A stretch of 64,000 nucleotides of DNA, taken from NCBI RefSeq assembly GCF_030908215.1, contig NZ_JAVFJK010000002.1, forward strand, positions 248,001 to 312,000. The letters run 5' to 3'. The DNA comes from Sinomonas sp. ASV486. GTDB taxonomy: Bacteria; Actinomycetota; Actinomycetes; Actinomycetales; Micrococcaceae. A program made the translations under genes and the position numbers. The notes below the pieces were generated by a model, which was not told the DNA's origin, did no database searches, and saw only the letters and a program-made list of their open reading frames with translations. Below, one piece after another: positions 1 to 64,000 of the stretch; positions within the stretch are counted from its first letter, which is position 1, and every line of letters starts with the position of its first letter.

Positions 1-102
1 GTCGTCTTCCCCACGGCCCTCGAGCGGATCGGCGACGACCGCTTCGTGTTCTATGGCATGGCCGACTCCAAGATCGGCGTCGCACGGCTCGACGTCCGCT
101 GA
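1..102 (+). CDS. 3' end of a GH130-like glycoside phosphorylase/hydrolase
   Basis: The window opens inside this gene and only its last 33 codons are present, so its start cannot be given. The visible tail ends in FYGMADSKIGVARLDV. That is the kind of closing strand seen in GH130 enzymes (beta-1,4-mannosyl or manno-oligosaccharide phosphorylases), where 'YGAADSKIGVA' is usual. A GH2 beta-mannosidase follows 90 bp downstream on the same strand, which supports a role in beta-mannoside breakdown. The family call rests on a short tail plus context and could be a related five-bladed propeller hydrolase. Confidence 0.55.
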   Translation, partial: VVFPTALERIGDDRFVFYGMADSKIGVARLDVR

Positions 103-192
103 CCGCAGCGGAGGGACGGCCCACAGGAGCCTCGTCGCCGTCCCCCGCCCGCCCTTGACCGCCCTCACGCCGTCCCGCGCCCTGGAGCCCCC

Positions 193-2691
193 TTGAAGCG
201 AATCCCGATGGTCCACGACTGGACCATGTCCCACACGGCAGGCCCCCGTCCGGCCGGCCTCGACCTGGACGGCGTGCCCGCCTCGGTTCCCGGAAGCGTT
301 CACACCGACCTGCTCGCCGCGGGCCTCATCACGGACCCGTATCTGGACTCGAACGAGGCGCAGCAGGCGTGGATCGGACAGTCCGACTGGCGCTACGCCA
401 CTGCGTTCGAGTGGCGACGGACCAGCGAGCGCTCCGAGCTCGTCTTCGAGGGCCTCGACACCGTGGCGACCGTCAGCCTCAACGGCCGCGTGGTCCTCGC
501 CGCGGAGAACATGCACCGCACGTACCGGGCCGACGTCACGGACCTCCTTGAGGAGGGCAGCAACAGCCTCACCGTCGGCTTCTCCTCGGCCGTGCGCGAG
601 GCCGATCGGCGCTCCCTCGAGCTCGGTGCCCGCCCGCACGCCAACCACCACCCCTACAACGCGCTGCGGAAGATGGCCTGTGGCTTCGGCTGGGACTGGG
701 GGCCGGACACCGCCACGGCGGGGATCTGGCGCCCGGCCCTGCTGGAGGAATGGTCGACTGCGCGCCTGGTCTCCGTGCGGCCCGTCGCCACCGTGGAGGG
801 CGCGGACGGCCTCGTCACCGTCCACGTCGACGTCGACCGCACGGGCAACGAGCCCCTTGTCGTCGTCGCGCGGGTGGGGGCTCCCGGTGGCGGTGCCGTC
901 ACCAGCGCCAGCGTGGCCCTCGGAGCCGGGGGCACGTCGTCGGCCGTCGTCCTCTCGGTCCCCGAGCCGGAGCTCTGGTGGCCGCGCGGCTATGGCGAGC
1001 CGGCGCTGCACGATCTGACGATCGAACTCAGCACGGCCGGCGACGAGGGCCGGGTTCCGCTGGATTCCTGGAGCGGCCGTATCGGGTTCCGCACGGTGAC
1101 CCTGACCATGCCGGCCGACGCCGCCGGGGTCGGCTTCGGCTTCGAGGTCAACGGGCGTCCCGTGTTCGTCAAGGGGGCGAACTGGATCCCCGACGATGCC
1201 TTCCCCCACCGCGTCGACCGGGCGCGGTACGTACAGCGCATCCGGCAGGCCACGGACGCCGGGTTCAACCTGCTGCGCGTCTGGGGCGGCGGGATCTACG
1301 AGAGCGAGGACTTCTACTCGCTGTGCGACGAGGCCGGCCTCCTGACGTGGCAGGACTTCCTCCTGGCCTGCGCGGCGTACTCCGAGGACGAGCCTCTCCG
1401 GTCCGAGATCGAGGCGGAGGCCCGCGAAGCCGTGGCGCGCCTCGCCGCGCACCCTTCCCTCGTGCTCCTCAACGGCAACAACGAGAACCTCTGGGGATTC
1501 CGCGACTGGAACTGGGAGCACCTCCTCGACGGGCGCACTTGGGGCGCCGACTACTACTACCAGCTCTTCCCCGGCCTCGTGGCCGAACTCGCCGCGCACG
1601 TCCCCTATACTCCGGGCTCGCCCTTCACGCCCGTCCCCGACGGCGAGGCCCCTCCCGGGCCTCAGCCCAACGATCCGTCCCGGGGCACCATGCACATCTG
1701 GGACCTGTGGAATGACAAGGACTACGTCCACTACCGCGACTACCAGCCCCGCTTCGTCGCCGAGTTCGGGTGGCAGGGCCCTCCTGCCTGGTCCACGCTC
1801 ACCGCGGCCGTGAGCGACAGCCCGCTCACGCCCGAATCGCCGGGGATGATCGCCCACCAGAAGGCCAGTGACGGGTACACGAAGCTCACCCGCGGGCTCG
1901 TCCCGCACCTGCCCGTTCCCCAGGAGATGCACGACTGGCACTGGGCCATGCAGCTCAACCAGGCCAACGCCGTGCGGACCGCGATCGAGTGGTTCAGGTC
2001 CCTCGCGCCGCACTGCACCGGATCGATCGTCTGGCAGCTGAACGACTGCTGGCCGGTCACCTCGTGGGCCGCCGTGGACGGGGACGGCCGGAAGAAGCCG
2101 CTGTACGCCGCCGTTCGCGCTGCCAACGCTGATCGGCTCCTGACGGTCCAGCCCCTGCGGTCCGGCCAAGGCCTTCGGGCCGCCGCGGTCAATGACACCG
2201 ATGTTCCGTGGACCGGTGCGCTGAGCCTCGAGCGCCGGATGCTCTCCGGGGAAGTGCTCGCCGCGGAAACCGCCCTGGTGACCGTGCCGGCGCGTGGCAG
2301 CTTCGACGCCGTCCTCCCCGAGTCGGTCCAGGCACCGGATTACGCCGCGGCGGAGATGGTCGTCGCGGAGCTCGACGGCGCCCGGGCCCTCTGGTTCTTC
2401 GCGGAGTACCGCGACCAGTCGCTCGAGGAGGACCGCTTCACCGCGGACCTCGAACGCCAGGGCGACGCGCTCCGCCTCAGGATCACCGCGCGGACCCTGC
2501 TCCGCGATGTGACCGTCCTTGCCGACAAGCTCGATCCCGACGCCACGGTCGACCGCGCCCTGGCGACGCTCCTGCCCGGGGAGACGGCCGAGTTTTTCGT
2601 CATCACCGACGCGCCGCTCACCCTCGACGAGCTCACTAGCCGCGAGGTGCTGCGGACGGCGAACCAGCTCGTGCACCCTCGTCGGGGCTAA
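193..2691 (+). CDS. Beta-mannosidase, glycoside hydrolase family 2
   Basis: An 832-residue cytoplasmic enzyme predicted to remove terminal beta-mannose from manno-oligosaccharides. Seen: an N-terminal GH2 sugar-binding domain, an immunoglobulin-like middle domain and a TIM barrel. The acid/base Glu431 lies in the NGNNENLWG motif and the nucleophile Glu524 in FVAEFGWQG, as in beta-mannosidases. The length is normal for the family. The start is TTG at 193, chosen because a GGAG lies five bases upstream; the next in-frame ATG at 208 has no such site. No signal peptide is visible, so the substrate is probably imported oligosaccharide, in line with the GH130-like gene just upstream. Confidence 0.9.
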   Translation: MKRIPMVHDWTMSHTAGPRPAGLDLDGVPASVPGSVHTDLLAAGLITDPYLDSNEAQQAWIGQSDWRYATAFEWRRTSERSELVFEGLDTVATVSLNGRVVLAAENMHRTYRADVTDLLEEGSNSLTVGFSSAVREADRRSLELGARPHANHHPYNALRKMACGFGWDWGPDTATAGIWRPALLEEWSTARLVSVRPVATVEGADGLVTVHVDVDRTGNEPLVVVARVGAPGGGAVTSASVALGAGGTSSAVVLSVPEPELWWPRGYGEPALHDLTIELSTAGDEGRVPLDSWSGRIGFRTVTLTMPADAAGVGFGFEVNGRPVFVKGANWIPDDAFPHRVDRARYVQRIRQATDAGFNLLRVWGGGIYESEDFYSLCDEAGLLTWQDFLLACAAYSEDEPLRSEIEAEAREAVARLAAHPSLVLLNGNNENLWGFRDWNWEHLLDGRTWGADYYYQLFPGLVAELAAHVPYTPGSPFTPVPDGEAPPGPQPNDPSRGTMHIWDLWNDKDYVHYRDYQPRFVAEFGWQGPPAWSTLTAAVSDSPLTPESPGMIAHQKASDGYTKLTRGLVPHLPVPQEMHDWHWAMQLNQANAVRTAIEWFRSLAPHCTGSIVWQLNDCWPVTSWAAVDGDGRKKPLYAAVRAANADRLLTVQPLRSGQGLRAAAVNDTDVPWTGALSLERRMLSGEVLAAETALVTVPARGSFDAVLPESVQAPDYAAAEMVVAELDGARALWFFAEYRDQSLEEDRFTADLERQGDALRLRITARTLLRDVTVLADKLDPDATVDRALATLLPGETAEFFVITDAPLTLDELTSREVLRTANQLVHPRRG

Positions 2692-3054
2692 GCGTCAACG
2701 ACGAAGGTCCAACGCTGACTAACGACGTCCACTCACTCACATGCCCTCGCCCGCGATCGCTTCTGGGGACGCGCAAGTTCTCCGGCGGAGCGCTCCTCAC
2801 CAGGTACGAGACGAGGCGCTGAGCGGTTAGGCACCCGCCCCGCTGTCCACGTCGCAATGTACGTCGTGTCCCGGCCACTTGGCGTGCTCCCGGCGCTTGT
2901 GTGCAGTGGGTTGGTGGCGCAAGGCTGGTGGGGTGATGACCTTCGCTGTGGCCATGGACAGGGTCCTCCTTGGCGAGTCCCCACGATGGCGCGACGGCAA
3001 GCTATCGGCTGCCGACGTTGTCACCGTCAGAGTCGACCCCGTGAGTGCTGCCCG
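2692..3054. other. Intergenic stretch without a supported gene
   Basis: About 360 bases between the beta-mannosidase stop and the DUF1801 start. No frame in it has convincing codon use or a family match. It holds the first copy of a 20-bp direct repeat (2803-2822); the second copy lies just after the DUF1801 gene. Confidence 0.5.
2803..2822 (+). repeat. 20-bp direct repeat, copy 1
   Basis: GGTACGAGACGAGGCGCTGA occurs here and again, identical and in the same orientation, at 3502-3521. The two copies bracket the DUF1801 gene. The flanking bases differ (GCGGTTAG versus CGGGAGAG), so the identity is confined to about 20 bases. This suggests a recombination or insertion boundary or a dispersed repeat; its origin is unknown. 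Confidence 0.75.
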
Positions 3055-3462
3055 GTGAACGCCTCTCCTTCCGACCCCCGCGTCGACGAGTACATCGACC
3101 GGCTGCCCGAGTGGCAGCAAGCTATTTGCCGCGAGGTCCGCGCGTTGGCCCGCGAGGCCGATCCAGAGGTCGAGGAGACCATCAAGCGATCGGTGCAACC
3201 GTACTTCGTGCTCAAGGGCAATATCTGCGCCCTGCTCGCTGCCAAAGACCACGTCAACATCTTCCTCTACGACCCCACGGCGGCCGATCCACACGGCATC
3301 ATCAATCAGGGCCAGGGGAACTCCACAGCTCGGGCCGTCCAGATCTACCGGGATGACGAGATCAACTGGACGGCCCTGCTGGCAATGTTCCGCGCCATCA
3401 TCGTCAACAACCGCGCCGGAGGCTGGCGACGGATCAAGAGCGGCACTCCATCCCCGGATTAG
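3055..3462 (+). CDS. DUF1801-domain protein
   Basis: About 135 residues, cytoplasmic. The sequence DPRVDEYIDRLPEWQQAICREVR followed by a two-layer domain matches DUF1801/YdhG-like proteins (fold related to iron-chaperone frataxin-like proteins), whose biochemical role is not established. The frame is open further upstream, but that part is not family-like. GTG at 3055 was chosen because it begins right before the conserved domain; no good ribosome-binding site decides it. The gene stands alone between two identical 20-bp direct repeats, which may mark it as a mobile or recently inserted segment. Confidence 0.7.
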   Translation: MNASPSDPRVDEYIDRLPEWQQAICREVRALAREADPEVEETIKRSVQPYFVLKGNICALLAAKDHVNIFLYDPTAADPHGIINQGQGNSTARAVQIYRDDEINWTALLAMFRAIIVNNRAGGWRRIKSGTPSPD

Positions 3463-3501
3463 GCTCAATGGTCGCAAGTAGGGGATGCCGCATCCTGACC
3501 C

Positions 3502-3521
3502 GGTACGAGACGAGGCGCTGA
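3502..3521 (+). repeat. 20-bp direct repeat, copy 2
   Basis: Second identical copy of GGTACGAGACGAGGCGCTGA, 699 bases downstream of the first and 39 bases after the DUF1801 stop. See the first copy at 2803. Confidence 0.75.
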
Positions 3522-3750
3522 CGGGAGAGCGGACGACGGCGGCGGAGCGGCCGCCGCTGTTCTGTGTGAGTTAGGCGGCGCGACACAGGCAATTCACAGC
3601 GTCGTAATGCTGGGCGCGAAAGATCGAAAGGCCGGGATCGAGCCCTCGTGCAGCGTCCCCCCAGCGGACGAGGGCTCACCCGCAACCATCAGAGAATCTC
3701 GCCCTCCCTCTGCGCCGTCAGCGCTCTGGGCTGAGAAGAGGAGCACCGCA

Positions 3751-6648
3751 ATGGCCGGACGGTCAACAGGTAACCGAAGAACCCTCATCCTCCCTCCAAG
3801 CCTGTCCCACGGCCTGCGTCGGCTGTCGCCGCCCAGGCTCGGGCGCAGGCCGTTCGCGATCGTGGCCGCCAGCTGCTCGCTCGCCCTGCTGGGCGGCGGT
3901 ATCGCAGCGGCGTCGACGATCCAGTTCGGCCAGAATCAGGTCGGTTCGCAGTACGAGGACGGGGAGCAGATCTCCTCGAACCAGGTCATCAAGCCGATCG
4001 GCGACCGCCTGATGACGCCGTTCGGCAAGATCATGGGCTCGGTGGTAAGCCCAGACGGCCGTTACCTTGTCGGGACCAGCGCCGACCGGTCAGTCGACCT
4101 GCAGGTCTTCGACCTCAAGACCTACAAGCCGGTGGCCGCAGCGGGTACCCTCTCGGCCACGTCGTTCACGGCGGCCTCCACCAACGCAGGCTACCTGGGC
4201 ATGGCCTACCAGCACATCTCCGACGGCTCGGTCGGACAGGAGGGCCCGGTATTCTCGCCCGACGGCAAATTCCTCTACGCCCCGGTCGCCTCGGGCATCG
4301 TGCGCTACCCGTTCAACCCGGACGGCTCGCTCGGCGCCGGCACCACGATCAGCATCCCAGCTGCGGGCGGCAAGCAGGCGCTGACCGCTGGCATGGCGTT
4401 CTCTCCGGACGGATCAACGCTGTACGCGGCGGTCAACGGCCAGAACACCGTCGTCGCGATCGACTCAGTTGCCGGCACTGTCACCCAGACCTTCAGCACG
4501 GGCATCGCCCCCCGCCAGCTCAAGTTCGTCGGGACCAAGCTGTACGTCTCCAACGAGGGCGGCCACCGGGCCGCCGCCGGCGACACGACGATGGGCTCCT
4601 ACGGCACCCAGGTTCCCGCAGACACCTACCTCGGCACCTCGACGAGCGGCACGGTCAGCGTCATCGACACGGCCAGCGCCGCCGCGCCGGTCTCGTCGAT
4701 CGACGTCCAGCTGCACCCGACCGCGATGCACCTCGACGGCTCGACCCTGTACGTGGCCAACACGAACAGCGACACCGTCTCGGTTATCGACACGGCGACC
4801 AACAAGGTGGTGCAGACCATCGCGACCCAGCCGTGGGCCTCGTCGCAGGTTGGCTACGCGCCGACCGCGATCACCATGCAGGGTGATCACCTGCTGGTTT
4901 CGCTGGGCCGCGCGAACGCCATCGCCGTCTACAAGGTCAACCAGCAGAACCCGAAGGATCCGGCCAGCTACATAGGCCTGCTGCCCACGGACTACTATCC
5001 GGAGAACGTCGCGGCGGTGAACGGCCAGATCGTGGTCACGAACACCCGCGGCATCGACGCGCGCGGCCCGGTGCTGAGCTTCAACAAGGGTCCGGGCACC
5101 ACGGTTGCTACCGGCCACGGAACGCACTCCACCACTGCCTCGCTCACCAAGTTCACGCTGCCGAGCGACGAGCAGATCCAGCAGTACACAGAAACCGTCT
5201 TCGAGCAGAACGGCTGGGACGGAAGCTCCGTCAAGGAGGCGACGGCCGCAGAGGCCGCCAAGATCCCGGCCGTGGCGGTGCCGAAGCGGATCGGCGATCC
5301 GTCGACGATCAAGCACGTTTTCCTGATCGTCAAGGAGAACCGCACCTACGATCAGGTGTACGGCGACATGAAGCAGGGCAACGGTGACGCCTCGCTCGCG
5401 CAGTTCGGCGCGAAGGCCACCCCGAACCAGCACGCGCTGGCCACCCAGTTCGGGCTGTACGACAACACCTACGACATCGGCACGAACTCGGCCGAGGGCC
5501 ACAACTGGATGATGCAGGGCGACAACCCCGCGTACACGGAGACCAGCGCCGGCGAGTACAAGCGCTCCTACGACACCGAAGAGGACGTCCTGGGCCACCA
5601 GCGCTCCGGGTTCCTGTGGACCTCGATCCAGTCCGCGGGCAACACGGCGAGGAACTACGGCGAGTTCGAGTACGGCGAGGGCAAGCCGGCCGGCGCAACC
5701 TGGCAGCAGTACTACTGCGCTGCCACGAGCACGATGGCCGGCGGCGACCCGTCGCAGCTTTTCACCCCCGCCCTCCAGATGCACTCCAGCTCGGCCATCC
5801 CGTCGCTGAACGCGATCGGGGACACGAACGCGGCACCCTTCGACACCGCTGTGCCGGACATCTACCGCTACGAGACGTGGAAGCAGGACTTCGAGAAGAA
5901 CGGTCCGAAGAACTTCCAGATGACCTGGCTCTCGAGTGACCACACGGGCGGCACCGCGGACCCCGAGGCGCAGGTCGCGGACAACGACCTCGCCGTGGGC
6001 AAGATCGTCGACGAGATCTCGCATTCGCCGTACTGGAAGGACTCGGCGATCTTCATCGCTGAGGACGACAGCCAGGACGGCGCCGACCACGTCGACGGCC
6101 ACCGCGCCCCGGTCCAGGTCATCAGCCCGTACGCCGTGCACGGCCAGACCGTCAGCACCTTCTACTCCCAGATCAGCATGGTTCGGACCATCCAGCAGAT
6201 CCTCGGCGCCCAGCCGCTGAACCAGAAGGTCGCCGCGGCCACCCCGATGTTCGATGCGTTCACCAACAAGCCGGACATGACGCCGTACACGGCCGTCCCG
6301 AACCAGGTCCCCCTGACCGAAGGCGTCAAGACCGCCCCGGCCTGCGGCCTCGACACGCTGGGGCAGACGGGTGCCGCCGCGGCCGCGGTCAACACCGCGG
6401 CGGCCCAGGCGGCCGCCGTCCCGGCCTCGATGCAGGACATCGCCGAGGAATGGGACACCTGGTCTGAGCAGCAGCACCTGACGGGCAACGGGGCGAAGGA
6501 AGACTTCGCGAACCCGTACCTGTTCAACCGGTGGACCTGGTACCAGACCCATGGCTGGCAGACCCCGTACCCGGGTGACGCCAAGGTCTACGGCCCGAAC
6601 GACGTGCCGGGCATCGCCGCCGACTCGACCGACCACGCGGACGGCTGA
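3751..6648 (+). CDS. Secreted YncE-type beta-propeller / phosphoesterase fusion protein
   Basis: A 965-residue exported protein. The N-terminus carries arginines followed by a hydrophobic stretch (IVAASCSLALLGGGIAAAST), a signal peptide. Residues of roughly 60-470 hold repeats of the type SPDGRYLV, VFSPDGKFLY, FSPDGSTLY and TVSVIDTATNKVV, a YncE/YVTN seven-bladed propeller. From about residue 525 follows a phosphoesterase domain (AcpA/phospholipase C superfamily) with HVFLIVKENRTYDQVYGDM and the late metal-binding part EDDSQDGADHVDGHR. Such bifunctional proteins are known in actinobacteria, but their substrate is unsettled. ATG 3751 was chosen because GAGGAG lies nine bases before it; the frame is open further upstream without a usable start signal. 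A strong terminator follows at 6702. Confidence 0.85.
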   Translation: MAGRSTGNRRTLILPPSLSHGLRRLSPPRLGRRPFAIVAASCSLALLGGGIAAASTIQFGQNQVGSQYEDGEQISSNQVIKPIGDRLMTPFGKIMGSVVSPDGRYLVGTSADRSVDLQVFDLKTYKPVAAAGTLSATSFTAASTNAGYLGMAYQHISDGSVGQEGPVFSPDGKFLYAPVASGIVRYPFNPDGSLGAGTTISIPAAGGKQALTAGMAFSPDGSTLYAAVNGQNTVVAIDSVAGTVTQTFSTGIAPRQLKFVGTKLYVSNEGGHRAAAGDTTMGSYGTQVPADTYLGTSTSGTVSVIDTASAAAPVSSIDVQLHPTAMHLDGSTLYVANTNSDTVSVIDTATNKVVQTIATQPWASSQVGYAPTAITMQGDHLLVSLGRANAIAVYKVNQQNPKDPASYIGLLPTDYYPENVAAVNGQIVVTNTRGIDARGPVLSFNKGPGTTVATGHGTHSTTASLTKFTLPSDEQIQQYTETVFEQNGWDGSSVKEATAAEAAKIPAVAVPKRIGDPSTIKHVFLIVKENRTYDQVYGDMKQGNGDASLAQFGAKATPNQHALATQFGLYDNTYDIGTNSAEGHNWMMQGDNPAYTETSAGEYKRSYDTEEDVLGHQRSGFLWTSIQSAGNTARNYGEFEYGEGKPAGATWQQYYCAATSTMAGGDPSQLFTPALQMHSSSAIPSLNAIGDTNAAPFDTAVPDIYRYETWKQDFEKNGPKNFQMTWLSSDHTGGTADPEAQVADNDLAVGKIVDEISHSPYWKDSAIFIAEDDSQDGADHVDGHRAPVQVISPYAVHGQTVSTFYSQISMVRTIQQILGAQPLNQKVAAATPMFDAFTNKPDMTPYTAVPNQVPLTEGVKTAPACGLDTLGQTGAAAAAVNTAAAQAAAVPASMQDIAEEWDTWSEQQHLTGNGAKEDFANPYLFNRWTWYQTHGWQTPYPGDAKVYGPNDVPGIAADSTDHADG

Positions 6649-6701
6649 CGGACCCCTGACCGGTCGGTGACCGCCGGTCACCGAAGCATTTTCTGACGAA
6701 G

Positions 6702-6735
6702 CTGAAGGCCGCCTCGAAACCGAGGCGGCCTTCAG
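6702..6735. terminator. Bidirectional hairpin terminator
   Basis: A perfect 15-bp stem (CTGAAGGCCGCCTCG) with an AAAC loop lies between the convergent phosphoesterase (+) and SOUL (-) genes, so it can serve both. There is no long T run, as is usual in high-GC actinobacteria. Confidence 0.85.
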
Positions 6736-6769
6736 TCGTTCGTGGCACGAGGTTGCCGGCGGCGACGCC

Positions 6770-7381
6770 CTACTCCAGCGCCACGTCCTGGATGACCTCG
6801 TTGTGGCGGAGGAACCAGGGCTTGAACGGCGGGTCGAATCGGGCGAAGCGAGGCGCGCCTGAAGGTCTCAGCCCGGCTGCGGCCAGGGCGGCCTGGAGTT
6901 CGCGGTTGCGCTTCGCGAAATCAGATTCGGTTCCGCGGCCGGAGAAGCGGGCCACCGCCGCAGTGGAGCCCGGCACGGTCCGGATCTTCACCCGCGGGTC
7001 AGCGGGCACCGGGGCCGTATCCTCGGTCATTCCGGCAGGGAGCACGAATGCGATCACGTACGCGCGCTCGCCGGACTCCCCGGCGACGGCCGGGCCGGCA
7101 TCCTCGGGTCGGTGCTGGAGCACCGGCGCCGTCATCTGCACCTTCTGGGACGGCGGCTTCCGGGCCGACGCGTCGCCCTGGAGCACGGGGGCAGTCATCG
7201 CCAGGGACTGCCGGGCCGTGTTGTTGCCGCTGATGTAGTTGAACAGGTGGCGGAAGGCGGCGTTGCCTGCGCGGTCGAACGTCGCATCGACCCCCACTTC
7301 CGCCACCGTATGCACCGGGTACCGCCGCAGCTCGAAGTCCGCGTACCGCCGCACAAGCTCGTAGGGCTGCTGTTCAGTCAT
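6770..7381 (-). CDS. SOUL-family haem-binding protein
   Basis: A 203-residue soluble protein. The opening YELVRRYADFELRRYPVHTVAEV, then F..LFNYISGNN and MTAPV (twice), are hallmarks of the SOUL/HEBP family, which binds haem or related tetrapyrroles; its function in actinobacteria is not defined. The start is ATG at 7381 because homologues begin with the same MTEQxPYE pattern. A GGGGGAGG lies directly against the start codon, which is unusually close for a ribosome-binding site. The gene is monocistronic and convergent with the phosphoesterase gene. Confidence 0.85.
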   Translation of the reverse strand: MTEQQPYELVRRYADFELRRYPVHTVAEVGVDATFDRAGNAAFRHLFNYISGNNTARQSLAMTAPVLQGDASARKPPSQKVQMTAPVLQHRPEDAGPAVAGESGERAYVIAFVLPAGMTEDTAPVPADPRVKIRTVPGSTAAVARFSGRGTESDFAKRNRELQAALAAAGLRPSGAPRFARFDPPFKPWFLRHNEVIQDVALE

Positions 7382-7551
7382 CCTCCCCCAGACGCTACGC
7401 CCGCGATCGGGCCAAGAACAGGGTCGGGCGGGCTCGGCTCAGCGCTGCGGGCAGGCCGTCGTCGGTGGTCGAATCCCTGTGGGGCGGCCTCGGGCGGCGC
7501 CTGTGGCGCACGACGGCGCGTCCCCGGCTCGGGTTCGCGGCCTCACCAGCG

Positions 7552-7992
7552 CTACGGCTGGCCCTCCTCGACCACCCGCTTGATGTCTGCAAGTACGGGC
7601 GCCCACGCGTTGGCGACCATGTTCTCGGCGTCGTCCTGGGTGGGGCTGTTGCCGTGGGTCAGAGTCAGAGTCGTGGCACCGTCCTGCTCCGTCAGCTCGT
7701 AGGTGACGTGGTGGTAGTTCTCGGGAGAGTCCGCGGTGCCGGCCAACGGGCTCCAATGGGTCGTACTCACCACCCTCGGCGGCTCATACCGCAGGACCGT
7801 GCCCTTGTCCGTATAGGACTGGCCCTTCCACTCGCCGCTCCAAGTCACAGAACCGCCTAGGCGCCAGTCGGCTTCGAGTGTCGTCCCGTGGAGGTACAGC
7901 GAGACGGTCTCGGGGTCGACGAGCGCGTCCCACACGCGCTCGATCGCGGCGTTGATCGTGATCGATGTCTGGGCTGAATAGGTGTCCGCCAT
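7552..7992 (-). CDS. SRPBCC / AHSA1-type protein
   Basis: 146 residues with the START-like fold signature: SITINAAIERVWDALVDPETVSLYLHGTTLEADWRLGGSVTW, then YEPPRVVSTTHWSPL and a C-terminal helix. Members of this family (AHSA1/activator of Hsp90 ATPase homologue 1-like) bind hydrophobic ligands; the ligand here is unknown. The open frame runs far upstream, but the domain starts at MADTYS, so ATG 7992 was chosen. It is divergent from the peptidase gene that starts at 8111. Confidence 0.8.
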   Translation of the reverse strand: MADTYSAQTSITINAAIERVWDALVDPETVSLYLHGTTLEADWRLGGSVTWSGEWKGQSYTDKGTVLRYEPPRVVSTTHWSPLAGTADSPENYHHVTYELTEQDGATTLTLTHGNSPTQDDAENMVANAWAPVLADIKRVVEEGQP

Positions 7993-8110
7993 GGCCCGAT
8001 CGTAATGCCGTACACGGGAGGGGACGAGGGCTGGCGTGCTGATCGTTGACGCGCTCTGCGTCGCGCTGTTAGGCCTGTACGCGACCGCCGTCCAGTGGAA
8101 CGCTGGGGGC

Positions 8111-9061
8111 ATGAAGTACCCTCCCATCGAGCCCTTCAAGTCGGGCCTCCTCGAGCTTGAGGACGGCGCGCAGCTGTACTGGGAGGCGTCGGGGAACCCG
8201 GACGGACTCCCCGCGCTCTGGCTGCACGGCGGCCCCGGCTCGGGTCTGGGAAGCGACGGATACCGCCGCCATTTCGACGCCGAGCGGTACCTGATCGTCG
8301 GGATCGACCAGCGCGGATGCGGGCGCAGTCGGCCCCTCGCGAGCGAGGCACCCGAGTCGCTCGAGTCGAACACCACCGGCCGGCTAGTCGCCGACATCGA
8401 GCGCCTGCGCCAGACTATGGGCATAGAGCGGTGGGTACTCGCGGGCGCCTCATGGGGCACGACGCTCGCCCTCGCCTACGCGCTAGCCCACCCCACGCGG
8501 GTCCTCGGGATGGCGCTGGTGGCCGTGACAACCACCGGGCGCGAGGAGGTCGACTGGATCACCGAGGGCGTCGGGCGCATCTTCCCCGAGGCGTGGCAGG
8601 ACTTCGAGGCCGCCTCGCAACGGCACGACGGCGAACGCGTGGTGGAGGCCTACGCCCGGCGGCTCGCTTCCGACGACCCTGCCGACCGCGCCGCCGCGGC
8701 CCTGTCCTGGGACACCTGGGAGAGCGCCCACATCTCCTTCGACAGCCCCGACCAGCAGGGCGTCCAACATGAGGACGACGCCGAGCGACTGGGCTTCGCG
8801 ACACTCGTGACGCACTACTGGTCCAACGACGCGTTCCTGACCGGCGACGACGCGATCCTCGAAAGGGTCGGCGAACTCGGCCACATCCCTGCTCATCTGA
8901 TCCACGGCAGGCGCGACATCAGCGGCCCCGCGATCACCCCTTGGCGGCTCCACCGGGAGTGGCCAGCGAGCACCCTGAGCATCATCGAGGACGAAGGGCA
9001 CGGAGGCACCCGCGAGATGGAACTCCTCGACGCCGCCCTGGACTTGCTAGCCCAGACCTGA
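8111..9061 (+). CDS. Prolyl iminopeptidase, alpha/beta hydrolase (S33)
   Basis: 316 residues, cytoplasmic, predicted to release N-terminal proline from peptides. Seen: LWLHGGPGSG (oxyanion region), VGIDQRGCGRSRP, the nucleophile elbow GASWGTTLALAYA, the late Asp in HGRRDISGP and the catalytic His in EDEGHGG. These are the S33 proline iminopeptidase motifs in the right order, although other S33 hydrolases share most of them. ATG 8111 was chosen because the family alignment (MKYPPIEPFKSGLLEL) starts there. Confidence 0.85.
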   Translation: MKYPPIEPFKSGLLELEDGAQLYWEASGNPDGLPALWLHGGPGSGLGSDGYRRHFDAERYLIVGIDQRGCGRSRPLASEAPESLESNTTGRLVADIERLRQTMGIERWVLAGASWGTTLALAYALAHPTRVLGMALVAVTTTGREEVDWITEGVGRIFPEAWQDFEAASQRHDGERVVEAYARRLASDDPADRAAAALSWDTWESAHISFDSPDQQGVQHEDDAERLGFATLVTHYWSNDAFLTGDDAILERVGELGHIPAHLIHGRRDISGPAITPWRLHREWPASTLSIIEDEGHGGTREMELLDAALDLLAQT

Positions 9062-9094
9062 CCTGCACCCGCCGAATCCGCAGGAATCCACCGC

Positions 9095-9558
9095 GTGCTC
9101 CACAACCAGGGCGCGGACCACAACGCGTCCGGCTACCGAGGCTTCACGGCCGACTGCCGCGAGCTGCGGTGCTCCTCCGTCTACTTCCGCAACTCGACCG
9201 GGCGCATCATCGCCGCCCTCTGCATCAACTTCGACGTCAGCACCATCCAGAGCCTGCAGTCCCTCTTCCAGGGGCTGCTGCCGGCGGCCGCGTCGGACTC
9301 CCCTGAGCATCAGAACGAGTTCTTCAGCCGCGACCTCGTAGCCATGATGGACGCGATGGTCACCGAGGCCATCCGCGCGGCAAGCCCGTGGACCAGATTA
9401 GCCGCGACGACCGCATCGCCATCCTGACCAAGCTCGACCGGAAGGGAGTCCTGCAGGTGCGGAAGGGCATTGATCGCGTTGCTGCGCGACTGGGGATTTC
9501 GCGGGTGACGCCGTATTCGTACCTCGACGAGGCGCGGAACCACGCTGAGTGCGAGTGA
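9095..9558 (+). pseudogene. Decayed YheO/DauR-type PAS-HTH regulator
   Basis: The 5' part resembles the YheO PAS domain (SSVYFRNSTGRIIAALCINFDVSTIQSLQS). Near 9380 the reading must shift by one base; in the other frame the matching C-terminal HTH appears at once (KPVDQISRDDRIAILTKLDRKGVLQVRKGIDRVAARLGISRVTPYSYLDEAR) and ends at the TGA 9556-9558. About 80 N-terminal residues expected for the family are also missing. So the gene is 5'-truncated and frameshifted. It borders the low-GC accessory patch and may have been broken when that DNA arrived. Confidence 0.8.
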
Positions 9559-9609
9559 CGGTCGCTCGGCCACAGCTAGCGCCTGAACGGGAAGCGTCCG
9601 CGACCAGCG

Positions 9610-9634
9610 CGCCGAGAACTTACTTATGTCAAGT
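9610..9634 (+). other. dif-like 25-mer (possible Xer or recombinase target)
   Basis: CGCCGA, an 8-base spacer, then TTATGTCAAGT. The right part equals the XerD arm typical of actinobacterial dif sites and the left part equals the core of the XerC arm (CGCCGA). The spacing is one base shorter than in the dif pattern as I recall it. A 6-bp dyad TTACTT/AAGTAA (9620-9636) is centred here. It sits between the broken YheO gene and the low-GC operon. This is a resemblance only; it may be a decayed site used by an integrating element. Confidence 0.35.
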
Positions 9635-9724
9635 AAAAGCTCCGAAAACTGTGGCAGGCGGCGCTTCACCACCACAGCAATCCGGTTTCTATTAGGCTGA
9701 TACGGCTCCGACGCGCCGAGGACC

Positions 9725-10714
9725 CTAGGGCCAAGCAACAGTTCCGCCTAGAAGGTCGCACCGGACGGGAACTGTCTCTCGATACTTGGCTGCGGAAACG
9801 CTATTGACGTCGGCATGGATCATCGGCGCCAACATAATCCCCTGCGAAGACATAATCTTGGCCACCTTTTGCTGGAAACGGGTCCACACGCTCCGTTCTT
9901 CGTCGGTGAGGTCGACGCCATCTGTCAGAACGAAGAACGAGGCTCGGGCCGGCCGAAGGTGGTCTCCATGGATCAAGAGTCGCACCTGCTCCACCTTTGC
10001 GAAAACCTGCTTGGTGTGGCCGTTTTCCATTACGAACTTCCGCAATTCCTCGGGCACTCGTTCAGATAGAATGGGATTCAAAGCAATGCGCCGAAATTTC
10101 TGAGCGATCGTCTCGGCAAACCTAAATCTATCCGCCTCTTTGTCAAATCCAGGAAGCGGCTCCCTGTTTAGAAGGAGCGCCTTTGATGCGGGGAACATAA
10201 GCCTAAGATCGGCAAACCACATGTCATCACCGCTCGTCGGCCGCTCGCCCGAAGGCGTTGCAGGATAGGGTGGAAGCGTCCTCACAAGATATCCAATTTT
10301 ATTTTGCTCGGCTAGCTTCTGGTTGGCTCGACCTTCGATACGAGATTTTTGAATTAGAGGTGCGAACAGGACAAAAGGATGGTGATTTCCTGGAGGGGTC
10401 CCTCCCAAATCACAGGTCTGAGAGCAGATAATCGCACTGCCGTTGGCATTTTGGTCGAAGGCGGGCAGCTCGAATTCTTCTGGGTTTTCGGCGCCAGTCA
10501 CAGGATCGATTCCCGGCGGAATAATCCAGGTAACAGGCACAGCGAGTACCAGGTCCCCCTGATTCCACCGCCCGAGCGCGTCAGCATGCTCGCCCCAGAT
10601 GCAATCAATAGCGTCATTGACGGACCACGGGCGCTGGCCGAGGGGTGCGTCCTGCAGCTCCGGAATGACGGTAGAGGCCGCTCCCTCCCCGGTGGCCGAC
10701 GTTGCTTCACTCAT
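9725..10714 (-). CDS. Unknown protein with CSQTCDL motif, third gene of low-GC operon
   Basis: 329 residues, no signal peptide or membrane segment. I do not recognise a characterised family. Notable parts are QGDLVLAVPVTWIIPP (residues 52-67), SAIICSQTCDLGG with Cys97, Cys101 and Asp102, the HHPFVLFAPLI segment, and a basic C-terminal half. The CxxxCD motif could bind metal or act as a thiol site; this is a guess. Its ATG overlaps the stop of the upstream gene by eight bases (ATGAGTGA), so translation is coupled. Codon use is much more AT-rich than in the neighbours, a sign of transfer. It may be a partner or effector in a mobile toxin-antitoxin or defence module. Confidence 0.75.
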   Translation of the reverse strand: MSEATSATGEGAASTVIPELQDAPLGQRPWSVNDAIDCIWGEHADALGRWNQGDLVLAVPVTWIIPPGIDPVTGAENPEEFELPAFDQNANGSAIICSQTCDLGGTPPGNHHPFVLFAPLIQKSRIEGRANQKLAEQNKIGYLVRTLPPYPATPSGERPTSGDDMWFADLRLMFPASKALLLNREPLPGFDKEADRFRFAETIAQKFRRIALNPILSERVPEELRKFVMENGHTKQVFAKVEQVRLLIHGDHLRPARASFFVLTDGVDLTDEERSVWTRFQQKVAKIMSSQGIMLAPMIHADVNSVSAAKYRETVPVRCDLLGGTVAWP

Positions 10715-11393
10715 GACTCGAGATGTTACGCCGCGTCACCTCGACAACACCCCTAGTGGTAGGTCCAACGCGCCGCTTCTGCTTCTGGCGCCCAGGTTCC
10801 TGCTCGGGCTCGGGCTCGGACTCGGGCCCATTGAAAGGTGTGGCGAGTCCACTACCATCCCCGAAATCTGGCGCAATAGGCCTCGGCCTAGGATAATTCC
10901 GCGTGGCCCAATCAAGTTCGAGGAGAACCAATTGGTCAATGTTGCCAGCGTCAAAGAGTGCCTGTGCTTGTGACTCCGAGTTGAACCAAGCTGCAAGATT
11001 CGGGTGGGCGTGCGCCATATAATGAATGGCCTCGGTCATAGGCCACAGTTTTCCTAGGCTCTGCGAGCGGGCCCTGTGGTTTGCGGTCTTCCATCCATAA
11101 TAGGTCCGAGGTTTTATACCGACGGCCGCCAATACTCTCTCATTTGAGATGCCCAAGAGGAATGCCACATGCTCGACTGCCTGGGCTGGCTGTCGTGGGA
11201 AAACGTATTCGCTTTCGGCAAAAGGGTGGACAGGCAGATCGTCCCACCATGCGATAATTCTTCCAACCATTGTCGAGACTGGATCGGAATTGAGGCTTGT
11301 TTGCGAGGAACGCTTGAAGAAGGGGTCGAAGTAATCAGAGATACCGAAAACGTCCGTCGTCTCTACCCCAGAGTGAGCAATTACCATGCTCAT
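10707..11393 (-). CDS. HTH protein with MbcA/ParS/Xre-antitoxin-like region
   Basis: 228 residues. Residues 76-102 form a helix-turn-helix-like segment (VAFLLGISNERVLAAVGIKPRTYYGWK). Residues 115-160 (KLWPMTEAIHYMAHAHPNLAAWFNSES...) resemble the MbcA/ParS/Xre antitoxin C-terminal region (DUF2384), although the usual Gly-Pro loop is not clear. The tail (175-228) is acidic and then basic low complexity. It overlaps the upstream gene by four bases (ATGA) and the downstream gene by eight. A DNA-binding role, probably autoregulation, is inferred. No RES-domain toxin follows, so it is not a standard Res-Xre pair. Confidence 0.65.
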   Translation of the reverse strand: MSMVIAHSGVETTDVFGISDYFDPFFKRSSQTSLNSDPVSTMVGRIIAWWDDLPVHPFAESEYVFPRQPAQAVEHVAFLLGISNERVLAAVGIKPRTYYGWKTANHRARSQSLGKLWPMTEAIHYMAHAHPNLAAWFNSESQAQALFDAGNIDQLVLLELDWATRNYPRPRPIAPDFGDGSGLATPFNGPESEPEPEQEPGRQKQKRRVGPTTRGVVEVTRRNISSHE

Positions 11394-12247
11394 TGCAGAT
11401 TCTCCGTCCTTGCTAGGTCAAGCGGACCTAAGTCTGCCAAATAGTTATCTGAAAGCACATGCGCAAACAAGGCTAGGGCAGTCCGATTTAGCTGACGCAT
11501 CATGTTTGCGCATAGTACTTCGTCGTAAACAAAAGTTGCTTCTCGAAAGACGTCTAGATCGATCAGGAAGCTGTAGAGACTGCGCGCTCCGGGCTCCTGG
11601 AAAAAGCCACTCTGGATTCTCGCTGTGGCAGTTGAATCAAGCCGGAGCTGGGTCTGCTGATGCTGGCCGACGACGAGCTCGCTGAGGCCGCCAGCAAGCG
11701 GGCCTGCAAAGTCTTCGCGAATATGCTCTTTCCAAAATTGTGGTTGCAATGCCCCCGGATCGGACAGGCGATTGATGAATCTCAGTCCGACACGCTGAAT
11801 TCTCGATACTCTCGTAGCAGCCGTAAAGAGCGGGAGTATTTCCTTCAGCCGGTCGCCCAAACTCGCGCTGTACCGTTCATATTTCGAAGTCTGGACGACC
11901 ACAGTCGACGGCAATAGTGTGAACAGGAGACTCTTGTCAGCCGTTGCCAAGACCCAGCCGCGCTGCTCTTCAACCGTCTGGGAGGCACCCTGGGGTCCAA
12001 CCGTCACGCTAACGACGCTCTGGGTGTGCTTCTCAAACACCGGCAATGAATCCCGGCCGAGCCCCACCCATATAGCCTCGGCTTCGCGTTCGGGAAGTTC
12101 CGAGCGATCGGAGGAGAACCGCACCTCGCCGATGGCTGCTTCAAGATGGGTCCGTTCCAGCGTGACCGGCCCCATACCTCGGATTCCGCCCAGAGGCTCA
12201 TCCCACTCATCGCTGTCGACACGGATGCCGTTGGTCTCGATACGCAT
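11390..12247 (-). CDS. TIGR04255-like family protein, first gene of low-GC operon
   Basis: 285 residues, soluble. The pattern LERTHLEAAIGEVRFS near the start, VVQTSKYERYSASLGDRLKEILPLF, RIQRVGLRFINRLSDP in the middle and a C-terminal domain ending SLYSFLIDLDVF fits the sporadic TIGR04255 family, whose function is unknown. ATG 12247 was chosen because GGGAGG lies six bases before it; the frame is open to 12319 but has no such signal there. It is followed with a 4-base overlap by the HTH/ParS-like gene. The patchy distribution known for the family and the low GC point to horizontal transfer. Confidence 0.65.
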   Translation of the reverse strand: MRIETNGIRVDSDEWDEPLGGIRGMGPVTLERTHLEAAIGEVRFSSDRSELPEREAEAIWVGLGRDSLPVFEKHTQSVVSVTVGPQGASQTVEEQRGWVLATADKSLLFTLLPSTVVVQTSKYERYSASLGDRLKEILPLFTAATRVSRIQRVGLRFINRLSDPGALQPQFWKEHIREDFAGPLAGGLSELVVGQHQQTQLRLDSTATARIQSGFFQEPGARSLYSFLIDLDVFREATFVYDEVLCANMMRQLNRTALALFAHVLSDNYLADLGPLDLARTENLQ

Positions 12248-12263
12248 ACGCTCCCTCCCGTCC

Positions 12264-12284
12264 AAAGTAGCAGAAAAGTAGCAG
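12264..12284 (-). promoter_or_regulatory. Two 10-bp iterons before the low-GC operon
   Basis: AAAGTAGCAG occurs at 12264-12273 and 12275-12284 (on the minus strand, CTGCTACTTT twice), one helical turn apart. It ends 14 bases before the ribosome-binding site of the TIGR04255-like gene. This is a plausible operator for the operon's own HTH protein. Inference from position and repetition only. Confidence 0.45.
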
Positions 12285-12627
12285 TCGGATGTCCATGATC
12301 TCTCACGATCTCGCTCCATGGCTAGACCTCGTCGTCATGATGCATCTTGGGTCCGACAGAACAGGGTGCCCGAGCCGAGCTGGTGATCTCGATGTCGTCT
12401 GTCTAGGCCAGCGGGGTTACCGGCGGCGTCCTTACCTGTCCTTTACAGCGGGTCGTCGCCAGGCCTTTCCGACGGCGCTGGCGAGGTCAGTCACGCCCGC
12501 GCCCACGCCCGCGAAGCGAACCCCTAAGAAAGACCGAGGACGTACTAACCCTCGATGTTCGCCCGACGACGACGCGAGAGCCGATGCCCGGCGCCCGGTT
12601 CCTCCTCAGCTCTCCCACCGCCTCTCC
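12285..12627. other. Intergenic stretch, nothing recognised
   Basis: Divergent region between the low-GC operon and the small gene at 12628. It must hold the operon promoter on the minus strand. I see no clear -35/-10 pair and no supported gene. Confidence 0.4.
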
Positions 12628-12969
12628 ATGCCCAGCGCAGCGACCCCAACGATCGGGGACCCAGACGCAAGTCTGGCAAGAGCAACCGGCCACAAGATCG
12701 AAGACGCCCTCCGCCAGCGCCTCAACGCCCGCATGGACTCCGTCCGCGCCCTCGTCCGCTCCTGCCAAGAACTCGACGACGCAAAAGCAATGCTCAAGGC
12801 CGCCGAAGACGAGGACGTCCGCCGCTGGAATGCCCTCACGGCCGGCTGGACCCCAGAAGAGCTCCGCACCGCCGGCCTCACCGAACCGGAGAAGAAGGCA
12901 CGCGTCCGCAAGCGCGCAACGCGCCGCTCGACTGCCCCCACATCGGCTGGCGTCAACCAGGGGACTTAG
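12628..12969 (+). CDS. Small hypothetical protein, helical and charged
   Basis: 113 residues, no recognised domain. The middle (KIEDALRQRLNARMDSVRALVRSCQELDDAKAMLKAAEDEDVRRWNALTAGWTPEELRTAGL) looks like a real helical, possibly coiled-coil protein and has normal GC-rich codon use. The tail is basic (KKARVRKRATRR). ATG 12628 has no clear ribosome-binding site, so the start is uncertain; an open frame also extends upstream. Proteins of this look are common on actinobacterial plasmids and islands, which fits its place at the edge of the accessory patch. An overlapping minus-strand frame is less convincing. Confidence 0.5.
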   Translation: MPSAATPTIGDPDASLARATGHKIEDALRQRLNARMDSVRALVRSCQELDDAKAMLKAAEDEDVRRWNALTAGWTPEELRTAGLTEPEKKARVRKRATRRSTAPTSAGVNQGT

Positions 12970-13886
12970 ACCAAGGATGATCTGAGGCCCGCTACCGCCG
13001 GCTTGTCGAGGGCATGAAGCCACTCGATTTGGCCGAGCGAGACAGAGAACCGAGACCGCTCGCCAGCTAGCCTCGCGCCCTCATGTGCACAGCGAAAGCT
13101 CCATCGCTCCGCGGCTTTCCCTGCACACATGTGGACGACAAGGACCAGCTGACCGCCCGCACACAGCCGCCAGGGCCTGGCCCGCGAGACGGTCGCCTCA
13201 TCCGGCCGGCGGCCGTGCACAGCCTCCCGTGGAGTGTGGGCGCCAGGCGGGGCTACCGTCAGCAGACCCGCTACCCGTCGGATTCCTACGTCAAGCGGGG
13301 AGAGTGTCTGGAAAGGCGGCAGCGCCCTCGGTGGCTAGCTAAGGACCCCCGCGACGCGCGAACTCTGACGCTGTCGCACTGAAGATGCCTATGATGCTGG
13401 CCCTCCACATGGCCTAACGGTGAATCTGCCTGATGAGGGTTTCGAATGCTGACGAACCTGCTCCAATCAATCGTTCCTTTGACGGGACTGCCGGTCGACG
13501 GGCCCGAGTCCTCCCCGCGTCCGGCACCGCCACGGAAAGTCAACTAAGTCCTTGGGCCGAAGATGTCTCGCCAATGGGTCTCAATTCGTCCGTCTCGGCA
13601 TAAGGCGGTGCTAGGCCTTTGATGGGATAGGCCAGACAGGGCCAGCTCTCAAGCTGATCGGCCTTGCATCCGATCGTTGCCGGCACCTAAATGCACGCGG
13701 GGCAAGCACAGGAACGGAAGATGATGCTCAGGGCGTCGAGCGGTTCAGGGTCGTCGACGTGGCCAAGCTACTTCCACTGAGCGGAAGGTGAGCCAGCGCA
13801 CTTGTCGGTGATCGGGACCACACTTGATCCAGACGCACAGGCCCGGCCCCCAGCCGGGCCGAAGGCCACCAGATCAAGGAGTGCTG
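12970..13886. other. 917-bp gene-free region before the cre-like cluster
   Basis: No frame has family likeness or steady actinobacterial codon use. Two inverted repeats are visible: an imperfect 18-bp pair (13082-13099 with 13114-13131, 15 of 18 matching) around a 14-base loop, and CTTCC-N7-GGAAG at 13771-13787, about 100 bases before the P450 start, which could be a regulator site. The cluster promoter must lie here or just inside, but I cannot define it. Confidence 0.5.
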
Positions 13887-15218
13887 ATGTCACTGGAGAC
13901 TCAGGGAACGGGCTGTCCCTTCGGGTTCGGCGCACAGGCCGGCGCCGACACGGGCACCGCCGCGGCAAGCGCCAACCCCGCGCCGGCCGCAACCCACAAC
14001 GCCACCCACCACGGCTACGAACCGTTCCAGATGAAGGACCCCTTCCCCGCCTACGCGGCCCTCCGCGCGGAGGAGCCGGTCATGTTCGACGAGCGGATCG
14101 GCTACTTCGTGGTCAGCCGCTATGACGACATCAAGGCCGTCTTCGACGACTGGGAGACGTTCTCCTCCGAGAACGCCCAGGCGCCGGTCCGCAAGCGCGG
14201 CCCGCAGGCCACCCAGATCATGAACGAGGGCGGCTTCACCGCCTACTCGGGCCTCTCCGCCCGCATCCCCCCGGAGCACACCCGCATCCGCGGCATCGTG
14301 CAGAAGGCGTTCACCCCGCGCCGGTTCAAGGTCCTCGAGCCGTTCATCCGGCAGAACGTGGCCGACCGCCTCGACGCGATGATCGCGAAGGGCACGGGCC
14401 ACGGCGAGATCGTCAAGGACCTCGCCTACGAGGTCCCGACCATCACGATCCTCACCCTCATCGGCGAGGACATCGCCAGGATCGATGATTACAAGCGCTG
14501 GTCCGACTCCCGCGCCGCGATGACCTGGGGCGACCTCACCGACGAGGAGCAGATCCCCCACGCCCACAACCTCGTCGAGTACTGGCAGGCCTGCCTCGCC
14601 CTCGTCGCCAAGGCCCACGCCGAGGGCGGCGACAACCTCGTCGCGGACCTCGTCACCGCCCAGAAGGACGGCGCCGAGATCTCCGACCACGAGATCGCCT
14701 CGGTCTGCTACAGCCTCCTCTTCGCCGGCCACGAGACCACGACGACGCTCATCTCCAACGCCCTCCGACTCCTCGCCGCGGACCCCGCCACGTGGGCCGC
14801 ACTGACAGAGGACCCCAAGAAGATCCCCGGAGCGATCGACGAGGTGCTGCGCTACTCGGGCTCCATCGTCGCGTGGCGCCGCAAGGCCCTCAAGGACGCC
14901 GAGATCGGCGGCGTCGCCATCCCCAAGGGCAGCGAGATCCTCCTCGTGATGGGCTCCGCCAACCGGGACGAATCCAAGTTCGAGGACCCCGAGGTCTTCG
15001 ACATCACCCGCCCGAACGCCCGCGAACACCTCTCATTCGGCTTCGGCATCCACTACTGCCTGGGCAACATGCTCGCCAAACTCCAGGCCAAGATCGCCCT
15101 CGAAGAGGCCACAGCCAAGCTCCCGCACCTCCACGTCGACGATCCCGAGAGCATCGAATTCCGCGAGAACCTCTCCTTCCGCGTCCCCATCTCCGTTCCC
15201 GTCTCGTGGGAGGCCTGA
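13887..15218 (+). CDS. creJ: Cytochrome P450, CreJ-like alkylphenyl-phosphate hydroxylase
   Basis: 443 residues, class I bacterial P450. The I-helix motif AGHETT starts at residue 280; E-x-x-R is in EVLR; the haem-ligand loop FGFGIHYCLG has Cys391. ATG 13887 follows AAGGAG. The gene heads a block whose content and order (J-I-H-G-F-E-D-C) match the p-cresol genes of Corynebacterium glutamicum, where CreJ (CYP288-type) oxidises the methyl group of the phosphorylated phenol. Electrons would come from the ferredoxin and reductase encoded 4-5 kb downstream. The substrate assignment is from synteny, not from active-site residues. Confidence 0.8.
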   Translation: MSLETQGTGCPFGFGAQAGADTGTAAASANPAPAATHNATHHGYEPFQMKDPFPAYAALRAEEPVMFDERIGYFVVSRYDDIKAVFDDWETFSSENAQAPVRKRGPQATQIMNEGGFTAYSGLSARIPPEHTRIRGIVQKAFTPRRFKVLEPFIRQNVADRLDAMIAKGTGHGEIVKDLAYEVPTITILTLIGEDIARIDDYKRWSDSRAAMTWGDLTDEEQIPHAHNLVEYWQACLALVAKAHAEGGDNLVADLVTAQKDGAEISDHEIASVCYSLLFAGHETTTTLISNALRLLAADPATWAALTEDPKKIPGAIDEVLRYSGSIVAWRRKALKDAEIGGVAIPKGSEILLVMGSANRDESKFEDPEVFDITRPNAREHLSFGFGIHYCLGNMLAKLQAKIALEEATAKLPHLHVDDPESIEFRENLSFRVPISVPVSWEA

Positions 15219-15223
15219 GACCC

Positions 15224-16315
15224 ATGCAAGAAACCCAGTACATCCAGTTCTTCGACGGCGGCACCGAGCCGACGCTCGCCAACCTCGGCGGCAAGGGCGC
15301 GTCTCTCGTCACGATGACGTCGGCGGGCATGCCAGTCCCGCCCGGCTTCGTCGTCACCACCGCCCAGTTCGACGCGTTCATGCACGAGGCCGGCATCACG
15401 GACCACATCCACGCGCTCCTGGCCGGCCTCAACCCGGACGACATCACCGAGGTCGACGCCGTCTCGGCGACGATCCGCGCGGACATCGAGTCCCGCCCGG
15501 TCCCGGCCGAGGCCCGCGCCCAGACGGTCGCGGCGTTCGAGGCGCTCCAGTCCCGCTTCGACTCCCCCGTCCCGGTCGCGGTCCGCTCGAGCGCCACGGC
15601 GGAGGACCTCCCCGACGCGAGCTTCGCCGGCCAGCAGGACACGTACCTCTGGCTCGAAGGCTTCAGCGCCGTGGGCGAGCACATCCGCAAGTGCTGGGCC
15701 TCCCTCTACACGTCCCGCGCCATCATCTACCGCCTCAAGAACAACATCCCCAACGAGGGCCTCTCCATGGCCGTCGTGGTGCAGAAGATGGTCAACGCGA
15801 AGGCCTCCGGCGTCGCCATGACCCTCGACCCCACCAACGGCGACCGCTCCAAGATCACCATCGACGCCTCCTACGGCGTCGGCGAGATGGTCGTCTCCGG
15901 CCAGGTCACCCCGGACAACATCGTTCTGGACAAGGTCACCCTCACCCTCGTGAACGAGCACCTCGGCGACAAGCACGCCGAGCTCGTCCCGGACCTCGCC
16001 GCCCGCTGCCTCGTGGAACGCGAGGTCGACGCCGAGCGCCGCTCCCGCCGCTGCCTCACCGATGCGCAGCTCACCGCGGTTGCCACGCTCGCCAAGCGCG
16101 CCGAGAAGCACTACAAGACCCCGCAGGACATCGAGTGGGCCCTCGACGCCGACCTCCCCGACGGCGAGAACCTCCTCCTGCTCCAGGCCCGCCCCGAAAC
16201 GGTGCACTCGAACAAGCCGGCCACGGCACCCCAGCCCGTGGTGAGCACGACGACGGCCCCCGGCCAAGCGGCGTCGTCCGGCTTCAGCTGGAACTCCGTC
16301 AAGCTCTTCGCCTAA
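15224..16315 (+). CDS. creI: ATP-binding subunit of a phenol/cresol phosphate synthase (PEP-synthase N-terminal domain)
   Basis: 363 residues corresponding to the N-terminal ATP-grasp half of PEP synthase/pyruvate phosphate dikinase: LGGKGASLVTMTSAGMPVPPGFVVT at the start, VAVRSSATAEDLPDASFAGQQDTYL, and the closing IEWALD...LLLLQARPET. No phospho-His swivel domain is present; the next gene supplies it. This split is known for phenylphosphate synthase (PpsA/PpsB) and for CreH/CreI, which phosphorylate the phenol hydroxyl using ATP. It starts five bases after the P450 stop. The letter assignment (I rather than H) rests on gene order. Confidence 0.75.
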   Translation: MQETQYIQFFDGGTEPTLANLGGKGASLVTMTSAGMPVPPGFVVTTAQFDAFMHEAGITDHIHALLAGLNPDDITEVDAVSATIRADIESRPVPAEARAQTVAAFEALQSRFDSPVPVAVRSSATAEDLPDASFAGQQDTYLWLEGFSAVGEHIRKCWASLYTSRAIIYRLKNNIPNEGLSMAVVVQKMVNAKASGVAMTLDPTNGDRSKITIDASYGVGEMVVSGQVTPDNIVLDKVTLTLVNEHLGDKHAELVPDLAARCLVEREVDAERRSRRCLTDAQLTAVATLAKRAEKHYKTPQDIEWALDADLPDGENLLLLQARPETVHSNKPATAPQPVVSTTTAPGQAASSGFSWNSVKLFA

Positions 16316-16368
16316 CCCGCATCAGAACGCCACTCCCCCACCAGAAGCACAGAAGACAGGACACACCA

Positions 16369-18252
16369 ATGTCGATGAAGTCCTTCCCGAAGCCCTCCGA
16401 GCTCCCGGTCCCCGCCGGCGCCGAAGGCTGGGAGAAGCTGTACCCCTACTACCTCGTGTTCCAGGACAAGCTCAAGGAGCAGGAGGACGCCAAGTTCTGG
16501 TTCTGCGACAGCCAGCACTGGCCCACCGTCTTCAAGCCGTTCGAGACGATCGGCGGCGAGTTCGCCGTCAAGTGTCTGGGCCAGTACAACGCCCGCCACC
16601 TCATGATCCCCAACGCGAACGGGATCGAGTTCCGCATCCACCTCGGCTACCTCTACATGAGCCCCATCCCGGTCCCCGAGGACCAGATCGCCGCGCGCGT
16701 GCCGCTCTTCGAGGAGCGCGTGGGCTACTACTTCCAGAACTGGCCGCGCCTGCTCGAGCAGTGGCACACCAAGGTCAAGGGCACCATCGACGAGATGGAG
16801 CAGATCACCTTCGCCAAGCCCCCGGCCGTGGTCCCGATCGAGGACATCCACTCCGGCAAGGCCATGGACGGCTCCGAGGTCCTCCTCGACAACTACGACC
16901 GTCTCATCCAGCTCGCGTACCAGAACTGGCAGTACCACTTCGAGTTCCTCAACCTCGGATACATCGCCTACCTGGACTTCTTCAACTTCTGCAAGCAGGT
17001 CTTCCCGAACATCCCAGACCAGTCGATCGCCACGATGGTCCAGGGCGTGGACATGGAGCTGTTCCGCCCCGACGACGAGCTCAAGGGCCTCGCCGCACTC
17101 GCCGTCGAGCTCGGGATCCAGTCCGCCTTCGAGAACGCGGACGACGCCGACGCCACCTTGGGCGCGATCCGCGCCTCCGCCGGTGGCGAGCACTGGATGA
17201 CCCGGTGGGAGGAGGCCCACGAGCCGTGGTTCAACTTCACGGTGGGCAACGGCTTCTACGGGCACGACAAGTACTGGAACGAGTACCCCGAGATCCCGCT
17301 CAACTATATCAAGGACTACATCGCTCGGCTGGACGCCGGGCAGGAGATCCTGCGCCCGGTCGAGGGCCTCATCGCCGAGAAGGAGCGGATCGTCGAGGAA
17401 TACCGCGAGCTGCTCGACGGGGACAACCTCGCCGCGTTCGACGGCAAGCGCGGCCTCGCCGCCCAGTGCTACCCGTACGTGGAGAACCACAACTTCTACA
17501 TCGAGCACTGGACCATGGGCGTGTTCTGGCGCAAGGTCCGCGAGCTCTCCCGCCTCTTCCACGCCGAGGGCTTCTGGACCGAGCCGGACGACCTCCTCTA
17601 CCTGGGCCGCAACGAGGTCCGCGACGCGATCTTCGACCTCGTGACCTGGTGGGGCGTGGGCGCGGCCGAGCCGATCGGCCCGAGCTACTGGCCAGAGGAG
17701 ATCGAGCGCCGCCGGGCCATCGTGGACGCGCTCAAGACCGCCCGCCCGGCCCCGGCACTCAACACCCCGCCGGCGTCCATCACCGAGCCCTTCACCCGCA
17801 TGCTCTGGGGCATCACCACCGAGCAGGTGCAGCAGTGGCTCGGCGAGGGCGAAGCGGTCGAGGGCGGCGGCCTGCGCGGCATGGCTGCCTCGCCCGGTGT
17901 GGTCGAAGGCCCGGCCCGCGTGGTCACCGACGCGGACCAGCTCTCCCAGGTGCAGCAGGGCGAGATCCTCGTCGCGACCGTCACCGCGCCGTCCTGGGGC
18001 CCGATCTTCGGCAAGATCGCCGCGACCGTCACGGACATCGGCGGCATGATGAGCCACGCGGCCATCGTGTGCCGCGAGTACGGCCTCCCCGCCGTGACCG
18101 GCACGGGCTCCGCGTCCACCACGATCCGCACAGGCCAGATGCTCCGGGTCGACGGGACCAAGGGCATTGTCCAGATCCTCGACGCTCCCACCGTTGAGGG
18201 CCCCGGCGCCCACAGCCACTCGCACGATCACGACGAGCCGGCGCATGTCTGA
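16369..18252 (+). CDS. creH: Phospho-His subunit of a phenol/cresol phosphate synthase (PEP-utilising mobile domain)
   Basis: 627 residues. The first ~490 residues (MSMKSFPKPSELPVPAGAEG..., many aromatic residues) are like the large subunit of phenylphosphate synthase-type enzymes. The last ~100 residues form the PEP-utiliser swivel domain, GEILVATVTAPSWGPIF...GGMMSHAAIVCREYGLPAV, with the phospho-accepting His563. It would take phosphate from ATP bound by the preceding subunit and pass it to the phenol. A weak AGGA precedes ATG 16369. The stop overlaps the next gene by eight bases. The C-terminus is His-rich (HSHSHDHDE). Confidence 0.75.
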   Translation: MSMKSFPKPSELPVPAGAEGWEKLYPYYLVFQDKLKEQEDAKFWFCDSQHWPTVFKPFETIGGEFAVKCLGQYNARHLMIPNANGIEFRIHLGYLYMSPIPVPEDQIAARVPLFEERVGYYFQNWPRLLEQWHTKVKGTIDEMEQITFAKPPAVVPIEDIHSGKAMDGSEVLLDNYDRLIQLAYQNWQYHFEFLNLGYIAYLDFFNFCKQVFPNIPDQSIATMVQGVDMELFRPDDELKGLAALAVELGIQSAFENADDADATLGAIRASAGGEHWMTRWEEAHEPWFNFTVGNGFYGHDKYWNEYPEIPLNYIKDYIARLDAGQEILRPVEGLIAEKERIVEEYRELLDGDNLAAFDGKRGLAAQCYPYVENHNFYIEHWTMGVFWRKVRELSRLFHAEGFWTEPDDLLYLGRNEVRDAIFDLVTWWGVGAAEPIGPSYWPEEIERRRAIVDALKTARPAPALNTPPASITEPFTRMLWGITTEQVQQWLGEGEAVEGGGLRGMAASPGVVEGPARVVTDADQLSQVQQGEILVATVTAPSWGPIFGKIAATVTDIGGMMSHAAIVCREYGLPAVTGTGSASTTIRTGQMLRVDGTKGIVQILDAPTVEGPGAHSHSHDHDEPAHV

Positions 18253-19015
18253 GCAGAACAGCCCTCAGCCCACGGACCCCCGGCTCGCCCTCATCACGGG
18301 GGCGGCCGGGGGCCTGGGCCGGGCCTTCGCCCTCGGCTTCGCGGCCCGCGGCTATAAGGTTGCCGTCGCGGACGTGAACGCCGCCGGCGCCGAGGAGACC
18401 GCCCAGATCCTGCGGGACCAAGGCACCCTGGCCCTCGGGCTCAAGGTCGACGTCACGGATGTCGCGTCCACCGAGGCGATGGCCGCCGAAGCCGCCGAAT
18501 TCGGCGGAGGCCGCATCGACGTCGTCGTCAATAACGCCGCGATCTACGCGACGGTGACACGTAGCCCGTTCGAGGAGATCGACCCGGCCGAGTGGGACCT
18601 CGTGATGGGCGTGAACCTCAAGGGCCCGTGGCTCGTGACCCGGGCGGCCAGCCCGTACCTGGGCGAGGGCGGGCGCGTCATCAACCTCTCGAGCGCCACG
18701 ATCTACTCGGGCTCCGAGCAGTGGGCGCACTATGTGGCGAGCAAGGGCGGCGTCGTGGCCCTGACCCGGGTCCTCGCAAAGGAGCTCGGGCGCCGCGGGG
18801 TCACGGTCAACGCGATCGCCCCCGGCTTCACGCTCACGGAAGCCAGCTACGGGCTCATGGAGAACGCCGCCACCTACGGCGTGGACCGCGGCTCAATCAA
18901 GCGGGCCAGCCAGCCCGAGGACATCGTGGGCGCCGCCCTCTTCCTCGCCAGCCCGGACTCCTCCTACATGACCGGCCAGACCCTCGTGGTCGACGGCGGC
19001 CGGCAATTTATCTGA
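18245..19015 (+). CDS. creG: Short-chain dehydrogenase, CreG-like hydroxybenzyl alcohol dehydrogenase
   Basis: 256 residues, classical SDR: TGAAGGLGRA for cofactor binding, NNAA, and the catalytic Tyr163-x3-Lys167 (YVASK). Its place in the cluster matches creG, whose product oxidises 4-hydroxybenzyl alcohol to 4-hydroxybenzaldehyde with NAD. Its ATG overlaps the upstream stop (ATGTCTGA), indicating translational coupling. The alcohol substrate is inferred from context. Confidence 0.75.
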   Translation: MSEQNSPQPTDPRLALITGAAGGLGRAFALGFAARGYKVAVADVNAAGAEETAQILRDQGTLALGLKVDVTDVASTEAMAAEAAEFGGGRIDVVVNNAAIYATVTRSPFEEIDPAEWDLVMGVNLKGPWLVTRAASPYLGEGGRVINLSSATIYSGSEQWAHYVASKGGVVALTRVLAKELGRRGVTVNAIAPGFTLTEASYGLMENAATYGVDRGSIKRASQPEDIVGAALFLASPDSSYMTGQTLVVDGGRQFI

Positions 19016-19085
19016 CCCGCCCACCCGCCCTAGACCCCCAGAACCTGACCCCTGAACGTCGTCAGCACTCACCAGGAGAAGCGAC

Positions 19086-19409
19086 ATGACCACCACCGTC
19101 CACTACACCGACGCGGAGGGCACCGTCCGGGACATCGAGGGGCGCCCCGGCGACTCCGTCATGGAGACCGCCGTGCGCAACGGCGTGCCGGGGATCGTCG
19201 CCGAGTGCGGCGGCTCGCTCTCCTGCGCCACGTGCCACGTGTTCGTCCGCGACGACTGCCTCTCCGAGCTCCCGCCCATCGAGCCCATGGAGGACGAGAT
19301 GCTCTACGGCACCGCCGTGGACCGCGAGGAGAACTCGCGGCTCTCCTGCCAGCTCAAGCTCACCGAGGGGATGGACCTGTACGTGACCACCCCGGAAACA
19401 CAGGTGTGA
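19086..19409 (+). CDS. creF: [2Fe-2S] ferredoxin, adrenodoxin type
   Basis: 107 residues. Cluster ligands Cys41, Cys47, Cys50 and Cys88 show the C-x5-C-x2-C-x37-C spacing of vertebrate/bacterial P450 ferredoxins. It would carry single electrons from the reductase next door to the cluster P450. An AGGAG lies about five bases before ATG 19086. One base separates its stop from the reductase start, so the two are co-translated. Confidence 0.9.
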   Translation: MTTTVHYTDAEGTVRDIEGRPGDSVMETAVRNGVPGIVAECGGSLSCATCHVFVRDDCLSELPPIEPMEDEMLYGTAVDREENSRLSCQLKLTEGMDLYVTTPETQV

Positions 19410-19410
19410 G

Positions 19411-20739
19411 ATGACCGGGACTGAACAGACAGGCCTGCTGATCATCGGCGCGAGCCAGTCCGGCGTCCAGCTGGCCATCTCGCTCCGCGCGCTCGGCTTC
19501 GAGGAGCACATCACGCTTCTCGGCGAGGAGAACCACCGCCCCTACCAGCGCCCGGCCCTCTCCAAGGAGTGGCTGCAGGGCGAGGTGGGCAACGAGTCGC
19601 TCATCTTCCGCTCGGCCGAGTACTGGGACGAGCACAACGTCACGCTCGTGAAGGACCAGCGGATCGTCGAGGTCCGGAGGACGCCAACGGCAGAACACAG
19701 CGGGTCTGGCGTGGCGGTCGCTGAGTCCGGCGCGGAGTTCCCGTTCAAGCGACTTGCCCTGACGGTGGGCGCCCGGGCGCGGAAGCTCGCGGTCGACGGC
19801 GCGGACCTGGCCGGCGTCGTCTATCTCCGCAACGCGGACGACGCCCTGGCCCTCAAGGCCATGGTCGGGGACGCCACGGATATCGTGGTGATCGGCGGCG
19901 GGTTCATCGGCCTCGAGGCGGCGTCGAGCCTGAAGAAGATGGGCAAGAACGTGGTGCTCCTCGAGCACGGGCCCCGACTCGTGGGCCGGGCCGTGGGCGA
20001 AGCGACGGCGGAGTACTTCCTCGACGCGCACCGTTCGCGCGGCCTCGACATCCGCCTCGGCGCGCGCATCTCCCGATTCGTGCCGGCGGCGACGCACGAC
20101 GGCGGGAAGGCCGTCTCGGGCGTGGAAGTCACCGTAGGTGGAGGTACAGGAGCTGAGGGGACCGCCGCCGAGGTGATTCCCGCACAGATCGTGCTCGTGG
20201 GCATCGGGGTCATCCCGAACACCGAGCTGGCCGAGCAGATGGGCCTCGCCGTGGACAACGGGATCGTCGTGGACAGCCACGCGCTGGCCTCGGACGGCAC
20301 CACGGTGGCCGTGGGTGACTGCGCCAACATGCCCAACCCCGTGCCCGGCTCCCCCGCCGGTGAGCGCATCCGCCTCGAGAGTGTCAACAACGCGATCGAG
20401 CACGCGAAGGTCGCGGCGTACTCGCTCATGGGACGGCGCGAGGACTACGCGGGCATCCCGTGGTTCTGGTCAAACCAGGCCGACCTCAAGCTCCAGATCG
20501 CGGGCCTGTCGATGGGCTTCGACCAGACCGTGGTCCGGCGCGACGACGAGCGCGGCAAGTTCTCGGTCCTGTACTACCGCGAGGGCCGGATCATCGCCGC
20601 CGACTGCGTCAACGCGCCCCTCGACTTCATGGCCGTCAAGAACGCCCTCGGCAAGCGGCAGAACATCCCGGCCGACACGGCCGAGGCCGCTGCCGCGGTC
20701 GCCGACCCGGCCGTCCAGCTCAAGACTCTGGCCGTCTGA
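19411..20739 (+). CDS. creE: FAD-dependent NAD(P)H-ferredoxin reductase
   Basis: 442 residues of the putidaredoxin/rubredoxin reductase group. FAD-binding LLIIGASQSGVQ near the N-terminus (a variant of the usual GxGxxG), NAD-binding IVVIGGGFIGLEAA in the middle, the second FAD motif in VAVGDCANMPNP and a C-terminal reductase domain. It should reduce the ferredoxin encoded directly upstream. About 30 residues longer than typical, mostly in loop 85-100 and around 225-250. Confidence 0.88.
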   Translation: MTGTEQTGLLIIGASQSGVQLAISLRALGFEEHITLLGEENHRPYQRPALSKEWLQGEVGNESLIFRSAEYWDEHNVTLVKDQRIVEVRRTPTAEHSGSGVAVAESGAEFPFKRLALTVGARARKLAVDGADLAGVVYLRNADDALALKAMVGDATDIVVIGGGFIGLEAASSLKKMGKNVVLLEHGPRLVGRAVGEATAEYFLDAHRSRGLDIRLGARISRFVPAATHDGGKAVSGVEVTVGGGTGAEGTAAEVIPAQIVLVGIGVIPNTELAEQMGLAVDNGIVVDSHALASDGTTVAVGDCANMPNPVPGSPAGERIRLESVNNAIEHAKVAAYSLMGRREDYAGIPWFWSNQADLKLQIAGLSMGFDQTVVRRDDERGKFSVLYYREGRIIAADCVNAPLDFMAVKNALGKRQNIPADTAEAAAAVADPAVQLKTLAV

Positions 20740-20767
20740 GCCCCAAGAACCTGCACCGGAGGACCCC

Positions 20768-21595
20768 ATGACAGACCACCGCACCCTCGCCTCACCCGAG
20801 GCGAGCGCGACCGCGGGCGCCGAGCCGTCGCCGTCGCCCGCCGTCGACCAAGCCGCTGCTGATCAGACCGCAGCTGACCAAACCACAGCCGGCCAGACCA
20901 CCATCGACCAGGCCCGCGCCGACGCCTTCGCTGCCGAGTATCCCATCCGGCCCATCCCGGCAGCCGGGCCCGTGGACACGCGGTCCATCTGCGAGACGCC
21001 GAGCACCGCCGAGTTCCTCGACCGCGTGTGGAGGGCCGTCGTCGCGGAGACGCGGACGCGCGGCAACGACATCCACCTGCCCATCTCGGTCGCGTACGCC
21101 GAACGGCTGTGCGCTGCCTACCCGGAGGCGGACCGCGAGCTCGTGCTCGTCGCGACGCTCCTGCACGATACGGGCTGGGCCCACGTGGACGAGTCCCGGA
21201 TCCTCTCCGAGGGCTTCACCGGGGACTGGCGCAAGGCCGCCATCCGGTACGAGCACGAGCACCAGGGCTGCCTCGTGGCCCGCCGGGTGCTGCCGGGGCT
21301 CGGGTACTCGGAGGAGTTCATCGGGCGCGTCACCGAGATCATCGAAGGGCACGATACGCGGCACGTCGCGTACTCCCTCGAGGACGCCCTCATGCGGGAC
21401 GCCGACCGGTCCTGGCGGTTCGACCGCGCAGGGATCGCGCTGGCGTCGTCGTGGTTCACCATGGATCCGGCAACGTACGCGGACCGGCTCGCCACCGAGA
21501 TCGTGCCCGAGCTCATCACCGACGCCGCTGTGCAGATGGCCACGGCGGACCTCGCGCGCTCCAACGCGCTGCTCAAGACGGGAGTGCTGCGATGA
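20768..21595 (+). CDS. creD: HD-domain phosphohydrolase, CreD-like
   Basis: 275 residues. The first ~55 residues are Ala/Thr/Gln-rich and contain a short degenerate repeat (DQTAADQTTAGQTT), followed by an HD domain: LLHDTGWAHVDE carries the HD pair, with HEHQGCLVARRVLPG and EIIEGHDTRH supplying further metal-binding His. In the cre pathway CreD removes phosphate after P450 oxidation, releasing the free phenol. ATG 20768 follows GGAGGACCCC. The stop overlaps the dehydrogenase start (ATGA). The repeat-rich N-terminus looks dispensable. Confidence 0.75.
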   Translation: MTDHRTLASPEASATAGAEPSPSPAVDQAAADQTAADQTTAGQTTIDQARADAFAAEYPIRPIPAAGPVDTRSICETPSTAEFLDRVWRAVVAETRTRGNDIHLPISVAYAERLCAAYPEADRELVLVATLLHDTGWAHVDESRILSEGFTGDWRKAAIRYEHEHQGCLVARRVLPGLGYSEEFIGRVTEIIEGHDTRHVAYSLEDALMRDADRSWRFDRAGIALASSWFTMDPATYADRLATEIVPELITDAAVQMATADLARSNALLKTGVLR

Positions 21596-23223
21596 CCGCC
21601 GCCTCGACCAACCCTGCCGGCTCGACCATGGCCGACGCCGTGCCCACCACCCCCGACGTTGCGGGGCGCCGCGCAGGTGCGGCCACGCAACCGGTGCCGA
21701 ACGCCAGCGAGCGCCGCGCCGCGCTCAGCCTCCCGTACACCCGCGTGGACACCATGTTCATCGACGGTGCCTACGTCCCCGCGCACGGCGAGGGCCGCAA
21801 CCCCGTGACCGACCCCGCGACGGGCGAGGTCTGGGGCGAGGTCCCGGACGGGTCGGCCCAGGACGTCGACGACGCGGTGGCCGCGGCCCGCCGCGCGTTC
21901 GACGACGGGCCCTGGCCCCGCCTCTCGCCGTCGGAGCGCGCGGCGCACCTCGTGCGGATCGCCGACGAGATCGAGGCCTGCGCGGAGACGCTCGCGCTGA
22001 CGAACACGCGCGAGAACGGCTCGCCCATCACCGAGACCCGCGGGGCTGCGGCCAACGCTGCCGGGATCTTCCGGTACTTCGCGTCGCTCGCCGACTACCT
22101 CGAGCGCGAGGACGTGCGCCCCTTCCCGTTCGCCGCCGGCCAGGAGTCCGTCGTGCGCCGCGACCCGGTAGGCGTGTGCGCCCTCATCGCGCCGTGGAAC
22201 TTCCCGATCAACCTCGTGGTCATCAAGCTCGCGCCCGCACTGCTCGCGGGGTGCACGGTGGTGATCAAGCCGGCCTCACCCACGCCGCTGTCGATCCGGT
22301 TCATCGTCGACGCGATCGCGGCTGCGGGGGTGCCGGCCGGCGTCGTGAACCTCGTGACAGGGTCCGGGCGCATGGGCGACGTGCTCGTCAAGCACCCGGA
22401 CGTGGACAAGGTCGCGTTCACGGGCTCGACGCCCGTGGGGCGCAAGATTGCCGCAGCGTGCGGCGAGCTGCTCCGGCCCGTGACGCTCGAGCTCGGCGGG
22501 AAATCCAGCGCGATCGTGCTGCCGGATGCCGACCTCGACGCGATGTCCAAGGTGCTGATCCGCTCCTCGATGCGCAACACGGGCCAGACCTGCTACATCT
22601 CCACGCGCATCATCGCGCCGGCCTCCCGGTACGAGGAGGTCGTCCAGATGGCCTCCTCCGTGATCGCAGCGGCGCCCCAGGGCGACCCGCTCGATCCCTC
22701 GACCGTGTTCGGGCCCTCGGCGACCCGGTCCCAGTTCGAGACGGTCATGGGCTACGTCGAGTCCGGGCTCGCCGAGGGCGCGCGGGCGACGACGGGCGGC
22801 CGGGCAGCGAGCCTCGGCGGCGGCGCGGCGGGCGGCGGGCTCGAGGGCGGCTACTTCGTGGAGCCGACCGTGTTCGCGGACGTCACGCCGTCCATGACCG
22901 TGGCCCGCGAGGAGATCTTCGGCCCGGTCCTGACGATCCTGAAGTACGACGACGCCGGACCGGGCGGCGGTGTCGACGAGGCCGTGGCACTCGCGAACAA
23001 CACGGAGTTCGGCCTGGGCGGGCTCGTGTTCTCCGCCGATCCGGAGGCGGCCCTGGCCGTCGCGGACCGCGTGGACACGGGGTCGATCGGAATCAACTTC
23101 TTCGCCTCGAACCACTCGGCGCCGTTCGGAGGACGGCACGATTCGGGGCTCGGGACGGAATACGGGATCGAGGGCCTCGGCGCGTACCTGACCTACAAGT
23201 CGATCCATCGTAAGGTGCGGTAG
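21592..23223 (+). CDS. creC: Aldehyde dehydrogenase, CreC-like
   Basis: 543 residues, NAD(P)-dependent aldehyde dehydrogenase. Seen: APWNFP cofactor motif, FTGSTPVG, the general base in LELGGKS, catalytic Cys334 in GQTCY, and EEIFGPV. About 50 extra N-terminal residues are low complexity. It would oxidise 4-hydroxybenzaldehyde to 4-hydroxybenzoate as the last cluster step. ATG 21592 overlaps the previous stop by four bases. The operon ends here; the next gene is on the other strand. Confidence 0.82.
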   Translation: MTAASTNPAGSTMADAVPTTPDVAGRRAGAATQPVPNASERRAALSLPYTRVDTMFIDGAYVPAHGEGRNPVTDPATGEVWGEVPDGSAQDVDDAVAAARRAFDDGPWPRLSPSERAAHLVRIADEIEACAETLALTNTRENGSPITETRGAAANAAGIFRYFASLADYLEREDVRPFPFAAGQESVVRRDPVGVCALIAPWNFPINLVVIKLAPALLAGCTVVIKPASPTPLSIRFIVDAIAAAGVPAGVVNLVTGSGRMGDVLVKHPDVDKVAFTGSTPVGRKIAAACGELLRPVTLELGGKSSAIVLPDADLDAMSKVLIRSSMRNTGQTCYISTRIIAPASRYEEVVQMASSVIAAAPQGDPLDPSTVFGPSATRSQFETVMGYVESGLAEGARATTGGRAASLGGGAAGGGLEGGYFVEPTVFADVTPSMTVAREEIFGPVLTILKYDDAGPGGGVDEAVALANNTEFGLGGLVFSADPEAALAVADRVDTGSIGINFFASNHSAPFGGRHDSGLGTEYGIEGLGAYLTYKSIHRKVR

Positions 23224-23292
23224 TCGAAGCTGTGGCAATTTTGCCCCACGTGCAGCAATTCCAGGCAAAATAGTTGGCTGGAAGCTTCAGGA

Positions 23293-24321
23293 TCAGCCGC
23301 GCCGCGCGAGAGGGCCGGTGGAGGAGCGCGTCTTCAGGTGTGCTGGGAGCACCACTTGGCTGCGCCCCTGTGCGAGGTCCGGCCTCATCCTGCTGATGAG
23401 CAGATCGGTCGCCACCCGGCCGGCCTGCTCGATGGGGGACGCGAGCGTCGTAAGCGGTGGGTTGCAGAAATCCGAACCGAAGACGTCGTCGCAGCCCACG
23501 ACGCTGATCTCGCCGGGCACATCGACTCCTCGCTCGTGGAGCCGGACGAGGATGCCAATCGCCAGGACGTCGTTGAACGCGATGCATGCGGAGGCCCCGC
23601 TGTTCAGCAGCGTGTCGGCGGCCGCGGCGCCCGAGCGTTGGCTCGGATGGTAGGGTCCGAGCCGCCGGACGGTTGCGCCCAGTTGGTCCGCCATCTGCTC
23701 GAGCGCTGCCCACCGGCGCCCGTCGGACCACGACGTGGGCGGCCCAGCGATGTAGGCAATGTCGCGGTGGCCGAGGGAGTAGAGGTGCTCGAGGGCCTGC
23801 TGCGCTGCCTCGGCCGTCCCGATGACGACGGAAGGGACGCCGGGGGTCTCCCGGTTTAAGACGACGAGCGGGGTGCGCGCAGCGGCCGCTGTCAGCTGCT
23901 CGTCCTTAAGGCGAGTGGCGGCGAGGATGAAGCCCACGACCGAAGTCCGGAACTCCTCGAGGTAGCCGGCCTCGAGGTCGAGGTCCTCCTGCGTATCGAC
24001 CAGCATCTGGGTGTAGCCGGCAGTCCTGAGCTGGTGCTGGGTGCTGCGGATGAAGTCGAAGAAGAACGGGTTGGTGATGTCGGGCACGAGCACGGCCACC
24101 GAGCCCTGCCGGGCGGGGACCTTCTCCGTCGGGTGGTCTGAGGGCACGTAGCCGAGTTGCTCTGCGGCAACGGCTATGCGCTCCCGCGTGGTGCTCTTGA
24201 CCCGGTCAGGACGGGAGAAGGCGCGGGAGACCGTGGAGGCGGCAACTCCGCTTCGCGCGGCGACGTCGTTGATGGTCGGCCGCCGTGGAGGCGCCGTCAG
24301 CCCTTGTGCTTCCTCGCCCAT
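23293..24321 (-). CDS. LacI-family transcriptional regulator
   Basis: 342 residues. N-terminal LacI HTH (PTINDVAARSGVAASTVSRAFSRPDRVKSTTRERIAVAAEQLGY) and a periplasmic-binding-protein-like effector domain (VAVLVPDITNPFFFDFI... CIAFNDVLAIGIL... VVGCDD). It is divergent from the sugar ABC operon and very likely represses it in the absence of a sugar. ATG 24321 was chosen for the AAGGG-type site before it; the frame is open to 24408. Candidate operators lie at 24408-24433. Confidence 0.85.
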   Translation of the reverse strand: MGEEAQGLTAPPRRPTINDVAARSGVAASTVSRAFSRPDRVKSTTRERIAVAAEQLGYVPSDHPTEKVPARQGSVAVLVPDITNPFFFDFIRSTQHQLRTAGYTQMLVDTQEDLDLEAGYLEEFRTSVVGFILAATRLKDEQLTAAAARTPLVVLNRETPGVPSVVIGTAEAAQQALEHLYSLGHRDIAYIAGPPTSWSDGRRWAALEQMADQLGATVRRLGPYHPSQRSGAAAADTLLNSGASACIAFNDVLAIGILVRLHERGVDVPGEISVVGCDDVFGSDFCNPPLTTLASPIEQAGRVATDLLISRMRPDLAQGRSQVVLPAHLKTRSSTGPLARRG

Positions 24322-24407
24322 CGGACCCTTCCCCTTCCGCCCAGCACCCTGTCTGCCATGGCGTCTACGACGATCTTGCCCCATGGAATGCTCTATTGCG
24401 CACATCA

Positions 24408-24433
24408 TGGCAAATTATGGCAAAGGCATGCCA
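24408..24433. promoter_or_regulatory. Candidate LacI-type operator cluster
   Basis: TGGCAAA occurs at 24408 and again at 24418; the second joins TGCCA to make the inverted repeat TGGCA-N6-TGCCA (24418-24433). It lies between the divergent LacI gene and the binding-protein gene. A related palindrome, GGCAATTTTGCC, is at 23234-23245 just after the creC stop. These fit the A/T-flanked palindromes bound by LacI regulators, but which site is used is unproven. Confidence 0.5.
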
Positions 24434-24523
24434 TCACGTTGCAGCATCCGTAGTGTGGCGTACGCAACATTCGGGGTTCCGAGATCGTACTCTCGGCGCC
24501 ACTCAACGAGGAGCAATCGGGAA

Positions 24524-25853
24524 ATGAAGAGTGCAACTCTGCGCCTGCTCGGGATGGCCACAGCTGTCTCCATCGGCGCTCTGGGACTTGCGGGCTGCGG
24601 CCAGGGCGGCGGCAACGACGGCTCCGCTGACGGCGCGGGCAAGACCCTCAATGTCCTGGTGGGCGCCAACGCGAACCACGCCCAGCAGTTCCAGGACTGG
24701 CAGAACCGCATTGCGGCCGCGTTCAAGAAGCAGACCGGTGCCGATGTGAAGTTCGAGACGTTCGCCTCGGCGAACGATGAGCTGCAGAAGATCCAGACCT
24801 CTGTCGTCTCCGGCCAGGGGGCGGACGTCTACGCCATCGGCACCACCTTCACGCCCACAGCCTATTCGACGGGCGCCTTCGTCAAGCTCGACCAGTCGAT
24901 GTGGGACAAGGTCGGCGGCCGCGACCGCTTCGTCCCGGCCACGCTCGGCATCTCTGGGCCCGACCCGCAGGACGAGGTTGGGGTCCCCTTCACCGACCGC
25001 CCCTATGTACTGGCCTACAACACCGAGCTGTTCAAGAAGGCCGGCCTCGACAAGCCTGCGGCGACCTGGGACGGGCTGCTCGAGCAGGCGAAGAAGCTCA
25101 CCGTCAGCGGCGTGTACGGCTTCTCCACCGGCTACGCCGACAACTACACCCCGTGGAAGTTCGCCTGGACGATGGCCAACCAGGCCGGCAACCCACTCGT
25201 CGACGGCAACAAGGCCCGGATCGACGACCCAACGGTGAAGCAGGCTTACGAGACGTACCTCGGCTGGCTCACCAAGGACAAGGTGGTCAACCCTGCCGCA
25301 CTGGGCTGGAACGACACCCAGGCAGCGGCGGACTTCGCCTCCGGCACGTCCGCGATGATGCTCATGACGACGGCCTCATCGAAGGGGCAAGTACGCCTAT
25401 GCGGTCATGCCAGCCGTCCCGCCAGGCCAGACCTCCGCGCCGGCCGGCGGAACACCAGTCAGCTCGATCATCTCCGGGGACAACCTCGTGATCGCCAAGT
25501 ACTCCCAGAACCAGGATCTGGCCGCGGCGTACATCAAGCTCGTCACGAGCGACGACGAGCAGATCAACTACAACAAGGTCTTCGGCGACCTGCCGGCGAA
25601 CGCTGCCGCAGCGAAGAAGGTCGAAGATGCTGACCCCTCGCTCGCCCCCGTGCTCGACTCCGCGAGCAAGTCCAAGTCCACCCCGTTCACCGGGGCGTGG
25701 GGCGACATACAGCTGGCGCTGACCAACGTCGTCGTCCAGTCCCGCCAGTCCCTCGCCAGCGGCAGCGTGGACGAGGGGATCCTTCAGACGGCCCTTGCCA
25801 AGGCCCAGAAGGACGCGCAGGCTTCGCTCGACCGGGCCTCGGCGAACAAGTGA
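24524..25853 (+). pseudogene. Sugar ABC transporter substrate-binding lipoprotein, frameshifted
   Basis: An extracellular solute-binding protein (family 1) lipoprotein: signal peptide with lipobox LGLAGC, then TLNVLVGANANHAQQFQDWQNRIAAAFKKQTGADVKFETF and PYVLAYNTELFKKAGLDKPAATWDGLLEQAKKL. The frame breaks at a run of four G (25384-25387). Removing one G gives SSKGKYAYAVMPAVPPGQTSAPAGGTPVSSIISGDNL and runs in frame to 25853. So either one G is extra in the assembly or the gene is truly frameshifted; both halves keep good codon use, which favours a recent or technical event. ATG 24524 follows GAGGAG. It is the first gene of the sugar operon. Confidence 0.85.
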
Positions 25854-26827
25854 CCGTCACCCTACGCAAAGACGCCCCCAACAGGCGGGCGGACCGCCCG
25901 CCGACAGGTGGCAACATCCCCGCCACCCGCCGGCGCACCGTGAGCGAGCGGAACAGGCCGCTGTGGCTCCTCACCCCCGGCGCCGTTCTGATCGGCCTGA
26001 TCATCGTTGTCCCGCTAGTTATCGGCGTGTACATCGCGATGCTCCAGCTCGACCAGTACACGATCCGGAAGTGGATCAGCGCCCCGTTTGTCGGGCTGAA
26101 CAACTTCGTCGAGGCCTTTACAGGCACCGACCTGCTCCACGCACTCTGGAACAGCGTGAGCTTCGCCGTCATCTCGACGGTGATCACCGTCCCGATCGGG
26201 GTCTACGCGGCGCTTGCCACGCAGAACAGGTTCAGAGGCCGGGGCCTCGTCCGCTCCGTCTTCTTGATCCCCTACGTGCTGCCGTCCTTCGTCGTCGGGA
26301 CGTTCTGGCACACGATGCTCCAGCCTGACGGGATCGTGAACAAGATCCTGGGCGAGGTCGGCATACCGGCCGTCCACTGGCTCTACGGCCCTGCCAGCTA
26401 CTGGGTGCTCATCGCGGTGGAGGTGTGGGCGGCGTGGCCGTTCATCTACCTCATGGCCCTCGCAGGCCTGCAGTCGGTGGATGCCGAGGTCCACGAGGCC
26501 GCCGCCCTGGACGGGGCCCCGTGGTGGACGAAGCTGCGCTACGTCATCTTCCCCTACCTGAAGGGGCCCGTGGCGCTGGCCTGCCTGATCGCCACGCTCC
26601 ACCACCTGAACAACTTCTCGCTAGCGTTCCTGCTCTTCGGCGTCCCGGCCCCGACCGACGTGCAGATCCTGCCCACGCTCGTCTACAGCATGAGCTTCAC
26701 GAGCCTGCGGTTCGGGATGGGGGCGGCGATGGCGCTGCTGTCGCTGGCCTTGATCGCGCTGCCCCTGTTCATCTACCTCCGCGCCGTCCGGCTCGACACA
26801 GGAAACGACTCAGGAGGGAAGCGATGA
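25850..26827 (+). CDS. Sugar ABC transporter permease (MalF/UgpA type)
   Basis: 325 residues, inner-membrane permease with six predicted transmembrane segments, first at LWLLTPGAVLIGLIIVVPLVIGVYIAML. The EAA loop that contacts the ATPase is EVHEAAALDGAPWWTKLRYVIFPYLK. GTG 25850 overlaps the stop of the binding protein (GTGA); GTG 25940 is an alternative start. It works with the permease that follows. No ATPase gene is present, so a shared MsiK-type ATPase elsewhere is likely. Confidence 0.88.
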   Translation: MTVTLRKDAPNRRADRPPTGGNIPATRRRTVSERNRPLWLLTPGAVLIGLIIVVPLVIGVYIAMLQLDQYTIRKWISAPFVGLNNFVEAFTGTDLLHALWNSVSFAVISTVITVPIGVYAALATQNRFRGRGLVRSVFLIPYVLPSFVVGTFWHTMLQPDGIVNKILGEVGIPAVHWLYGPASYWVLIAVEVWAAWPFIYLMALAGLQSVDAEVHEAAALDGAPWWTKLRYVIFPYLKGPVALACLIATLHHLNNFSLAFLLFGVPAPTDVQILPTLVYSMSFTSLRFGMGAAMALLSLALIALPLFIYLRAVRLDTGNDSGGKR

Positions 26828-27759
26828 GCACCATCGAGAAGACCGCCGGCCCGGTGCCGAACGCCGTGCGGCCCAAGAAGGGCCTGGGGCAGCGAAAGGA
26901 CGTGTCATCGGAGGTCAACCGGCTGCTCCCGGGGCCGCTGCTCGCAGTGGGCCTCGTGGTCCTCTGCGCCGTCATCGCCGTCCCGCTGCTGTACATCGTG
27001 TTCGCCTCGATGAACTCGGACATCGAAGTCGCCCGCGGGGCCTTTTTCCCGACGCAGTTCACGCTGGGCAACTACACACAGATCTGGAGCACCCTTCCGT
27101 TGGGGCGGGGACTCGCGAACAGCGTCATGATCGCCGGCCTCGTCGCCGTCGTCTCCTCGGTCATCGCGATCGTCACCGCCTACGTCCTCGTGCGCTTCGA
27201 GTTCCGCGGACGCCTGAGCATCCTGCGTGGCCTCATCGGCCTGCAGAGCGTTCCGGGCACGCTCCTGCTCCTCCCGGTCTTCGTCGTCTTCGCCTCGGCA
27301 GGGAACTATCTGGGCATCACGGTGATCGGCACCTGGTGGGGGCTGTTCCTGGCCTACCTGACCTTCGCGCTGCCCTTCTCGACCTGGGTCATGGTCACGT
27401 ACCTGCGCGGGCTTCCGAAGGAGCTCGAGGAGGCCGCGCGCATCGACGGCGCCACACCCGTAGGGGTCCTGTTCCGGATCATCTTCCCGCTCAGCTGGCC
27501 CGGGCTGGTCGTCTCCGGCGTCTTCTCCTTCCTCCTGGGCTGGAACGACGTCATGTTCGCCTCGGTCCTGACCAGGCCCAGCAGCCAGACCGTGGCCGTG
27601 GTGCTGCAGATCTTCGGCGCCTCCTCCGAGGGCGGCGCGGTGCCGCTCTACGGGCAGATGATGGCGGCTTCCCTGATCTGCGCGGCGCCCGTGGTCATCC
27701 TCTACCTCATCTTCCAGCGATTCCTCGTCGGCGGCCTGACTGCCGGCAGCGTCAAGTAA
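26824..27759 (+). CDS. Sugar ABC transporter permease (MalG/UgpE type)
   Basis: 311 residues, second permease, six transmembrane segments. The EAA loop is ELEEAARIDGATPVGVLFRIIFPLSWPG. The ATG overlaps the previous stop by four bases, so the two permeases are translated together. The sugar cannot be read from the sequence; the downstream oxidoreductase and isomerase remnant suggest a modified sugar such as an inositol or uncommon hexose. Confidence 0.88.
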   Translation: MSTIEKTAGPVPNAVRPKKGLGQRKDVSSEVNRLLPGPLLAVGLVVLCAVIAVPLLYIVFASMNSDIEVARGAFFPTQFTLGNYTQIWSTLPLGRGLANSVMIAGLVAVVSSVIAIVTAYVLVRFEFRGRLSILRGLIGLQSVPGTLLLLPVFVVFASAGNYLGITVIGTWWGLFLAYLTFALPFSTWVMVTYLRGLPKELEEAARIDGATPVGVLFRIIFPLSWPGLVVSGVFSFLLGWNDVMFASVLTRPSSQTVAVVLQIFGASSEGGAVPLYGQMMAASLICAAPVVILYLIFQRFLVGGLTAGSVK

Positions 27760-27801
27760 GACCCAAACCCGCACCAGTCGGTGTGACACGGAAGGAAACA
27801 C

Positions 27802-27999
27802 GTGAGCGTCACACAACCAGAATGGACCCTGTCCGGATTCGGCGACGAGATCAGCCCCGACCCACTGGTGCAGTCAACCGTGCTCCAGGCCTTGGGTGCC
27901 AGCCACATCGAGGTCCGCAGCGCTTGGGGTACCAACATCGTCGAGATGGCCGAAGACGATCTTGCCCGTCTCGCCGAGGACGCCGGGGTGGCGCTGTGA
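27802..27999 (+). pseudogene. 5' remnant of a sugar phosphate isomerase/epimerase
   Basis: 65 residues that match only the first strand-helix part of a xylose-isomerase-like TIM barrel (WTLSGFGDEISPDPLVQSTVLQALGASHIEVRSAWGTNIV). The usual ~200 further residues, including metal ligands, are missing. The frame stops at 27997-27999 directly on the start of the next gene. The 5' end is intact, with GAAGGA before GTG 27802. It looks like a deletion that removed the rest of the gene up to the next start codon. Confidence 0.75.
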
Positions 28000-29174
28000 T
28001 GGGCGGCCCCGGGACAACAGACGCCCCCCTGCGCGCCGCAGTCGTCGGCTGCGGGGTCATCGGCCGTCAGCATGCCCAGGTCATCGCCGCCACCGAGGGA
28101 GTGGAACTCGTCTGCCTCGCCGACGTCGACCCCGTAGCGGCCGCCGCCCTCGCGGACGCCGTCGCGGCCGAACCCGGGCAGACGCGCCCTGCCGTCTTTG
28201 CCTCACTGACCGAAGCACTCGACCAGCATGCGGCGAAGCTCGACCTCGTCTCGGTGTGCACACCCTCGGGCACGCATGCCGACCTCGCGGTGGAGGCGCT
28301 CGATGCAGGCAAGCACGTGGTCGTCGAGAAGCCCCTCGACGTGGACCTCCCCAGCGCCCGGCGAGTCGCTGCGGCGGCCAAGGCTGCCCAAGCGCGCGGA
28401 CAGGTCATCTCCGTGATCAGCCAGCACCGCTTCGACGCCGCCAGCGCCGCGGTCGCCCGTGCGATCCGCGCAGGGCGCCTCGGGCGCATCACTTCGGCCG
28501 TGGCGTCGGTCGCATGGTGGCGGTCCCAGGCCTACTACGACTCCGGAGCCTGGCGGGGCACCTGGGAGCTGGACGGTGGGGGCGCCGTGATGAACCAGGG
28601 CGTGCACACCGTTGATCTGCTCCTGTGGTTCCTGGGCCGCCCCGCTGAGATCCACGCCCACACCGGCCTACTCGCCCACGAGCGCGTCGAAGTCGAGGAC
28701 ACCGCCGTCGCGACCGTCCGGTTCGAGTCAGGCGCCCTGGCGGCCGTCCACTTCACGACCGCCGCGTACCCCGGCCTGACTGCCCGCCTCCAGATCCACG
28801 GTGACCGAGGCTCGGCGGTGATCGACAACGATCGGCTCGTCTACTTCCACGCGGCCGACTCCGCAGAGGGCGACGGCGGGTCCTCCTATGGGATGGCCGG
28901 GGCAGGGAACCAGGCGCACCTCGAGGTGGGGGAGCTCGAGTCCTCGGCCAATGCCCGGGGAGCCGACGACCTGCAGACCGCACACCAGAAGCAGTACGCA
29001 GACGTCGTCCGGGCGATCCGCACCAGCACCGCCCCGCTCGTCGGCATCGAGGAGGCGACCGCCGCCCTGGGTGCCGTCCGCGCGGTCTACGTCTCCGCCG
29101 CCCTCGGGAAGGCTGTGTCCTTGGCTGGCGTGCTCGACGGACGCTACGACGAAACCGCAGTCCACACCCCCTGA
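27999..29174 (+). CDS. Gfo/Idh/MocA-family sugar oxidoreductase
   Basis: 391 residues. Rossmann start LRAAVVGCGVIGRQHAQVIA, then VCTPSGTHADLAVEALDAGKHVVVEKPLDVD with the conserved EKP lysine, and GGGAVMNQGVHTVDLLLWFLG in the substrate domain. It oxidises or reduces a sugar or inositol with NAD(P); the substrate is unknown. ATG 27999 shares its first base with the stop of the isomerase remnant (TGATG); an in-frame GTG directly before it is also possible. Last gene of the sugar operon; a hairpin follows. Confidence 0.87.
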   Translation: MGGPGTTDAPLRAAVVGCGVIGRQHAQVIAATEGVELVCLADVDPVAAAALADAVAAEPGQTRPAVFASLTEALDQHAAKLDLVSVCTPSGTHADLAVEALDAGKHVVVEKPLDVDLPSARRVAAAAKAAQARGQVISVISQHRFDAASAAVARAIRAGRLGRITSAVASVAWWRSQAYYDSGAWRGTWELDGGGAVMNQGVHTVDLLLWFLGRPAEIHAHTGLLAHERVEVEDTAVATVRFESGALAAVHFTTAAYPGLTARLQIHGDRGSAVIDNDRLVYFHAADSAEGDGGSSYGMAGAGNQAHLEVGELESSANARGADDLQTAHQKQYADVVRAIRTSTAPLVGIEEATAALGAVRAVYVSAALGKAVSLAGVLDGRYDETAVHTP

Positions 29175-29196
29175 GGCAACGCCGAGGGACAGCACA

Positions 29197-29228
29197 CCTG
29201 GGAGGGCATCGGCTGGTGCCCTCCCAGG
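29197..29228 (+). terminator. Hairpin terminator of the sugar operon
   Basis: A perfect 12-bp stem (CCTGGGAGGGCA) with an 8-base loop, 22 bases after the oxidoreductase stop. No T tract. Confidence 0.75.
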
Positions 29229-29310
29229 GACGTCCCCGCTGAGGGGTTCCCGCCCGGCGCGCACCCGGGGTACTTTTCTTCGGTCGCCTAGAAGAAGGAC
29301 ACCGACACCC

Positions 29311-29721
29311 ATGACCACCACCGTCCAGATGAGGCTCGAACTCATCCACCTCCCCGTCAGCGACGTGGACCGCGCCCGCGACTTCTACGTCGAGAAGTGC
29401 GGCTGGGAGCTGATCACGGACCACGTCCAGATGGGCGACATGCGCATCGTGCAGGTCTGCCCGCCCGGCTCCGGCTGCGCGATCCTCATGGGCCGCAACA
29501 TCCCCGAGATCAGCGACATGCCCGTCGGTGTCCAGAAGGGTCTGCACCTCGTCGTCGCCAACATGGAGGAGGCCACCAAGGATCTGGCGAGCCGCGGCGT
29601 CGAGCTCGGCGAGGTGCAGGACCTCGGCGGGGTCCTCTACTGCCGCTTCGAGGACCCGGACGGCAACTCCTGGCTCCTCCAGCAGTGGGCCGAGGGCGGC
29701 TTCCCGCACGAGGCGAGCTGA
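29311..29721 (+). CDS. VOC-family (glyoxalase-fold) protein
   Basis: 136 residues. One vicinal-oxygen-chelate domain: LELIHLPVSDVDRARDFYVEKCGWEL at the start and CRFEDPDGNSWLLQQW at the end, with a metal-type His in the first strand and Glu in the last. The substrate is unknown. AAGGA lies ten bases before ATG 29311; ATG 29329 is also possible. A second VOC gene follows after two bases. Confidence 0.8.
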   Translation: MTTTVQMRLELIHLPVSDVDRARDFYVEKCGWELITDHVQMGDMRIVQVCPPGSGCAILMGRNIPEISDMPVGVQKGLHLVVANMEEATKDLASRGVELGEVQDLGGVLYCRFEDPDGNSWLLQQWAEGGFPHEAS

Positions 29722-29723
29722 CC

Positions 29724-30164
29724 GTGGCCGCCCTCAAGCGCTTCGACCACATCGGCATCACCGTCTCCGACCTCGACGAGGCCACCGCGTTCTTCGTGGG
29801 GCTCGGGCTCGAGGTCGAGGGTCGTACGCCCGTCGAGGGCGAGTTCATCGACACTGTCACAGGCATCCCCGGCTCCCGGACCGAAATCGTGATGCTCCGC
29901 CCGCCCGACGACGGCACGCGCCTCGAGCTCTCGAGCTTCACCCACCCGGACCATCACCCGGGAAACCCGGCGGCCATGGCCAACGAGCTGGGCCTGCGCA
30001 GCGTTGCGTTCGAGGTCGACTCCGTGCGCGCCGTCGTCGAGCGCCTCGCCGCGGACGGGTATGGGCTCATCGGCGGGATCGGCGAGTACGAGGGCGTGTG
30101 GCGCATGGCCTACGTTCGCGGGCCCGACGGGATCACTGTGGCCCTCGCCGAGCGAATCGGCTGA
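29724..30164 (+). CDS. VOC-family (glyoxalase-fold) protein
   Basis: 146 residues, VOC domain with FDHIGITVSDLDEATAFFVGLGLEVEGR, IVMLRPPDDGTRLELSSF, LGLRSVAFEVDSVRAVVERL and the end strand VRGPDGITVALAE. Similar to methylmalonyl-CoA epimerase/glyoxalase-like proteins, but not assignable to a reaction. GTG 29724 was chosen since the domain starts at once and the gene almost abuts its VOC neighbour, forming a two-gene unit. Confidence 0.8.
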   Translation: MAALKRFDHIGITVSDLDEATAFFVGLGLEVEGRTPVEGEFIDTVTGIPGSRTEIVMLRPPDDGTRLELSSFTHPDHHPGNPAAMANELGLRSVAFEVDSVRAVVERLAADGYGLIGGIGEYEGVWRMAYVRGPDGITVALAERIG

Positions 30165-30303
30165 GGGGCGAGGCTGGCCTCGCGCCGACCGTCTCAGCCC
30201 AGCAGGACGGGTGGCGCCCACTTCGGCCACTCTGGCTCCCGCTGCAACACCGTCCTCATATACGGCGACGAGCCGGTACGGGCTCGCGGCTCATGTGGCG
30301 GGT

Positions 30304-30942
30304 TCACTGCATCGCGGGCAGCCCGGTCCGAGGGAGCGGGGATTCAGGGCGGTCCGGCCGATGGAGGTCGATGAGCACGCGGGCGAGGTTGCGCGCACGC
30401 GCCGCGGCCCTCAGATCCCCTTCGATCGAGGCGACCATCGCGCCCTTGGTGAGGATGTGGAATGACCAGGCGAAGCCTTCGGGATCGTCGAGTCCCGCTG
30501 CCTCGGCGAGGGCCGCGAGCCTCTCGCGGATCGAGGCGAGGTGCGCCATGGCTGCGCGCCCGAGCGGGTGGTCCGGGCCGAACTCGATCATCACGTGGAG
30601 GAAGGTATTCACCTCTGCGGCGCCGCGCCGGAACCACTCGTCGAGCACGGTGAAGGCGGCCAGGAGGGCGTCGTCCGGCGAGTGGCTGTGCTCGATCGCA
30701 TCTTCGATCGCCTCATGGCGCGTGATGTACCAGCGGTCCATGTAGGCGAGGACGAGCGCTTCCTTCGAGGGGAAATGCCGGTAGAACGTGGCCTTGGCGA
30801 CACCTGACCGCGCGATGATCTCATCGATCCCCACGTCGCGCACGCCCCGTCTCGCGAAGAGCTCATACGAGGTCTTCAGGATCCGTTCCCGCGCTGAAGG
30901 GCGCGTCCCCCCCGGCGCCCAGTCGTCCATTCGGCCGTTCAT
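30304..30942 (-). CDS. TetR-family transcriptional regulator
   Basis: 212 residues. TetR HTH at residues 18-60 (ARERILKTSYELFARRGVRDVGIDEIIARSGVAKATFYRHFPSKEALVLAYM) and an all-helical ligand domain. It is divergent from the sigma-factor gene, and two identical-core dyads lie between them, so it probably represses itself and the sigma gene. ATG 30942 is used; ATG 30930 is an alternative. It is convergent with the VOC genes. Confidence 0.88.
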   Translation of the reverse strand: MNGRMDDWAPGGTRPSARERILKTSYELFARRGVRDVGIDEIIARSGVAKATFYRHFPSKEALVLAYMDRWYITRHEAIEDAIEHSHSPDDALLAAFTVLDEWFRRGAAEVNTFLHVMIEFGPDHPLGRAAMAHLASIRERLAALAEAAGLDDPEGFAWSFHILTKGAMVASIEGDLRAAARARNLARVLIDLHRPDRPESPLPRTGLPAMQ

Positions 30943-30960
30943 CCGTCAAGCATAGCACTC

Positions 30961-31020
30961 TAGACAGACAGGTCTGTCTACTTGTATAACCTTAAAGGCG
31001 GGACAGACAGGTCTGTCTCG
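30961..31020. promoter_or_regulatory. Twin TetR-type operators
   Basis: TAGACAGACAGGTCTGTCTA (30961-30980) has 9-bp arms around a central AG. A second copy with the same core GACAGAC-AG-GTCTGTC is at 31001-31020, centre to centre about 40 bases. Between them lies an AT-rich TATAAC. Placement between divergent TetR and sigma genes makes control of both likely. Confidence 0.75.
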
Positions 31021-31114
31021 TTACCGCAGAGTAAAGCAATCACGAGGGGCAGCTTCGCCCCAACGAAGGCCACGACACCGGCGCCGCGTCAGCGGCCACA
31101 CAAAGGAGGTCGCT

Positions 31115-31861
31115 GTGAGTGAGTCAAAGGTAGATCTGAAGGTTCTTGACGGAGGACGGGAAGCCGCCCACACGAAGAGGAGACGTGCAGACGAGGCGGG
31201 CGAGCTTGTGCTCGAGTACTTGGGGCTGGCGGACGCCCTGGCCAACCGCCATCGCGTTCCGGGGCACGACTTCGACGACATCCGTCAGGTCGCGAGGCTC
31301 GGCCTCGTCAAGGCGGCCCGCCAGTACCGGGAGGGCAGCGGCCATGGATTCGCGCAGTACGCCGCGCCCACCATCGCGGGAACGATCAAGCACTACCTGA
31401 GGGACCAGTCGTGGGTGGTGCGCCCACCCCGCTCGGTACAGGAACTGCGCCTCGGGGTGAGGGCCGCGGGCGGACGCCTCGCGCAGGACCTGGGGCGGGA
31501 GCCGAATGTCGAGGAGCTCTGCGAGGCGACGGGCGCCTCCGCCGAGAAGGTGGCCGAGGCCCGCAGCGTGGGAGCCGCCATGTCCGCCGTCGCCATCGAC
31601 CCGCTGGACACGCCCGACGACGAGGGCCGCACCTTCGTCCTCTCTAACATCGAGGAGGGGTTCGAGCGCGTTGAGCAGCACGAGCTCGTGTCCACGGCCC
31701 TTGAGGGGCTGAGCGCCTACGAGCGCCGGCTTGTGAAGCTGCGGTTCGTCGACGAGCTGAGCCAGAGCGAGATCGCCGCGGAGCTGGGCGTGAGCCAGAT
31801 GCAGGTCTCACGGCTCCTGCGGCGCCTTCTCGACCGCATGCGGCGGCGCCTCGCCGCCTAG
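31115..31861 (+). CDS. RNA polymerase sigma factor, SigB/SigF type
   Basis: 248 residues. Region 2 is at HRVPGHDFDDIRQVARLGLVKAARQYREGSGHGFAQYAAPTIAGTIKHYLRDQSW, region 3 follows with RPPRSVQELRL, and region 4 is at LSAYERRLVKLRFVDELSQSEIAAELGVSQMQVSRLLRRLL. This is the stress/sporulation-type group 3 layout. GTG 31115 has a textbook AAAGGAGGT four bases upstream. No anti-sigma or anti-anti-sigma gene is adjacent, which is unusual; control may instead come from the divergent TetR through the two operators upstream. Confidence 0.9.
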   Translation: MSESKVDLKVLDGGREAAHTKRRRADEAGELVLEYLGLADALANRHRVPGHDFDDIRQVARLGLVKAARQYREGSGHGFAQYAAPTIAGTIKHYLRDQSWVVRPPRSVQELRLGVRAAGGRLAQDLGREPNVEELCEATGASAEKVAEARSVGAAMSAVAIDPLDTPDDEGRTFVLSNIEEGFERVEQHELVSTALEGLSAYERRLVKLRFVDELSQSEIAAELGVSQMQVSRLLRRLLDRMRRRLAA

Positions 31862-32140
31862 TCCGAGTCCTAGCGCTCCGTCCCGAAAGGCTGGTCCCTA
31901 GTGAGCAGGGCAGCCGATACCGGGGGCGGAGGAGGACGGACCCGCAGACATCGGGCGACTCCTCGGCCACGCACCCGAGGCGACCAATCGCCGTCGTGCG
32001 CGGCTTGACGCCTGAACCGGGTGCGCGGGACCTTCTCCCCTAGCGCGGCGGGGGCGTAGCGTCGACCCCAGCAATCGGGGGGATGGCACCGGAAACTGAG
32101 TTTTCTGGTTAGGCCCCGGGCAACGGGGGAAGAGCTCAGC

Positions 32141-32845
32141 ATGACGCACAACGACTCGGTGGGTCTGGATCGGTCTATACACGTCTTCGTTCTGGACCCC
32201 CATGAGGTGGCCCGCTACGGGATGAGGAGCCTGCTCGAGCGGGCCGGGATGACCGTGGTCGGAGAGTCGGGCTCGGCGCGCGAGGCCGAGGTGCTCATCC
32301 CCCACCTTGCCCCGGACGTCGCGGTGCTCGGCGAGAAGCTCACAGACGGGAACGGCATCGAGGTCTGCCGGGCCGTGCGGTCGGCAGACCCGCGGATCCA
32401 GTGCATCATCCTCAACCACGCCCACGACGAGCAGGCGCTCTTCGAGGCCGTGATGGCCGGAGCCGCGGGGTACTTCGCCAAGGACATCTCCGTTGACCGG
32501 CTCATCGACGTGGTGCGCCGCGCCGCTGCCGGCGAGGCCATCTTCGACCCCGACGCCGAAGCCCGGACCAGATCGCGCTTCACTTCACAGCACTCGGACG
32601 ATCCACTCATGGACACCCTCACGCCGCAGGAGCGCCGGGTCCTGGAGCTGGTGGGGACGGGGCTGACCAACCGGCAGATCGCCCTTGAGCTCGGTCTGGC
32701 CGAGAAGACCGCGAAGAACTATGTCTCGTCCATCCTGACCAAGCTCGGCATGAAGCACCGTACTCAGGCAGCGCTACACGTCATCGGCCAGAACCCCAGC
32801 CCCCGGCCCCGCCCCCCTAACGGATCGCAGCCTGCCGGACAATGA
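32141..32845 (+). CDS. Orphan NarL/LuxR-type response regulator with degenerate receiver
   Basis: 234 residues. Receiver domain 14-125 resembles DevR/DosR, and a LuxR HTH is at 160-220 (LTPQERRVLELVGTGLTNRQIALELGLAEKTAKNYVSSILTKLGM). Key receiver residues are changed: the phospho-acceptor Asp expected in VAVLD is Gly64 (VAVLGEK), one of the paired acidic residues is Pro20 (LDPHE), and the conserved Thr/Ser is Asn92; Lys114 is kept. It probably cannot be phosphorylated normally. No histidine kinase is adjacent. ATG 32141 follows a purine-rich GGGGGAAGAG. Its end overlaps the convergent regulator by 29 bases. Confidence 0.85.
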   Translation: MTHNDSVGLDRSIHVFVLDPHEVARYGMRSLLERAGMTVVGESGSAREAEVLIPHLAPDVAVLGEKLTDGNGIEVCRAVRSADPRIQCIILNHAHDEQALFEAVMAGAAGYFAKDISVDRLIDVVRRAAAGEAIFDPDAEARTRSRFTSQHSDDPLMDTLTPQERRVLELVGTGLTNRQIALELGLAEKTAKNYVSSILTKLGMKHRTQAALHVIGQNPSPRPRPPNGSQPAGQ

Positions 32846-33704
32846 GTTCCGCCATGCGCGCACCCGTGTCCGATCCAGGCGCCGGGAGGTATGCGACGAC
32901 GTGCAGGGTCGGCGCGTCCGAGGGGACGAGCTGGTGCTGCTCGAAGTCGAGCCGCCCCGCGACGGGGTGCAGGAAGGTCCGGGCCCGCGAGGCGAAGCGC
33001 CGGACCTCGTGATCGTCCCAGGCCCGCGCGAAGTCCGCGGAATCCTGGCGGAGTCGTGTGATGAGCTCGACGTGCGCGTCGCGGTCCGCGTGCGAGCCGG
33101 CCTCGGCGCGGTAGTCGGCCAGGAAGCTGCGGACCGTGATCTCCCAATCGGGCAGCATGCCCCGCACGTAAGGGTCCGTGAACGTGAGGCGCAGCAGGTT
33201 GCGGTCCTTCGCCGGCACGGTGGCGATGCCCGGGAACAGGGCCTCGTACCCGCGGTTCCACGCGCCGATGTCCCACGTCGAGGTCACAGCGAACGCCGGG
33301 GCCGGGTCCAGGGCGTCCAGCAGGTGCTGGACGTGGTCCGGGACGGGCTCGGGGACCGCCGCGAAGGCCCGGGGCGCGGGAGCGAAGCCGCTCAGGCCCA
33401 GGATGTAGTCGTGCTCGGGCACGGTGAGGCGCAGATTCACGGCGACGGCGTCGAGCACCTGCCGGGACGGGTTGATGTCACGACCCTGCTCGAGCCACGT
33501 GTACCAGGTCACCGAGACGCCGGAAAGGAACGCGATCTCCTCGCGACGCAGTCCCTCGGTGCGTCCGCGGCCCACGGGAGGGAGGCCGTAGTCCGCGCGG
33601 ACGGCCCGCTCGCGCTTTTTGCGCAGGAAGGCGCCGAGTTCCCTGCGCGGGGCCTCGATCGGGCCCCTGTCCTCGTGCCGGTCCGCACCCCGTCCGTCAG
33701 CCAC
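32817..33704 (-). CDS. XRE-family regulator with MmyB-like ligand domain
   Basis: 295 residues. HTH at residues 22-75 (ELGAFLRKKRERA...GLRREEIAFLSGVSVTWYTWLEQGRDINPS), then an MmyB-like PAS-type domain (FAVTSTWDIGAWNRGYEALFPG...VRRFASRARTFLHPVAGRLDFEQHQL). Such regulators often control an adjacent oxidoreductase, but here the neighbours are the response regulator and ilvD. GTG 33704 has GGAG one base upstream, so the exact start is unsure. Confidence 0.85.
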   Translation of the reverse strand: MADGRGADRHEDRGPIEAPRRELGAFLRKKRERAVRADYGLPPVGRGRTEGLRREEIAFLSGVSVTWYTWLEQGRDINPSRQVLDAVAVNLRLTVPEHDYILGLSGFAPAPRAFAAVPEPVPDHVQHLLDALDPAPAFAVTSTWDIGAWNRGYEALFPGIATVPAKDRNLLRLTFTDPYVRGMLPDWEITVRSFLADYRAEAGSHADRDAHVELITRLRQDSADFARAWDDHEVRRFASRARTFLHPVAGRLDFEQHQLVPSDAPTLHVVAYLPAPGSDTGARMAELIVRQAAIR

Positions 33705-33780
33705 ACTCCAACGCTAGCACTCTCACTACTAGTATTGACGGAGACTGGCGGACACCGCGCGCGCGTGAAATTCTCGTTCA

Positions 33781-35664
33781 ATGCCAGCTCTTCGTTCCCG
33801 CACCGTCACCCATGGCCGCAATATGGCCGGAGCCCGCGCACTGATGCGCGCCTCCGGCGTGGCCAACTCGGACATCGGCAAGCCGATCATCGCCGTGGCC
33901 AACTCGTTCACCGAGTTCGTCCCCGGCCACACCCACCTCGCCCCGGTGGGCCGCATCGTCTCCGAGGCGATCCACGCGGCCGGCGCGATCGCCCGCGAGT
34001 TCAACACGATCGCCGTCGACGACGGCATCGCCATGGGCCACGGCGGCATGCTCTACTCGCTGCCCTCCCGCGACCTCATCGCCGACTCGGTCGAGTACAT
34101 GGTCAACGCGCACTGCGCCGACGCCCTCGTGTGCATCTCGAACTGCGACAAGATCACCCCCGGCATGCTCCTGGCCGCCCTGCGCCTGAACATCCCCACG
34201 GTCTTCGTCTCCGGCGGCCCCATGGAGGCCGGCCGCGTGACACTCACGGACGGCTCGGTCCGCTCGCTCGACCTCGTCAACGCGATCTCCGACGCCGTCG
34301 ACGAGTCGATCTCCGACGCGGACATCGACCTTATCGAGCAGAACGCCTGCCCCACGTGCGGCTCGTGCTCGGGCATGTTCACGGCCAATTCGATGAACTG
34401 CCTCACCGAGGCGATTGGCCTCTCCCTCCCGGGCAACGGCTCGGTCCTCGCGACCCACACCGCGCGCAAGGCGCTCTACGAGCGGGCCGGGGCGACCGCC
34501 GTCGAACTCGCCACGCGCTACTACGAGCACGACGACGACTCCGTCCTCCCGCGCTCGATCGCTACCGCCGAGGCCTTCGACAACGCGATGGCCCTCGACA
34601 TCGCCATGGGCGGCTCGACCAACACGATCCTGCATCTGCTCGCGGCCGCGCAGGAAGCCGGCGTCGAGTACGGCCTGGCCGAGATCGACGCGAAGTCCCG
34701 CAAGGTCCCGTGCCTTGCGAAGGTGGCCCCGAATGTCGCCGGAAACAAGACCTACTACATGGAGGACGTGCACCGCGCCGGCGGCATCCCCGCGCTCCTG
34801 GGTGAGCTCAACCGCGGCGGCCTCCTGCACACCAACGTGCATTCGGTGCACTCCGATGACCTGACCTCGTGGCTCGACGCGTGGGACATCCGCGGTGGCA
34901 AGGCCACCGCGGAGGCCGAGCAGCTCTGGCACGCGGCACCGGGCGGGCAGCGCTCCTCGACCGCGTCCTCGCAGTCGACCGAGTGGACCTCCCTCGACAC
35001 GGATTCCGCGGGCGGCTGCATCCGCGCCGTCGAGCACGCGTACTCGAAGGACGGCGGCCTCGCGGTGCTGCGCGGCAACGTCGCGGTGGACGGAGCCGTG
35101 GTCAAGACGGCCGGCGTCGACGAGTCGATCTGGACGTTCGAGGGCCCTGCGGTCGTGTGCGAGTCACAGGACGAGGCCGTCGAGAAGATCCTGAACAAGA
35201 CCGTCAAGGAGGGCGACGTCGTCGTGATCCGGTACGAGGGGCCGAAGGGCGGCCCGGGCATGCAGGAGATGCTCTACCCGACCTCGTTCCTCAAGGGCCG
35301 TGGCCTGGGCAAGAAGTGCGCGCTCATCACGGACGGGCGCTTCTCCGGCGGTACCTCGGGCCTCTCGATCGGGCACATCTCCCCCGAGGCGGCTTCAGGC
35401 GGCACGATCGCCCTCGTGCAGGACGGCGACCTCATCCGCATCGACATCCCGAACCGCTCGATGGATCTCGTGGTGGACCAGTCCGAGCTCGACGCCCGCC
35501 GCGAGCGGCTCGAGGCCACCACCGGGTACCACCCCGCGAACCGCGAGCGCCCGGTCTCCGCGGCCCTGCGCGCCTACGCCGCCATGGCCACCTCGGCGGA
35601 CAAGGGCGCCGTACGCGACGTCGACTCGCTCACGCGGATCACGTCCCCGCAGCCGATTGCGTAA
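33781..35664 (+). CDS. ilvD: Dihydroxy-acid dehydratase
   Basis: 627 residues. Converts 2,3-dihydroxy-isovalerate and -methylvalerate to the 2-keto acids in valine, isoleucine and leucine synthesis. Fe-S ligands are seen in NCDKITPG and [11 protein letters not shown], plus GGSTNTILH and the C-terminal [21 protein letters not shown]. The length matches the long E. coli type (about 616), suggesting a [4Fe-4S] enzyme. No ribosome-binding site precedes ATG 33781. A convergent terminator follows. Confidence 0.95.
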
Positions 35665-35758
35665 CCGCTGCGCCTGGTAAGAGTGCCGAGGGCCTGAACC
35701 GCCTCGAAAGCACCTTCGGCGCCCTAAGGGCATATCGGCTATCGGCTATCGAAACAGG

Positions 35759-35799
35759 TCAGGCGCCCCCACTCCCGGATTCGGGGTGAGGGCGCCTGA
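35759..35799. terminator. Bidirectional hairpin between ilvD and the DUF2637 gene
   Basis: The arms TCAGGCGCCC and GGGCGCCTGA pair perfectly, with further pairing inside the 21-base middle. It lies between convergent genes and can stop both. Confidence 0.8.
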
Positions 35800-35828
35800 T
35801 TTGTGTCGATATGCCCGCTCGGAGGCTG

Positions 35829-36989
35829 TCAGGCCGGAGACGAGACGAGTTCCTTCGCAGCTTCCTCGGCGGCGACCTCTGGGGCGGCTTCCGGAGCAGG
35901 CGTCGCGGCTGACGAGGCCGGCGCGGATGCAACGGTGAGGGTGGATGCAACGGCAGGCGTCGCGGCCGTTCCGGCGCTGGAAGCCGATGCGGTCTTGGAC
36001 TCCCCTTCCGCGGCGGGCTTCACGTCCGCCGCCACGGACCCGCGCAGGATCGGGTTGACGGCGGTGACCGTCCCGAGCTCCGGCATGAGCTGGCGCGCGG
36101 AGGCCGGGGCCTTCGGTGCCGTGCGGGCCGCTGCGGGCTTTGCCGCCGGGGCCGCAGGGACCACCGGCTGGGTGGCCGTGGTGGTCTTGCGGGGCTTGCG
36201 CTTCGGAGCTGCCTTGGGCTTCTCCGCAGACGCATCGGCGGCGGAAACGGCGGCGATCTGGCCCGTGTCGCCGGTCCTGCGCGACGAGCGGGCTGCAGGC
36301 TTCACCACGGGCGCGGCAGGTGAAGCGTCGGCGGCCGCGGTCTCGGCGCGCACCGAATCGGCAAGCACCGTCTCGGCGAGCACCGTCTCGACTACGTCCA
36401 CACCGCCGGCCGCGGCGTTTGCCGTCAGTGCGGGAGCCACCGGGGCGTCTGCCGCCGGGGCGGGAGCGGGCACCGCGTCAGCCGCGCTCGCAGCGCGCTC
36501 CATCTCCTCGGCGGCCGCGAGCGCAGCCTGGATCTCTGCGGAGTTGCGCGCGTACTGCACCAGTAGCACGGTGAGGTGCGTGATCGCGAGGAGCACCACC
36601 GGAGGCATGGCTGCCACGAGGGCGGAGACGGCGATCGGCACATTGCCGTTCGACGCCTTGACGGCGAGGATCGCGTGGATCGAGTTGGCTGCGGTCGAGA
36701 CCACGGCGCCGAAGAACAGCAGGATCCACGGGTAGAACTGCTCCTTGCCCTCACGGCCGGCGAGGGCAACGATGGCAACCGTCGCGGCGACGATCATGCC
36801 GTCCACGATGAGCGGCCACATCCACCCGATCTCGGGGTTGATGCCCGCCCGGACGGCGAGGTCGGTAAGGGCTGAGAAGCTCAGGACGAAGGCGCCTGAG
36901 CCGATGACGACCGTCGATGCGATGCCGGTGGCAACGATAGGTCGCGAGATAGGCTTATGCTTCACACGTTGGAGATTCTGGGGGTTCAC
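35829..36989 (-). CDS. DUF2637 membrane protein with long Ala/Pro-rich tail
   Basis: 386 residues. The first ~150 hold four transmembrane segments (IVATGIASTVVIGSGAFVL, MWPLIVDGMIVAATVAIVAL, YPWILLFFGAVVSTAANSI, VPIAVSALVAAMPPVVLLAI), the DUF2637 layout common on actinobacterial chromosomes and conjugative elements. The remaining ~230 residues are Ala/Pro/Thr-rich with a basic stretch (PKAAPKRKPRKTTT), probably cytoplasmic and disordered. GTG 36989 is used. DUF2637 proteins have been linked to plasmid transfer (SpdB), but this one has no transfer genes nearby, so its role is open. Confidence 0.75.
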   Translation of the reverse strand: MNPQNLQRVKHKPISRPIVATGIASTVVIGSGAFVLSFSALTDLAVRAGINPEIGWMWPLIVDGMIVAATVAIVALAGREGKEQFYPWILLFFGAVVSTAANSIHAILAVKASNGNVPIAVSALVAAMPPVVLLAITHLTVLLVQYARNSAEIQAALAAAEEMERAASAADAVPAPAPAADAPVAPALTANAAAGGVDVVETVLAETVLADSVRAETAAADASPAAPVVKPAARSSRRTGDTGQIAAVSAADASAEKPKAAPKRKPRKTTTATQPVVPAAPAAKPAAARTAPKAPASARQLMPELGTVTAVNPILRGSVAADVKPAAEGESKTASASSAGTAATPAVASTLTVASAPASSAATPAPEAAPEVAAEEAAKELVSSPA

Positions 36990-37052
36990 CCTAGTTTTCT
37001 ACCATGCCGTGGATACCGTCAGATGACGATATCCACGACGGCGTCCGCACCC

Positions 37053-38012
37053 TCACCTCCGCCGGTAGTAGTCCCTCCAAATCAGCCGATGGATCGGGAT
37101 GAGCCGGGGCAGTGACCGGACCCCCGGGATGAAGGGGACGAGCATGAGGGCGAGCGTCAGGACAACCATGATTCCGCTGATCACGAGGTCCGCGTTGGAG
37201 AGCCCGTTGAACGGCGGGATCTGGTACCAGAACGAGAACAGCCACAGCCAGGACTGGCCGGGGTAGTTGCCGGTCTCGTTCATCATGCCCCACTGGTCAC
37301 CCGTGAGGTGCTGTGCGTCCGCCAGGCCCTTGAAGTACGTTCCGTCGCCGAGCAGCAACTCGGTCCGTGTGTGGTCCAAGCCCGCGAGCGTCCCGCCGTC
37401 GAGCACGCGGTCCAGCGAACCGGACTGGGCCATCCCGAGCAGCGCCGAATCCAGCGCCGGCACGGGCCCGTAATCGCCCGACGCGACCTTGGCGGGGTCG
37501 TTGTCCGGGGCCTTCGAGAGGGCGTCTGAGTAGGCGCTGCTCCAGTCGGTGCGCTGCTGGTCCGTAGCGGTGTTCCACGCCGCGATCTCTGCCGGCTGCT
37601 GCGGCAGCGTGGCGAGCGGCCCGAGGACGAGGTCCTGGGCGGTGTCGACCGGCAGGCGGGCACCGGAGAGGCTCTGCAGATCGATTGGCCCGAGCGTCTG
37701 GCTCGCCCCCGGAGTCGAGTTGTAGGGGGGCCCGTACTGGGCGGTGCCGCTCGTCCCGCCGAGCTCGGCGGTCGCCGTCGCCACGAAGTCCGACGGCGCG
37801 GTGGTCGCCCACTGCTTGAGCGTCACCGGGGCGTCGTCGGGAGAACCGACGACGGCGGCGAGTCCCACGGTGAGCACTCCCACGACGACGCAGGCGTACA
37901 CGAGCTCCTTGACGAGGTCGTACTCGCGGACGGCCCCCGTCCATGGCCGTCGGTCGAGGTCCCTTGCGCCCCGGTGTTCATGCGGCGTCCGGCTGCGTTC
38001 CTTGATGCTCAT
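37053..38012 (-). CDS. Two-pass membrane subunit of a cytochrome b complex
   Basis: 319 residues. One transmembrane helix near residues 34-57 (VKELVYACVVVGVLTVGLAAVVG), about 200 extracytoplasmic residues (many Asp, Ala, Gln; no CxxCH haem c motif, no Rieske motif), and a second helix near the end (LVISGIMVVLTLALMLVPFIPG) followed by RLIPIHRLIWRDYYRRR. That last part resembles the C-terminal section of bc1/b6f cytochrome b or subunit IV. Its ATG overlaps the cytochrome b stop by four bases. Function inferred from this coupling. Confidence 0.65.
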   Translation of the reverse strand: MSIKERSRTPHEHRGARDLDRRPWTGAVREYDLVKELVYACVVVGVLTVGLAAVVGSPDDAPVTLKQWATTAPSDFVATATAELGGTSGTAQYGPPYNSTPGASQTLGPIDLQSLSGARLPVDTAQDLVLGPLATLPQQPAEIAAWNTATDQQRTDWSSAYSDALSKAPDNDPAKVASGDYGPVPALDSALLGMAQSGSLDRVLDGGTLAGLDHTRTELLLGDGTYFKGLADAQHLTGDQWGMMNETGNYPGQSWLWLFSFWYQIPPFNGLSNADLVISGIMVVLTLALMLVPFIPGVRSLPRLIPIHRLIWRDYYRRR

Positions 38013-38707
38013 GAGGGGTTGCCTCCCTGTGCTGCGGACCCACTCGGACGAAGCTGGGCGTCCGTCTCCGACGCCTCAAGCGGCGGGACGACGCCGTGCA
38101 CGCGGACGAGGAGGACGTGGAGCACGACGACGGCCCCCACCGCGAGCGGCAGCAGCACGATGTGCCACATGAGGATCTGCCCGAGGTTCGCGACGTTGAA
38201 CCACGCGCCCACCCCCACCGAGTTGAGGGCGTCCTTGGCCTGGAAGGCGATCCACTGGGAGTCGAAATTGGTCTGGAGGAGGTAGCCCGTGAATGCCGTC
38301 ACGATCGAGACGACGAACGAGATGACGCCCGTGATCCATGTCAGCGCGCGTCCTCCGCGCCACGACGCCATCCAGAACTTCCCCCACAGGTGGATGACCA
38401 TGAACATGAAGAACAGCTCCACGCCCCACAGGTGGGTGCTGTTGATGAAGTGGCCGGTCGCGGACACGTGGTACCAGGCCGGGCCGTTGAGCCCGAGGAT
38501 CACGCCCGAGACGATCACGTACAGGAGCGCCGCGATGGCTCCCATCCCGAACACGTAGATCCATGAGGCCACGTAGCTGGGCTGGGTCTCCGGAAGGAGC
38601 TTGTCCGGGGGAAGCGTGCGCACTCCCCACTGCCTGAACCTGCCGGTCCAGTTGACGATGTGCCCTCCGGGAGGCGCGCTCTGGGAGTCCGCTGGTGTGC
38701 CGCTCAC
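38009..38707 (-). CDS. Cytochrome b, N-terminal (b6-like) domain protein
   Basis: 232 residues, four transmembrane helices. His92 and His106 (13 residues between) and His182 and His197 (14 between) have the spacing of the two haem b ligand pairs of cytochrome b6. It should carry electrons across the membrane between quinol and an unknown partner. GTG 38707 follows GGAGGGGACGGCG and overlaps the stop of the small gene upstream. Neither a Rieske protein nor a cytochrome c gene is adjacent, unlike the normal actinobacterial qcrCAB. Confidence 0.85.
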   Translation of the reverse strand: MSGTPADSQSAPPGGHIVNWTGRFRQWGVRTLPPDKLLPETQPSYVASWIYVFGMGAIAALLYVIVSGVILGLNGPAWYHVSATGHFINSTHLWGVELFFMFMVIHLWGKFWMASWRGGRALTWITGVISFVVSIVTAFTGYLLQTNFDSQWIAFQAKDALNSVGVGAWFNVANLGQILMWHIVLLPLAVGAVVVLHVLLVRVHGVVPPLEASETDAQLRPSGSAAQGGNPS

Positions 38708-38880
38708 CGCCGTCCCCTCCCCCCGGGGAAGGGCAGGAACAGCGCGGCGACGAACAGCAGGATCATCACGATGATGACGATGAGGTTCCCCAGCTGCACT
38801 GTGAAGGATCCCCACCCGAGATAGATGCCGTCGGCGCCGAGACGGGCCGCTGCGGTCAACGCATTCAGTGTCGTGTCCAC
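38704..38880 (-). CDS. 58-residue single-pass membrane protein, first gene of the cytochrome b operon
   Basis: A short gene read from the sequence. It encodes a mildly hydrophobic start (VDTTLNALTAAARLGADG), then one transmembrane helix (QLGNLIVIIVMILLFVAALFLPF) and a basic end (PGGRGRR). GTG 38880 to TGA 38704-38706, with the stop overlapping the cytochrome b GTG (GTGA). The tight overlap and membrane character argue for a real small subunit. No clear ribosome-binding site is visible before it, so the start is uncertain. Confidence 0.65.
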   Translation of the reverse strand: MDTTLNALTAAARLGADGIYLGWGSFTVQLGNLIVIIVMILLFVAALFLPFPGGRGRR

Positions 38881-38969
38881 GGCACCACGGTCCGCCCGGC
38901 GCCGACGCCCAGATAGGGGCTTAGGGCCCCTCGCCCAAAGTCTCAGCTGTCACTCAGGTGATGCGAGTC

Positions 38970-40427
38970 TCAGAACGGATACGGCGCGATCTCGGATCGC
39001 ATGGTGAGCCACTGGATCTCCGTGAACGCGTCGATGTTCGACGTCGCGCCGCCGAATCTCGAGCCTGTCCCGGACGCGCCCACACCGCCGAACGGCGCGT
39101 TGGCCTCGTCGGAGACGGTCTGCTCGTTGATGTGGACCTTGCCCGAATGGACGCGGTCGGCGATCTTCATCGCCGTGCCGACGTCGCCGAGGATACCGAC
39201 AGACAGCCCGTACTCGCTCGCGTTGACCATCTCGACGACCTCGTCGACGCTGGAGAACCGCGTGACCGGGGCAACCGGACCGAAGATCTCGACGGCGAAA
39301 GCGGGGTTGTCCAGCTCAAGGTCCGCCAGCACCGTGGGCCGGTAGAACAGCGCCTCGTAGCTGCCGCCGGCCGTGAGGCGTCCACCGCGCGCAACGGCGT
39401 CCTGAACGAGGCAGTCGATCTTGTCGCGCTGGGCCTCGTCGATGATCGGCCCGAGGGCCACCTCAGAGGTAGCGGGATCGCCGACCGGCAGGTTCTCGGC
39501 CTTCGCAGACAGCTCTGCGACGTAGTCGTCGTACAGCGAGTCGTGGACGAAATGCCGACCCGTCGCCATGCAGATCTGGCCCTGGTGCAAGAACGAGCCG
39601 AAAGCACCGGCGGACGCGGCCTTCGCGAGGTCCGCCCCCGGCAGCACGATGAGCGCGCTGTTGCCACCAAGCTCGAGGTGTGCGCGCTTCAGCAGACGCG
39701 CGGCAGACTCGCCCACCTTGCGGCCCGCCGCGGTGGAGCCCGTGAACGAGACAACCCGCACTTCGGGCGACTCGACCACGGCGGCCCCCGTCTCGGCGCC
39801 GCCGGGCAGGAGCGAGAGCACACCGGCGGGCAGCCCGGCCTCCTCGAAGATGCGCATGAGCGTCACGCCGCCGCAGACGGCGGTGCGGGGATCCGGCTTG
39901 AGCAGGACCGCGTTGCCGAGCGCCAGCGCGGGCGCCACCGAGCGGATCGAGAGGACCAGCGGGAAGTTGAACGGCGCGATCACGCTCACGACGCCGGCCG
40001 GCCGCCTCCGCGCGAAGGACCACCTTTCCTCGTCCGAGCTCAGGACCTCCCCGTGCGGGTGCGACGGCAGGGCTGCCGCCTCATAGCACTCGTTCGCGGC
40101 GACGTGGGTCTCGATCTGGGCCTTGGCAGGGATGCTGCCGGCCTCGCGGGTGAGCCAGTGCTGGACCTCGGCGGCATGCTCCTCCCACAGCTGGCCCGCG
40201 CGGCGCAGGACAGCGGCGCGCTCTTCGGGCTTCGTGGCCGCCCAGTCGAGCTGGGACTTCGCGGCCAGCGAGGCCGCGCGGTATACATCGTCGCGGTTGG
40301 CGAGCCCCACGGAACCGAGGGTCGCTCCGGTAGCCGGCTCGACGGCGTCGAAGGCGCCACCACCGGCCTCGGTCCACCCGCCGATATTGACCTTGCCGCC
40401 CCACAGTGCGGCGTCGAGAAATGCCAT
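38970..40427 (-). CDS. Aromatic (benzaldehyde-type) aldehyde dehydrogenase
   Basis: 485 residues. Motifs: IAPFNFPLVLS, FTGSTAAGRK, LELGGNS (general base), GQICMATGR (catalytic Cys), EIFGPV. Close in pattern to NAD-dependent benzaldehyde/vanillin dehydrogenases (XylC/Vdh type, LELGGNSALIVL, HQGQICM). It would feed hydroxybenzoates to the protocatechuate branch. ATG 40427 follows GGAGG eight bases upstream; the open frame runs beyond it without a start signal. A divergent TetR gene sits 97 bases away and probably controls it. Confidence 0.87.
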   Translation of the reverse strand: MAFLDAALWGGKVNIGGWTEAGGGAFDAVEPATGATLGSVGLANRDDVYRAASLAAKSQLDWAATKPEERAAVLRRAGQLWEEHAAEVQHWLTREAGSIPAKAQIETHVAANECYEAAALPSHPHGEVLSSDEERWSFARRRPAGVVSVIAPFNFPLVLSIRSVAPALALGNAVLLKPDPRTAVCGGVTLMRIFEEAGLPAGVLSLLPGGAETGAAVVESPEVRVVSFTGSTAAGRKVGESAARLLKRAHLELGGNSALIVLPGADLAKAASAGAFGSFLHQGQICMATGRHFVHDSLYDDYVAELSAKAENLPVGDPATSEVALGPIIDEAQRDKIDCLVQDAVARGGRLTAGGSYEALFYRPTVLADLELDNPAFAVEIFGPVAPVTRFSSVDEVVEMVNASEYGLSVGILGDVGTAMKIADRVHSGKVHINEQTVSDEANAPFGGVGASGTGSRFGGATSNIDAFTEIQWLTMRSEIAPYPF

Positions 40428-40523
40428 TCCGGTGACCTCCCTGTCACTGTCTTTCGACCAGCCTAAGCCCGGTGCGCTGCAAGCCGAACGGAGGCGGCTC
40501 TGGGGTGGGCAGATAATGGTCCG

Positions 40524-41099
40524 ATGCCGAAGATCTCCGCCCCGACCGTCGCCGAGCACCGCGGCGCCCAGCGTGCGGCGCTGATCCGGGCGGCCGAGGC
40601 GGTCCTGCTCGAGGGGGGTCTCGCGACGGTGAGCCCGCGCACCGTGACCGAGCGGGCCGGCCTTGCCCGCTCGAGCTTCTACGACTACTTCCCCTCGAAG
40701 GACGATCTCCTCGTGGCTGTTGCCCTCCAGGCCTTCGACCGCTGGAACGACGAGATCTCCGCCGAGCTCGCCAAGTCGGCCCCGGGACTCGACCGGCTTC
40801 GCGCCTTTGTCGAGGCGACGCTGCGCATGACGGCCGACGGAAGACACGGCCTCGCAACGTCTTTGCGGGAGGCCGAGCTGACCCCGAAGCGCCACGAAGG
40901 CATCGACGCCCTGCATGCCGCGCTGTTCCGGCCTCTCGCGGAGACGCTCGCCGAGCTCGGGCACTCGGACGCCGCGCTGTGGATGCACCTCGCGCAGGGT
41001 GTGCTCGGCGCCGGGGTGCAGCTCGTCGAACACGGGGCGGACCACAGGACGGTGGCCGAGGCCGCCTTCCAGCTCCTGACCCACGGCCTGCCTGCCTAA
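40524..41099 (+). CDS. TetR-family transcriptional regulator
   Basis: 191 residues. TetR HTH at residues 14-60 (RGAQRAALIRAAEAVLLEGGLATVSPRTVTERAGLARSSFYDYFPSKDDLLVAV). Divergent from the aromatic aldehyde dehydrogenase and 138 bases upstream of the FtsX-type ABC genes, so it may control either; palindromes near the ABC promoter (41158-41207) are candidate targets. Confidence 0.87.
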   Translation: MPKISAPTVAEHRGAQRAALIRAAEAVLLEGGLATVSPRTVTERAGLARSSFYDYFPSKDDLLVAVALQAFDRWNDEISAELAKSAPGLDRLRAFVEATLRMTADGRHGLATSLREAELTPKRHEGIDALHAALFRPLAETLAELGHSDAALWMHLAQGVLGAGVQLVEHGADHRTVAEAAFQLLTHGLPA

Positions 41100-41157
41100 C
41101 AGCGGCCGCTTCTCCCGGCTCTCCCATCGCATCTAATCCGGAGCCTGCTCTCTCTTT

Positions 41158-41207
41158 TTGCCGACGTCGGCAACTAACTGACATACTGCCGGAATGATTC
41201 CGACAGG
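41158..41207 (+). promoter_or_regulatory. Promoter with two palindromes before the ABC exporter
   Basis: TTGCCGACGTCGGCAA is a perfect 16-bp palindrome (41158-41173). Its left end also serves as a -35-like TTGCCG; CATACT 18 bases on (41182-41187) can be the -10. A second dyad, CTGCCGGAA-TGA-TTCCGACAG with one mismatch, spans 41187-41207. Overlap with -35 and the start region suggests repression. Confidence 0.55.
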
Positions 41208-41236
41208 TAGTCGGAAAAATTCCCCTAGGAAGTGAC

Positions 41237-42379
41237 ATGTTCCTTGCTCTGCGCGAACTCAGGTTCGCCCGCGGCCGGTTCACGCTCATGGGCGCCGTGA
41301 TTTCACTGATCGCCGTGCTCGTGGTCCTGCTCTCCGGCCTCTCCTCTGGCCTCGTCAACGATGGCGTCTCCGGGCTCAAGTCCCTCAGCGCCACCGCATT
41401 TGCCTTCGACAAGGGCACCATCAAGGACAATGCATTCAGCCGTTCCCTCGTGGACGGCAGGCAGCTTCAGGCCTGGAAGGCTGCCTCCGGGATCGAGCAT
41501 GCTGAGCCCATGGGCGTGAGCATCGTCAACGGCGCGACGTCCTCCGGCCGCCAGGTCGATCTGACCCTCTTCGGCGTCGAGCCTGCCGGGTTCCTTGCCC
41601 CGGCCATCGCAGAGGGACACAGTCTCGGTGCCCCCGATGGGATCGTCGTCTCGTCCACCCTCAAGGCGAAAGGCGTCACAGTCGGCGATGTCGTGACCCT
41701 GGACCGGATAGGGACCAAGCTGACGGTGGCCGGGTTCACTGAAGGCCAGGCCACCTTCGGCCACGTCGACGTCGCGTACCTCCCGATCGGCACGTGGCGG
41801 CTGCTCGCCTCCAACACGGCCGCGGCGGGCGCGCCCACCCGGGCCCAGGTGGACGCGGCTGGCTACCCGTACTCGAGCGTCGTGGCACTCGAGGCGGCAC
41901 CCGGACGGTCCCCCGACTACGCGGCCCTCGACGCAGGCGCGGGCACGATGACGATGTCCAAGGCCCAGGCATTCAACGCCTCCCCCGGCTACGAGGCAGA
42001 GACCCTGACGCTGAGCATGATCCAGGTCTTCCTGTACGCCATCTGCGCGCTCGTGGTCGGCGCCTTCTTCACCGTCTGGACCATCCAGCGCACCCAGGAA
42101 ATCGCCGTGCTGCGCGCCATGGGCGCCTCGGGCGGGTACCTGCTGAGGGACGGCCTCGCCCAAGGCGCGATCCTCCTGCTCGGTTTCACGGCGATAGGAG
42201 TCGCCATCGGCGTCGGGTTCGGAGCCATGATCCCCGACGCCGTGCCCTTTGCGCTCGAGGCGGCTCCCATTGCCCTTGCCACCGCTCTCACTGTGGTGCT
42301 CGGTCTTCTTGGCGCGGCCGTCGCCGTCCTGCGCATCACGCGCGTCGATCCCATCACTGCCCTCGGAGGAAACCGATGA
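41237..42379 (+). CDS. FtsX/MacB-type ABC transporter permease
   Basis: 380 residues. One N-terminal transmembrane helix (LMGAVISLIAVLVVLLSGL), a ~210-residue extracytoplasmic domain, and three C-terminal helices (IQVFLYAICALVVGAFFTV, GAILLLGFTAIGVAIGVGF, IALATALTVVLGLLGAAVAVL), the FtsX layout, ending with the typical RVDPITALGG. AGGAAG precedes ATG 41237. It works with the ATPase gene that overlaps its stop. A resistance or export role is inferred. Confidence 0.87.
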   Translation: MFLALRELRFARGRFTLMGAVISLIAVLVVLLSGLSSGLVNDGVSGLKSLSATAFAFDKGTIKDNAFSRSLVDGRQLQAWKAASGIEHAEPMGVSIVNGATSSGRQVDLTLFGVEPAGFLAPAIAEGHSLGAPDGIVVSSTLKAKGVTVGDVVTLDRIGTKLTVAGFTEGQATFGHVDVAYLPIGTWRLLASNTAAAGAPTRAQVDAAGYPYSSVVALEAAPGRSPDYAALDAGAGTMTMSKAQAFNASPGYEAETLTLSMIQVFLYAICALVVGAFFTVWTIQRTQEIAVLRAMGASGGYLLRDGLAQGAILLLGFTAIGVAIGVGFGAMIPDAVPFALEAAPIALATALTVVLGLLGAAVAVLRITRVDPITALGGNR

Positions 42380-43080
42380 CCTCGATCCCCGCATCAGACC
42401 TGCCCGTGCCCGCCCTCGAGATGTCGGACCTCGTGTTGGAGCTCGGCGACGGCGACGGCAGGGTCCGCGTCCTCGACTCGGTCAGCCTCCGGGTCGAGGC
42501 GGGCGAGTTCACCGCGATCGTCGGGCCGTCCGGTTCGGGCAAGTCCTCGCTCCTGGCGGTGGCGGGCCTGCTAGCGAAGCCGACCTCCGGCGTCGTGCGT
42601 GTCCACGGGACGGACGTCGTCGGCCTCGGGAAGGGCGCGGCGGCCCGATTCCGGCTCGCGAATATCGGCTTCGTCTTCCAGTCCGCGAACCTGATCCCCG
42701 CACTCACTGCCGCCGACCAGCTCCGTCTCGCGGGACGGCTCGCGGGCAACCGGACCGTGGACCCGAAGAGCCTGCTGGAGGCTGTGGGCATGTCCCAGAG
42801 GGCGAACCACCGCCCTGGGCGCCTCAGCGGCGGCGAGCGCCAGCGCGTTGGGATCGCGCGGGCGCTGGTCAACCGACCGAGCCTGCTCCTTGTCGACGAG
42901 CCGACGGCCGCCCTCGACCGCCGCCGCAGCCACGAGGTCGTGTCCCTCCTCGCGGACCAGGCCCGTGAGTCGGGCGCCGCCGTCGTCATGGTGACGCACG
43001 ACCGGGATGTCCTCACCCAATGCGACCGGGTGCTGGAGATGTCCGACGGGCGCCTTGCCGAGGTCGGCGTGCCGGCCTGA
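42376..43080 (+). CDS. ABC transporter ATP-binding protein (LolD/MacB type)
   Basis: 234 residues. Walker A GPSGSGKSS, Q-loop FVFQSANLIP, signature LSGGERQRV, Walker B LLLVDEPTAALD and the switch His in MVTHDRD. Its ATG overlaps the permease stop by four bases. Powers the FtsX-type permease. Confidence 0.92.
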   Translation: MTSIPASDLPVPALEMSDLVLELGDGDGRVRVLDSVSLRVEAGEFTAIVGPSGSGKSSLLAVAGLLAKPTSGVVRVHGTDVVGLGKGAAARFRLANIGFVFQSANLIPALTAADQLRLAGRLAGNRTVDPKSLLEAVGMSQRANHRPGRLSGGERQRVGIARALVNRPSLLLVDEPTAALDRRRSHEVVSLLADQARESGAAVVMVTHDRDVLTQCDRVLEMSDGRLAEVGVPA

Positions 43081-43125
43081 CGCGCCTGAGGTCGGCGAGC
43101 CTGCGCCGTCGGGTCCGCGCCCTCC

Positions 43126-44019
43126 TCAGTCGGCCCCCACCGCGCGGGCGGCCTCCGCAATGGAAGCCGCCGCGGCCTGCAGCTCGGGCACGAGGCGCGC
43201 TACCTCCGCGTCATGCCGGTTCTCCGCGGAAGAGGCCGGATCGTCGAGCCGCGCGGACAGCGCCATATTGATCGCCGCGACTGTCCGGCCGCCTGCACCG
43301 AGCACCGGGACGGCCACCGATTGAAGGCCCACCTCGAGCTCCTGGTCGACGACGGCGTACCCCGCCTCGCGGATCCGCGCGAGCTCCGCCTCGATCGCCT
43401 TGCGCGAGGTGAGCGTGCGAGGGGTCAGCGGCGCGAGGTCTGCATGGGCGAAATAGGCGTCCAGCTCCCCGGGCGCCAGCGCTGCGAGCAGGACGCGCCC
43501 CATCGAGGTCGCGTGCGCGGGGAACCGGGTTCCCGGCGAGATGCCCACGGAGATGATGCGCCGCGTGTGGATCCTCGTGAGGTAGACGATGTCCGCACCG
43601 TCAAGAACCGCTAGGGACGTCGACTCCCCGTGCCGGTGCGAGAGCTCCTCGAGGATCGGCTGGGCGAGCTCTGGGAGCGGCAGGCCGGAGAGGTACGCGT
43701 ACCCGAGCTGGAGGACGAGAGGGGTCAGGGCAAAGACCCTTCCATCCGTGCGGGCATACCCGAGCTCTACGAGCGTGTGGAGGAAGCGCCGCGCCGTCGC
43801 ACGTGTGAGGGAGGTTCGCGCCGCCACTTCTGAGAGGGTCATCTCCTGGTGCTCGGCGTCGAACGAGCGCACGACGGCGAGTCCCCGCGCGAGCGATTGC
43901 ACGAATTGGTCGCTCGCGGTGGGGACCGGCGGGTGGACGTAGTCGACGGCGCCCGGTTCCGACTCAGCTTCTGGATCCGGACTCGGCTCCGCATCCCGCA
44001 CCGATCGCCGCTCAACCAC
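43126..44019 (-). CDS. IclR-family regulator of the pca genes
   Basis: 297 residues. Winged HTH (SDQFVQSLARGLAVVRSFDAEHQEMTLSEVAARTSLTRATARRFLHTLVELGYA) and an IclR effector domain (SVGISPGTRFPAHATSMGRVLLAAL). The PcaR/PobR/CatR branch of IclR has this exact opening 'FVQSLARGLAVI'. It lies downstream of pcaJ in the same direction, and a 15-bp dyad upstream of pcaD is a likely target. GTG 44019 was chosen because GGAG ends five bases before it; GTG 44025 is the alternative. Confidence 0.85.
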   Translation of the reverse strand: MVERRSVRDAEPSPDPEAESEPGAVDYVHPPVPTASDQFVQSLARGLAVVRSFDAEHQEMTLSEVAARTSLTRATARRFLHTLVELGYARTDGRVFALTPLVLQLGYAYLSGLPLPELAQPILEELSHRHGESTSLAVLDGADIVYLTRIHTRRIISVGISPGTRFPAHATSMGRVLLAALAPGELDAYFAHADLAPLTPRTLTSRKAIEAELARIREAGYAVVDQELEVGLQSVAVPVLGAGGRTVAAINMALSARLDDPASSAENRHDAEVARLVPELQAAAASIAEAARAVGAD

Positions 44020-44069
44020 CGTCACTCCGACCAACCACCAGCACTCCGCTCTGCCATCGTCCGTTCCGT

Positions 44070-44768
44070 TCAGCCCGCAGCCGGGAGCAGCGGGACGTCC
44101 ATGAGGGCCTCGAGCTCCTCGAACGCTACGCCGAACGTCTCCCGCACGCGCACGCCGTCGGGCGAGATGAGGAAGACGGCCTTCTCGGTGTACACGCGCG
44201 TCACGCAGCCCACGCCGGTGACCGGGTAGGTCAGCTCGGGGACGAGCTTGGCGGTCCCATCCTTCGCGATGAGGTTCATCATGACATACACGTCCTTGGC
44301 ACCCGTCGCGAGGTCCATCGCGCCGCCGACGGCGGGGATCGCGTCCGGGGCGCCGGTGTGCCAGTTCGCCAGATCGCCGGTGGCGGACACCTGGAACGCG
44401 CCGAGCACGCACACATCGAGGTGGCCGCCGCGCATGATCGCGAACGAGTCGGCGTGGTGGAAGTAGCTCGCGCCCGGCAGCTCGGTCACGGGGATCTTGC
44501 CGGCGTTGATGAGGTCCTGGTCGATTTCATCGCCCACGGCCACCGGCCCCATGCCGAGCATGCCGTTCTCCGTGTGGAGCGTGATGCCCTGTTCCTCGGT
44601 CAGGTAGTTCGACACGTTGGTCGGCTGGCCGATGCCGAGGTTCACGAATGATCCCGGCTCGATGTCCTTCGCGACGAGCCGGGCCATCTCCTCACGGTTG
44701 AGGGGTGTCTCGCTCGTCTGGGGGACGGTGCTGTCCTCGATGACGCCCGGCGCAGTCTGCTCGCTCAT
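44070..44768 (-). CDS. pcaJ: 3-oxoadipate CoA-transferase, subunit B
   Basis: 232 residues. CoA-transferase family 1 beta subunit: GSFVNLGIGQPTNVSNYL, catalytic Glu67 in ENGMLG, and GGAMDLATGAK. With PcaI it moves CoA from succinyl-CoA to 3-oxoadipate in the beta-ketoadipate pathway. Four bases separate it from pcaI. The pathway assignment (rather than SCOT for acetoacetate) comes from pcaF and pcaD next door. Confidence 0.88.
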   Translation of the reverse strand: MSEQTAPGVIEDSTVPQTSETPLNREEMARLVAKDIEPGSFVNLGIGQPTNVSNYLTEEQGITLHTENGMLGMGPVAVGDEIDQDLINAGKIPVTELPGASYFHHADSFAIMRGGHLDVCVLGAFQVSATGDLANWHTGAPDAIPAVGGAMDLATGAKDVYVMMNLIAKDGTAKLVPELTYPVTGVGCVTRVYTEKAVFLISPDGVRVRETFGVAFEELEALMDVPLLPAAG

Positions 44769-44772
44769 TCGT

Positions 44773-45441
44773 TCAGCCCACCTTCACGATGGTGTTGACG
44801 TAGATTCCCGGGGTCACGACGTTCTCGGGGTCGAGTCCGCCCACGGGGACGATCTCGGAGACCTGGACGATGGTCTGCTTGGCTGCGGCGGCCATGATCG
44901 GGCCGAAGTTGCGCGCCGTCTTGCGGTAGACAAGGTTTCCCTTGCCATCGGCCCGAAGCGCCTTGATGAGCGCGACGTCGGCGTGGATCGCGGTCTCGAA
45001 GACCTGCCATGTGCCGTCGAGGAAGCGCGTCTCCTTGCCCTCGGCCAGCATGGTGCCGTAGCCGGTCGGCGTGAAGAACCCGCCGATGCCGGCACCCGCG
45101 GCCCGGATCCGCTCGGCCAGGTTGCCCTGCGGCACGAGCTCGAGCTCGATCTGGCCCGCGCGGTACTTCTCGTCGAAATGCCACGAGTCGCTCTGGCGCG
45201 GGAACGAGCAGATCATCTTCGCCACGCGGCCCTCCTTGATCAGGAGCGCAAGGCCCTCATCTGCCTGCCCGGCGTTGTTGTTGACCACCGTGAGGCCCGT
45301 CGCGCCGCATTCGAGCAGCGCGTCGATGAGCTCGAACGGCTGCCCGGCATTGCCGAAGCCTCCGATCATGACGGTCGAGCCGTCCTCGATGCCCGCCACG
45401 GCCTGCGCGACGGTGTCCTTGAATTCCAGCGTGTGTGCCAC
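44773..45441 (-). CDS. pcaI: 3-oxoadipate CoA-transferase, subunit A
   Basis: 222 residues. Alpha subunit of a family 1 CoA-transferase: DGSTVMIGGFGNAGQPFELIDALLE, LTVVNNNAG, GIGGFFTPTGYGT. Pairs with PcaJ encoded next. It starts 21 bases after the pcaF stop. Confidence 0.88.
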   Translation of the reverse strand: MAHTLEFKDTVAQAVAGIEDGSTVMIGGFGNAGQPFELIDALLECGATGLTVVNNNAGQADEGLALLIKEGRVAKMICSFPRQSDSWHFDEKYRAGQIELELVPQGNLAERIRAAGAGIGGFFTPTGYGTMLAEGKETRFLDGTWQVFETAIHADVALIKALRADGKGNLVYRKTARNFGPIMAAAAKQTIVQVSEIVPVGGLDPENVVTPGIYVNTIVKVG

Positions 45442-45462
45442 CGATGGACCCTTCCTCTCGGC

Positions 45463-46695
45463 CTATTTCGCGTTGACGTTCTCGAGCACCACGGCGAGCC
45501 CCTGGCCCACACCGATGCAGATCGCGGCTACACCCCACCGCTCTCCGCTGCGCTGAAGCGAGCGGGCGAGCGTGCCGAGGATGCGACCGCCGGACGCGCC
45601 GAGCGGGTGCCCCATCGCGATCGCACCGCCGTGCTGGTTGACGATCTCGGGGTCGATCTTCCACGCGTCCACGCAGGCGATGGACTGCGCGGCGAAGGCC
45701 TCGTTGAGCTCGACGGCGCCCACCTGGTCCCAGCCGATGCCGGCCTTCGCGAGGGCCCGGTTCGCGGCCTCGACGGGTGCGAAGCCAAAATACTGTGGCT
45801 CGTTGGCCGCAGCGCCGCGGCCCGCGATGCGTGCGATGGGAGCCAGTCCGAGCGTCCCCGCGGCGGCTTCGGAGCCGAGCAGGACCGCGGAGGCACCGTC
45901 GGAGAGCGGGGAGGCGTTGCCTGCGGTGACGGTGCCGCCGGTCGTCGTACCCGAGCGGTCGCCGTTGTCCTTGCGGAACGCGGTCTTGAGGCCGCCGAGT
46001 GACTCCGCGGAGGACCCCGCCCGGATGCCCTCGTCACGCGTCACATCGGTTCCGGGGACGGCAACGACGAGATCGTCGTAGAAGCCCTCGTTCCAGGCCT
46101 TGTCGGAAAGGGTGTGCGAGCGGGCAGCGAACTCATCCTGACGGTCGCGGCCGATCGCGAAGCGCTCGCGCAGCTGCTCGGTGGCCTCGCCGAGGGACAC
46201 GGTCCACTCGGACGGCATCTCCGGGTTCACGAGGCGCCAGCCGAGCGTGGTCGAGGCGAGCGCCAGGTCCCCGGCCGGGTAGGGCTTGTCCGTCTTCGGC
46301 AGGACCCACGGCGCGCGGGACATCGACTCCACACCGCCCACCAGCATGACGTCGGCGTCGCCCACCTGGATCTGGCGCGAGGCGATCATCGCGGCGTCGA
46401 GGGACGAGCCGCACAGGCGGTTCACCGTGGTGCCGGGGATGGAGACGGGAAGGCCCGCGAGAAGCGTGGCCATCCGGGCGACGTTGCGGTTCTCCTCGCC
46501 TGCACCGTTGGCGTTGCCGAAGATCACTTCGTCGAGTGCGCCGGCTTCGAGCGCATCGGGCGTCAGGCCCGGGGCTCGGTCCACGACACTGCGGACCATG
46601 TGTGCCGCGAGGTCATCGGGGCGGACGCTTGCGAGGCCCTTGCCGAATTTGCCGAAGGGGGTGCGGATCGCGTCGTAGACGAAAGCGTCGGTCAT
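45463..46695 (-). CDS. pcaF: Beta-ketoadipyl-CoA thiolase
   Basis: 410 residues. Cleaves 3-oxoadipyl-CoA to succinyl-CoA and acetyl-CoA. Nucleophile Cys95 in NRLCGSS, GGAIAMGHPLGASGGR with the catalytic His, and the C-terminal CIG segment with the second Cys. That last motif reads CIGVGQG instead of the common CIGGGMG, a variation worth noting. Start overlaps the pcaD stop (ATGA). Confidence 0.92.
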   Translation of the reverse strand: MTDAFVYDAIRTPFGKFGKGLASVRPDDLAAHMVRSVVDRAPGLTPDALEAGALDEVIFGNANGAGEENRNVARMATLLAGLPVSIPGTTVNRLCGSSLDAAMIASRQIQVGDADVMLVGGVESMSRAPWVLPKTDKPYPAGDLALASTTLGWRLVNPEMPSEWTVSLGEATEQLRERFAIGRDRQDEFAARSHTLSDKAWNEGFYDDLVVAVPGTDVTRDEGIRAGSSAESLGGLKTAFRKDNGDRSGTTTGGTVTAGNASPLSDGASAVLLGSEAAAGTLGLAPIARIAGRGAAANEPQYFGFAPVEAANRALAKAGIGWDQVGAVELNEAFAAQSIACVDAWKIDPEIVNQHGGAIAMGHPLGASGGRILGTLARSLQRSGERWGVAAICIGVGQGLAVVLENVNAK

Positions 46696-47558
46696 GAGTT
46701 GCTGTCCTTGGTGTTGTGGCTGTCAACGAGGGCGTCGATGGTCTCCTGCGCGAGTTCGATCAACCCGCTTGCGGCCATGAAGTGCGTCCGGAGCAGGCTG
46801 GCGACCAGGGCCGGATTCTCGGTCGGGGCGATGTGCCCGACGTTGGGGACCTCGACGGCGACGCCGTGCTGTGCCTGGTCCGCCATCCACTGCGCCTCGG
46901 AGAGGGGGCAGACGGAGTCGAACTGTCCCGCGACGGCGAGGAACGGTACCGAGATCTCGGCGAACCGGTCCCGGACGTCGTAGGCAGCGATGGCGCGGCA
47001 GACGGCGGCGTAGCCGAAGCGGTCTGCATCCCGCAGGCTATCCAGGAGCCGTGAGGACTCGGTGGGGTGCTCTCCCAGGAAGCCGGGGGCGAACCAGATC
47101 TCGGCGGAGGGCTCGAGGCGGATTTCGGTGCCCTGCTCGGCAACGGCGTCGGCGCGTTCGGCGTAGGCCTCGGCGCCGTTGAAGCGCGGCGACGAACAGA
47201 CCATGGCGAGGCTCAGGAGTCGTTCGGGGTGGCGGAGAGCCAGCTCGGCCCCGGTCGCACCGCCCACTGAATCGCCCGCGTAGTGGAAGCGGACGCCCGG
47301 CTCGATGGAGTCGACGAGCTCCACGACTGCGTCTGCCAGCTCGCCCACGCTGAACTCGGCATCCGTTGCGGCGGCCGGGGAGACACCATGGCCGGGGAGG
47401 TCCCAACCGAAGACGTCGTAGTCGCCCGCGAAAAGCTGCGCGGCGTCTTGCCACATCACGGTCGACGTCCCGAGGGAAGGCCCGAGCACCACGAGCTCCT
47501 TCTGTCCGAGCTGCTCGCGCGGACTCAGCCGCACGGCCTTGATCTTGGGCACGCTCAC
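46692..47558 (-). CDS. pcaD: 3-oxoadipate enol-lactonase
   Basis: 288 residues, alpha/beta hydrolase. LGPSLGTSTVMW (oxyanion region), DLPGHGVS, nucleophile Ser97 in AGDSVGG, Asp in GQFDSVCP, His in VGHIAPTE. Hydrolyses 3-oxoadipate enol-lactone. First gene of pcaDFIJ; not fused to a PcaC domain as in pcaL. The tail (~25 residues) is longer than usual. GTG 47558 follows AAGGAC. The ring-cleavage genes pcaHGBC are not in the window. Confidence 0.88.
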   Translation of the reverse strand: MSVPKIKAVRLSPREQLGQKELVVLGPSLGTSTVMWQDAAQLFAGDYDVFGWDLPGHGVSPAAATDAEFSVGELADAVVELVDSIEPGVRFHYAGDSVGGATGAELALRHPERLLSLAMVCSSPRFNGAEAYAERADAVAEQGTEIRLEPSAEIWFAPGFLGEHPTESSRLLDSLRDADRFGYAAVCRAIAAYDVRDRFAEISVPFLAVAGQFDSVCPLSEAQWMADQAQHGVAVEVPNVGHIAPTENPALVASLLRTHFMAASGLIELAQETIDALVDSHNTKDSNS

Positions 47559-47668
47559 CTACGGGTCCTTTCCTCTTGCTCTTCCCAGTTGCCCGGCCCT
47601 CCGCAGGGTTCAGACCCCGCGGAGCTGACCACGCAACGGTCGAGACGACACATTCACGATAACTCAAT

Positions 47669-47702
47669 GTTCGCATATTGCACAAGAGTTCGACATACGA
47701 AC
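47669..47702. promoter_or_regulatory. IclR-type dyads upstream of pcaD
   Basis: GTTCGACATACGAAC (47688-47702) is a perfect 5-bp-arm dyad. A degenerate second copy, GTTCGCATATTGCAC, is at 47669-47683. Both sit about 110-145 bases before pcaD. The same GTTC-N7-GAAC pattern recurs before the monooxygenase at 59296. A likely site for the IclR regulator of the pca operon. The rest of the 301-base gap 47559-47859 shows nothing else. Confidence 0.6.
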
Positions 47703-47859
47703 ACATGACAGGCGAGACAGAGCTCGGCCTGATGACCCAGCCCGAGGGACCGAAGGATCGGTGCCGGGAGCGCGCGGAGCCGCCGGGACCAACGGCACTC
47801 CCCTCCGCCCCCGCACCTCCCGACCATGGAAGGACAGGCACCCACCCCAGGAGGCACAC

Positions 47860-48342
47860 ATGTCCGAGCACGAGTACAAGCACACGTACACGATCGACAT
47901 CAGCGCACCGGTCCACGCGGTCTTCGAGCACTGCCGCGACCCGCGCAACATGTTCGCCGGCCACCCCAAGATCCACGTCGACGATGCGACCGTGACCCCT
48001 GAGGGCGTCGGGACGGTGGCGCACGTCCGGAACCAGACCATGCCGGTCACGGAGTACGTCACCCACGAGTTCGTCACCTTCGTCCCCGACCAGCAGATCG
48101 TCATCAACTCACATCTCAAGCTGCTCAACAGGGACCTCAAGCAGCACGTCGGCTGGACCTGGAACTTCGTGCCCGAAGGCGAGGGAACGCGGCTGAACGT
48201 GCACTTCGAGAACACGGACATCACGTGGATCGAAGAGGTAATGATGAACACGGTTGCCGAGAAGGGCTGGGCCCACACGGTCAACGGCTGGCTCGAGCAC
48301 ATCAAGACCGAGGTCGAGAAGGAATCCGCCGCGGCCCAGTAG
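47860..48342 (+). CDS. SRPBCC-family protein
   Basis: 160 residues, polyketide-cyclase/START-like fold: YTIDISAPVHAVFEHCRDPRNMFAGHPKIHVDDATVTPEGVGTVAHV and C-terminal helix MMNTVAEKGWAHTVNGWLEHIKTEV. A GGAGG lies before ATG 47860. A related gene follows 18 bases downstream. Ligand unknown; the pair may bind or shape an aromatic or lipid compound. Confidence 0.8.
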   Translation: MSEHEYKHTYTIDISAPVHAVFEHCRDPRNMFAGHPKIHVDDATVTPEGVGTVAHVRNQTMPVTEYVTHEFVTFVPDQQIVINSHLKLLNRDLKQHVGWTWNFVPEGEGTRLNVHFENTDITWIEEVMMNTVAEKGWAHTVNGWLEHIKTEVEKESAAAQ

Positions 48343-48360
48343 CCGTGCGCAGATGAGCCC

Positions 48361-48792
48361 ATGCCGTATCGCCAGTCGCTCCACATCGAGGCCCCGGTCG
48401 AGAAGGTGTTCGACGCCTTCCGGGACCCGCGCACCTGGCGGGACGTCGCGGCGTCGGGCGTGAGCTTCGGCGACACGCACTGCACCCCGGAGGGCCTCGG
48501 GACCCACTACACGTGGACCGCGAACCTCGCAGGCATTCGTCTCCACGGCTTCAACGTGTACATCGAGTTCGTCCCCAACCGGCGGATCACCGACCGCAGT
48601 TCGCTCTCCCTCGAAGGGACGTGGACGTACGAGTTCGAGCCGGAGGGGTCCGGTACAAGGCTCACGATGGAGAACCGATCCGGCGGCCTGTGGCGGCTCT
48701 GGCCCCTCGAGCCGCTCCTGGCGCGGGCGACCGCGGCATCCCACGGGCCGGTGTTCGAGAAGGTCAAAGCGAAGCTGGAGTCGGGCCAGTAG
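48361..48792 (+). CDS. SRPBCC-family protein
   Basis: 143 residues, same fold as the upstream neighbour (SLHIEAPVEKVFDAFRDPRTWRDV, CTPEGLGTHYTWTANLAGIRLHGFNVYIEFVPNRRI, C-terminal helix). The two look like diverged duplicates forming one unit. A 14-bp tandem repeat starts inside its last codons. Confidence 0.78.
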   Translation: MPYRQSLHIEAPVEKVFDAFRDPRTWRDVAASGVSFGDTHCTPEGLGTHYTWTANLAGIRLHGFNVYIEFVPNRRITDRSSLSLEGTWTYEFEPEGSGTRLTMENRSGGLWRLWPLEPLLARATAASHGPVFEKVKAKLESGQ

Positions 48793-48828
48793 AGTCGGGC
48801 CGGTAGAGTCGGGCCGGTAGAGTCGCGG
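48778..48828 (+). repeat. 14-bp tandem repeat, about 3.6 copies
   Basis: The unit GAGTCGGGCCGGTA (first copy has A for G) repeats at 48778, 48792 and 48806, with a partial fourth copy. It covers the stop codon of the SRPBCC gene and the start region of the next gene. Probably slippage-made. Confidence 0.85.
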
Positions 48829-48829
48829 C

Positions 48830-49720
48830 GTGAGCCAACCCGTCCGCGTCCCCTACGGCCCGCATCCCGATCAGTGGGGCGACTTGTACCTGCCGTCCCC
48901 CGCCGCGCACGACCGCGCGTGGCGCGGCGTCGTCGTCGTGATCCACGGCGGGTACTGGCGCGACCGGTACACCGCTGACCTCGGCGCGCCGGTCGCCGAG
49001 GATCTCGCCGCGCACGGCTTCGCGGCGTGGAACCTCGAGTACCGGCGCGCCAAGTCTGACCTGCCAGACGGCACACGCACGGCGGGCGACGGCGGGTGGC
49101 CGACCACGTTCCACGACGTCGCCGCCGGGATCGACCGCCTCGACGATATCGCGGGCCTGGGTGCGCTCACGGATGACGACGCCGCGCGCCTCGGGCGGCT
49201 CGTCGCGGCGGGGCAGGTGGTCGGTCTGGGCCATTCGGCGGGAGGCCATCTGGCGGTGTGGGCCGCCGGACGCCACCGGCTCCCACCTGACGCGCCGGGC
49301 GCTCCCGCGAAAGGCGGGCGGCCCCGGGTGCGGTTGCGCGGCGTCGTGAGCCAGGCGGGGGTGCTGAGCCTCGCAGCGGCAGACGAGCTGGGGCTGAGCA
49401 ACCATGCCGCGCGGAATCTCATGGGCGGATCGTCAGCAGACTCGCCCGAGCTCGCGCGGGCCTTCGCCCTCGCAGACCCGCAGCGGGCGCTGCCCATCGG
49501 CGTGCCGGTCCACGCCGTGCACTCCCCCGACGACGACGCCGTCCCGTTCGCGCTGTCCGCGGGCTACGTCGCCGAGGCCCGCGCTGCCGGCGACCCCGCG
49601 CTGCTGCACGAGACCACCGGCGACCACTTCGCCATCATCGACCCCGCCCACGAGGCGTACCGCCTGTGCCGACGGCTCGTGGGCGAGCTCCTTGACTCCC
49701 AGCAACTTCCCAGTATCTGA
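48830..49720 (+). CDS. Arylformamidase-like alpha/beta hydrolase
   Basis: 296 residues. HGGYW motif starting at His39, as in kynurenine formamidase, nucleophile elbow GLGHSAGGHLAVW, Asp in HSPDDDAVP and His in TTGDHFAIIDP. Likely hydrolyses an N-formyl or ester substrate; without other kynurenine genes nearby the substrate is open. GTG 48830 has no good ribosome-binding site and lies right after the 14-bp repeats. Confidence 0.8.
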   Translation: MSQPVRVPYGPHPDQWGDLYLPSPAAHDRAWRGVVVVIHGGYWRDRYTADLGAPVAEDLAAHGFAAWNLEYRRAKSDLPDGTRTAGDGGWPTTFHDVAAGIDRLDDIAGLGALTDDDAARLGRLVAAGQVVGLGHSAGGHLAVWAAGRHRLPPDAPGAPAKGGRPRVRLRGVVSQAGVLSLAAADELGLSNHAARNLMGGSSADSPELARAFALADPQRALPIGVPVHAVHSPDDDAVPFALSAGYVAEARAAGDPALLHETTGDHFAIIDPAHEAYRLCRRLVGELLDSQQLPSI

Positions 49721-49782
49721 ACGTAGCCTCCACGCCATTGGGAGGCGCAGTGGCTCCCGCCTGCCGCAGAGGAGCCCGCCGC

Positions 49783-50364
49783 ATGTCCCACGAGCCGCCG
49801 TTCATCCCCGTGCCGCCTACCTACCCTTCGGCGCATTACCCGTTGCCGCAGCACCCGTTGCCGCAGCACCCTGTAGCGATGCAGCTCCGGCCCGAGGACG
49901 CTGGAAAGTCCGAGCGCTGGCGGCTCGTCCTGGGCTGCTCGGCGGCGGTCCTCGCCCTGCTCGCCGGGTACTACGCCTACCTGAACATCGCAGGCGTCAT
50001 GCGCGCAGTAGGTTCAATCCAAGGCCGAGGGGGCACCGTGGCGCCCGGCTCGCTGGCCGTCGCCCTCGCAATCATCGGAGCCTACTGCCTCATGGCGCTC
50101 GCGTACGCGGCGGTCGGGACATGGAACATCGTGCAGCGGCGGAGCACCGCGCGGGCGCCCCTCGTGACTGCAATAGTGGTGGGCTCGATCGGACTGGTGC
50201 TGACCCTCGCCGAGGTCATCACGTCCGGGATCGCGGGACACCCCACCCATATCGCAGGAATCGGGCTGAGCGCGCTCATCATCGGGCGGGCGGTCATCGT
50301 CCTGCGCATCAAGCCCGTCCCGGCGTGGCCCGCCGCGGCCGTGGAGTACGCGGCGGACCACTGA
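49783..50364 (+). CDS. Hypothetical four-helix membrane protein
   Basis: 193 residues. A Pro/His-rich N-terminus (HYPLPQHPLPQHP, a small internal repeat), then four hydrophobic segments (LVLGCSAAVLALLAGYYAY, LAVALAIIGAYCLMALAY, LVTAIVVGSIGLVLTLAEVI, AGIGLSALIIGRAVIVLRI). No family recognised. ATG 49783 follows GAGGAG; the frame is open a little further upstream. Confidence 0.7.
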   Translation: MSHEPPFIPVPPTYPSAHYPLPQHPLPQHPVAMQLRPEDAGKSERWRLVLGCSAAVLALLAGYYAYLNIAGVMRAVGSIQGRGGTVAPGSLAVALAIIGAYCLMALAYAAVGTWNIVQRRSTARAPLVTAIVVGSIGLVLTLAEVITSGIAGHPTHIAGIGLSALIIGRAVIVLRIKPVPAWPAAAVEYAADH

Positions 50365-50449
50365 CCGCCCCAGCCGTCACGTGACGCCCGGGCCGTCCGG
50401 GGCGTGAAGACGCGCCGTTATCGGCCTTCCGCCCGACGGGCGTCGCGCG

Positions 50450-51469
50450 TCACCGCCAGAATTCGGCGATCCGCCCGGCGAGCGTTCGGCCCTGATCGTA
50501 GCCTCCCCGCGCCGCCTGCAGACGCGTTGACGGATCCAACGCCTTCGCGTTGAACACGTCGCCAGCGCCGCCGTCCGGAAAGACGGACTCGACCCTGCTG
50601 CCCGCCGCGCGCAGTTCGTCGACCTGGGTTGCGAGATCCATGCCCCACTCGTGCGGGTGGCGCGACCCGCCGCTGAACGGCGAGAGGACCAGCACCCGAC
50701 CGTACCCGGCCGCCAGATCGACGTTGTCGTTCCGGCGGTACCCGCCGTCGAGGTAGCGGCTCTGGCCGACGCGGTAGGGCGTCATCGGCGAGGTGCTGGC
50801 GGCGACGGCGTCGACCAGAGCGATTCCGCTGTGGCGGTCGAACACCGCTGGCTCCCCCGTCTGCGCATCGACCGCCACGATCAGCACATGCTTCTGCGGC
50901 CAGTGCTGGCTGGGAAGCCGGGCCGCGACGACGTCGCGCCAGCGCGCGCTGCCAGCCCCGTCGGAAGCATCCAGCTCGAGCGCCGCGGCGCCCATCCGGC
51001 GGCGCATGTCGCGGGCATCCTTTGCCGAGCCGATGATTGCCTGGGACCACTCCATGTAGTTCGGCCCCGACGGAGCCGGAGCGCGCCCCTTGTCGGATCC
51101 GGCGCCGGCGGGACGTGGCTGGGGCCCCGCGGCGAGGATCGCGGCATACAGTTCGGCCGGCCGCGTCCCGCTCGTGATCTGGGCAGCCACCGTCGACCCG
51201 GACGACGTGCCGATCATGAGATCGGCCTCGGTGAGATCGACGCCGGCTTCGGCCAGACCGGCGATGAGGCCGAGTTGCCACGCATTGCCTGCTGCTCCGC
51301 CGCCTGCGAGGACCAAGGCCCGCTGGTGTGAGTTCTCCGGCGAGCTGATGGCATCAGCGTGCTGGTCCGGTATCGGCCCGTTGCCGGGACGGTGTGTGCG
51401 CGCCATCGCAGGGCCATCGGGAGTCGCCGGTGGGCTGATGCGCGGAGTAGAAGAAGGTGTTGCGTCCAT
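50450..51469 (-). CDS. Patatin-like phospholipase/esterase
   Basis: 339 residues. Oxyanion loop [13 protein letters not shown], nucleophile Ser in GTSSGS, catalytic Asp in LDGGYRRN: the Ser-Asp dyad of patatins. The first ~45 residues are Pro/Ser-rich and lie outside the domain. Lipid acyl hydrolase, probably cytoplasmic. AAAGG precedes ATG 51469. A 19-codon frame with a much stronger ribosome-binding site lies 46 bases upstream. Confidence 0.87.
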
Positions 51470-51515
51470 GGGAGTCGCCTTTCGCGAAGTGCCTGCCTGG
51501 CGCTCCCTGTGGCGA

Positions 51516-51575
51516 CTACGTCAGTCGCGCGATCGTGGACTGCAGGGGAGCGCCCACTGTGGATACTGCGTACAT
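51516..51575 (-). CDS. 19-residue leader-type frame with strong ribosome-binding site
   Basis: [19 protein letters not shown] then stop. AGGAGGTG lies five bases before the ATG, much better than the site of the patatin gene 46 bases downstream. It may be a leader peptide, a small protein or chance. No run of one amino acid that would suggest attenuation is visible. Confidence 0.4.
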
Positions 51576-51695
51576 GGGTCTCACCTCCTGCCGATAGGTC
51601 ACGATCACGGGAATGATCGCACGCAGCCGGCGCGGTGCGCAACCGCCGGGGCGACGGGCAAGGGGCGGCCGACAGTCCGCTGGCATCATGGGCGC

Positions 51696-52034
51696 GTGAG
51701 CATCCTCAAGTCCGTGGTCCTGTTCGTCCTCGCCGCCGCGGCCGAGATCGGCGGTGCGTGGCTCGTGTGGCAGTCGGTCCGTGAGGGCAGGCCATGGTGG
51801 TGGGCGGGGCTCGGGGTGGCTGCGCTCGGGATCTACGGGTTCGTCGCGACCTTCCAGCCCGACGCCCACTTCGGCCGGATTCTTGCCGCGTACGGCGGTG
51901 TCTTCGTGGCCGGTTCCCTCGCGTGGGGCATGATCGTGGACGGCTTCAGGCCGGACCGCTGGGACGTGATCGGCGCTGTGGTATGTCTCGCGGGCGTCGT
52001 CGTCATCATGTTCGCGCCGCGCGCCTCGGCCTGA
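51696..52034 (+). CDS. YnfA/UPF0060-family small membrane protein
   Basis: 112 residues, four transmembrane helices: [77 protein letters not shown]. The family is drug-exporter-like (EmrE relatives). The sequence [10 protein letters not shown] at the start and [16 protein letters not shown] are family hallmarks. GTG 51696 starts the domain. Confidence 0.9.
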
Positions 52035-52074
52035 CGGACGGACCCTCTCCGCGGGGGTCAGATGAACGGGCGCG

Positions 52075-52464
52075 TCAGAGGAAGCTGCAGATCTCCCCGG
52101 CGTCGCACGACGACGGATTGGCGGCCGCGGCTGCGACGTGCACGGTCGCGACGGCAGCACGCAATGCCGTGAGCTCGGCAATCTGCGCGTCGAGGGCCTC
52201 CAGATGCCGAGCCAATGCCTTCGCAACGTGCCCACACGGCGCCTCGCCGGCGTCGCGCACCTCGAGCAGGTCCTCGATCTGGGCGAGAGTCAGCCCGGCC
52301 GCACGGCCTCGGCGGATGAACCCGATGCGCCCGACCACCTCGGGCTCATAGTCCCTGTACCCGTTCGCCCCGCGCTCCGGATCGGACAGGAGCCCGCGGG
52401 ACTCGTAGAACCTCAGCGTCTTGGTGCTCACACCTGCGGCCGCCGCAGCCTCGCCAATGCGCAT
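52075..52464 (-). CDS. merR: MerR-family heavy-metal regulator
   Basis: 129 residues. MerR HTH (MRIGEAAAAAGVSTKTLRFYESRGLL), dimer helix, and three Cys (Cys77, Cys120, Cys126) in the positions used for metal binding in MerR/CadR/PbrR. Divergent from a mercuric reductase, so Hg(II) is the most likely inducer. The Cys120-Cys126 spacing is shorter than in Tn501 MerR. ATG 52464 follows GAGGAGG. Confidence 0.82.
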   Translation of the reverse strand: MRIGEAAAAAGVSTKTLRFYESRGLLSDPERGANGYRDYEPEVVGRIGFIRRGRAAGLTLAQIEDLLEVRDAGEAPCGHVAKALARHLEALDAQIAELTALRAAVATVHVAAAAANPSSCDAGEICSFL

Positions 52465-52505
52465 CCCAGCCTCCTCAGCGCCCGGACCTGACCTTCCACC
52501 CGGGC

Positions 52506-52537
52506 TTGACCTTCCAGTATAGGGGAAGGTCCACACT
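52506..52537 (+). promoter_or_regulatory. MerR-type promoter/operator of merA
   Basis: -35 TTGACC (52506-52511) and -10 CACACT (52532-52537) are 20 bases apart, the over-long spacing typical of MerR-activated promoters. Between them is the dyad GACCTTCC-N8-GGAAGGTC (52508-52531). The start codon at 52544 is only six bases after the -10, so the mRNA may be leaderless. A second TGACCTTCCA lies at 52489-52498. Confidence 0.8.
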
Positions 52538-52543
52538 GGCGGC

Positions 52544-54010
52544 ATGACGAACTACGACTACGATCTGGCGATCATCGGCTCCGGCGGAGGGGCCTTCTCA
52601 GCGGCGATCCGCGCCACAGGCCTGGGCAAACGCGTCCTCATGGTCGAGCGGGGGACCATCGGCGGGACCTGCGTCAACACCGGGTGCGTGCCCTCGAAGG
52701 CGCTCCTTGCGGCCGCCGAAGCGAGGCACACGGCCGCCGACGCAGCGGGCAGGTTCCCCGGTATCGGTTCCTCCGCTGGCCCCGTGGACATGGGCGCACT
52801 CATCGCGGGCAAGCAGGCCCTCGTCGAGTCGATGCGGCAGGAGAAGTACGTGGACCTCGCCGCCGACTACGGCTGGGATGTGATCCAGGGAGGGGCCTCC
52901 TTCTCGGGCACCCCCGGCGAGCCGGTGCTGACCATCACGCACGACGGCGGCGCGCTCGCCTCGGTCGAGGCGCGCTCCTCTGTCACGGCCCAGCACTACC
53001 TCGTCGCAACGGGGTCCTCGCCGTGGATCCCCCCGATCGAGGGCCTGCCCGAAGTGGACTACCTGACCTCGACCACGGCGATGGAGCTCAGCGAGATCCC
53101 CGAGTCCCTCCTCGTCCTCGGCGGCGGGTACGTCGCGCTCGAGATGGCCCAGCTGTTCGCGCGTCTTGGGACGAGGGTGACGATGCTCGTGCGCAGCCGC
53201 CTTGCCTCGCACGAGGAGCCCGAGGCGTCGCGGGCGCTCATGGGCGTCTTCGCGGACGAGGGCATCCACGTGGTCCGTCGCGCCGCCGTCGCCTCGGTGC
53301 GCACTGATCCCCTCACGGGCGAGGTGGTCGCCGTCGCCGAGGTGGGCAGCATCGGGGCCAAGGAGCCGCAGGAGTTCCGGGCCGCGCGGGTCCTCGTCGC
53401 GATGGGCCGCAGGCCCGTGACTCGAGCGCTGAACCTCAAGCAGGTCGGCGTCGAGACCGGCGAGTCCGGGGAGATCGTCGTGGACAGCACCCTCGCCACC
53501 ACGAATCCCCGCGTCTGGGCCGCCGGAGACGTCACGGGACACCCAGAGTTCGTCTACGTCGCGGCCCACCACGGGGCGCTCGCGGTCGAGAACGCCTTCA
53601 CGGGCGCTGGCCGCACCGTGGACTATCGGCATCTCCCCCGTGTCACGTTCACCTCCCCGGCGCTCGGCGCCGTCGGCCTGACGGACAAGCAGGCGCGCGA
53701 GTCCGGGTACCGGTGCGAGTGCCGCGTGCTGCCGCTCGAGTACGTGCCTCGCGCGATCGTGAACAGGGACACGCGGGGGTTCATCAAGATCGTCGCCGAG
53801 GCGGCCACGGGGAAGATCCTAGGCGTCACCGCCGTGGCAAAGGACGCCGGAGAGCTGGCCGCCGCCGGTGTGTACCTCCTCGAGGCGGGCATGACCGTCG
53901 ACCAGGTGGCGGCCATGTGGAGCCCGTACCTGACGATGGCGGAGGGGATCCGGATCGCCGCGCAGTCCTACACGGCGGACGTCTCGCGGCTCTCCTGCTG
54001 CGCCGTGTGA
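52544..54010 (+). CDS. merA: Mercuric reductase
   Basis: 488 residues, flavin disulfide oxidoreductase. FAD-binding GSGGGAFSAAI, redox Cys43/Cys48 in GTCVNTGCVPSK, and the MerA-specific C-terminal vicinal Cys485-Cys486 (SCCAV). Reduces Hg(II) to Hg(0) with NADPH. The N-terminal HMA domain found in many MerA proteins is absent. No merT, merP or merB lies nearby. Controlled by the divergent MerR gene. Confidence 0.92.
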   Translation: MTNYDYDLAIIGSGGGAFSAAIRATGLGKRVLMVERGTIGGTCVNTGCVPSKALLAAAEARHTAADAAGRFPGIGSSAGPVDMGALIAGKQALVESMRQEKYVDLAADYGWDVIQGGASFSGTPGEPVLTITHDGGALASVEARSSVTAQHYLVATGSSPWIPPIEGLPEVDYLTSTTAMELSEIPESLLVLGGGYVALEMAQLFARLGTRVTMLVRSRLASHEEPEASRALMGVFADEGIHVVRRAAVASVRTDPLTGEVVAVAEVGSIGAKEPQEFRAARVLVAMGRRPVTRALNLKQVGVETGESGEIVVDSTLATTNPRVWAAGDVTGHPEFVYVAAHHGALAVENAFTGAGRTVDYRHLPRVTFTSPALGAVGLTDKQARESGYRCECRVLPLEYVPRAIVNRDTRGFIKIVAEAATGKILGVTAVAKDAGELAAAGVYLLEAGMTVDQVAAMWSPYLTMAEGIRIAAQSYTADVSRLSCCAV

Positions 54011-54060
54011 GGATGCGGCTGCCCGCGGCGGCGTGCCGCAGGCCGTGGCCGTGCCCCCGC

Positions 54061-55161
54061 TCAGAAGCTGGAATTCCGCGCGAGTCCGAGGAGCTGGTCC
54101 TTCGTCTGATCCGCCGTGGGCCCGGTCGGGGAGATGAGGACCTGGGCAACGAAGATCGCCATGTTCTGGCCCTTGGCGACCTCGAGCATGAGGATGGTGA
54201 TCGGCACGTCGCCGACGGGCCGCAGGGACTTCGGCCCCGCAGCCTCCGACCTCGTCACGAGGATGGCCTTGTCCCCCACGCCCTCGATCGACTGGCCGTC
54301 AGGGGGCAGCGCACCTGTGAGCATAGATGCCCCGCCTTGGTGGTACTCGATCGAGAAGATGAGCGAGTCCGGACCGGGGGTGCCCAAGGCGCCGAACGTG
54401 TAGCGGCAGCTTCCCTCGCCCGGGAGCGTCTCCGGCGTGGTCGTCGCGCCGAAGGCCTGCTTCACGGCATCGGCCGTCGCGATGGCGCACACGGGATTGT
54501 TCGTCGACGCCTGTGGGCCCACGGCCGGCGCGGACGGGACACTGAGCGCGCTGCCGTTGCCCCATCCGGCGTCGACAAGGGCCTGGGAAAGGGCTCGGGC
54601 CGTGGCGTTTCCGTCGGGGGCGGGAGTTCCCGCATCCATGGGTGGCATGGCCAGATAGCGGAAGTCGAGGGACTCGTTGCCGCGCACCGCCATGAGGATC
54701 GTGTTCGCCGACGCCGAGGGTTCGCCGCGGAAGTATCCCGTCCACTGGAAGCATGCGAAGTCGCCGATACCGGTCACCGGCGCGCAGTCGGGCGTCTTCT
54801 TCGCCGCGGCGATGTCCGCCGCCGAGGCCGGCGTGGTCAGCGCAACCGAAAGGCCGTTTCCCTTGACGGACCTGCTGTAGTAGCCGCACCCATAGGCGCC
54901 GCTGCCGCCCGGCCTCGCCGGCGAATTCGACATCGGCACTTGGCCTGGGTCGACCTTGGCGGCGATCGCCGGGGTGATGAGGTCGCATGCCGGGTTGCCG
55001 CCGCTCGAGGACGAGGACGACGCGGGGTTGTCGGCGCTCGAGGAGGATGAGGATGAGGACGACGTCGTCGGCCCGCTCTGACCGCACCCTGCGAGCAGGA
55101 GGGCGAGCGTCCCGACGAGTACGACTCCTGCCCTGGGCAACAGGATCCGATGAGCGCGCAT
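54061..55161 (-). CDS. Lipoprotein with two DUF3558-like halves
   Basis: 366 residues. Signal peptide with lipobox LALLLAGC, a Ser-rich linker, then two related segments, each starting NPxC (NPACDLITPAIAAKVDPG and NPVCAIATADAVKQAFG) and containing a second Cys, so probable disulfides and a duplicated domain, somewhat like DUF3558. Exported and membrane-anchored; function unknown. ATG 55161 follows GGAGAAC; the frame is open further upstream. Confidence 0.72.
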   Translation of the reverse strand: MRAHRILLPRAGVVLVGTLALLLAGCGQSGPTTSSSSSSSSSADNPASSSSSSGGNPACDLITPAIAAKVDPGQVPMSNSPARPGGSGAYGCGYYSRSVKGNGLSVALTTPASAADIAAAKKTPDCAPVTGIGDFACFQWTGYFRGEPSASANTILMAVRGNESLDFRYLAMPPMDAGTPAPDGNATARALSQALVDAGWGNGSALSVPSAPAVGPQASTNNPVCAIATADAVKQAFGATTTPETLPGEGSCRYTFGALGTPGPDSLIFSIEYHQGGASMLTGALPPDGQSIEGVGDKAILVTRSEAAGPKSLRPVGDVPITILMLEVAKGQNMAIFVAQVLISPTGPTADQTKDQLLGLARNSSF

Positions 55162-55337
55162 GGCTGTTCTCCGCTCTCCGTGGGGCCGCCCGACAGGCTG
55201 CCGGACACCTTGACGGTACGGACCCCATGTGCCCGCGAATAGAGGCGATGTGCCCCGGCCCCCGCGCATCCGGCCCTTGCACGAGCCGCGCGCAGAGAGT
55301 AGGCAGGGAGGACCCACCTACCGCAAGGAGTCCCACC

Positions 55338-56339
55338 ATGCGCTACCGCAAGCTCGGCAGTTCCGACCTTGAGGTCTCGGAGATCTCGCTCGGCTCGTGG
55401 CTCACGTTCTCGGGCGGCATCGAGGAGGAGCAGACCCGCGCGTGCACGGAGGCCGCGTTCGACGCCGGGATCAACTTCTTCGACACCGCGAACGTCTACG
55501 GCCGCGGAGCGTCCGAAACAGCGTGGGGCGAGATCCTCTCGAAGCACCCACGCGGCTCGTACATCCTCGCAACGAAGGTGAACGGCCAGATGTCAGACGA
55601 CCCGGCGGACCGTGGCCTCTCCCCCGCGCAGATCGCCAAGCAGATCGACGCCTCGCTCACGCGGCTCCAGACGGACCACGTGGACCTGTACCAGGCTCAC
55701 CGCTTCGACACCGCCGTTCCGATCGAGGACACCGTCGAGGCCTTACAGAAGGTGGTCGAGCAGGGCAAGGCCCGCTATCTTGGCTTCAGCGAGTGGACCC
55801 CAGAGCAGATTCAGGCCGCGATCGACCTCGCCGGGCCGGGGCTCTTCGTCTCATCGCAGCCGCAGTACTCGATGCTGTGGCAGGCGCCCGAGGCGGAGGT
55901 CTTCCCGCTGTGCACAGCCAATGACATCTCGCAGATCGTCTGGTCCCCGCTCGCGCAGGGCGTGCTCACGGGCAAGTACAAGCCGGGCCAGGGGATCCCC
56001 GAGGACAGCCGCTTCGCGAGCGACTCCATGAACATGGCCAAGGACCTCCTCCTCAACGACGCGATCCTCGATGCCGTGCAGCGTCTCCTGCCGATTGCCG
56101 ACGGCGCGGGGCTGAGCCTCCCGACCATGGCCCTCGCGTGGGTGCTCCGCCGCACCGAGCTCGCCTCTGCGATCACCGGCGCGTCTCGCCCGGAGCAGGT
56201 GCACACGAATGCGGAGGCTTCCGGCATCGGGCTCACCGACGACGTCCTCGCGGCGATCGACGAGGCCCTCGGCGATGTCCCGGTCAAGAAGCCGACCCTC
56301 GCCCCGGGCGCACAGGCTGGCGTGCTGCACCGCGCGTGA
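55338..56339 (+). CDS. Aldo/keto reductase (potassium-channel beta-subunit type)
   Basis: 333 residues. Catalytic set Asp and Tyr in DTANVYG, Lys in ATKVNG, His in QAHRFD; NADP-binding part SPLAQGVLTGKY and GASRPEQ. NADPH-dependent reduction of aldehydes or ketones; the substrate is open. AAGGAG lies eight bases before ATG 55338. Its last codons run into a 43-bp tandem repeat. Confidence 0.88.
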   Translation: MRYRKLGSSDLEVSEISLGSWLTFSGGIEEEQTRACTEAAFDAGINFFDTANVYGRGASETAWGEILSKHPRGSYILATKVNGQMSDDPADRGLSPAQIAKQIDASLTRLQTDHVDLYQAHRFDTAVPIEDTVEALQKVVEQGKARYLGFSEWTPEQIQAAIDLAGPGLFVSSQPQYSMLWQAPEAEVFPLCTANDISQIVWSPLAQGVLTGKYKPGQGIPEDSRFASDSMNMAKDLLLNDAILDAVQRLLPIADGAGLSLPTMALAWVLRRTELASAITGASRPEQVHTNAEASGIGLTDDVLAAIDEALGDVPVKKPTLAPGAQAGVLHRA

Positions 56340-56463
56340 GTGCTGGAGGCGAGTGCGCGCCGTCGCCCGAAGCGACGCGTAAGTGCTGGAGGCGAGTGCG
56401 CGCCGTCGCCCGAAGCGGCGCGTGAGCGAAGGAGGCGAGCGCCCGCCGTCGCCCGCCGCGGCG
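56340..56463 (+). repeat. 43-bp tandem repeat, about 2.9 copies
   Basis: Units begin at 56340, 56383 and 56426; the first two differ in two bases, the third is diverged. Each ends near CGCGTGA or CGCGTAA. It fills the gap between the convergent aldo/keto reductase and SDR genes. Confidence 0.85.
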
Positions 56464-56468
56464 GGACG

Positions 56469-57293
56469 CTATCTCGTGATCCAGGTGCGCGTCACGCCCA
56501 GCACGCGCTCGCCGTCGAGATCGGCGAGGGAGGCGCCCACAAAGCGGACCGCGGCCTCGGAGGTCTGCCAGCGGAAGCGGTATGCGGCCGACGTCGCGGC
56601 GTCCGCGATCGCGGCCCCTGCCTCCTGCGCCGACTGGGCGCCGGCGAACGCGCCCGACGAGCGCGAGAGGTAGGCCTCGAGGGGCGCGCCGTACGCGCCG
56701 ACGTGGGCCGGCCGCTCGACGTTCGCGACGAACTCGCTCGCCACGGCCGCCGGTTCGACGATGCTCACCTGCACGCCGAATTGCTCGGCGACCGGCGCGA
56801 GGGACTGCATGAAGCCCTCGACGGCGAACTTCGCGCCGCAGTACGCGTCGGCGAAGGGCTGGCCGACGGCGCCGCCAACACTCGTGACCGTCACGATCCG
56901 TCCGTGGCCGCGGTCCCGCATCCCGGGCAGCACGAGCTTGGCCAGATGCACGGGCGCGAGGTAGTTGACCTCGAGCTGGTCCCGGATCACGTCCATACCG
57001 AGCTGCTCAGCGGTGCCCACACAGCCCCTGCCGGCGTTGTTGACCAGCACGTCGATCCGGCCGTGGTCGGCGACCACGGCGGCAACGAGGGCCTCCGCCG
57101 CGGGGTGGTCGACGACGTCGAGCGCCCGGAGGTCAAGCTCGACGCCAGCCTCCGCCGCGGCCGCGCGGAGTGCGTCGGCCCGGGTGAGGTCACGCATGGT
57201 CGCGACCACGGTGAGGCCCCTGCGGGCGAGTTCGACGGCGGCGTGCAGCCCCATCCCGGACGAGGTTCCTGTGACGAGCGCGACATCAGACAT
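56469..57293 (-). CDS. Short-chain dehydrogenase/reductase
   Basis: 274 residues. TGTSSGMGLHAA, NNAGRG, catalytic YCGAK. Classical SDR; resembles those made next to MmyB-type regulators. It lies 26 bases downstream of such a regulator in the same direction and is probably under its control. Substrate unknown. Confidence 0.85.
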   Translation of the reverse strand: MSDVALVTGTSSGMGLHAAVELARRGLTVVATMRDLTRADALRAAAAEAGVELDLRALDVVDHPAAEALVAAVVADHGRIDVLVNNAGRGCVGTAEQLGMDVIRDQLEVNYLAPVHLAKLVLPGMRDRGHGRIVTVTSVGGAVGQPFADAYCGAKFAVEGFMQSLAPVAEQFGVQVSIVEPAAVASEFVANVERPAHVGAYGAPLEAYLSRSSGAFAGAQSAQEAGAAIADAATSAAYRFRWQTSEAAVRFVGASLADLDGERVLGVTRTWITR

Positions 57294-57319
57294 GGCGCCA
57301 CACTACGCCGGTCACGTGG

Positions 57320-58222
57320 TCAGGCGCCGCTGCGCACGGGCTCACCGATCCGCTCGGTCGCGGCCCAGCTCGCGAGGAGCTTGAGGGATTCCTCGGACGG
57401 CGAGCCGGGCACGGCCGGGTAGACGGTCAGGGTCAGCCCGGGGTCCTCCTCGAGGGCGAGCGCCTCGAACACCATCTCGAGCTCGCCGACCACGGGATGC
57501 CGGAAGTGCTTGCGGCCCGAGTAGTGCCGCCGGACGTTGTGGCGGGCCCACAGCGAGGCGAACTCCGCGCTGCGCGTGGACAGCTCGCCCACGAGGTCCG
57601 CGAGGCCCTTGTCGTGCGGATTGCGGCCCGACTCGGTCCGCAGGAGCGCCACGTTGTTGTTCGCCGCGAGGTTCCAGTCGGGGTAGAACTCCCGGGCACG
57701 GGTGTCCAGGAAGATGAACCGGGAGTGGTTCGCCGGGCGGGCGGGGACGCCCAGCGTCTGGCGGGCCGCGCCGTCGTACATCTGGGAGTAGAGCGCGAAG
57801 CCGAGCCGGTTGGCGGCGAGGATGTCCATGCGCCCGTTGCGCACGAACGCCGGCGCGCCGGTGATGGCGTCGAGCATGAACTGCACACTCGGCCGGACCG
57901 CCTGGCGGGACGCGCGCGGGCGGGACCGCGAAGGGCCCGCGTTGCGGGCGAGGTCGAAGAGGTGGTCGCGCTCGGCGTCGTCGAGCTGGAGGGCGCGGGC
58001 AAGCGCCTCGAGGATGCCCTCCGAGACCCCCGCGAGGTTCCCTCGCTCGAGCCGCGTGTAGTACTCCACGCTGACCCCCGCGAGCAGCGCAGCCTCCTCG
58101 CGCCTGAGGCCCGGCACGCGCCGGTTCGTGCCGTAGACCGTGAGTCCGGCCTGCTCCGGAGTGATCTTCGCCCGACGGGTCGCGAGGAAGTCGCGGACCT
58201 CCTCGCGGTTCTCTGCTGCCAT
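57320..58222 (-). CDS. XRE-family regulator with MmyB-like ligand domain
   Basis: 300 residues. HTH at 6-62 (EVRDFLATRRAKITPEQAGL...VPGLRREEAALLAGVSVEYYTRLERGN) and an MmyB-like ligand domain (GAPAFVRNGRMDILAANRLGFALYS, YPDWNLAANN, RRHYSGRKHFRHPVVGELEMVFEAL). Same family as the genes at 32817 and 63319. It is divergent from the cupin gene and upstream of the SDR gene, the usual target arrangement. Confidence 0.87.
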   Translation of the reverse strand: MAAENREEVRDFLATRRAKITPEQAGLTVYGTNRRVPGLRREEAALLAGVSVEYYTRLERGNLAGVSEGILEALARALQLDDAERDHLFDLARNAGPSRSRPRASRQAVRPSVQFMLDAITGAPAFVRNGRMDILAANRLGFALYSQMYDGAARQTLGVPARPANHSRFIFLDTRAREFYPDWNLAANNNVALLRTESGRNPHDKGLADLVGELSTRSAEFASLWARHNVRRHYSGRKHFRHPVVGELEMVFEALALEEDPGLTLTVYPAVPGSPSEESLKLLASWAATERIGEPVRSGA

Positions 58223-58480
58223 GGATCCACGCTACGCCGCGTCCCGCCACGGCTGGGAGGTACTGCCAGTACCGGTCTCATCAGGGCTCTCCCTCTTCGG
58301 CGCGCTCCGGGGTTGCATGGGAGGGTGCTCACCCCGTTGCCTCCCACCGCTGGACGCACGACGCCGCCCCGCGGCTCCGTTGCGCGCCTCGCCGCACGGC
58401 GGGTCGCCGCGCTTCAGAAGCTGGCCCTCAGACCCTGGGACCTGACCCCTGGTCCCACCCAACCCCTTGGAGGATCCCCC

Positions 58481-58909
58481 ATGGAACTCATTCCCGCCCA
58501 GACTCCCGCCGTTGCCCCGGCATCCCGCTTCACCGGCCATGTCGAGGTGACCACCGTCTCCGCGGCGGCCGCGCCCGGGTGGCTCGCCGCCGCCGTCGTG
58601 CGCTTCTCCGCCGGCGCCCACACGAATTGGCACGTCCACGCGCTCGGCCAGACCCTCTACGTGCTCGAGGGGACCGCGCTCGTGGGGACCCGCGACGGTC
58701 GCGTCGTGGCCGCCGGACCCGGCGAGACCGTGCAGTGCGCCGCGGGCGAGGATCACTGGCACGGCGCGACGGCCGACGCCGCGATGGCGCACCTCGCGAT
58801 GCTTGCGGGCGACGGCGAGACCGATCCGACCACGTGGCTCGAGCCGGTCGACGACGCCGCGTACCGGGCGGCCAACGGCACGGAAGAAGCCGCCGCCAAC
58901 GGCAAGTGA
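58481..58909 (+). CDS. Cupin-domain protein
   Basis: 142 residues, single cupin barrel: WHVHALGQTLYVLEG (metal His pair and Gln), later DHWHGA. Typical of the small cupins (carboxymuconolactone-related or quercetinase-like) controlled by MmyB-type regulators. TTGGAGG lies eight bases before ATG 58481. Confidence 0.85.
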   Translation: MELIPAQTPAVAPASRFTGHVEVTTVSAAAAPGWLAAAVVRFSAGAHTNWHVHALGQTLYVLEGTALVGTRDGRVVAAGPGETVQCAAGEDHWHGATADAAMAHLAMLAGDGETDPTTWLEPVDDAAYRAANGTEEAAANGK

Positions 58910-58943
58910 CCGAAGGCCCGCGGCCCGGCGCCGCCGCGCGCGT

Positions 58944-59052
58944 AACTCCCCAGCTCTAGCCCCGACGAGTGCTCTGACTCGTCCCGACATCCGCGTGATT
59001 GCGCGGGTTGAAGGCTAAAGCTGGGGAGTTTCGCCCGTTAAAGCTGGGGAGG
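58944..59052. repeat. Inverted and direct repeat of AAGCTGGGGAG
   Basis: An 18-base arm at 58944-58961 and its complement at 59013-59030 match in 17 of 18 positions; a third partial copy (TTAAAGCTGGGGAG) follows at 59038-59051 in direct orientation. The 51-base loop is GC-rich. Could be a dispersed palindromic element or the end of the cupin transcript. Confidence 0.65.
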
Positions 59053-59218
59053 TCGGAACGTTCGACCCCCGGGAAATGACGGTCAGAAGTGACCTCAGGA
59101 ACTGACTCGCAGAAGGTGACTCCCAAAGGGTGGGCCGGGACGGCGCCGTCGTGCCTGTCCTGCTCACTCAGCCTTGTGGGCTGGCCCACTCCTCGCGTAC
59201 CATCGATGTGAGCGATAT

Positions 59219-59244
59219 TAGAACACGCAGTTCTATTATCGAAC
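59219..59244. promoter_or_regulatory. IclR-type dyads before the monooxygenase
   Basis: TAGAAC-N5-GTTCTA (59219-59235) overlaps GTTC-TATTATC-GAAC (59230-59244), in a conspicuously AT-rich patch. The second shares its pattern and 15-base size with the perfect site before pcaD (47688-47702). Confidence 0.6.
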
Positions 59245-59295
59245 AACCATTCCGATGGCGAGAGGTCGCCACCCCACAGAGAAGTGAGGAAGCCC

Positions 59296-61194
59296 GTGCA
59301 GTTCCACCACCACGGCTACGTGTCCACGGATCCCAAGGTCCAGCCGGCCGCTGGCGTCGGCCTCAACCGCCCCGAGGAGCTCCCGGACAAGGTCGACGTG
59401 CTCATTGTCGGCACCGGCCCCGCGGGCATGATCACCGCAGCGCAGCTCTCGCAGTTCCCCGACGTCAACACCCGGATTATCGAGCGCCGCGGCGGCCGCC
59501 TCGAGATCGGCCAGGCGGACGGCATCCAGGCCCGCAGCGTCGAGACGTTCCAGGCCTTCGGGTTCGCCCCCGAGATCATCGCCGAGGCCTACCACATCAC
59601 CGAAATGAACTTCTGGCAGCCGGACCCCGAGAACCCCCAGAACATCAAGCGCACCTCGCGCGCGGTGGACGACGAGATGGGCATCAGCGAGTTCCCGCAC
59701 CTGATCGTGAACCAGGCCCGCGTGCTCGACTACTTCGCCGAGGTCATGGAGAACTCCCCGACCCGCATGAAGCCGGACTACGGCTGGGAGTTCGTGAGCC
59801 TTGAGATCGGCGAGGGCGAGTACCCCGTCACCGTCAAGCTCGCCGGCACCTCCCAGCATGAGGGCCAGGAGCGCACCGTCAAGGCCAAGTACGTGGTCGG
59901 CTCCGACGGCGCCCGCAGCAAGGTTCGCGACGCGATCGGCTGCGAGATGTCCGGCGACCGCGCCAACCACGCGTGGGGCGTCATGGACGTCCTCGCCAAC
60001 ACGGACTTCCCCGACATCCGCACCAAGTGCGCCATCCAGTCGCACGACGGCGGCAGCATCCTGCACATCCCGCGTGAGGGCGGGTACCTCTTCCGCATGT
60101 ACGTAGACCTCGGCGTGGTGCCGGACGACGACAACGGCACGATCCGCGCGACCCCGCTCCAGGAGATCATCGACCGCGCGAACAAGATCCTCCACCCGTA
60201 CTCGGTGGATGTGAAGAGCGTCGCCTGGAACAGCGTCTACGAGGTCGGCCACCGCGTCACCCACCGGTTCGACGACGTCCCCACCTCGCAGGTCGGGCAG
60301 CGTTCACCGCGCGTCTTCATCACCGGCGACGCGTGCCACACGCACAGCGCCAAGGCCGGACAGGGCATGAACGTCTCGATGCAGGACGGCTTCAACATCG
60401 GCTGGAAGCTCGGCCACGTCCTCGAAGGCCGCAGCCCCGAAAGCCTCCTGTCCACCTACACGGCCGAGCGCCAGGTGATCGCGCAGAACCTCATCGACTT
60501 CGACCGCACGTGGTCCTCGATGATGGCGAAGAATCCCGAGGACTTCGAGAGCCCCTCGGAGCTCGCGGACTTCTACGTGCGCACCGCCGAGTTCCCGGCC
60601 GGATTCATGACCGAGTACCACCCCTCGGCGATCGTGGGCCAGGCCAAGCACCAGGACCTCGCCACGGGCTTCCCGATGGGCAAGCGCTTCAAGTCCGCCA
60701 AGGCCCTGCGCATCTCCGACACCAACCCGCTGCACCTCGGCCACCTCGCCCAGGCCGACGGCCGCTGGCGCATCTACGCCTTCGCCGATGCGGCCAAGGC
60801 CGGCACGCCGGACTCGGCGATGGCGAAGTTCGCCGACTGGCTCGCCAACGACCCGGCCTCCCCCGTGGTCTCAACCCCCGAGGGCCTGGACCGCAACGCG
60901 TGGTTCGACGTCAAGGCCGTCTACCAGCAGGACCACCACACCTTCGACCTGAACGACGTCCCCAGCGTGTTCAAGCCGCAGGTGGGCGAGTTCCAGCTCA
61001 ACGACCTCGAGAACGTCTTCGGCACCTACTCCGCCGCGGACATCTTCGAGGAGCGCGGCCTGAGCCGTGACGGCGTGGTCGTGGTGGTCCGCCCGGACCA
61101 GTACGTGGCCAACATCGTCCCGCTCGCCGCAACCGACGAGCTCGGCGCGTTCTTCGCGGGCGTCCTGAAGGGCCATGCGGCCGCTCAGGTCTGA
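59296..61194 (+). CDS. mobA: FAD aromatic monooxygenase, 3-hydroxybenzoate 4-monooxygenase type
   Basis: 632 residues. FAD-binding DVLIVGTGPAGMITAAQLSQFP, the second FAD motif GDACHTHSAKAGQGMNVSMQDGFNIGWKL, and a thioredoxin-like C-terminal domain, the layout of phenol 2-monooxygenase/MobA. The opening MQFHHHGYVS and overall length match 3-hydroxybenzoate 4-monooxygenases, which give protocatechuate. Other hydroxyaromatics cannot be excluded. GTG 59296 follows GAGGA; GTG 59284 is less likely. Probably controlled by an IclR regulator through the dyads upstream. Confidence 0.8.
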   Translation: MQFHHHGYVSTDPKVQPAAGVGLNRPEELPDKVDVLIVGTGPAGMITAAQLSQFPDVNTRIIERRGGRLEIGQADGIQARSVETFQAFGFAPEIIAEAYHITEMNFWQPDPENPQNIKRTSRAVDDEMGISEFPHLIVNQARVLDYFAEVMENSPTRMKPDYGWEFVSLEIGEGEYPVTVKLAGTSQHEGQERTVKAKYVVGSDGARSKVRDAIGCEMSGDRANHAWGVMDVLANTDFPDIRTKCAIQSHDGGSILHIPREGGYLFRMYVDLGVVPDDDNGTIRATPLQEIIDRANKILHPYSVDVKSVAWNSVYEVGHRVTHRFDDVPTSQVGQRSPRVFITGDACHTHSAKAGQGMNVSMQDGFNIGWKLGHVLEGRSPESLLSTYTAERQVIAQNLIDFDRTWSSMMAKNPEDFESPSELADFYVRTAEFPAGFMTEYHPSAIVGQAKHQDLATGFPMGKRFKSAKALRISDTNPLHLGHLAQADGRWRIYAFADAAKAGTPDSAMAKFADWLANDPASPVVSTPEGLDRNAWFDVKAVYQQDHHTFDLNDVPSVFKPQVGEFQLNDLENVFGTYSAADIFEERGLSRDGVVVVVRPDQYVANIVPLAATDELGAFFAGVLKGHAAAQV

Positions 61195-61228
61195 CCAGAC
61201 CAGGAGCCGCTTCAGGCGGCTGCACGAC

Positions 61229-61268
61229 GGCGAGGGGTCGCCTCCCGCACGGGAGGTGACCCCTCGCC
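61229..61268 (+). terminator. Long hairpin terminator
   Basis: A 19-bp stem with one G-T type mismatch and a two-base CA loop, 34 bases after the monooxygenase stop. Confidence 0.85.
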
Positions 61269-61478
61269 CGTCCCAGCCCCGAAATAGAGCGCATTCCGGA
61301 AGACCGAAAACCTCGTCAATTGCCCCGAATCCTGCATTTCAAACATCTTCGAGCAGATGCGGGATTATTTTCCCGCCAGCCTTGCCATCCTACCGCGTGC
61401 ATGCTTTTCTGAAACCCTCCATGCGGAAGTCCCGTAAATAGAAAAGCACATGCCAAACACCCAGCACGGGAGGTTGCC

Positions 61479-62234
61479 ATGCCTGACTCACTCACCGCCG
61501 GACTTGCAGAAGTGGCGCGGTTCGTCCCCCAGCTCCTGCTGTTCCTCGTCATCCTGATCGTGGGCCTGCTCGTGGCCAAGGCGATCGCAAACGGGCTCTC
61601 GCGCCTCCTGACCAAGATCGGATTCGACCGCTGGGTCGAACGGGGCGGCGTGAAGCGCGCCCTCGCCGGGTCCAACCTCGACGCGAGCACCATTGTCTCC
61701 AAGATCATCTATTACGCTCTCGTCCTCTTCGTGCTTCAATTCGCGTTCGGCGTTTTCGGCCCGAATCCAGTCAGCACTCTGCTCGCGGCCATCATCGGAT
61801 TCCTGCCCAAGGTTGTCGTCGCCATTATCATCGTGATCGTGAGCGCGGCGATCGCCGCCGCTGTGAAGACGCTCATTCAGGGCTCTCTGGGCGGCCTGTC
61901 GTACGGCAAGACGCTCGCCAATATCGCGAGCATCTTCATCATCGGCATCGGCATCATCGCCGCCCTCAACCAGGTGGACATCGCGGTCACGGTCACGACC
62001 CCCATCCTCATCGCCGTGCTCGCGGCCATCGTCGGAGTGGTGATCGTGGGAGTGGGCGGCGGCCTCATCAAGCCCATGTCCCAGCGCTGGGAGCGCTACC
62101 TCTCCCGCGCCGAGAATGAGGCCCCGCGCGTCAAGGCGCACGCCGAGGCCGCCCCGCCGGCTACCGAGCAGATCAAGGAAGCAGCCCGCCAGCACATGCC
62201 GCCGACCCAGAGCGACGGTGCCCACCGCTACTGA
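61479..62234 (+). CDS. Membrane protein with conserved TM-helix repeats (MscS-related)
   Basis: 251 residues. Two copies of the PF05552-type TM helix: FVPQLLLFLVILIVGLLVAKAIANGLSRLL and FLPKVVVAIIIVIVSAAIAAAVKTLIQGSL, plus three more helices and a charged tail. Relatives are CmpX-like mechanosensitive channel proteins. GGGAGG precedes ATG 61479. Likely an envelope-stress function with the next two genes. Confidence 0.8.
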   Translation: MPDSLTAGLAEVARFVPQLLLFLVILIVGLLVAKAIANGLSRLLTKIGFDRWVERGGVKRALAGSNLDASTIVSKIIYYALVLFVLQFAFGVFGPNPVSTLLAAIIGFLPKVVVAIIIVIVSAAIAAAVKTLIQGSLGGLSYGKTLANIASIFIIGIGIIAALNQVDIAVTVTTPILIAVLAAIVGVVIVGVGGGLIKPMSQRWERYLSRAENEAPRVKAHAEAAPPATEQIKEAARQHMPPTQSDGAHRY

Positions 62235-62303
62235 GGCGGCCCGCTGCCTCTCACGGAACACGTAACAGATGCAGGCCAGAAGAGCCAGAAGAGGAGAACC
62301 ACA

Positions 62304-62828
62304 ATGTTCACGAGTGCGGACCTAGAGGACCTCAAGGACGGCCAGGGAGATGTGGTCTCGCAGGACGGGGAGAAGATCGGCGCCATCGGCGAGTTCTACC
62401 TCGACGACCACACGGACGTGCCCGCATGGGTCACGGTGAAGACCGGGCTCTTCGGCACCAAGGAATCCTTCGTTCCCCTCGAGGGGGCCAGGATCGCGGA
62501 GGAGAACCTCGTGGTCCCGTATACGAAGGATCACATCAAGGATGCTCCCCGCGTCGACGCTGAGGAGCACCTCGAACCGGGCGAGGAGGACCGGCTCTAC
62601 CGCCACTATGGACGCTCCGCTCCGGCCCAGGGACTGGCGGGCACCGAGCGGGCCCAGAACGAGGCGGCTCTGCAGGACGGGCCGATCGGCCGACGCCAAC
62701 TGGCGATGGGCCTCCGTCGGCGCCCCCTCGGGAATGGTCTGAACCAGCCCGTCCCTGTGGAGAACACACCGGTCGACGGTAGCGCGGTCGAGACGGACAG
62801 GAACATCGGTGACGACCGACTCCGGTGA
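62304..62828 (+). CDS. PRC-barrel domain protein
   Basis: 174 residues. N-terminal PRC barrel (DGQGDVVSQDGEKIGAIGEFYLDDHTDVPAWVTVKTGLFGTKESFVPLEGARI...), an acidic middle and a basic end. Such proteins are common stress proteins of soil actinobacteria. GAGGAG precedes ATG 62304. Overlaps the next gene by 20 bases. Confidence 0.87.
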   Translation: MFTSADLEDLKDGQGDVVSQDGEKIGAIGEFYLDDHTDVPAWVTVKTGLFGTKESFVPLEGARIAEENLVVPYTKDHIKDAPRVDAEEHLEPGEEDRLYRHYGRSAPAQGLAGTERAQNEAALQDGPIGRRQLAMGLRRRPLGNGLNQPVPVENTPVDGSAVETDRNIGDDRLR

Positions 62829-63315
62829 CGGACGGCGGGGTTCGCCAAGACGGCGCGATCCGCGGCCGGAGCCGGGTGACCGGACGGAGCCGACGGAACC
62901 GGCGGGCGCCCCGGCCCACGGACTCGGAGGAGCCTCGCCCGAGGACCCGCGGACTCGGTCCGGCGCCCCGCAGCCCGGCTCGCCCCGGGCGGACTCACCG
63001 CAGCCGGGCTCGCCCCGGGCAGACTCGTCGCAACCGGGCTCGCCCCGGCCCGGGGTGTCCCGGGCCGGGGCCACGTGGACCGCGGTCATCGCGGGCCTCG
63101 TGGTCTTCATCCTGCTCGTGGTGTTCTTCATCCAGAACCAGGACATGGCCCAAGTCCACTTCCTGGGCCTCGTCGGTCCGGTGCCCCTCGGGATCGCGCT
63201 GTTCATCGCGGCCGTGGCCGGCGGGGTGCTGGTGGCCATCGCCGGCGCCGTGCGGATCTTTCAACTTCGAGCCGCCGCCCGCCGGGCACGGCGCACGACG
63301 CCGCCCCGGCGCTGA
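62809..63315 (+). CDS. LapA/DUF1049-family membrane protein
   Basis: 168 residues. The first ~85 are Pro/Gly/Ser/Arg-rich with the repeat PQPGSPRADS, then LapA-type helices (TAVIAGLVVFILLVVFFIQNQDMAQVHFLG and LGIALFIAAVAGGVLVAIAGAV). GTG 62809 follows AGGAA and lies inside the end of the PRC-barrel gene. The repeat-rich leader is probably cytoplasmic and variable in length. Confidence 0.82.
   Translation: MTTDSGDGRRGSPRRRDPRPEPGDRTEPTEPAGAPAHGLGGASPEDPRTRSGAPQPGSPRADSPQPGSPRADSSQPGSPRPGVSRAGATWTAVIAGLVVFILLVVFFIQNQDMAQVHFLGLVGPVPLGIALFIAAVAGGVLVAIAGAVRIFQLRAAARRARRTTPPRR
62971..63053 (+). repeat. 30-bp in-frame tandem repeat inside the LapA-type gene
   Basis: Units at 62971, 63001 and 63031 (last partial), each coding PQPGSPRADS or a close variant. 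In-frame length makes copy-number change tolerable. Confidence 0.85.
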
Positions 63316-63318
63316 CCA

Positions 63319-64000
63319 TCACCCCCGCTGTAGGGCCTCCGTGGCCGCCCAGCTCGCGAGCAGCCGCAGCCGCTCCTCGCTCGCCGAACCGGGCTCGGCC
63401 GTGTAGGCGAACATAGTCCAGCCGGGATTGGCGGGCAGTTCCATGGCCTCGTAGGCGAGCTCGAGGTCGCCGACCACGGGGTGGTGGATCCGCTTGTGGC
63501 CCGTGCGGTGGAAGCGGACGTTGTGGGCTGCCCAGCGCACGCGGAACTCCTCGCTCGTCACGGAGAGTTCGCCGATGAGCTCCTGGAGGGCGCGGTCGTG
63601 GGGGCTGCGGCCGGCGTAGCCCCGGAGGGTCGCGACGACGTCGTCCATGTTCTTCTCCCAGTCCGGGTAGAAGTCGCGCGCCGCGGGGCTCGTGAAGAGG
63701 AAGCGTGCGTTGTTGGCCGGCGTCCCCGGGGACGCGGTGGCCTCCGTGACGGGAGTGTACAGGGCGCGGCCCAGCGCGTTGGCCGCGACGAAGTCCATCC
63801 GCTCGTTGCGCACCCAGGCCGGCGCGCCGGTGACGGCGTCGAGGAAGCGCTGGAGGCTGTCCCTGACCTCGGGTGCACCCGACCCACGCGCACGACGGCG
63901 CGTGCCCGCCGCGCCCTGAGCAGCGGACTGCTGCGACGCCGACCGCTGCGACGCCCTGGCGAGGTCGAAAAGGTGGGTCGTCTCGGCCTCGTCGAGCTGG
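63319..64000 (-). CDS. XRE-family MmyB-like regulator, 3' part
   Basis: The gene runs off the right end of the window; 227 codons are seen and the N-terminal HTH is outside. The visible part begins QLDEAETTHLFDLAR, the linker after the HTH, then GAPAWVRNERMDFVAANALGRALYTP, YPDWEKNMDD and RFHRTGHKRIHHPVVGDLELAYEAMEL, the MmyB-like ligand domain. Closely related in plan to the gene at 57320. Ends three bases after the convergent LapA-type gene. Confidence 0.87.
   Translation of the reverse strand, partial: QLDEAETTHLFDLARASQRSASQQSAAQGAAGTRRRARGSGAPEVRDSLQRFLDAVTGAPAWVRNERMDFVAANALGRALYTPVTEATASPGTPANNARFLFTSPAARDFYPDWEKNMDDVVATLRGYAGRSPHDRALQELIGELSVTSEEFRVRWAAHNVRFHRTGHKRIHHPVVGDLELAYEAMELPANPGWTMFAYTAEPGSASEERLRLLASWAATEALQRG

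Follow-up and report, generated by a model that had tools for sequence, protein, structure and literature searches.

In MazF toxins the catalytic Thr follows a conserved Pro. DUF2384/Xre antitoxins carry a C-terminal ParS/MbcA toxin-binding domain and have a RES toxin as partner, and COG5654-Xre is a RES/DUF2384 toxin-antitoxin system. TIGR04255 is a curated protein family with no assigned function, and its name was absent from the open-licence PubMed Central literature searched (5.39 million papers). In TAC systems, SecB-like chaperones are reported to occur together with HigBA, MqsRA and HicAB pairs (PMC5105189). Panacea is reported to be a hyperpromiscuous antitoxin type associated with many toxin types (PMC8832971, PMC10440598).

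Here we describe three adjacent genes in a 64 kb stretch of Sinomonas DNA, the whole of which is called the window:

11390..12247, minus strand: first gene, TIGR04255 family protein, 285 aa (NCBIfam TIGR04255), proposed constant partner
10707..11393, minus strand: second gene, HTH protein, 228 aa (weak PF20432), candidate antitoxin/autorepressor
9725..10714, minus strand: third gene, QxCD (CSQTCD) protein, 329 aa (MazF/CcdB fold in the AlphaFold model), candidate toxin

The QxCD protein is like MazF/PemK (PF02452) and CcdB in its barrel fold (residues 44-211, in the predicted model only) and in being encoded with a partner of DNA-binding type, but it differs from them in having no sequence-level match, in carrying TCD...D...K...R instead of the MazF catalytic Thr, in its extra C-terminal domain and in being the third gene of three. 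The HTH partner in the trio may be Xre-like, as in the COG5654-Xre system, but the trio has neither a ParS/MbcA match nor a RES toxin. The trio has the layout of TAC, a three-gene operon with a toxin-like protein and an HTH partner, and it resembles the reported TAC systems, including CmdTAC, in combining three genes and an apparently constant partner with exchangeable toxin-antitoxin pairs (PMC5105189, PMC11618068). It differs in having a TIGR04255 protein where TAC has a SecB-like chaperone (no SecB match was seen here, an absence that excludes nothing), in its unlike toxin fold types and in that the constant gene comes first. Like Panacea, TIGR04255 is one protein type found with many toxin types, but Panacea is reported to be part of the antitoxin, as one of its domains (PMC8832971, PMC10440598), whereas here the constant protein is a separate one and it is the middle gene that varies along with the effector.

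Organization of the operon and its genomic site

A preliminary description, made from the DNA sequence alone, had pointed to a minus-strand trio with overlaps of 4 bases (genes 1 and 2) and 8 bases (genes 2 and 3) that is more AT-rich than its neighbours, and the ORF coordinates and base composition agree with this. GC of the trio was 0.550-0.564 and its GC3 0.585-0.612, whereas five genes nearby had a GC3 of 0.756-0.944. Of all 2,520-base segments of the window (60-base steps), the eight with the lowest GC start at 9421-9841, the trio being the most AT-rich 2.5 kb of the window. An alternative start of the first gene is open at 12319. The broken gene noted beside the trio proved to be a remnant of yheO type:

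9093..9559, plus strand: yheO remnant, 5'-truncated and frame-shifted (PF08348, E 1.7e-10), context outside the module

Its 5' part is missing, homology to genomes G002 and G008 beginning at 9093, and a shift of reading frame separates its two halves. At the site of the trio, a same-species strain and one congener have other, defence-type genes; the trio sits on a strain-specific patch at an exchangeable site.

Related loci point to mobility. The trio is carried by a Kocuria plasmid with a relaxase, and the trio-bearing element is 96.8-99.8% identical across mycobacterial genomes. In a survey that listed 110 ORFs of 16 loci, with seven hand-picked ORFs (five loci) and two neighbours at L009 scanned against Pfam, we noticed a TrwC relaxase and an integrase near the trio at L009, integrases at L076, L082 and L099, a resolvase at L079 and, at L080, a type ISP restriction enzyme that follows the trio at a distance of 206 bases. 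The plasmid copy, these integrase and relaxase neighbours and the kept gene order support the earlier suggestion of a mobile three-gene module with the third gene as candidate effector.

Conservation of the trio

A search with the third protein (P0003) turned up four other relatives, and 4/4 carried all three genes in the same order. Profile A10 matched a third-gene protein in 9 of 396 genomes, and eight of these nine matches, the window's own included, adjoin a TIGR04255 gene, a count that may favour that branch because the profile was built from TIGR04255-anchored loci. A search with the single sequence gave 1/98, which is an undercount, since congener G002 was negative there yet holds a further full, divergent trio. 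Among the TIGR04255 loci, 38 had a long QxCD gene, and an HTH gene was also present, by HMM, in 36 of them; since some of the loci had served to build the class HMMs that then labelled them (HEPN, PIN, DUF7689, WNGY, W3, HPCT, short and long QxCD, HTH), these and similar counts are groupings and not independent detections. Of 36 TIGR04255 places, 35 were included (the other is a 147-base fragment in G323); L048 and L100 are apparently one contig (both 168592 long), L081-L086 and L090 are near-identical, and in L090 and L091 the third gene is split across two ORFs. Order and strand of the trio were kept in loci labelled Actinomycetota, Gammaproteobacteria, Rhizobiales, Deltaproteobacteria and Fibrobacteres. 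Each trio gene gave a dN/dS of 0.06-0.24 in 6/6 pairs of relatives (drawn from seven loci, window excluded, some with dS > 1), which indicates purifying selection.

Exceptions were observed at L193, where a lone QxCD gene adjoins an ABC-F type gene, and in the genus of G483, whose TIGR04255 genes L043, L045, L046 and L054 have no grouped partner. Scans of viral contigs with three long-QxCD alignments returned no confirmed relative; the TIGR04255 alignment found five loci in the viral collection, three of which carry a short QxCD gene. Homologues mostly keep the neighbourhood and those standing apart are not the rule, in line with the preliminary description.

Predicted fold and conserved motif of the QxCD protein

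The third protein had no match in Pfam, NCBIfam or PADLOC at E <= 1, nothing usable was obtained against PHROGs and PDB sequences, and neither it nor 20 relatives matched RES models. We dropped a housekeeping role for the 329-residue protein, as it matched no such family in the libraries searched, in line with the preliminary description. The statement that it has no recognised domain stands for the sequence libraries and does not stand for structure prediction, where its AlphaFold model (pLDDT 80.8) has the MazF/CcdB fold. The features concerned are:

10082..10585, minus strand: MazF/CcdB-like domain, residues 44-211 (VIA-align Z up to 9.8)
10409..10420, minus strand: QTCD motif, residues 99-102 (T, C and D invariant in 21/21 aligned sequences)
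9731..10069, minus strand: C-terminal extension, residues 216-328, missing from short relatives of ~185 aa

The best 20 PDB chains in Foldseek were all MazF-family by title (best E 5.1e-4, four chains at E <= 0.001). With VIA-align, 49 of the 50 matches listed were MazF, CcdB, Kid or similarly titled toxins or endoribonucleases, lying within residues 41-212; MazF-mt3 aligned over 104 residues of its 107-residue chain (rmsd 2.9) and CcdB chain 2vub_B over 96/96 residues (Z 9.5). Thus, the third protein is predicted to share the MazF/CcdB barrel fold. The C-terminal extension gave a VIA Z of 7.9 to a MafB2/MafI2 chain. At the sequence level no link to MazF was obtained by hhalign (P 0.028 over 30 columns), and none of the 21 aligned QxCD members matched PF02452 at E <= 5.

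The catalytic Thr (T46), invariant in 13 MazF sequences, is absent from 21/21 aligned QxCD sequences, in which the corresponding position 121 is I, R, V, Y, F or L; RNase activity therefore does not follow from the fold. These 21 sequences share 16-34% identity with P0003, and T100, C101, D102, P113, D169, K178 and R209 are nevertheless invariant among them, suggesting that the TCD...D...K...R signature marks a putative active site. The CxxxCD motif proposed earlier has to be replaced by [ST]QTCD, as its first Cys occurs in one of the 21 sequences, P0003 itself.

The HTH protein and the upstream tandem repeat

The second gene product (P0002) scored 17.8 bits against the Xre-like HTH family PF20432, below the cut-off of 25.8, and 16 of 22 aligned family members, P0002 included, matched that family at E <= 1 (best 2.2e-6). 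The 22 members together matched 22 Pfam families at E <= 1, none of which is a ParS/MbcA (DUF2384-type) domain. From the label HTH/ParS-like, the HTH part was retained, being weak in P0002 and clearer in its family, and the ParS/DUF2384 antitoxin part was dropped.

12264..12284, minus strand: operator-like tandem repeat CTGCTACTTT, two copies with an 11-base period, ending 16 bases before the gene 1 start codon

Upstream tandem repeats of 10-12 base period were present in 9/37 HTH-class loci and 0/31 loci without HTH (one-sided P 0.0025; 0.0046 leaving out the window), in a comparison of hand-picked rows in which direct repeats were sought in other loci after that of the window had been noticed, the rows without HTH are those 31 of 36 listed loci whose upstream sequence reached 90 bases, L078 and L088 are relatives of each other, and L068, counted as lacking an HTH, does have an HTH ORF farther downstream. 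No significant tandem repeat was seen in 28 of the 37 HTH-class loci, mycobacterial ones included. The repeat fits autoregulation of the operon by the HTH protein and is consistent with the self-regulation suggested before.

The TIGR04255 protein and its other partners

The first gene product matched NCBIfam TIGR04255 over residues 35-273 with 79.2 bits (E 4.2e-22), well above the curated cut-off of 30 bits, which upholds the name first given to it. Its AlphaFold model (pLDDT 89.5) had no Foldseek match at E <= 0.001. Arginine kinase McsB headed the VIA matches (Z 7.4), ahead of a tie between creatine/arginine kinases and TBP-like repeats; such scores are typical of chance matches, and the fold assignment was rejected. 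SecB was not among the VIA matches listed.

Other TIGR04255-led operons end in PIN-type, HEPN-type or other small proteins, under labels that for PIN, HEPN and HicA are partly weak. The third gene of L123 matched PIN (E 3.7e-5); that of L105 had no Pfam match and was placed with it by an HMM built from both. PF05168 was matched by 6/11 of the HEPN-type members at E <= 0.01, and HicA in L057 (E 0.045) did not reach the cut-off and was not accepted. The HPCT proteins gave an hhalign P of 0.021 over 113 columns to QxCD, which is suggestive only. Since TIGR04255 leads operons with differing last genes, it looks like the constant partner of exchangeable effectors.

Proposed function and alternative explanations

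We propose, with a probability of about 0.58, that the trio is a mobile tripartite toxin-antitoxin-like module with QxCD as toxin, the HTH protein as antitoxin and repressor, and TIGR04255 as the partner keeping the toxin off. That distant bacteria and mobile elements carry the genes in one and the same order, together with the predicted MazF fold, makes gene 3 probably a toxin with two controlling partners. It would represent a new QxCD subfamily of MazF/CcdB-fold toxins, which would probably act by cleaving RNA or by blocking some other essential target; the middle protein would be its specific, labile antitoxin and would repress the operon via the tandem repeat that lies shortly before gene 1; and TIGR04255 would be a constant chaperone, co-antitoxin or sensor required to hold the toxin off. 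Once the module is lost or an infection is signalled, the complex would break, and the toxin thus freed would cause growth arrest. Defence would then be a candidate for the selected benefit, and the module perhaps has an anti-phage role.

It is rather unlikely, in our judgement, that the trio is a dedicated anti-phage system and not an addiction module, with TIGR04255 sensing a phage product, the HTH protein controlling expression and the QxCD effector active only once triggered. The defence-type genes at the corresponding site in the same-species strain and one congener and the restriction enzyme beside the trio in L080 argue for it, as does CmdTAC, reported as a three-gene toxin-antitoxin-chaperone defence precedent (PMC11618068); but several copies lie on plasmids or elements with no obvious defence neighbours by eye, and no protein of the trio has a PADLOC 2.0.0 match at E <= 1. 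We consider it improbable that QxCD keeps the MazF/CcdB fold as a non-toxic protein which binds nucleic acid or protein and helps to regulate its carrier element: the non-Thr residue at the MazF catalytic position and the solitary copy at L193 would suit such a protein, whereas the seven invariant residues suggest an active site, and PIN and HEPN domains are among the alternative third genes. The several partner types of TIGR04255 could also mean that the three genes are neighbours merely through transfer on the same elements, with unrelated functions, yet their order and strand are kept across loci labelled as distant groups and all three are under purifying selection in the relatives tested, which makes this explanation very improbable.

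The tripartite module proposed here may be one case of a wider pattern. Tentatively, and at somewhat less than an even chance, TIGR04255 would be the component common to a widespread, as yet undescribed and SecB-independent class of tripartite toxin-antitoxin systems, in which unrelated effectors (the MazF-fold subfamily, PIN, HEPN, HPCT, DUF7689 and others) are each served by an effector-matched middle protein and phage sensing is a likely role. If TIGR04255 does control many toxin-like effectors in common, a large number of genes now without annotation could be interpreted in one step, a branch of the MazF fold whose putative active site is a different one could be put to the test, and three-part toxin systems would have a second route that does without SecB.

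A conserved three-gene operon

The window carries three overlapping minus-strand genes (hereafter the trio), preceded by a short repeat:

12247-11390, minus strand, first gene, TIGR04255 protein
11393-10707, minus strand, second gene, helix-turn-helix (HTH) protein
10714-9725, minus strand, third gene, CSQTCD (QxCD) protein
12264-12284, perfect 10-base tandem repeat with an 11-base period, whose end lies 16 bases upstream of the TIGR04255 start

The genes lie as the preliminary description had placed them, with overlaps of 4 bases (first and second) and 8 bases (second and third), and with a GC content of 0.550-0.564 and a GC3 of 0.585-0.612, the latter far below that of five neighbours (0.756-0.944). 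Among 2,520-base segments of the window, the eight with the lowest GC begin within 9421-9841. A yheO remnant, frame-shifted and without its 5' part, adjoins the start of the trio segment, and its homology to congeners G002 and G008 spans 9093 to 9573-9576. We also noticed that 12687-12927 shares 91% identity with part of contig 2 in genome G009; the DNA right of the trio may originate from another replicon.

The first protein belongs to TIGR04255 (E 4.2e-22); its AlphaFold model is confident (pLDDT 89.5) and gave no convincing fold match with Foldseek or VIA-align. The window's second protein matches an Xre-like HTH only weakly, but its family shows the domain better: of 22 aligned members, 16 match PF20432 at E <= 1. 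The third protein found no match at E <= 1 in Pfam, NCBIfam or the PADLOC defence-system models.

Searching with P0003, the third protein, gave four relatives, one on a plasmid of Kocuria rosea and three in other genomes among 396, and all four keep the order TIGR04255, HTH, QxCD on one strand (the incomplete PLSDB table lacks the Kocuria middle gene). A profile of 21 QxCD sequences matched nine of the 396 genomes, the window's own included; eight matches adjoin a TIGR04255 place, a count that leans towards the trio because the profile was built from TIGR04255-anchored loci, and one, a QDCD gene in G308 (L193, reverse strand, 4323-5234), stands alone next to what by eye is an ABC-F type ATPase gene, neither a TIGR04255 nor an HTH partner being seen around it. 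Starting from TIGR04255, we obtained 48 named loci, 28 of them with a long QxCD gene (with the C-terminal domain of P0003), seven of these being one near-identical mycobacterial element. The taxa include Rhodococcus, Arthrobacter, Mycolicibacterium, Streptomyces and Winogradskya, together with MAGs labelled Rhizobiales, Deltaproteobacteria, Gammaproteobacteria and Fibrobacteres. An HTH was detected by HMM in 36 of 38 long-QxCD loci (the 28 named plus 10 others, L048 and L100 apparently being one contig) and by separate evidence in a 37th, L119.

The genus sample comprised fifteen genomes, the window's own included. P0003 alone matched one of 98 relatives, which was the window's own genome. Congener G002, negative in that search, carries elsewhere in its genome a divergent trio, the second full one in the genus (L195; TIGR04255 gene at G002:C1:23736-24482, reverse strand), with 4-base overlaps at both junctions and HMM E-values of 1.4e-30, 9.6e-19 and 3.5e-19. 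Single-sequence searches therefore underestimate the frequency of the trio.

Mobility, selection and insertion site

One trio lies on a MOBP plasmid, and others lie near mobility genes picked by eye:

L009, TrwC relaxase and integrase
L076, pSAM2-type replication initiator and integrase
L082 and L099, integrases
L079, resolvase

Locus L007 (genome G483) has up to 12.0 kb in common with seven named mycobacterial loci at 96.8-99.8% identity, L085 ending after 8.0 kb and L090 matching in two pieces; such identity among seven named genomes and G483 argues for recent spread. This element (L007, L081-L086, L090), seen over up to 12.0 kb, holds an integrase, the trio and metabolic cargo. Among seven loci other than the window's, dN/dS (NG86) was 0.06-0.24 for each trio gene in six of six pairs, some dS exceeding 1; purifying selection therefore acts on each of the three genes in the relatives compared. 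The trio is real, conserved and mobile.

In the same-species strain G501, in which neither a QxCD match nor TIGR04255 was found, the sequence matching 7503-7889 and 13771 onward is conserved, while about 10 kb in between differs. We read the site gene by gene in three relatives, three more regions being compared by alignment alone:

G501, Mrr/ResIII restriction-type protein (PADLOC REase_MTase_IIG, E 8.2e-102, covering only the N-terminal portion of that model)
G501, HAD protein (candidate PDC-S34, E 1.7e-57)
G501, thymidylate kinase (PDC-M51B, E 1.8e-19)
G501, metallophosphoesterase
G501, thymidylate synthase-like gene
G002, SIR2-like gene
G002, SMC-type ATPase (Lamassu LmuB, E 1.5e-32)
G008, only a DUF2971 gene seen, without PADLOC match

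Since all three carry other genes here, of defence type in two of the three (G501 and G002), the trio occupies an exchange site. These defence-type genes of the same-species strain and the congener (restriction-type, PDC-S34, SIR2 and LmuB-like ATPase) lie in L178 (6500-17600) and L180 (5800-15600). The site is a candidate defence hotspot of the genus.

Predicted fold of the third protein

The aligned third proteins show QGD..., [ST]QTCD, ...PV and ADLR...EK in order, which, at the sequence level, appears to resemble the strand order of MazF. An AlphaFold2 model from 21 sequences (pLDDT 80.8) retrieved with Foldseek MazF-family chains by title as the top 20 PDB chains (best E 5.1e-4). With VIA-align, residues 44-211 gave a highest Z of 9.8, for MazF-mt3 (rmsd 2.9 over 104 aligned residues), and CcdB reached 9.5; a sequence-profile comparison with MazF was barely detectable (P 0.028 over 30 columns). 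The model thus predicts a MazF/CcdB-like fold. T100, C101, D102, P113, D169, K178 and R209 are invariant in 21 of 21 sequences. By sequence, and by the position of the catalytic Thr of MazF, the protein falls outside the PemK/MazF family: the predicted fold is alike, but none of the 21 proteins has Thr there. A short branch of about 185 aa, which lacks the C-terminal domain, is clearly related to the long QxCD proteins (hhalign P 6.5e-12), is paired with other middle genes and also occurs on three viral-collection contigs.

TIGR04255 and its partners

Within the phylum, 31 of 396 genomes gave a TIGR04255 match, at 36 places in all, and partner classes were assigned by HMM grouping and reading by eye for the 35 with flanks.

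Table. Partner classes of TIGR04255 (35 phylum places; 48 named loci; 5 viral-collection loci)
Long QxCD: 9; 28; -
Short QxCD: 3; 2; 3
HPCT: 4; -; 1
SHDC variant (by eye; L052, L056): 2; -; -
HEPN-type: 2; 9; -
WNGY pair (W3 third gene in 5): 6; -; -
PIN-type: -; 2; -
DUF7689: 1; 1; -
HicA-like (marginal): 1; -; -
HTH only: 1; 2; -
None: 5; 2; 1
Contig end: 1; 2; -

The PIN, HEPN and DUF7689 labels have a Pfam basis, the remaining names being our own. PIN was matched in L123 at E 3.7e-5, above the cut-off, with no Pfam PIN match in L105 of the same group; 6 of 11 HEPN members match at E <= 0.01, and DUF7689 was matched in L118 (E 2.9e-23). Because the partner classes vary, the middle gene changing together with the third, TIGR04255 acts as if it were the fixed component of three-gene operons that often end in a gene with a toxin-like fold.

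Several loci deserve separate mention. In L065-L069 and L041, the gene after TIGR04255 encodes a 'WxGxGA...GGVQxEW' protein, and in most of them a protein of about 150 aa comes next (grouped as third gene at 5 of the 6 loci), one example of each giving no Pfam match. The third gene of L102 (8382-8861) resembles by eye a retropepsin-type aspartic protease (DTGS motif), and its product has no Pfam match. L043, L045, L046 and L054, from the genus of G483, have TIGR04255 genes without a grouped partner, and in the first three a neighbouring gene on the opposite strand looks by eye like that of an S-adenosylmethionine methyltransferase. On Thermus brockianus plasmid pTB1 (L003, 5890-7584), there are a TIGR04255 gene, a gene of about 180 aa and, judged by eye, a HEPN-type ORF (7192-7584, missing from the PLSDB table), with cas6 and an Argonaute PAZ gene close by; the locus represents the HEPN class of this operon type.

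Furthermore, tandem repeats of 10-12-base period were found within 90 bases upstream at 9 of 37 HTH-class loci versus 0 of 31 other-class loci (one-sided P 0.0025; 0.0046 without the window), by a shuffle test (P < 0.05) on hand-picked rows run after the window's repeat had been seen; 28 of the 37 have none. The repeat sequence varies between loci, a variation that would fit HTH proteins each recognising an operator of their own. A hydrophobic stretch was seen by eye in the N-terminal part of the middle (HTH) proteins of L002 (5343-5957), L056 (5785-6489), L096 (7663-8538) and L097 (7674-8531), possibly a membrane link of the antitoxin candidate.

A possible mode of action

In the open-licence PMC papers searched, TIGR04255 does not occur by name, and none of the entries listed for three-part systems (TAC, HipBST, KKP and CmdTAC among others) includes this gene. 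The earlier guess, a module of toxin-antitoxin or anti-phage type, becomes more specific, as a conserved mobile trio with a predicted MazF/CcdB-like fold, and stops short of proof. A 2009 survey of type 2 systems predicts that MazF has distant relatives and a further, new antitoxin family, and that systems of three components exist (PMC2701414). Precedents for a three-part logic are the TAC systems, in which a SecB-like chaperone serves HigBA, MqsRA or HicAB pairs (PMC5105189), and CmdTAC, whose chaperone senses a phage capsid protein (PMC11618068). The mechanism with the best support builds on the observed operon, gene order, mobility, selection in relatives and repeat, and on the predicted fold; toxicity, target, neutraliser, trigger and benefit are what we infer beyond these. 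The middle protein would repress the trio operon and, together with TIGR04255, would keep the putative MazF-fold protein inactive; loss of the complex would free this protein, and growth would stop.
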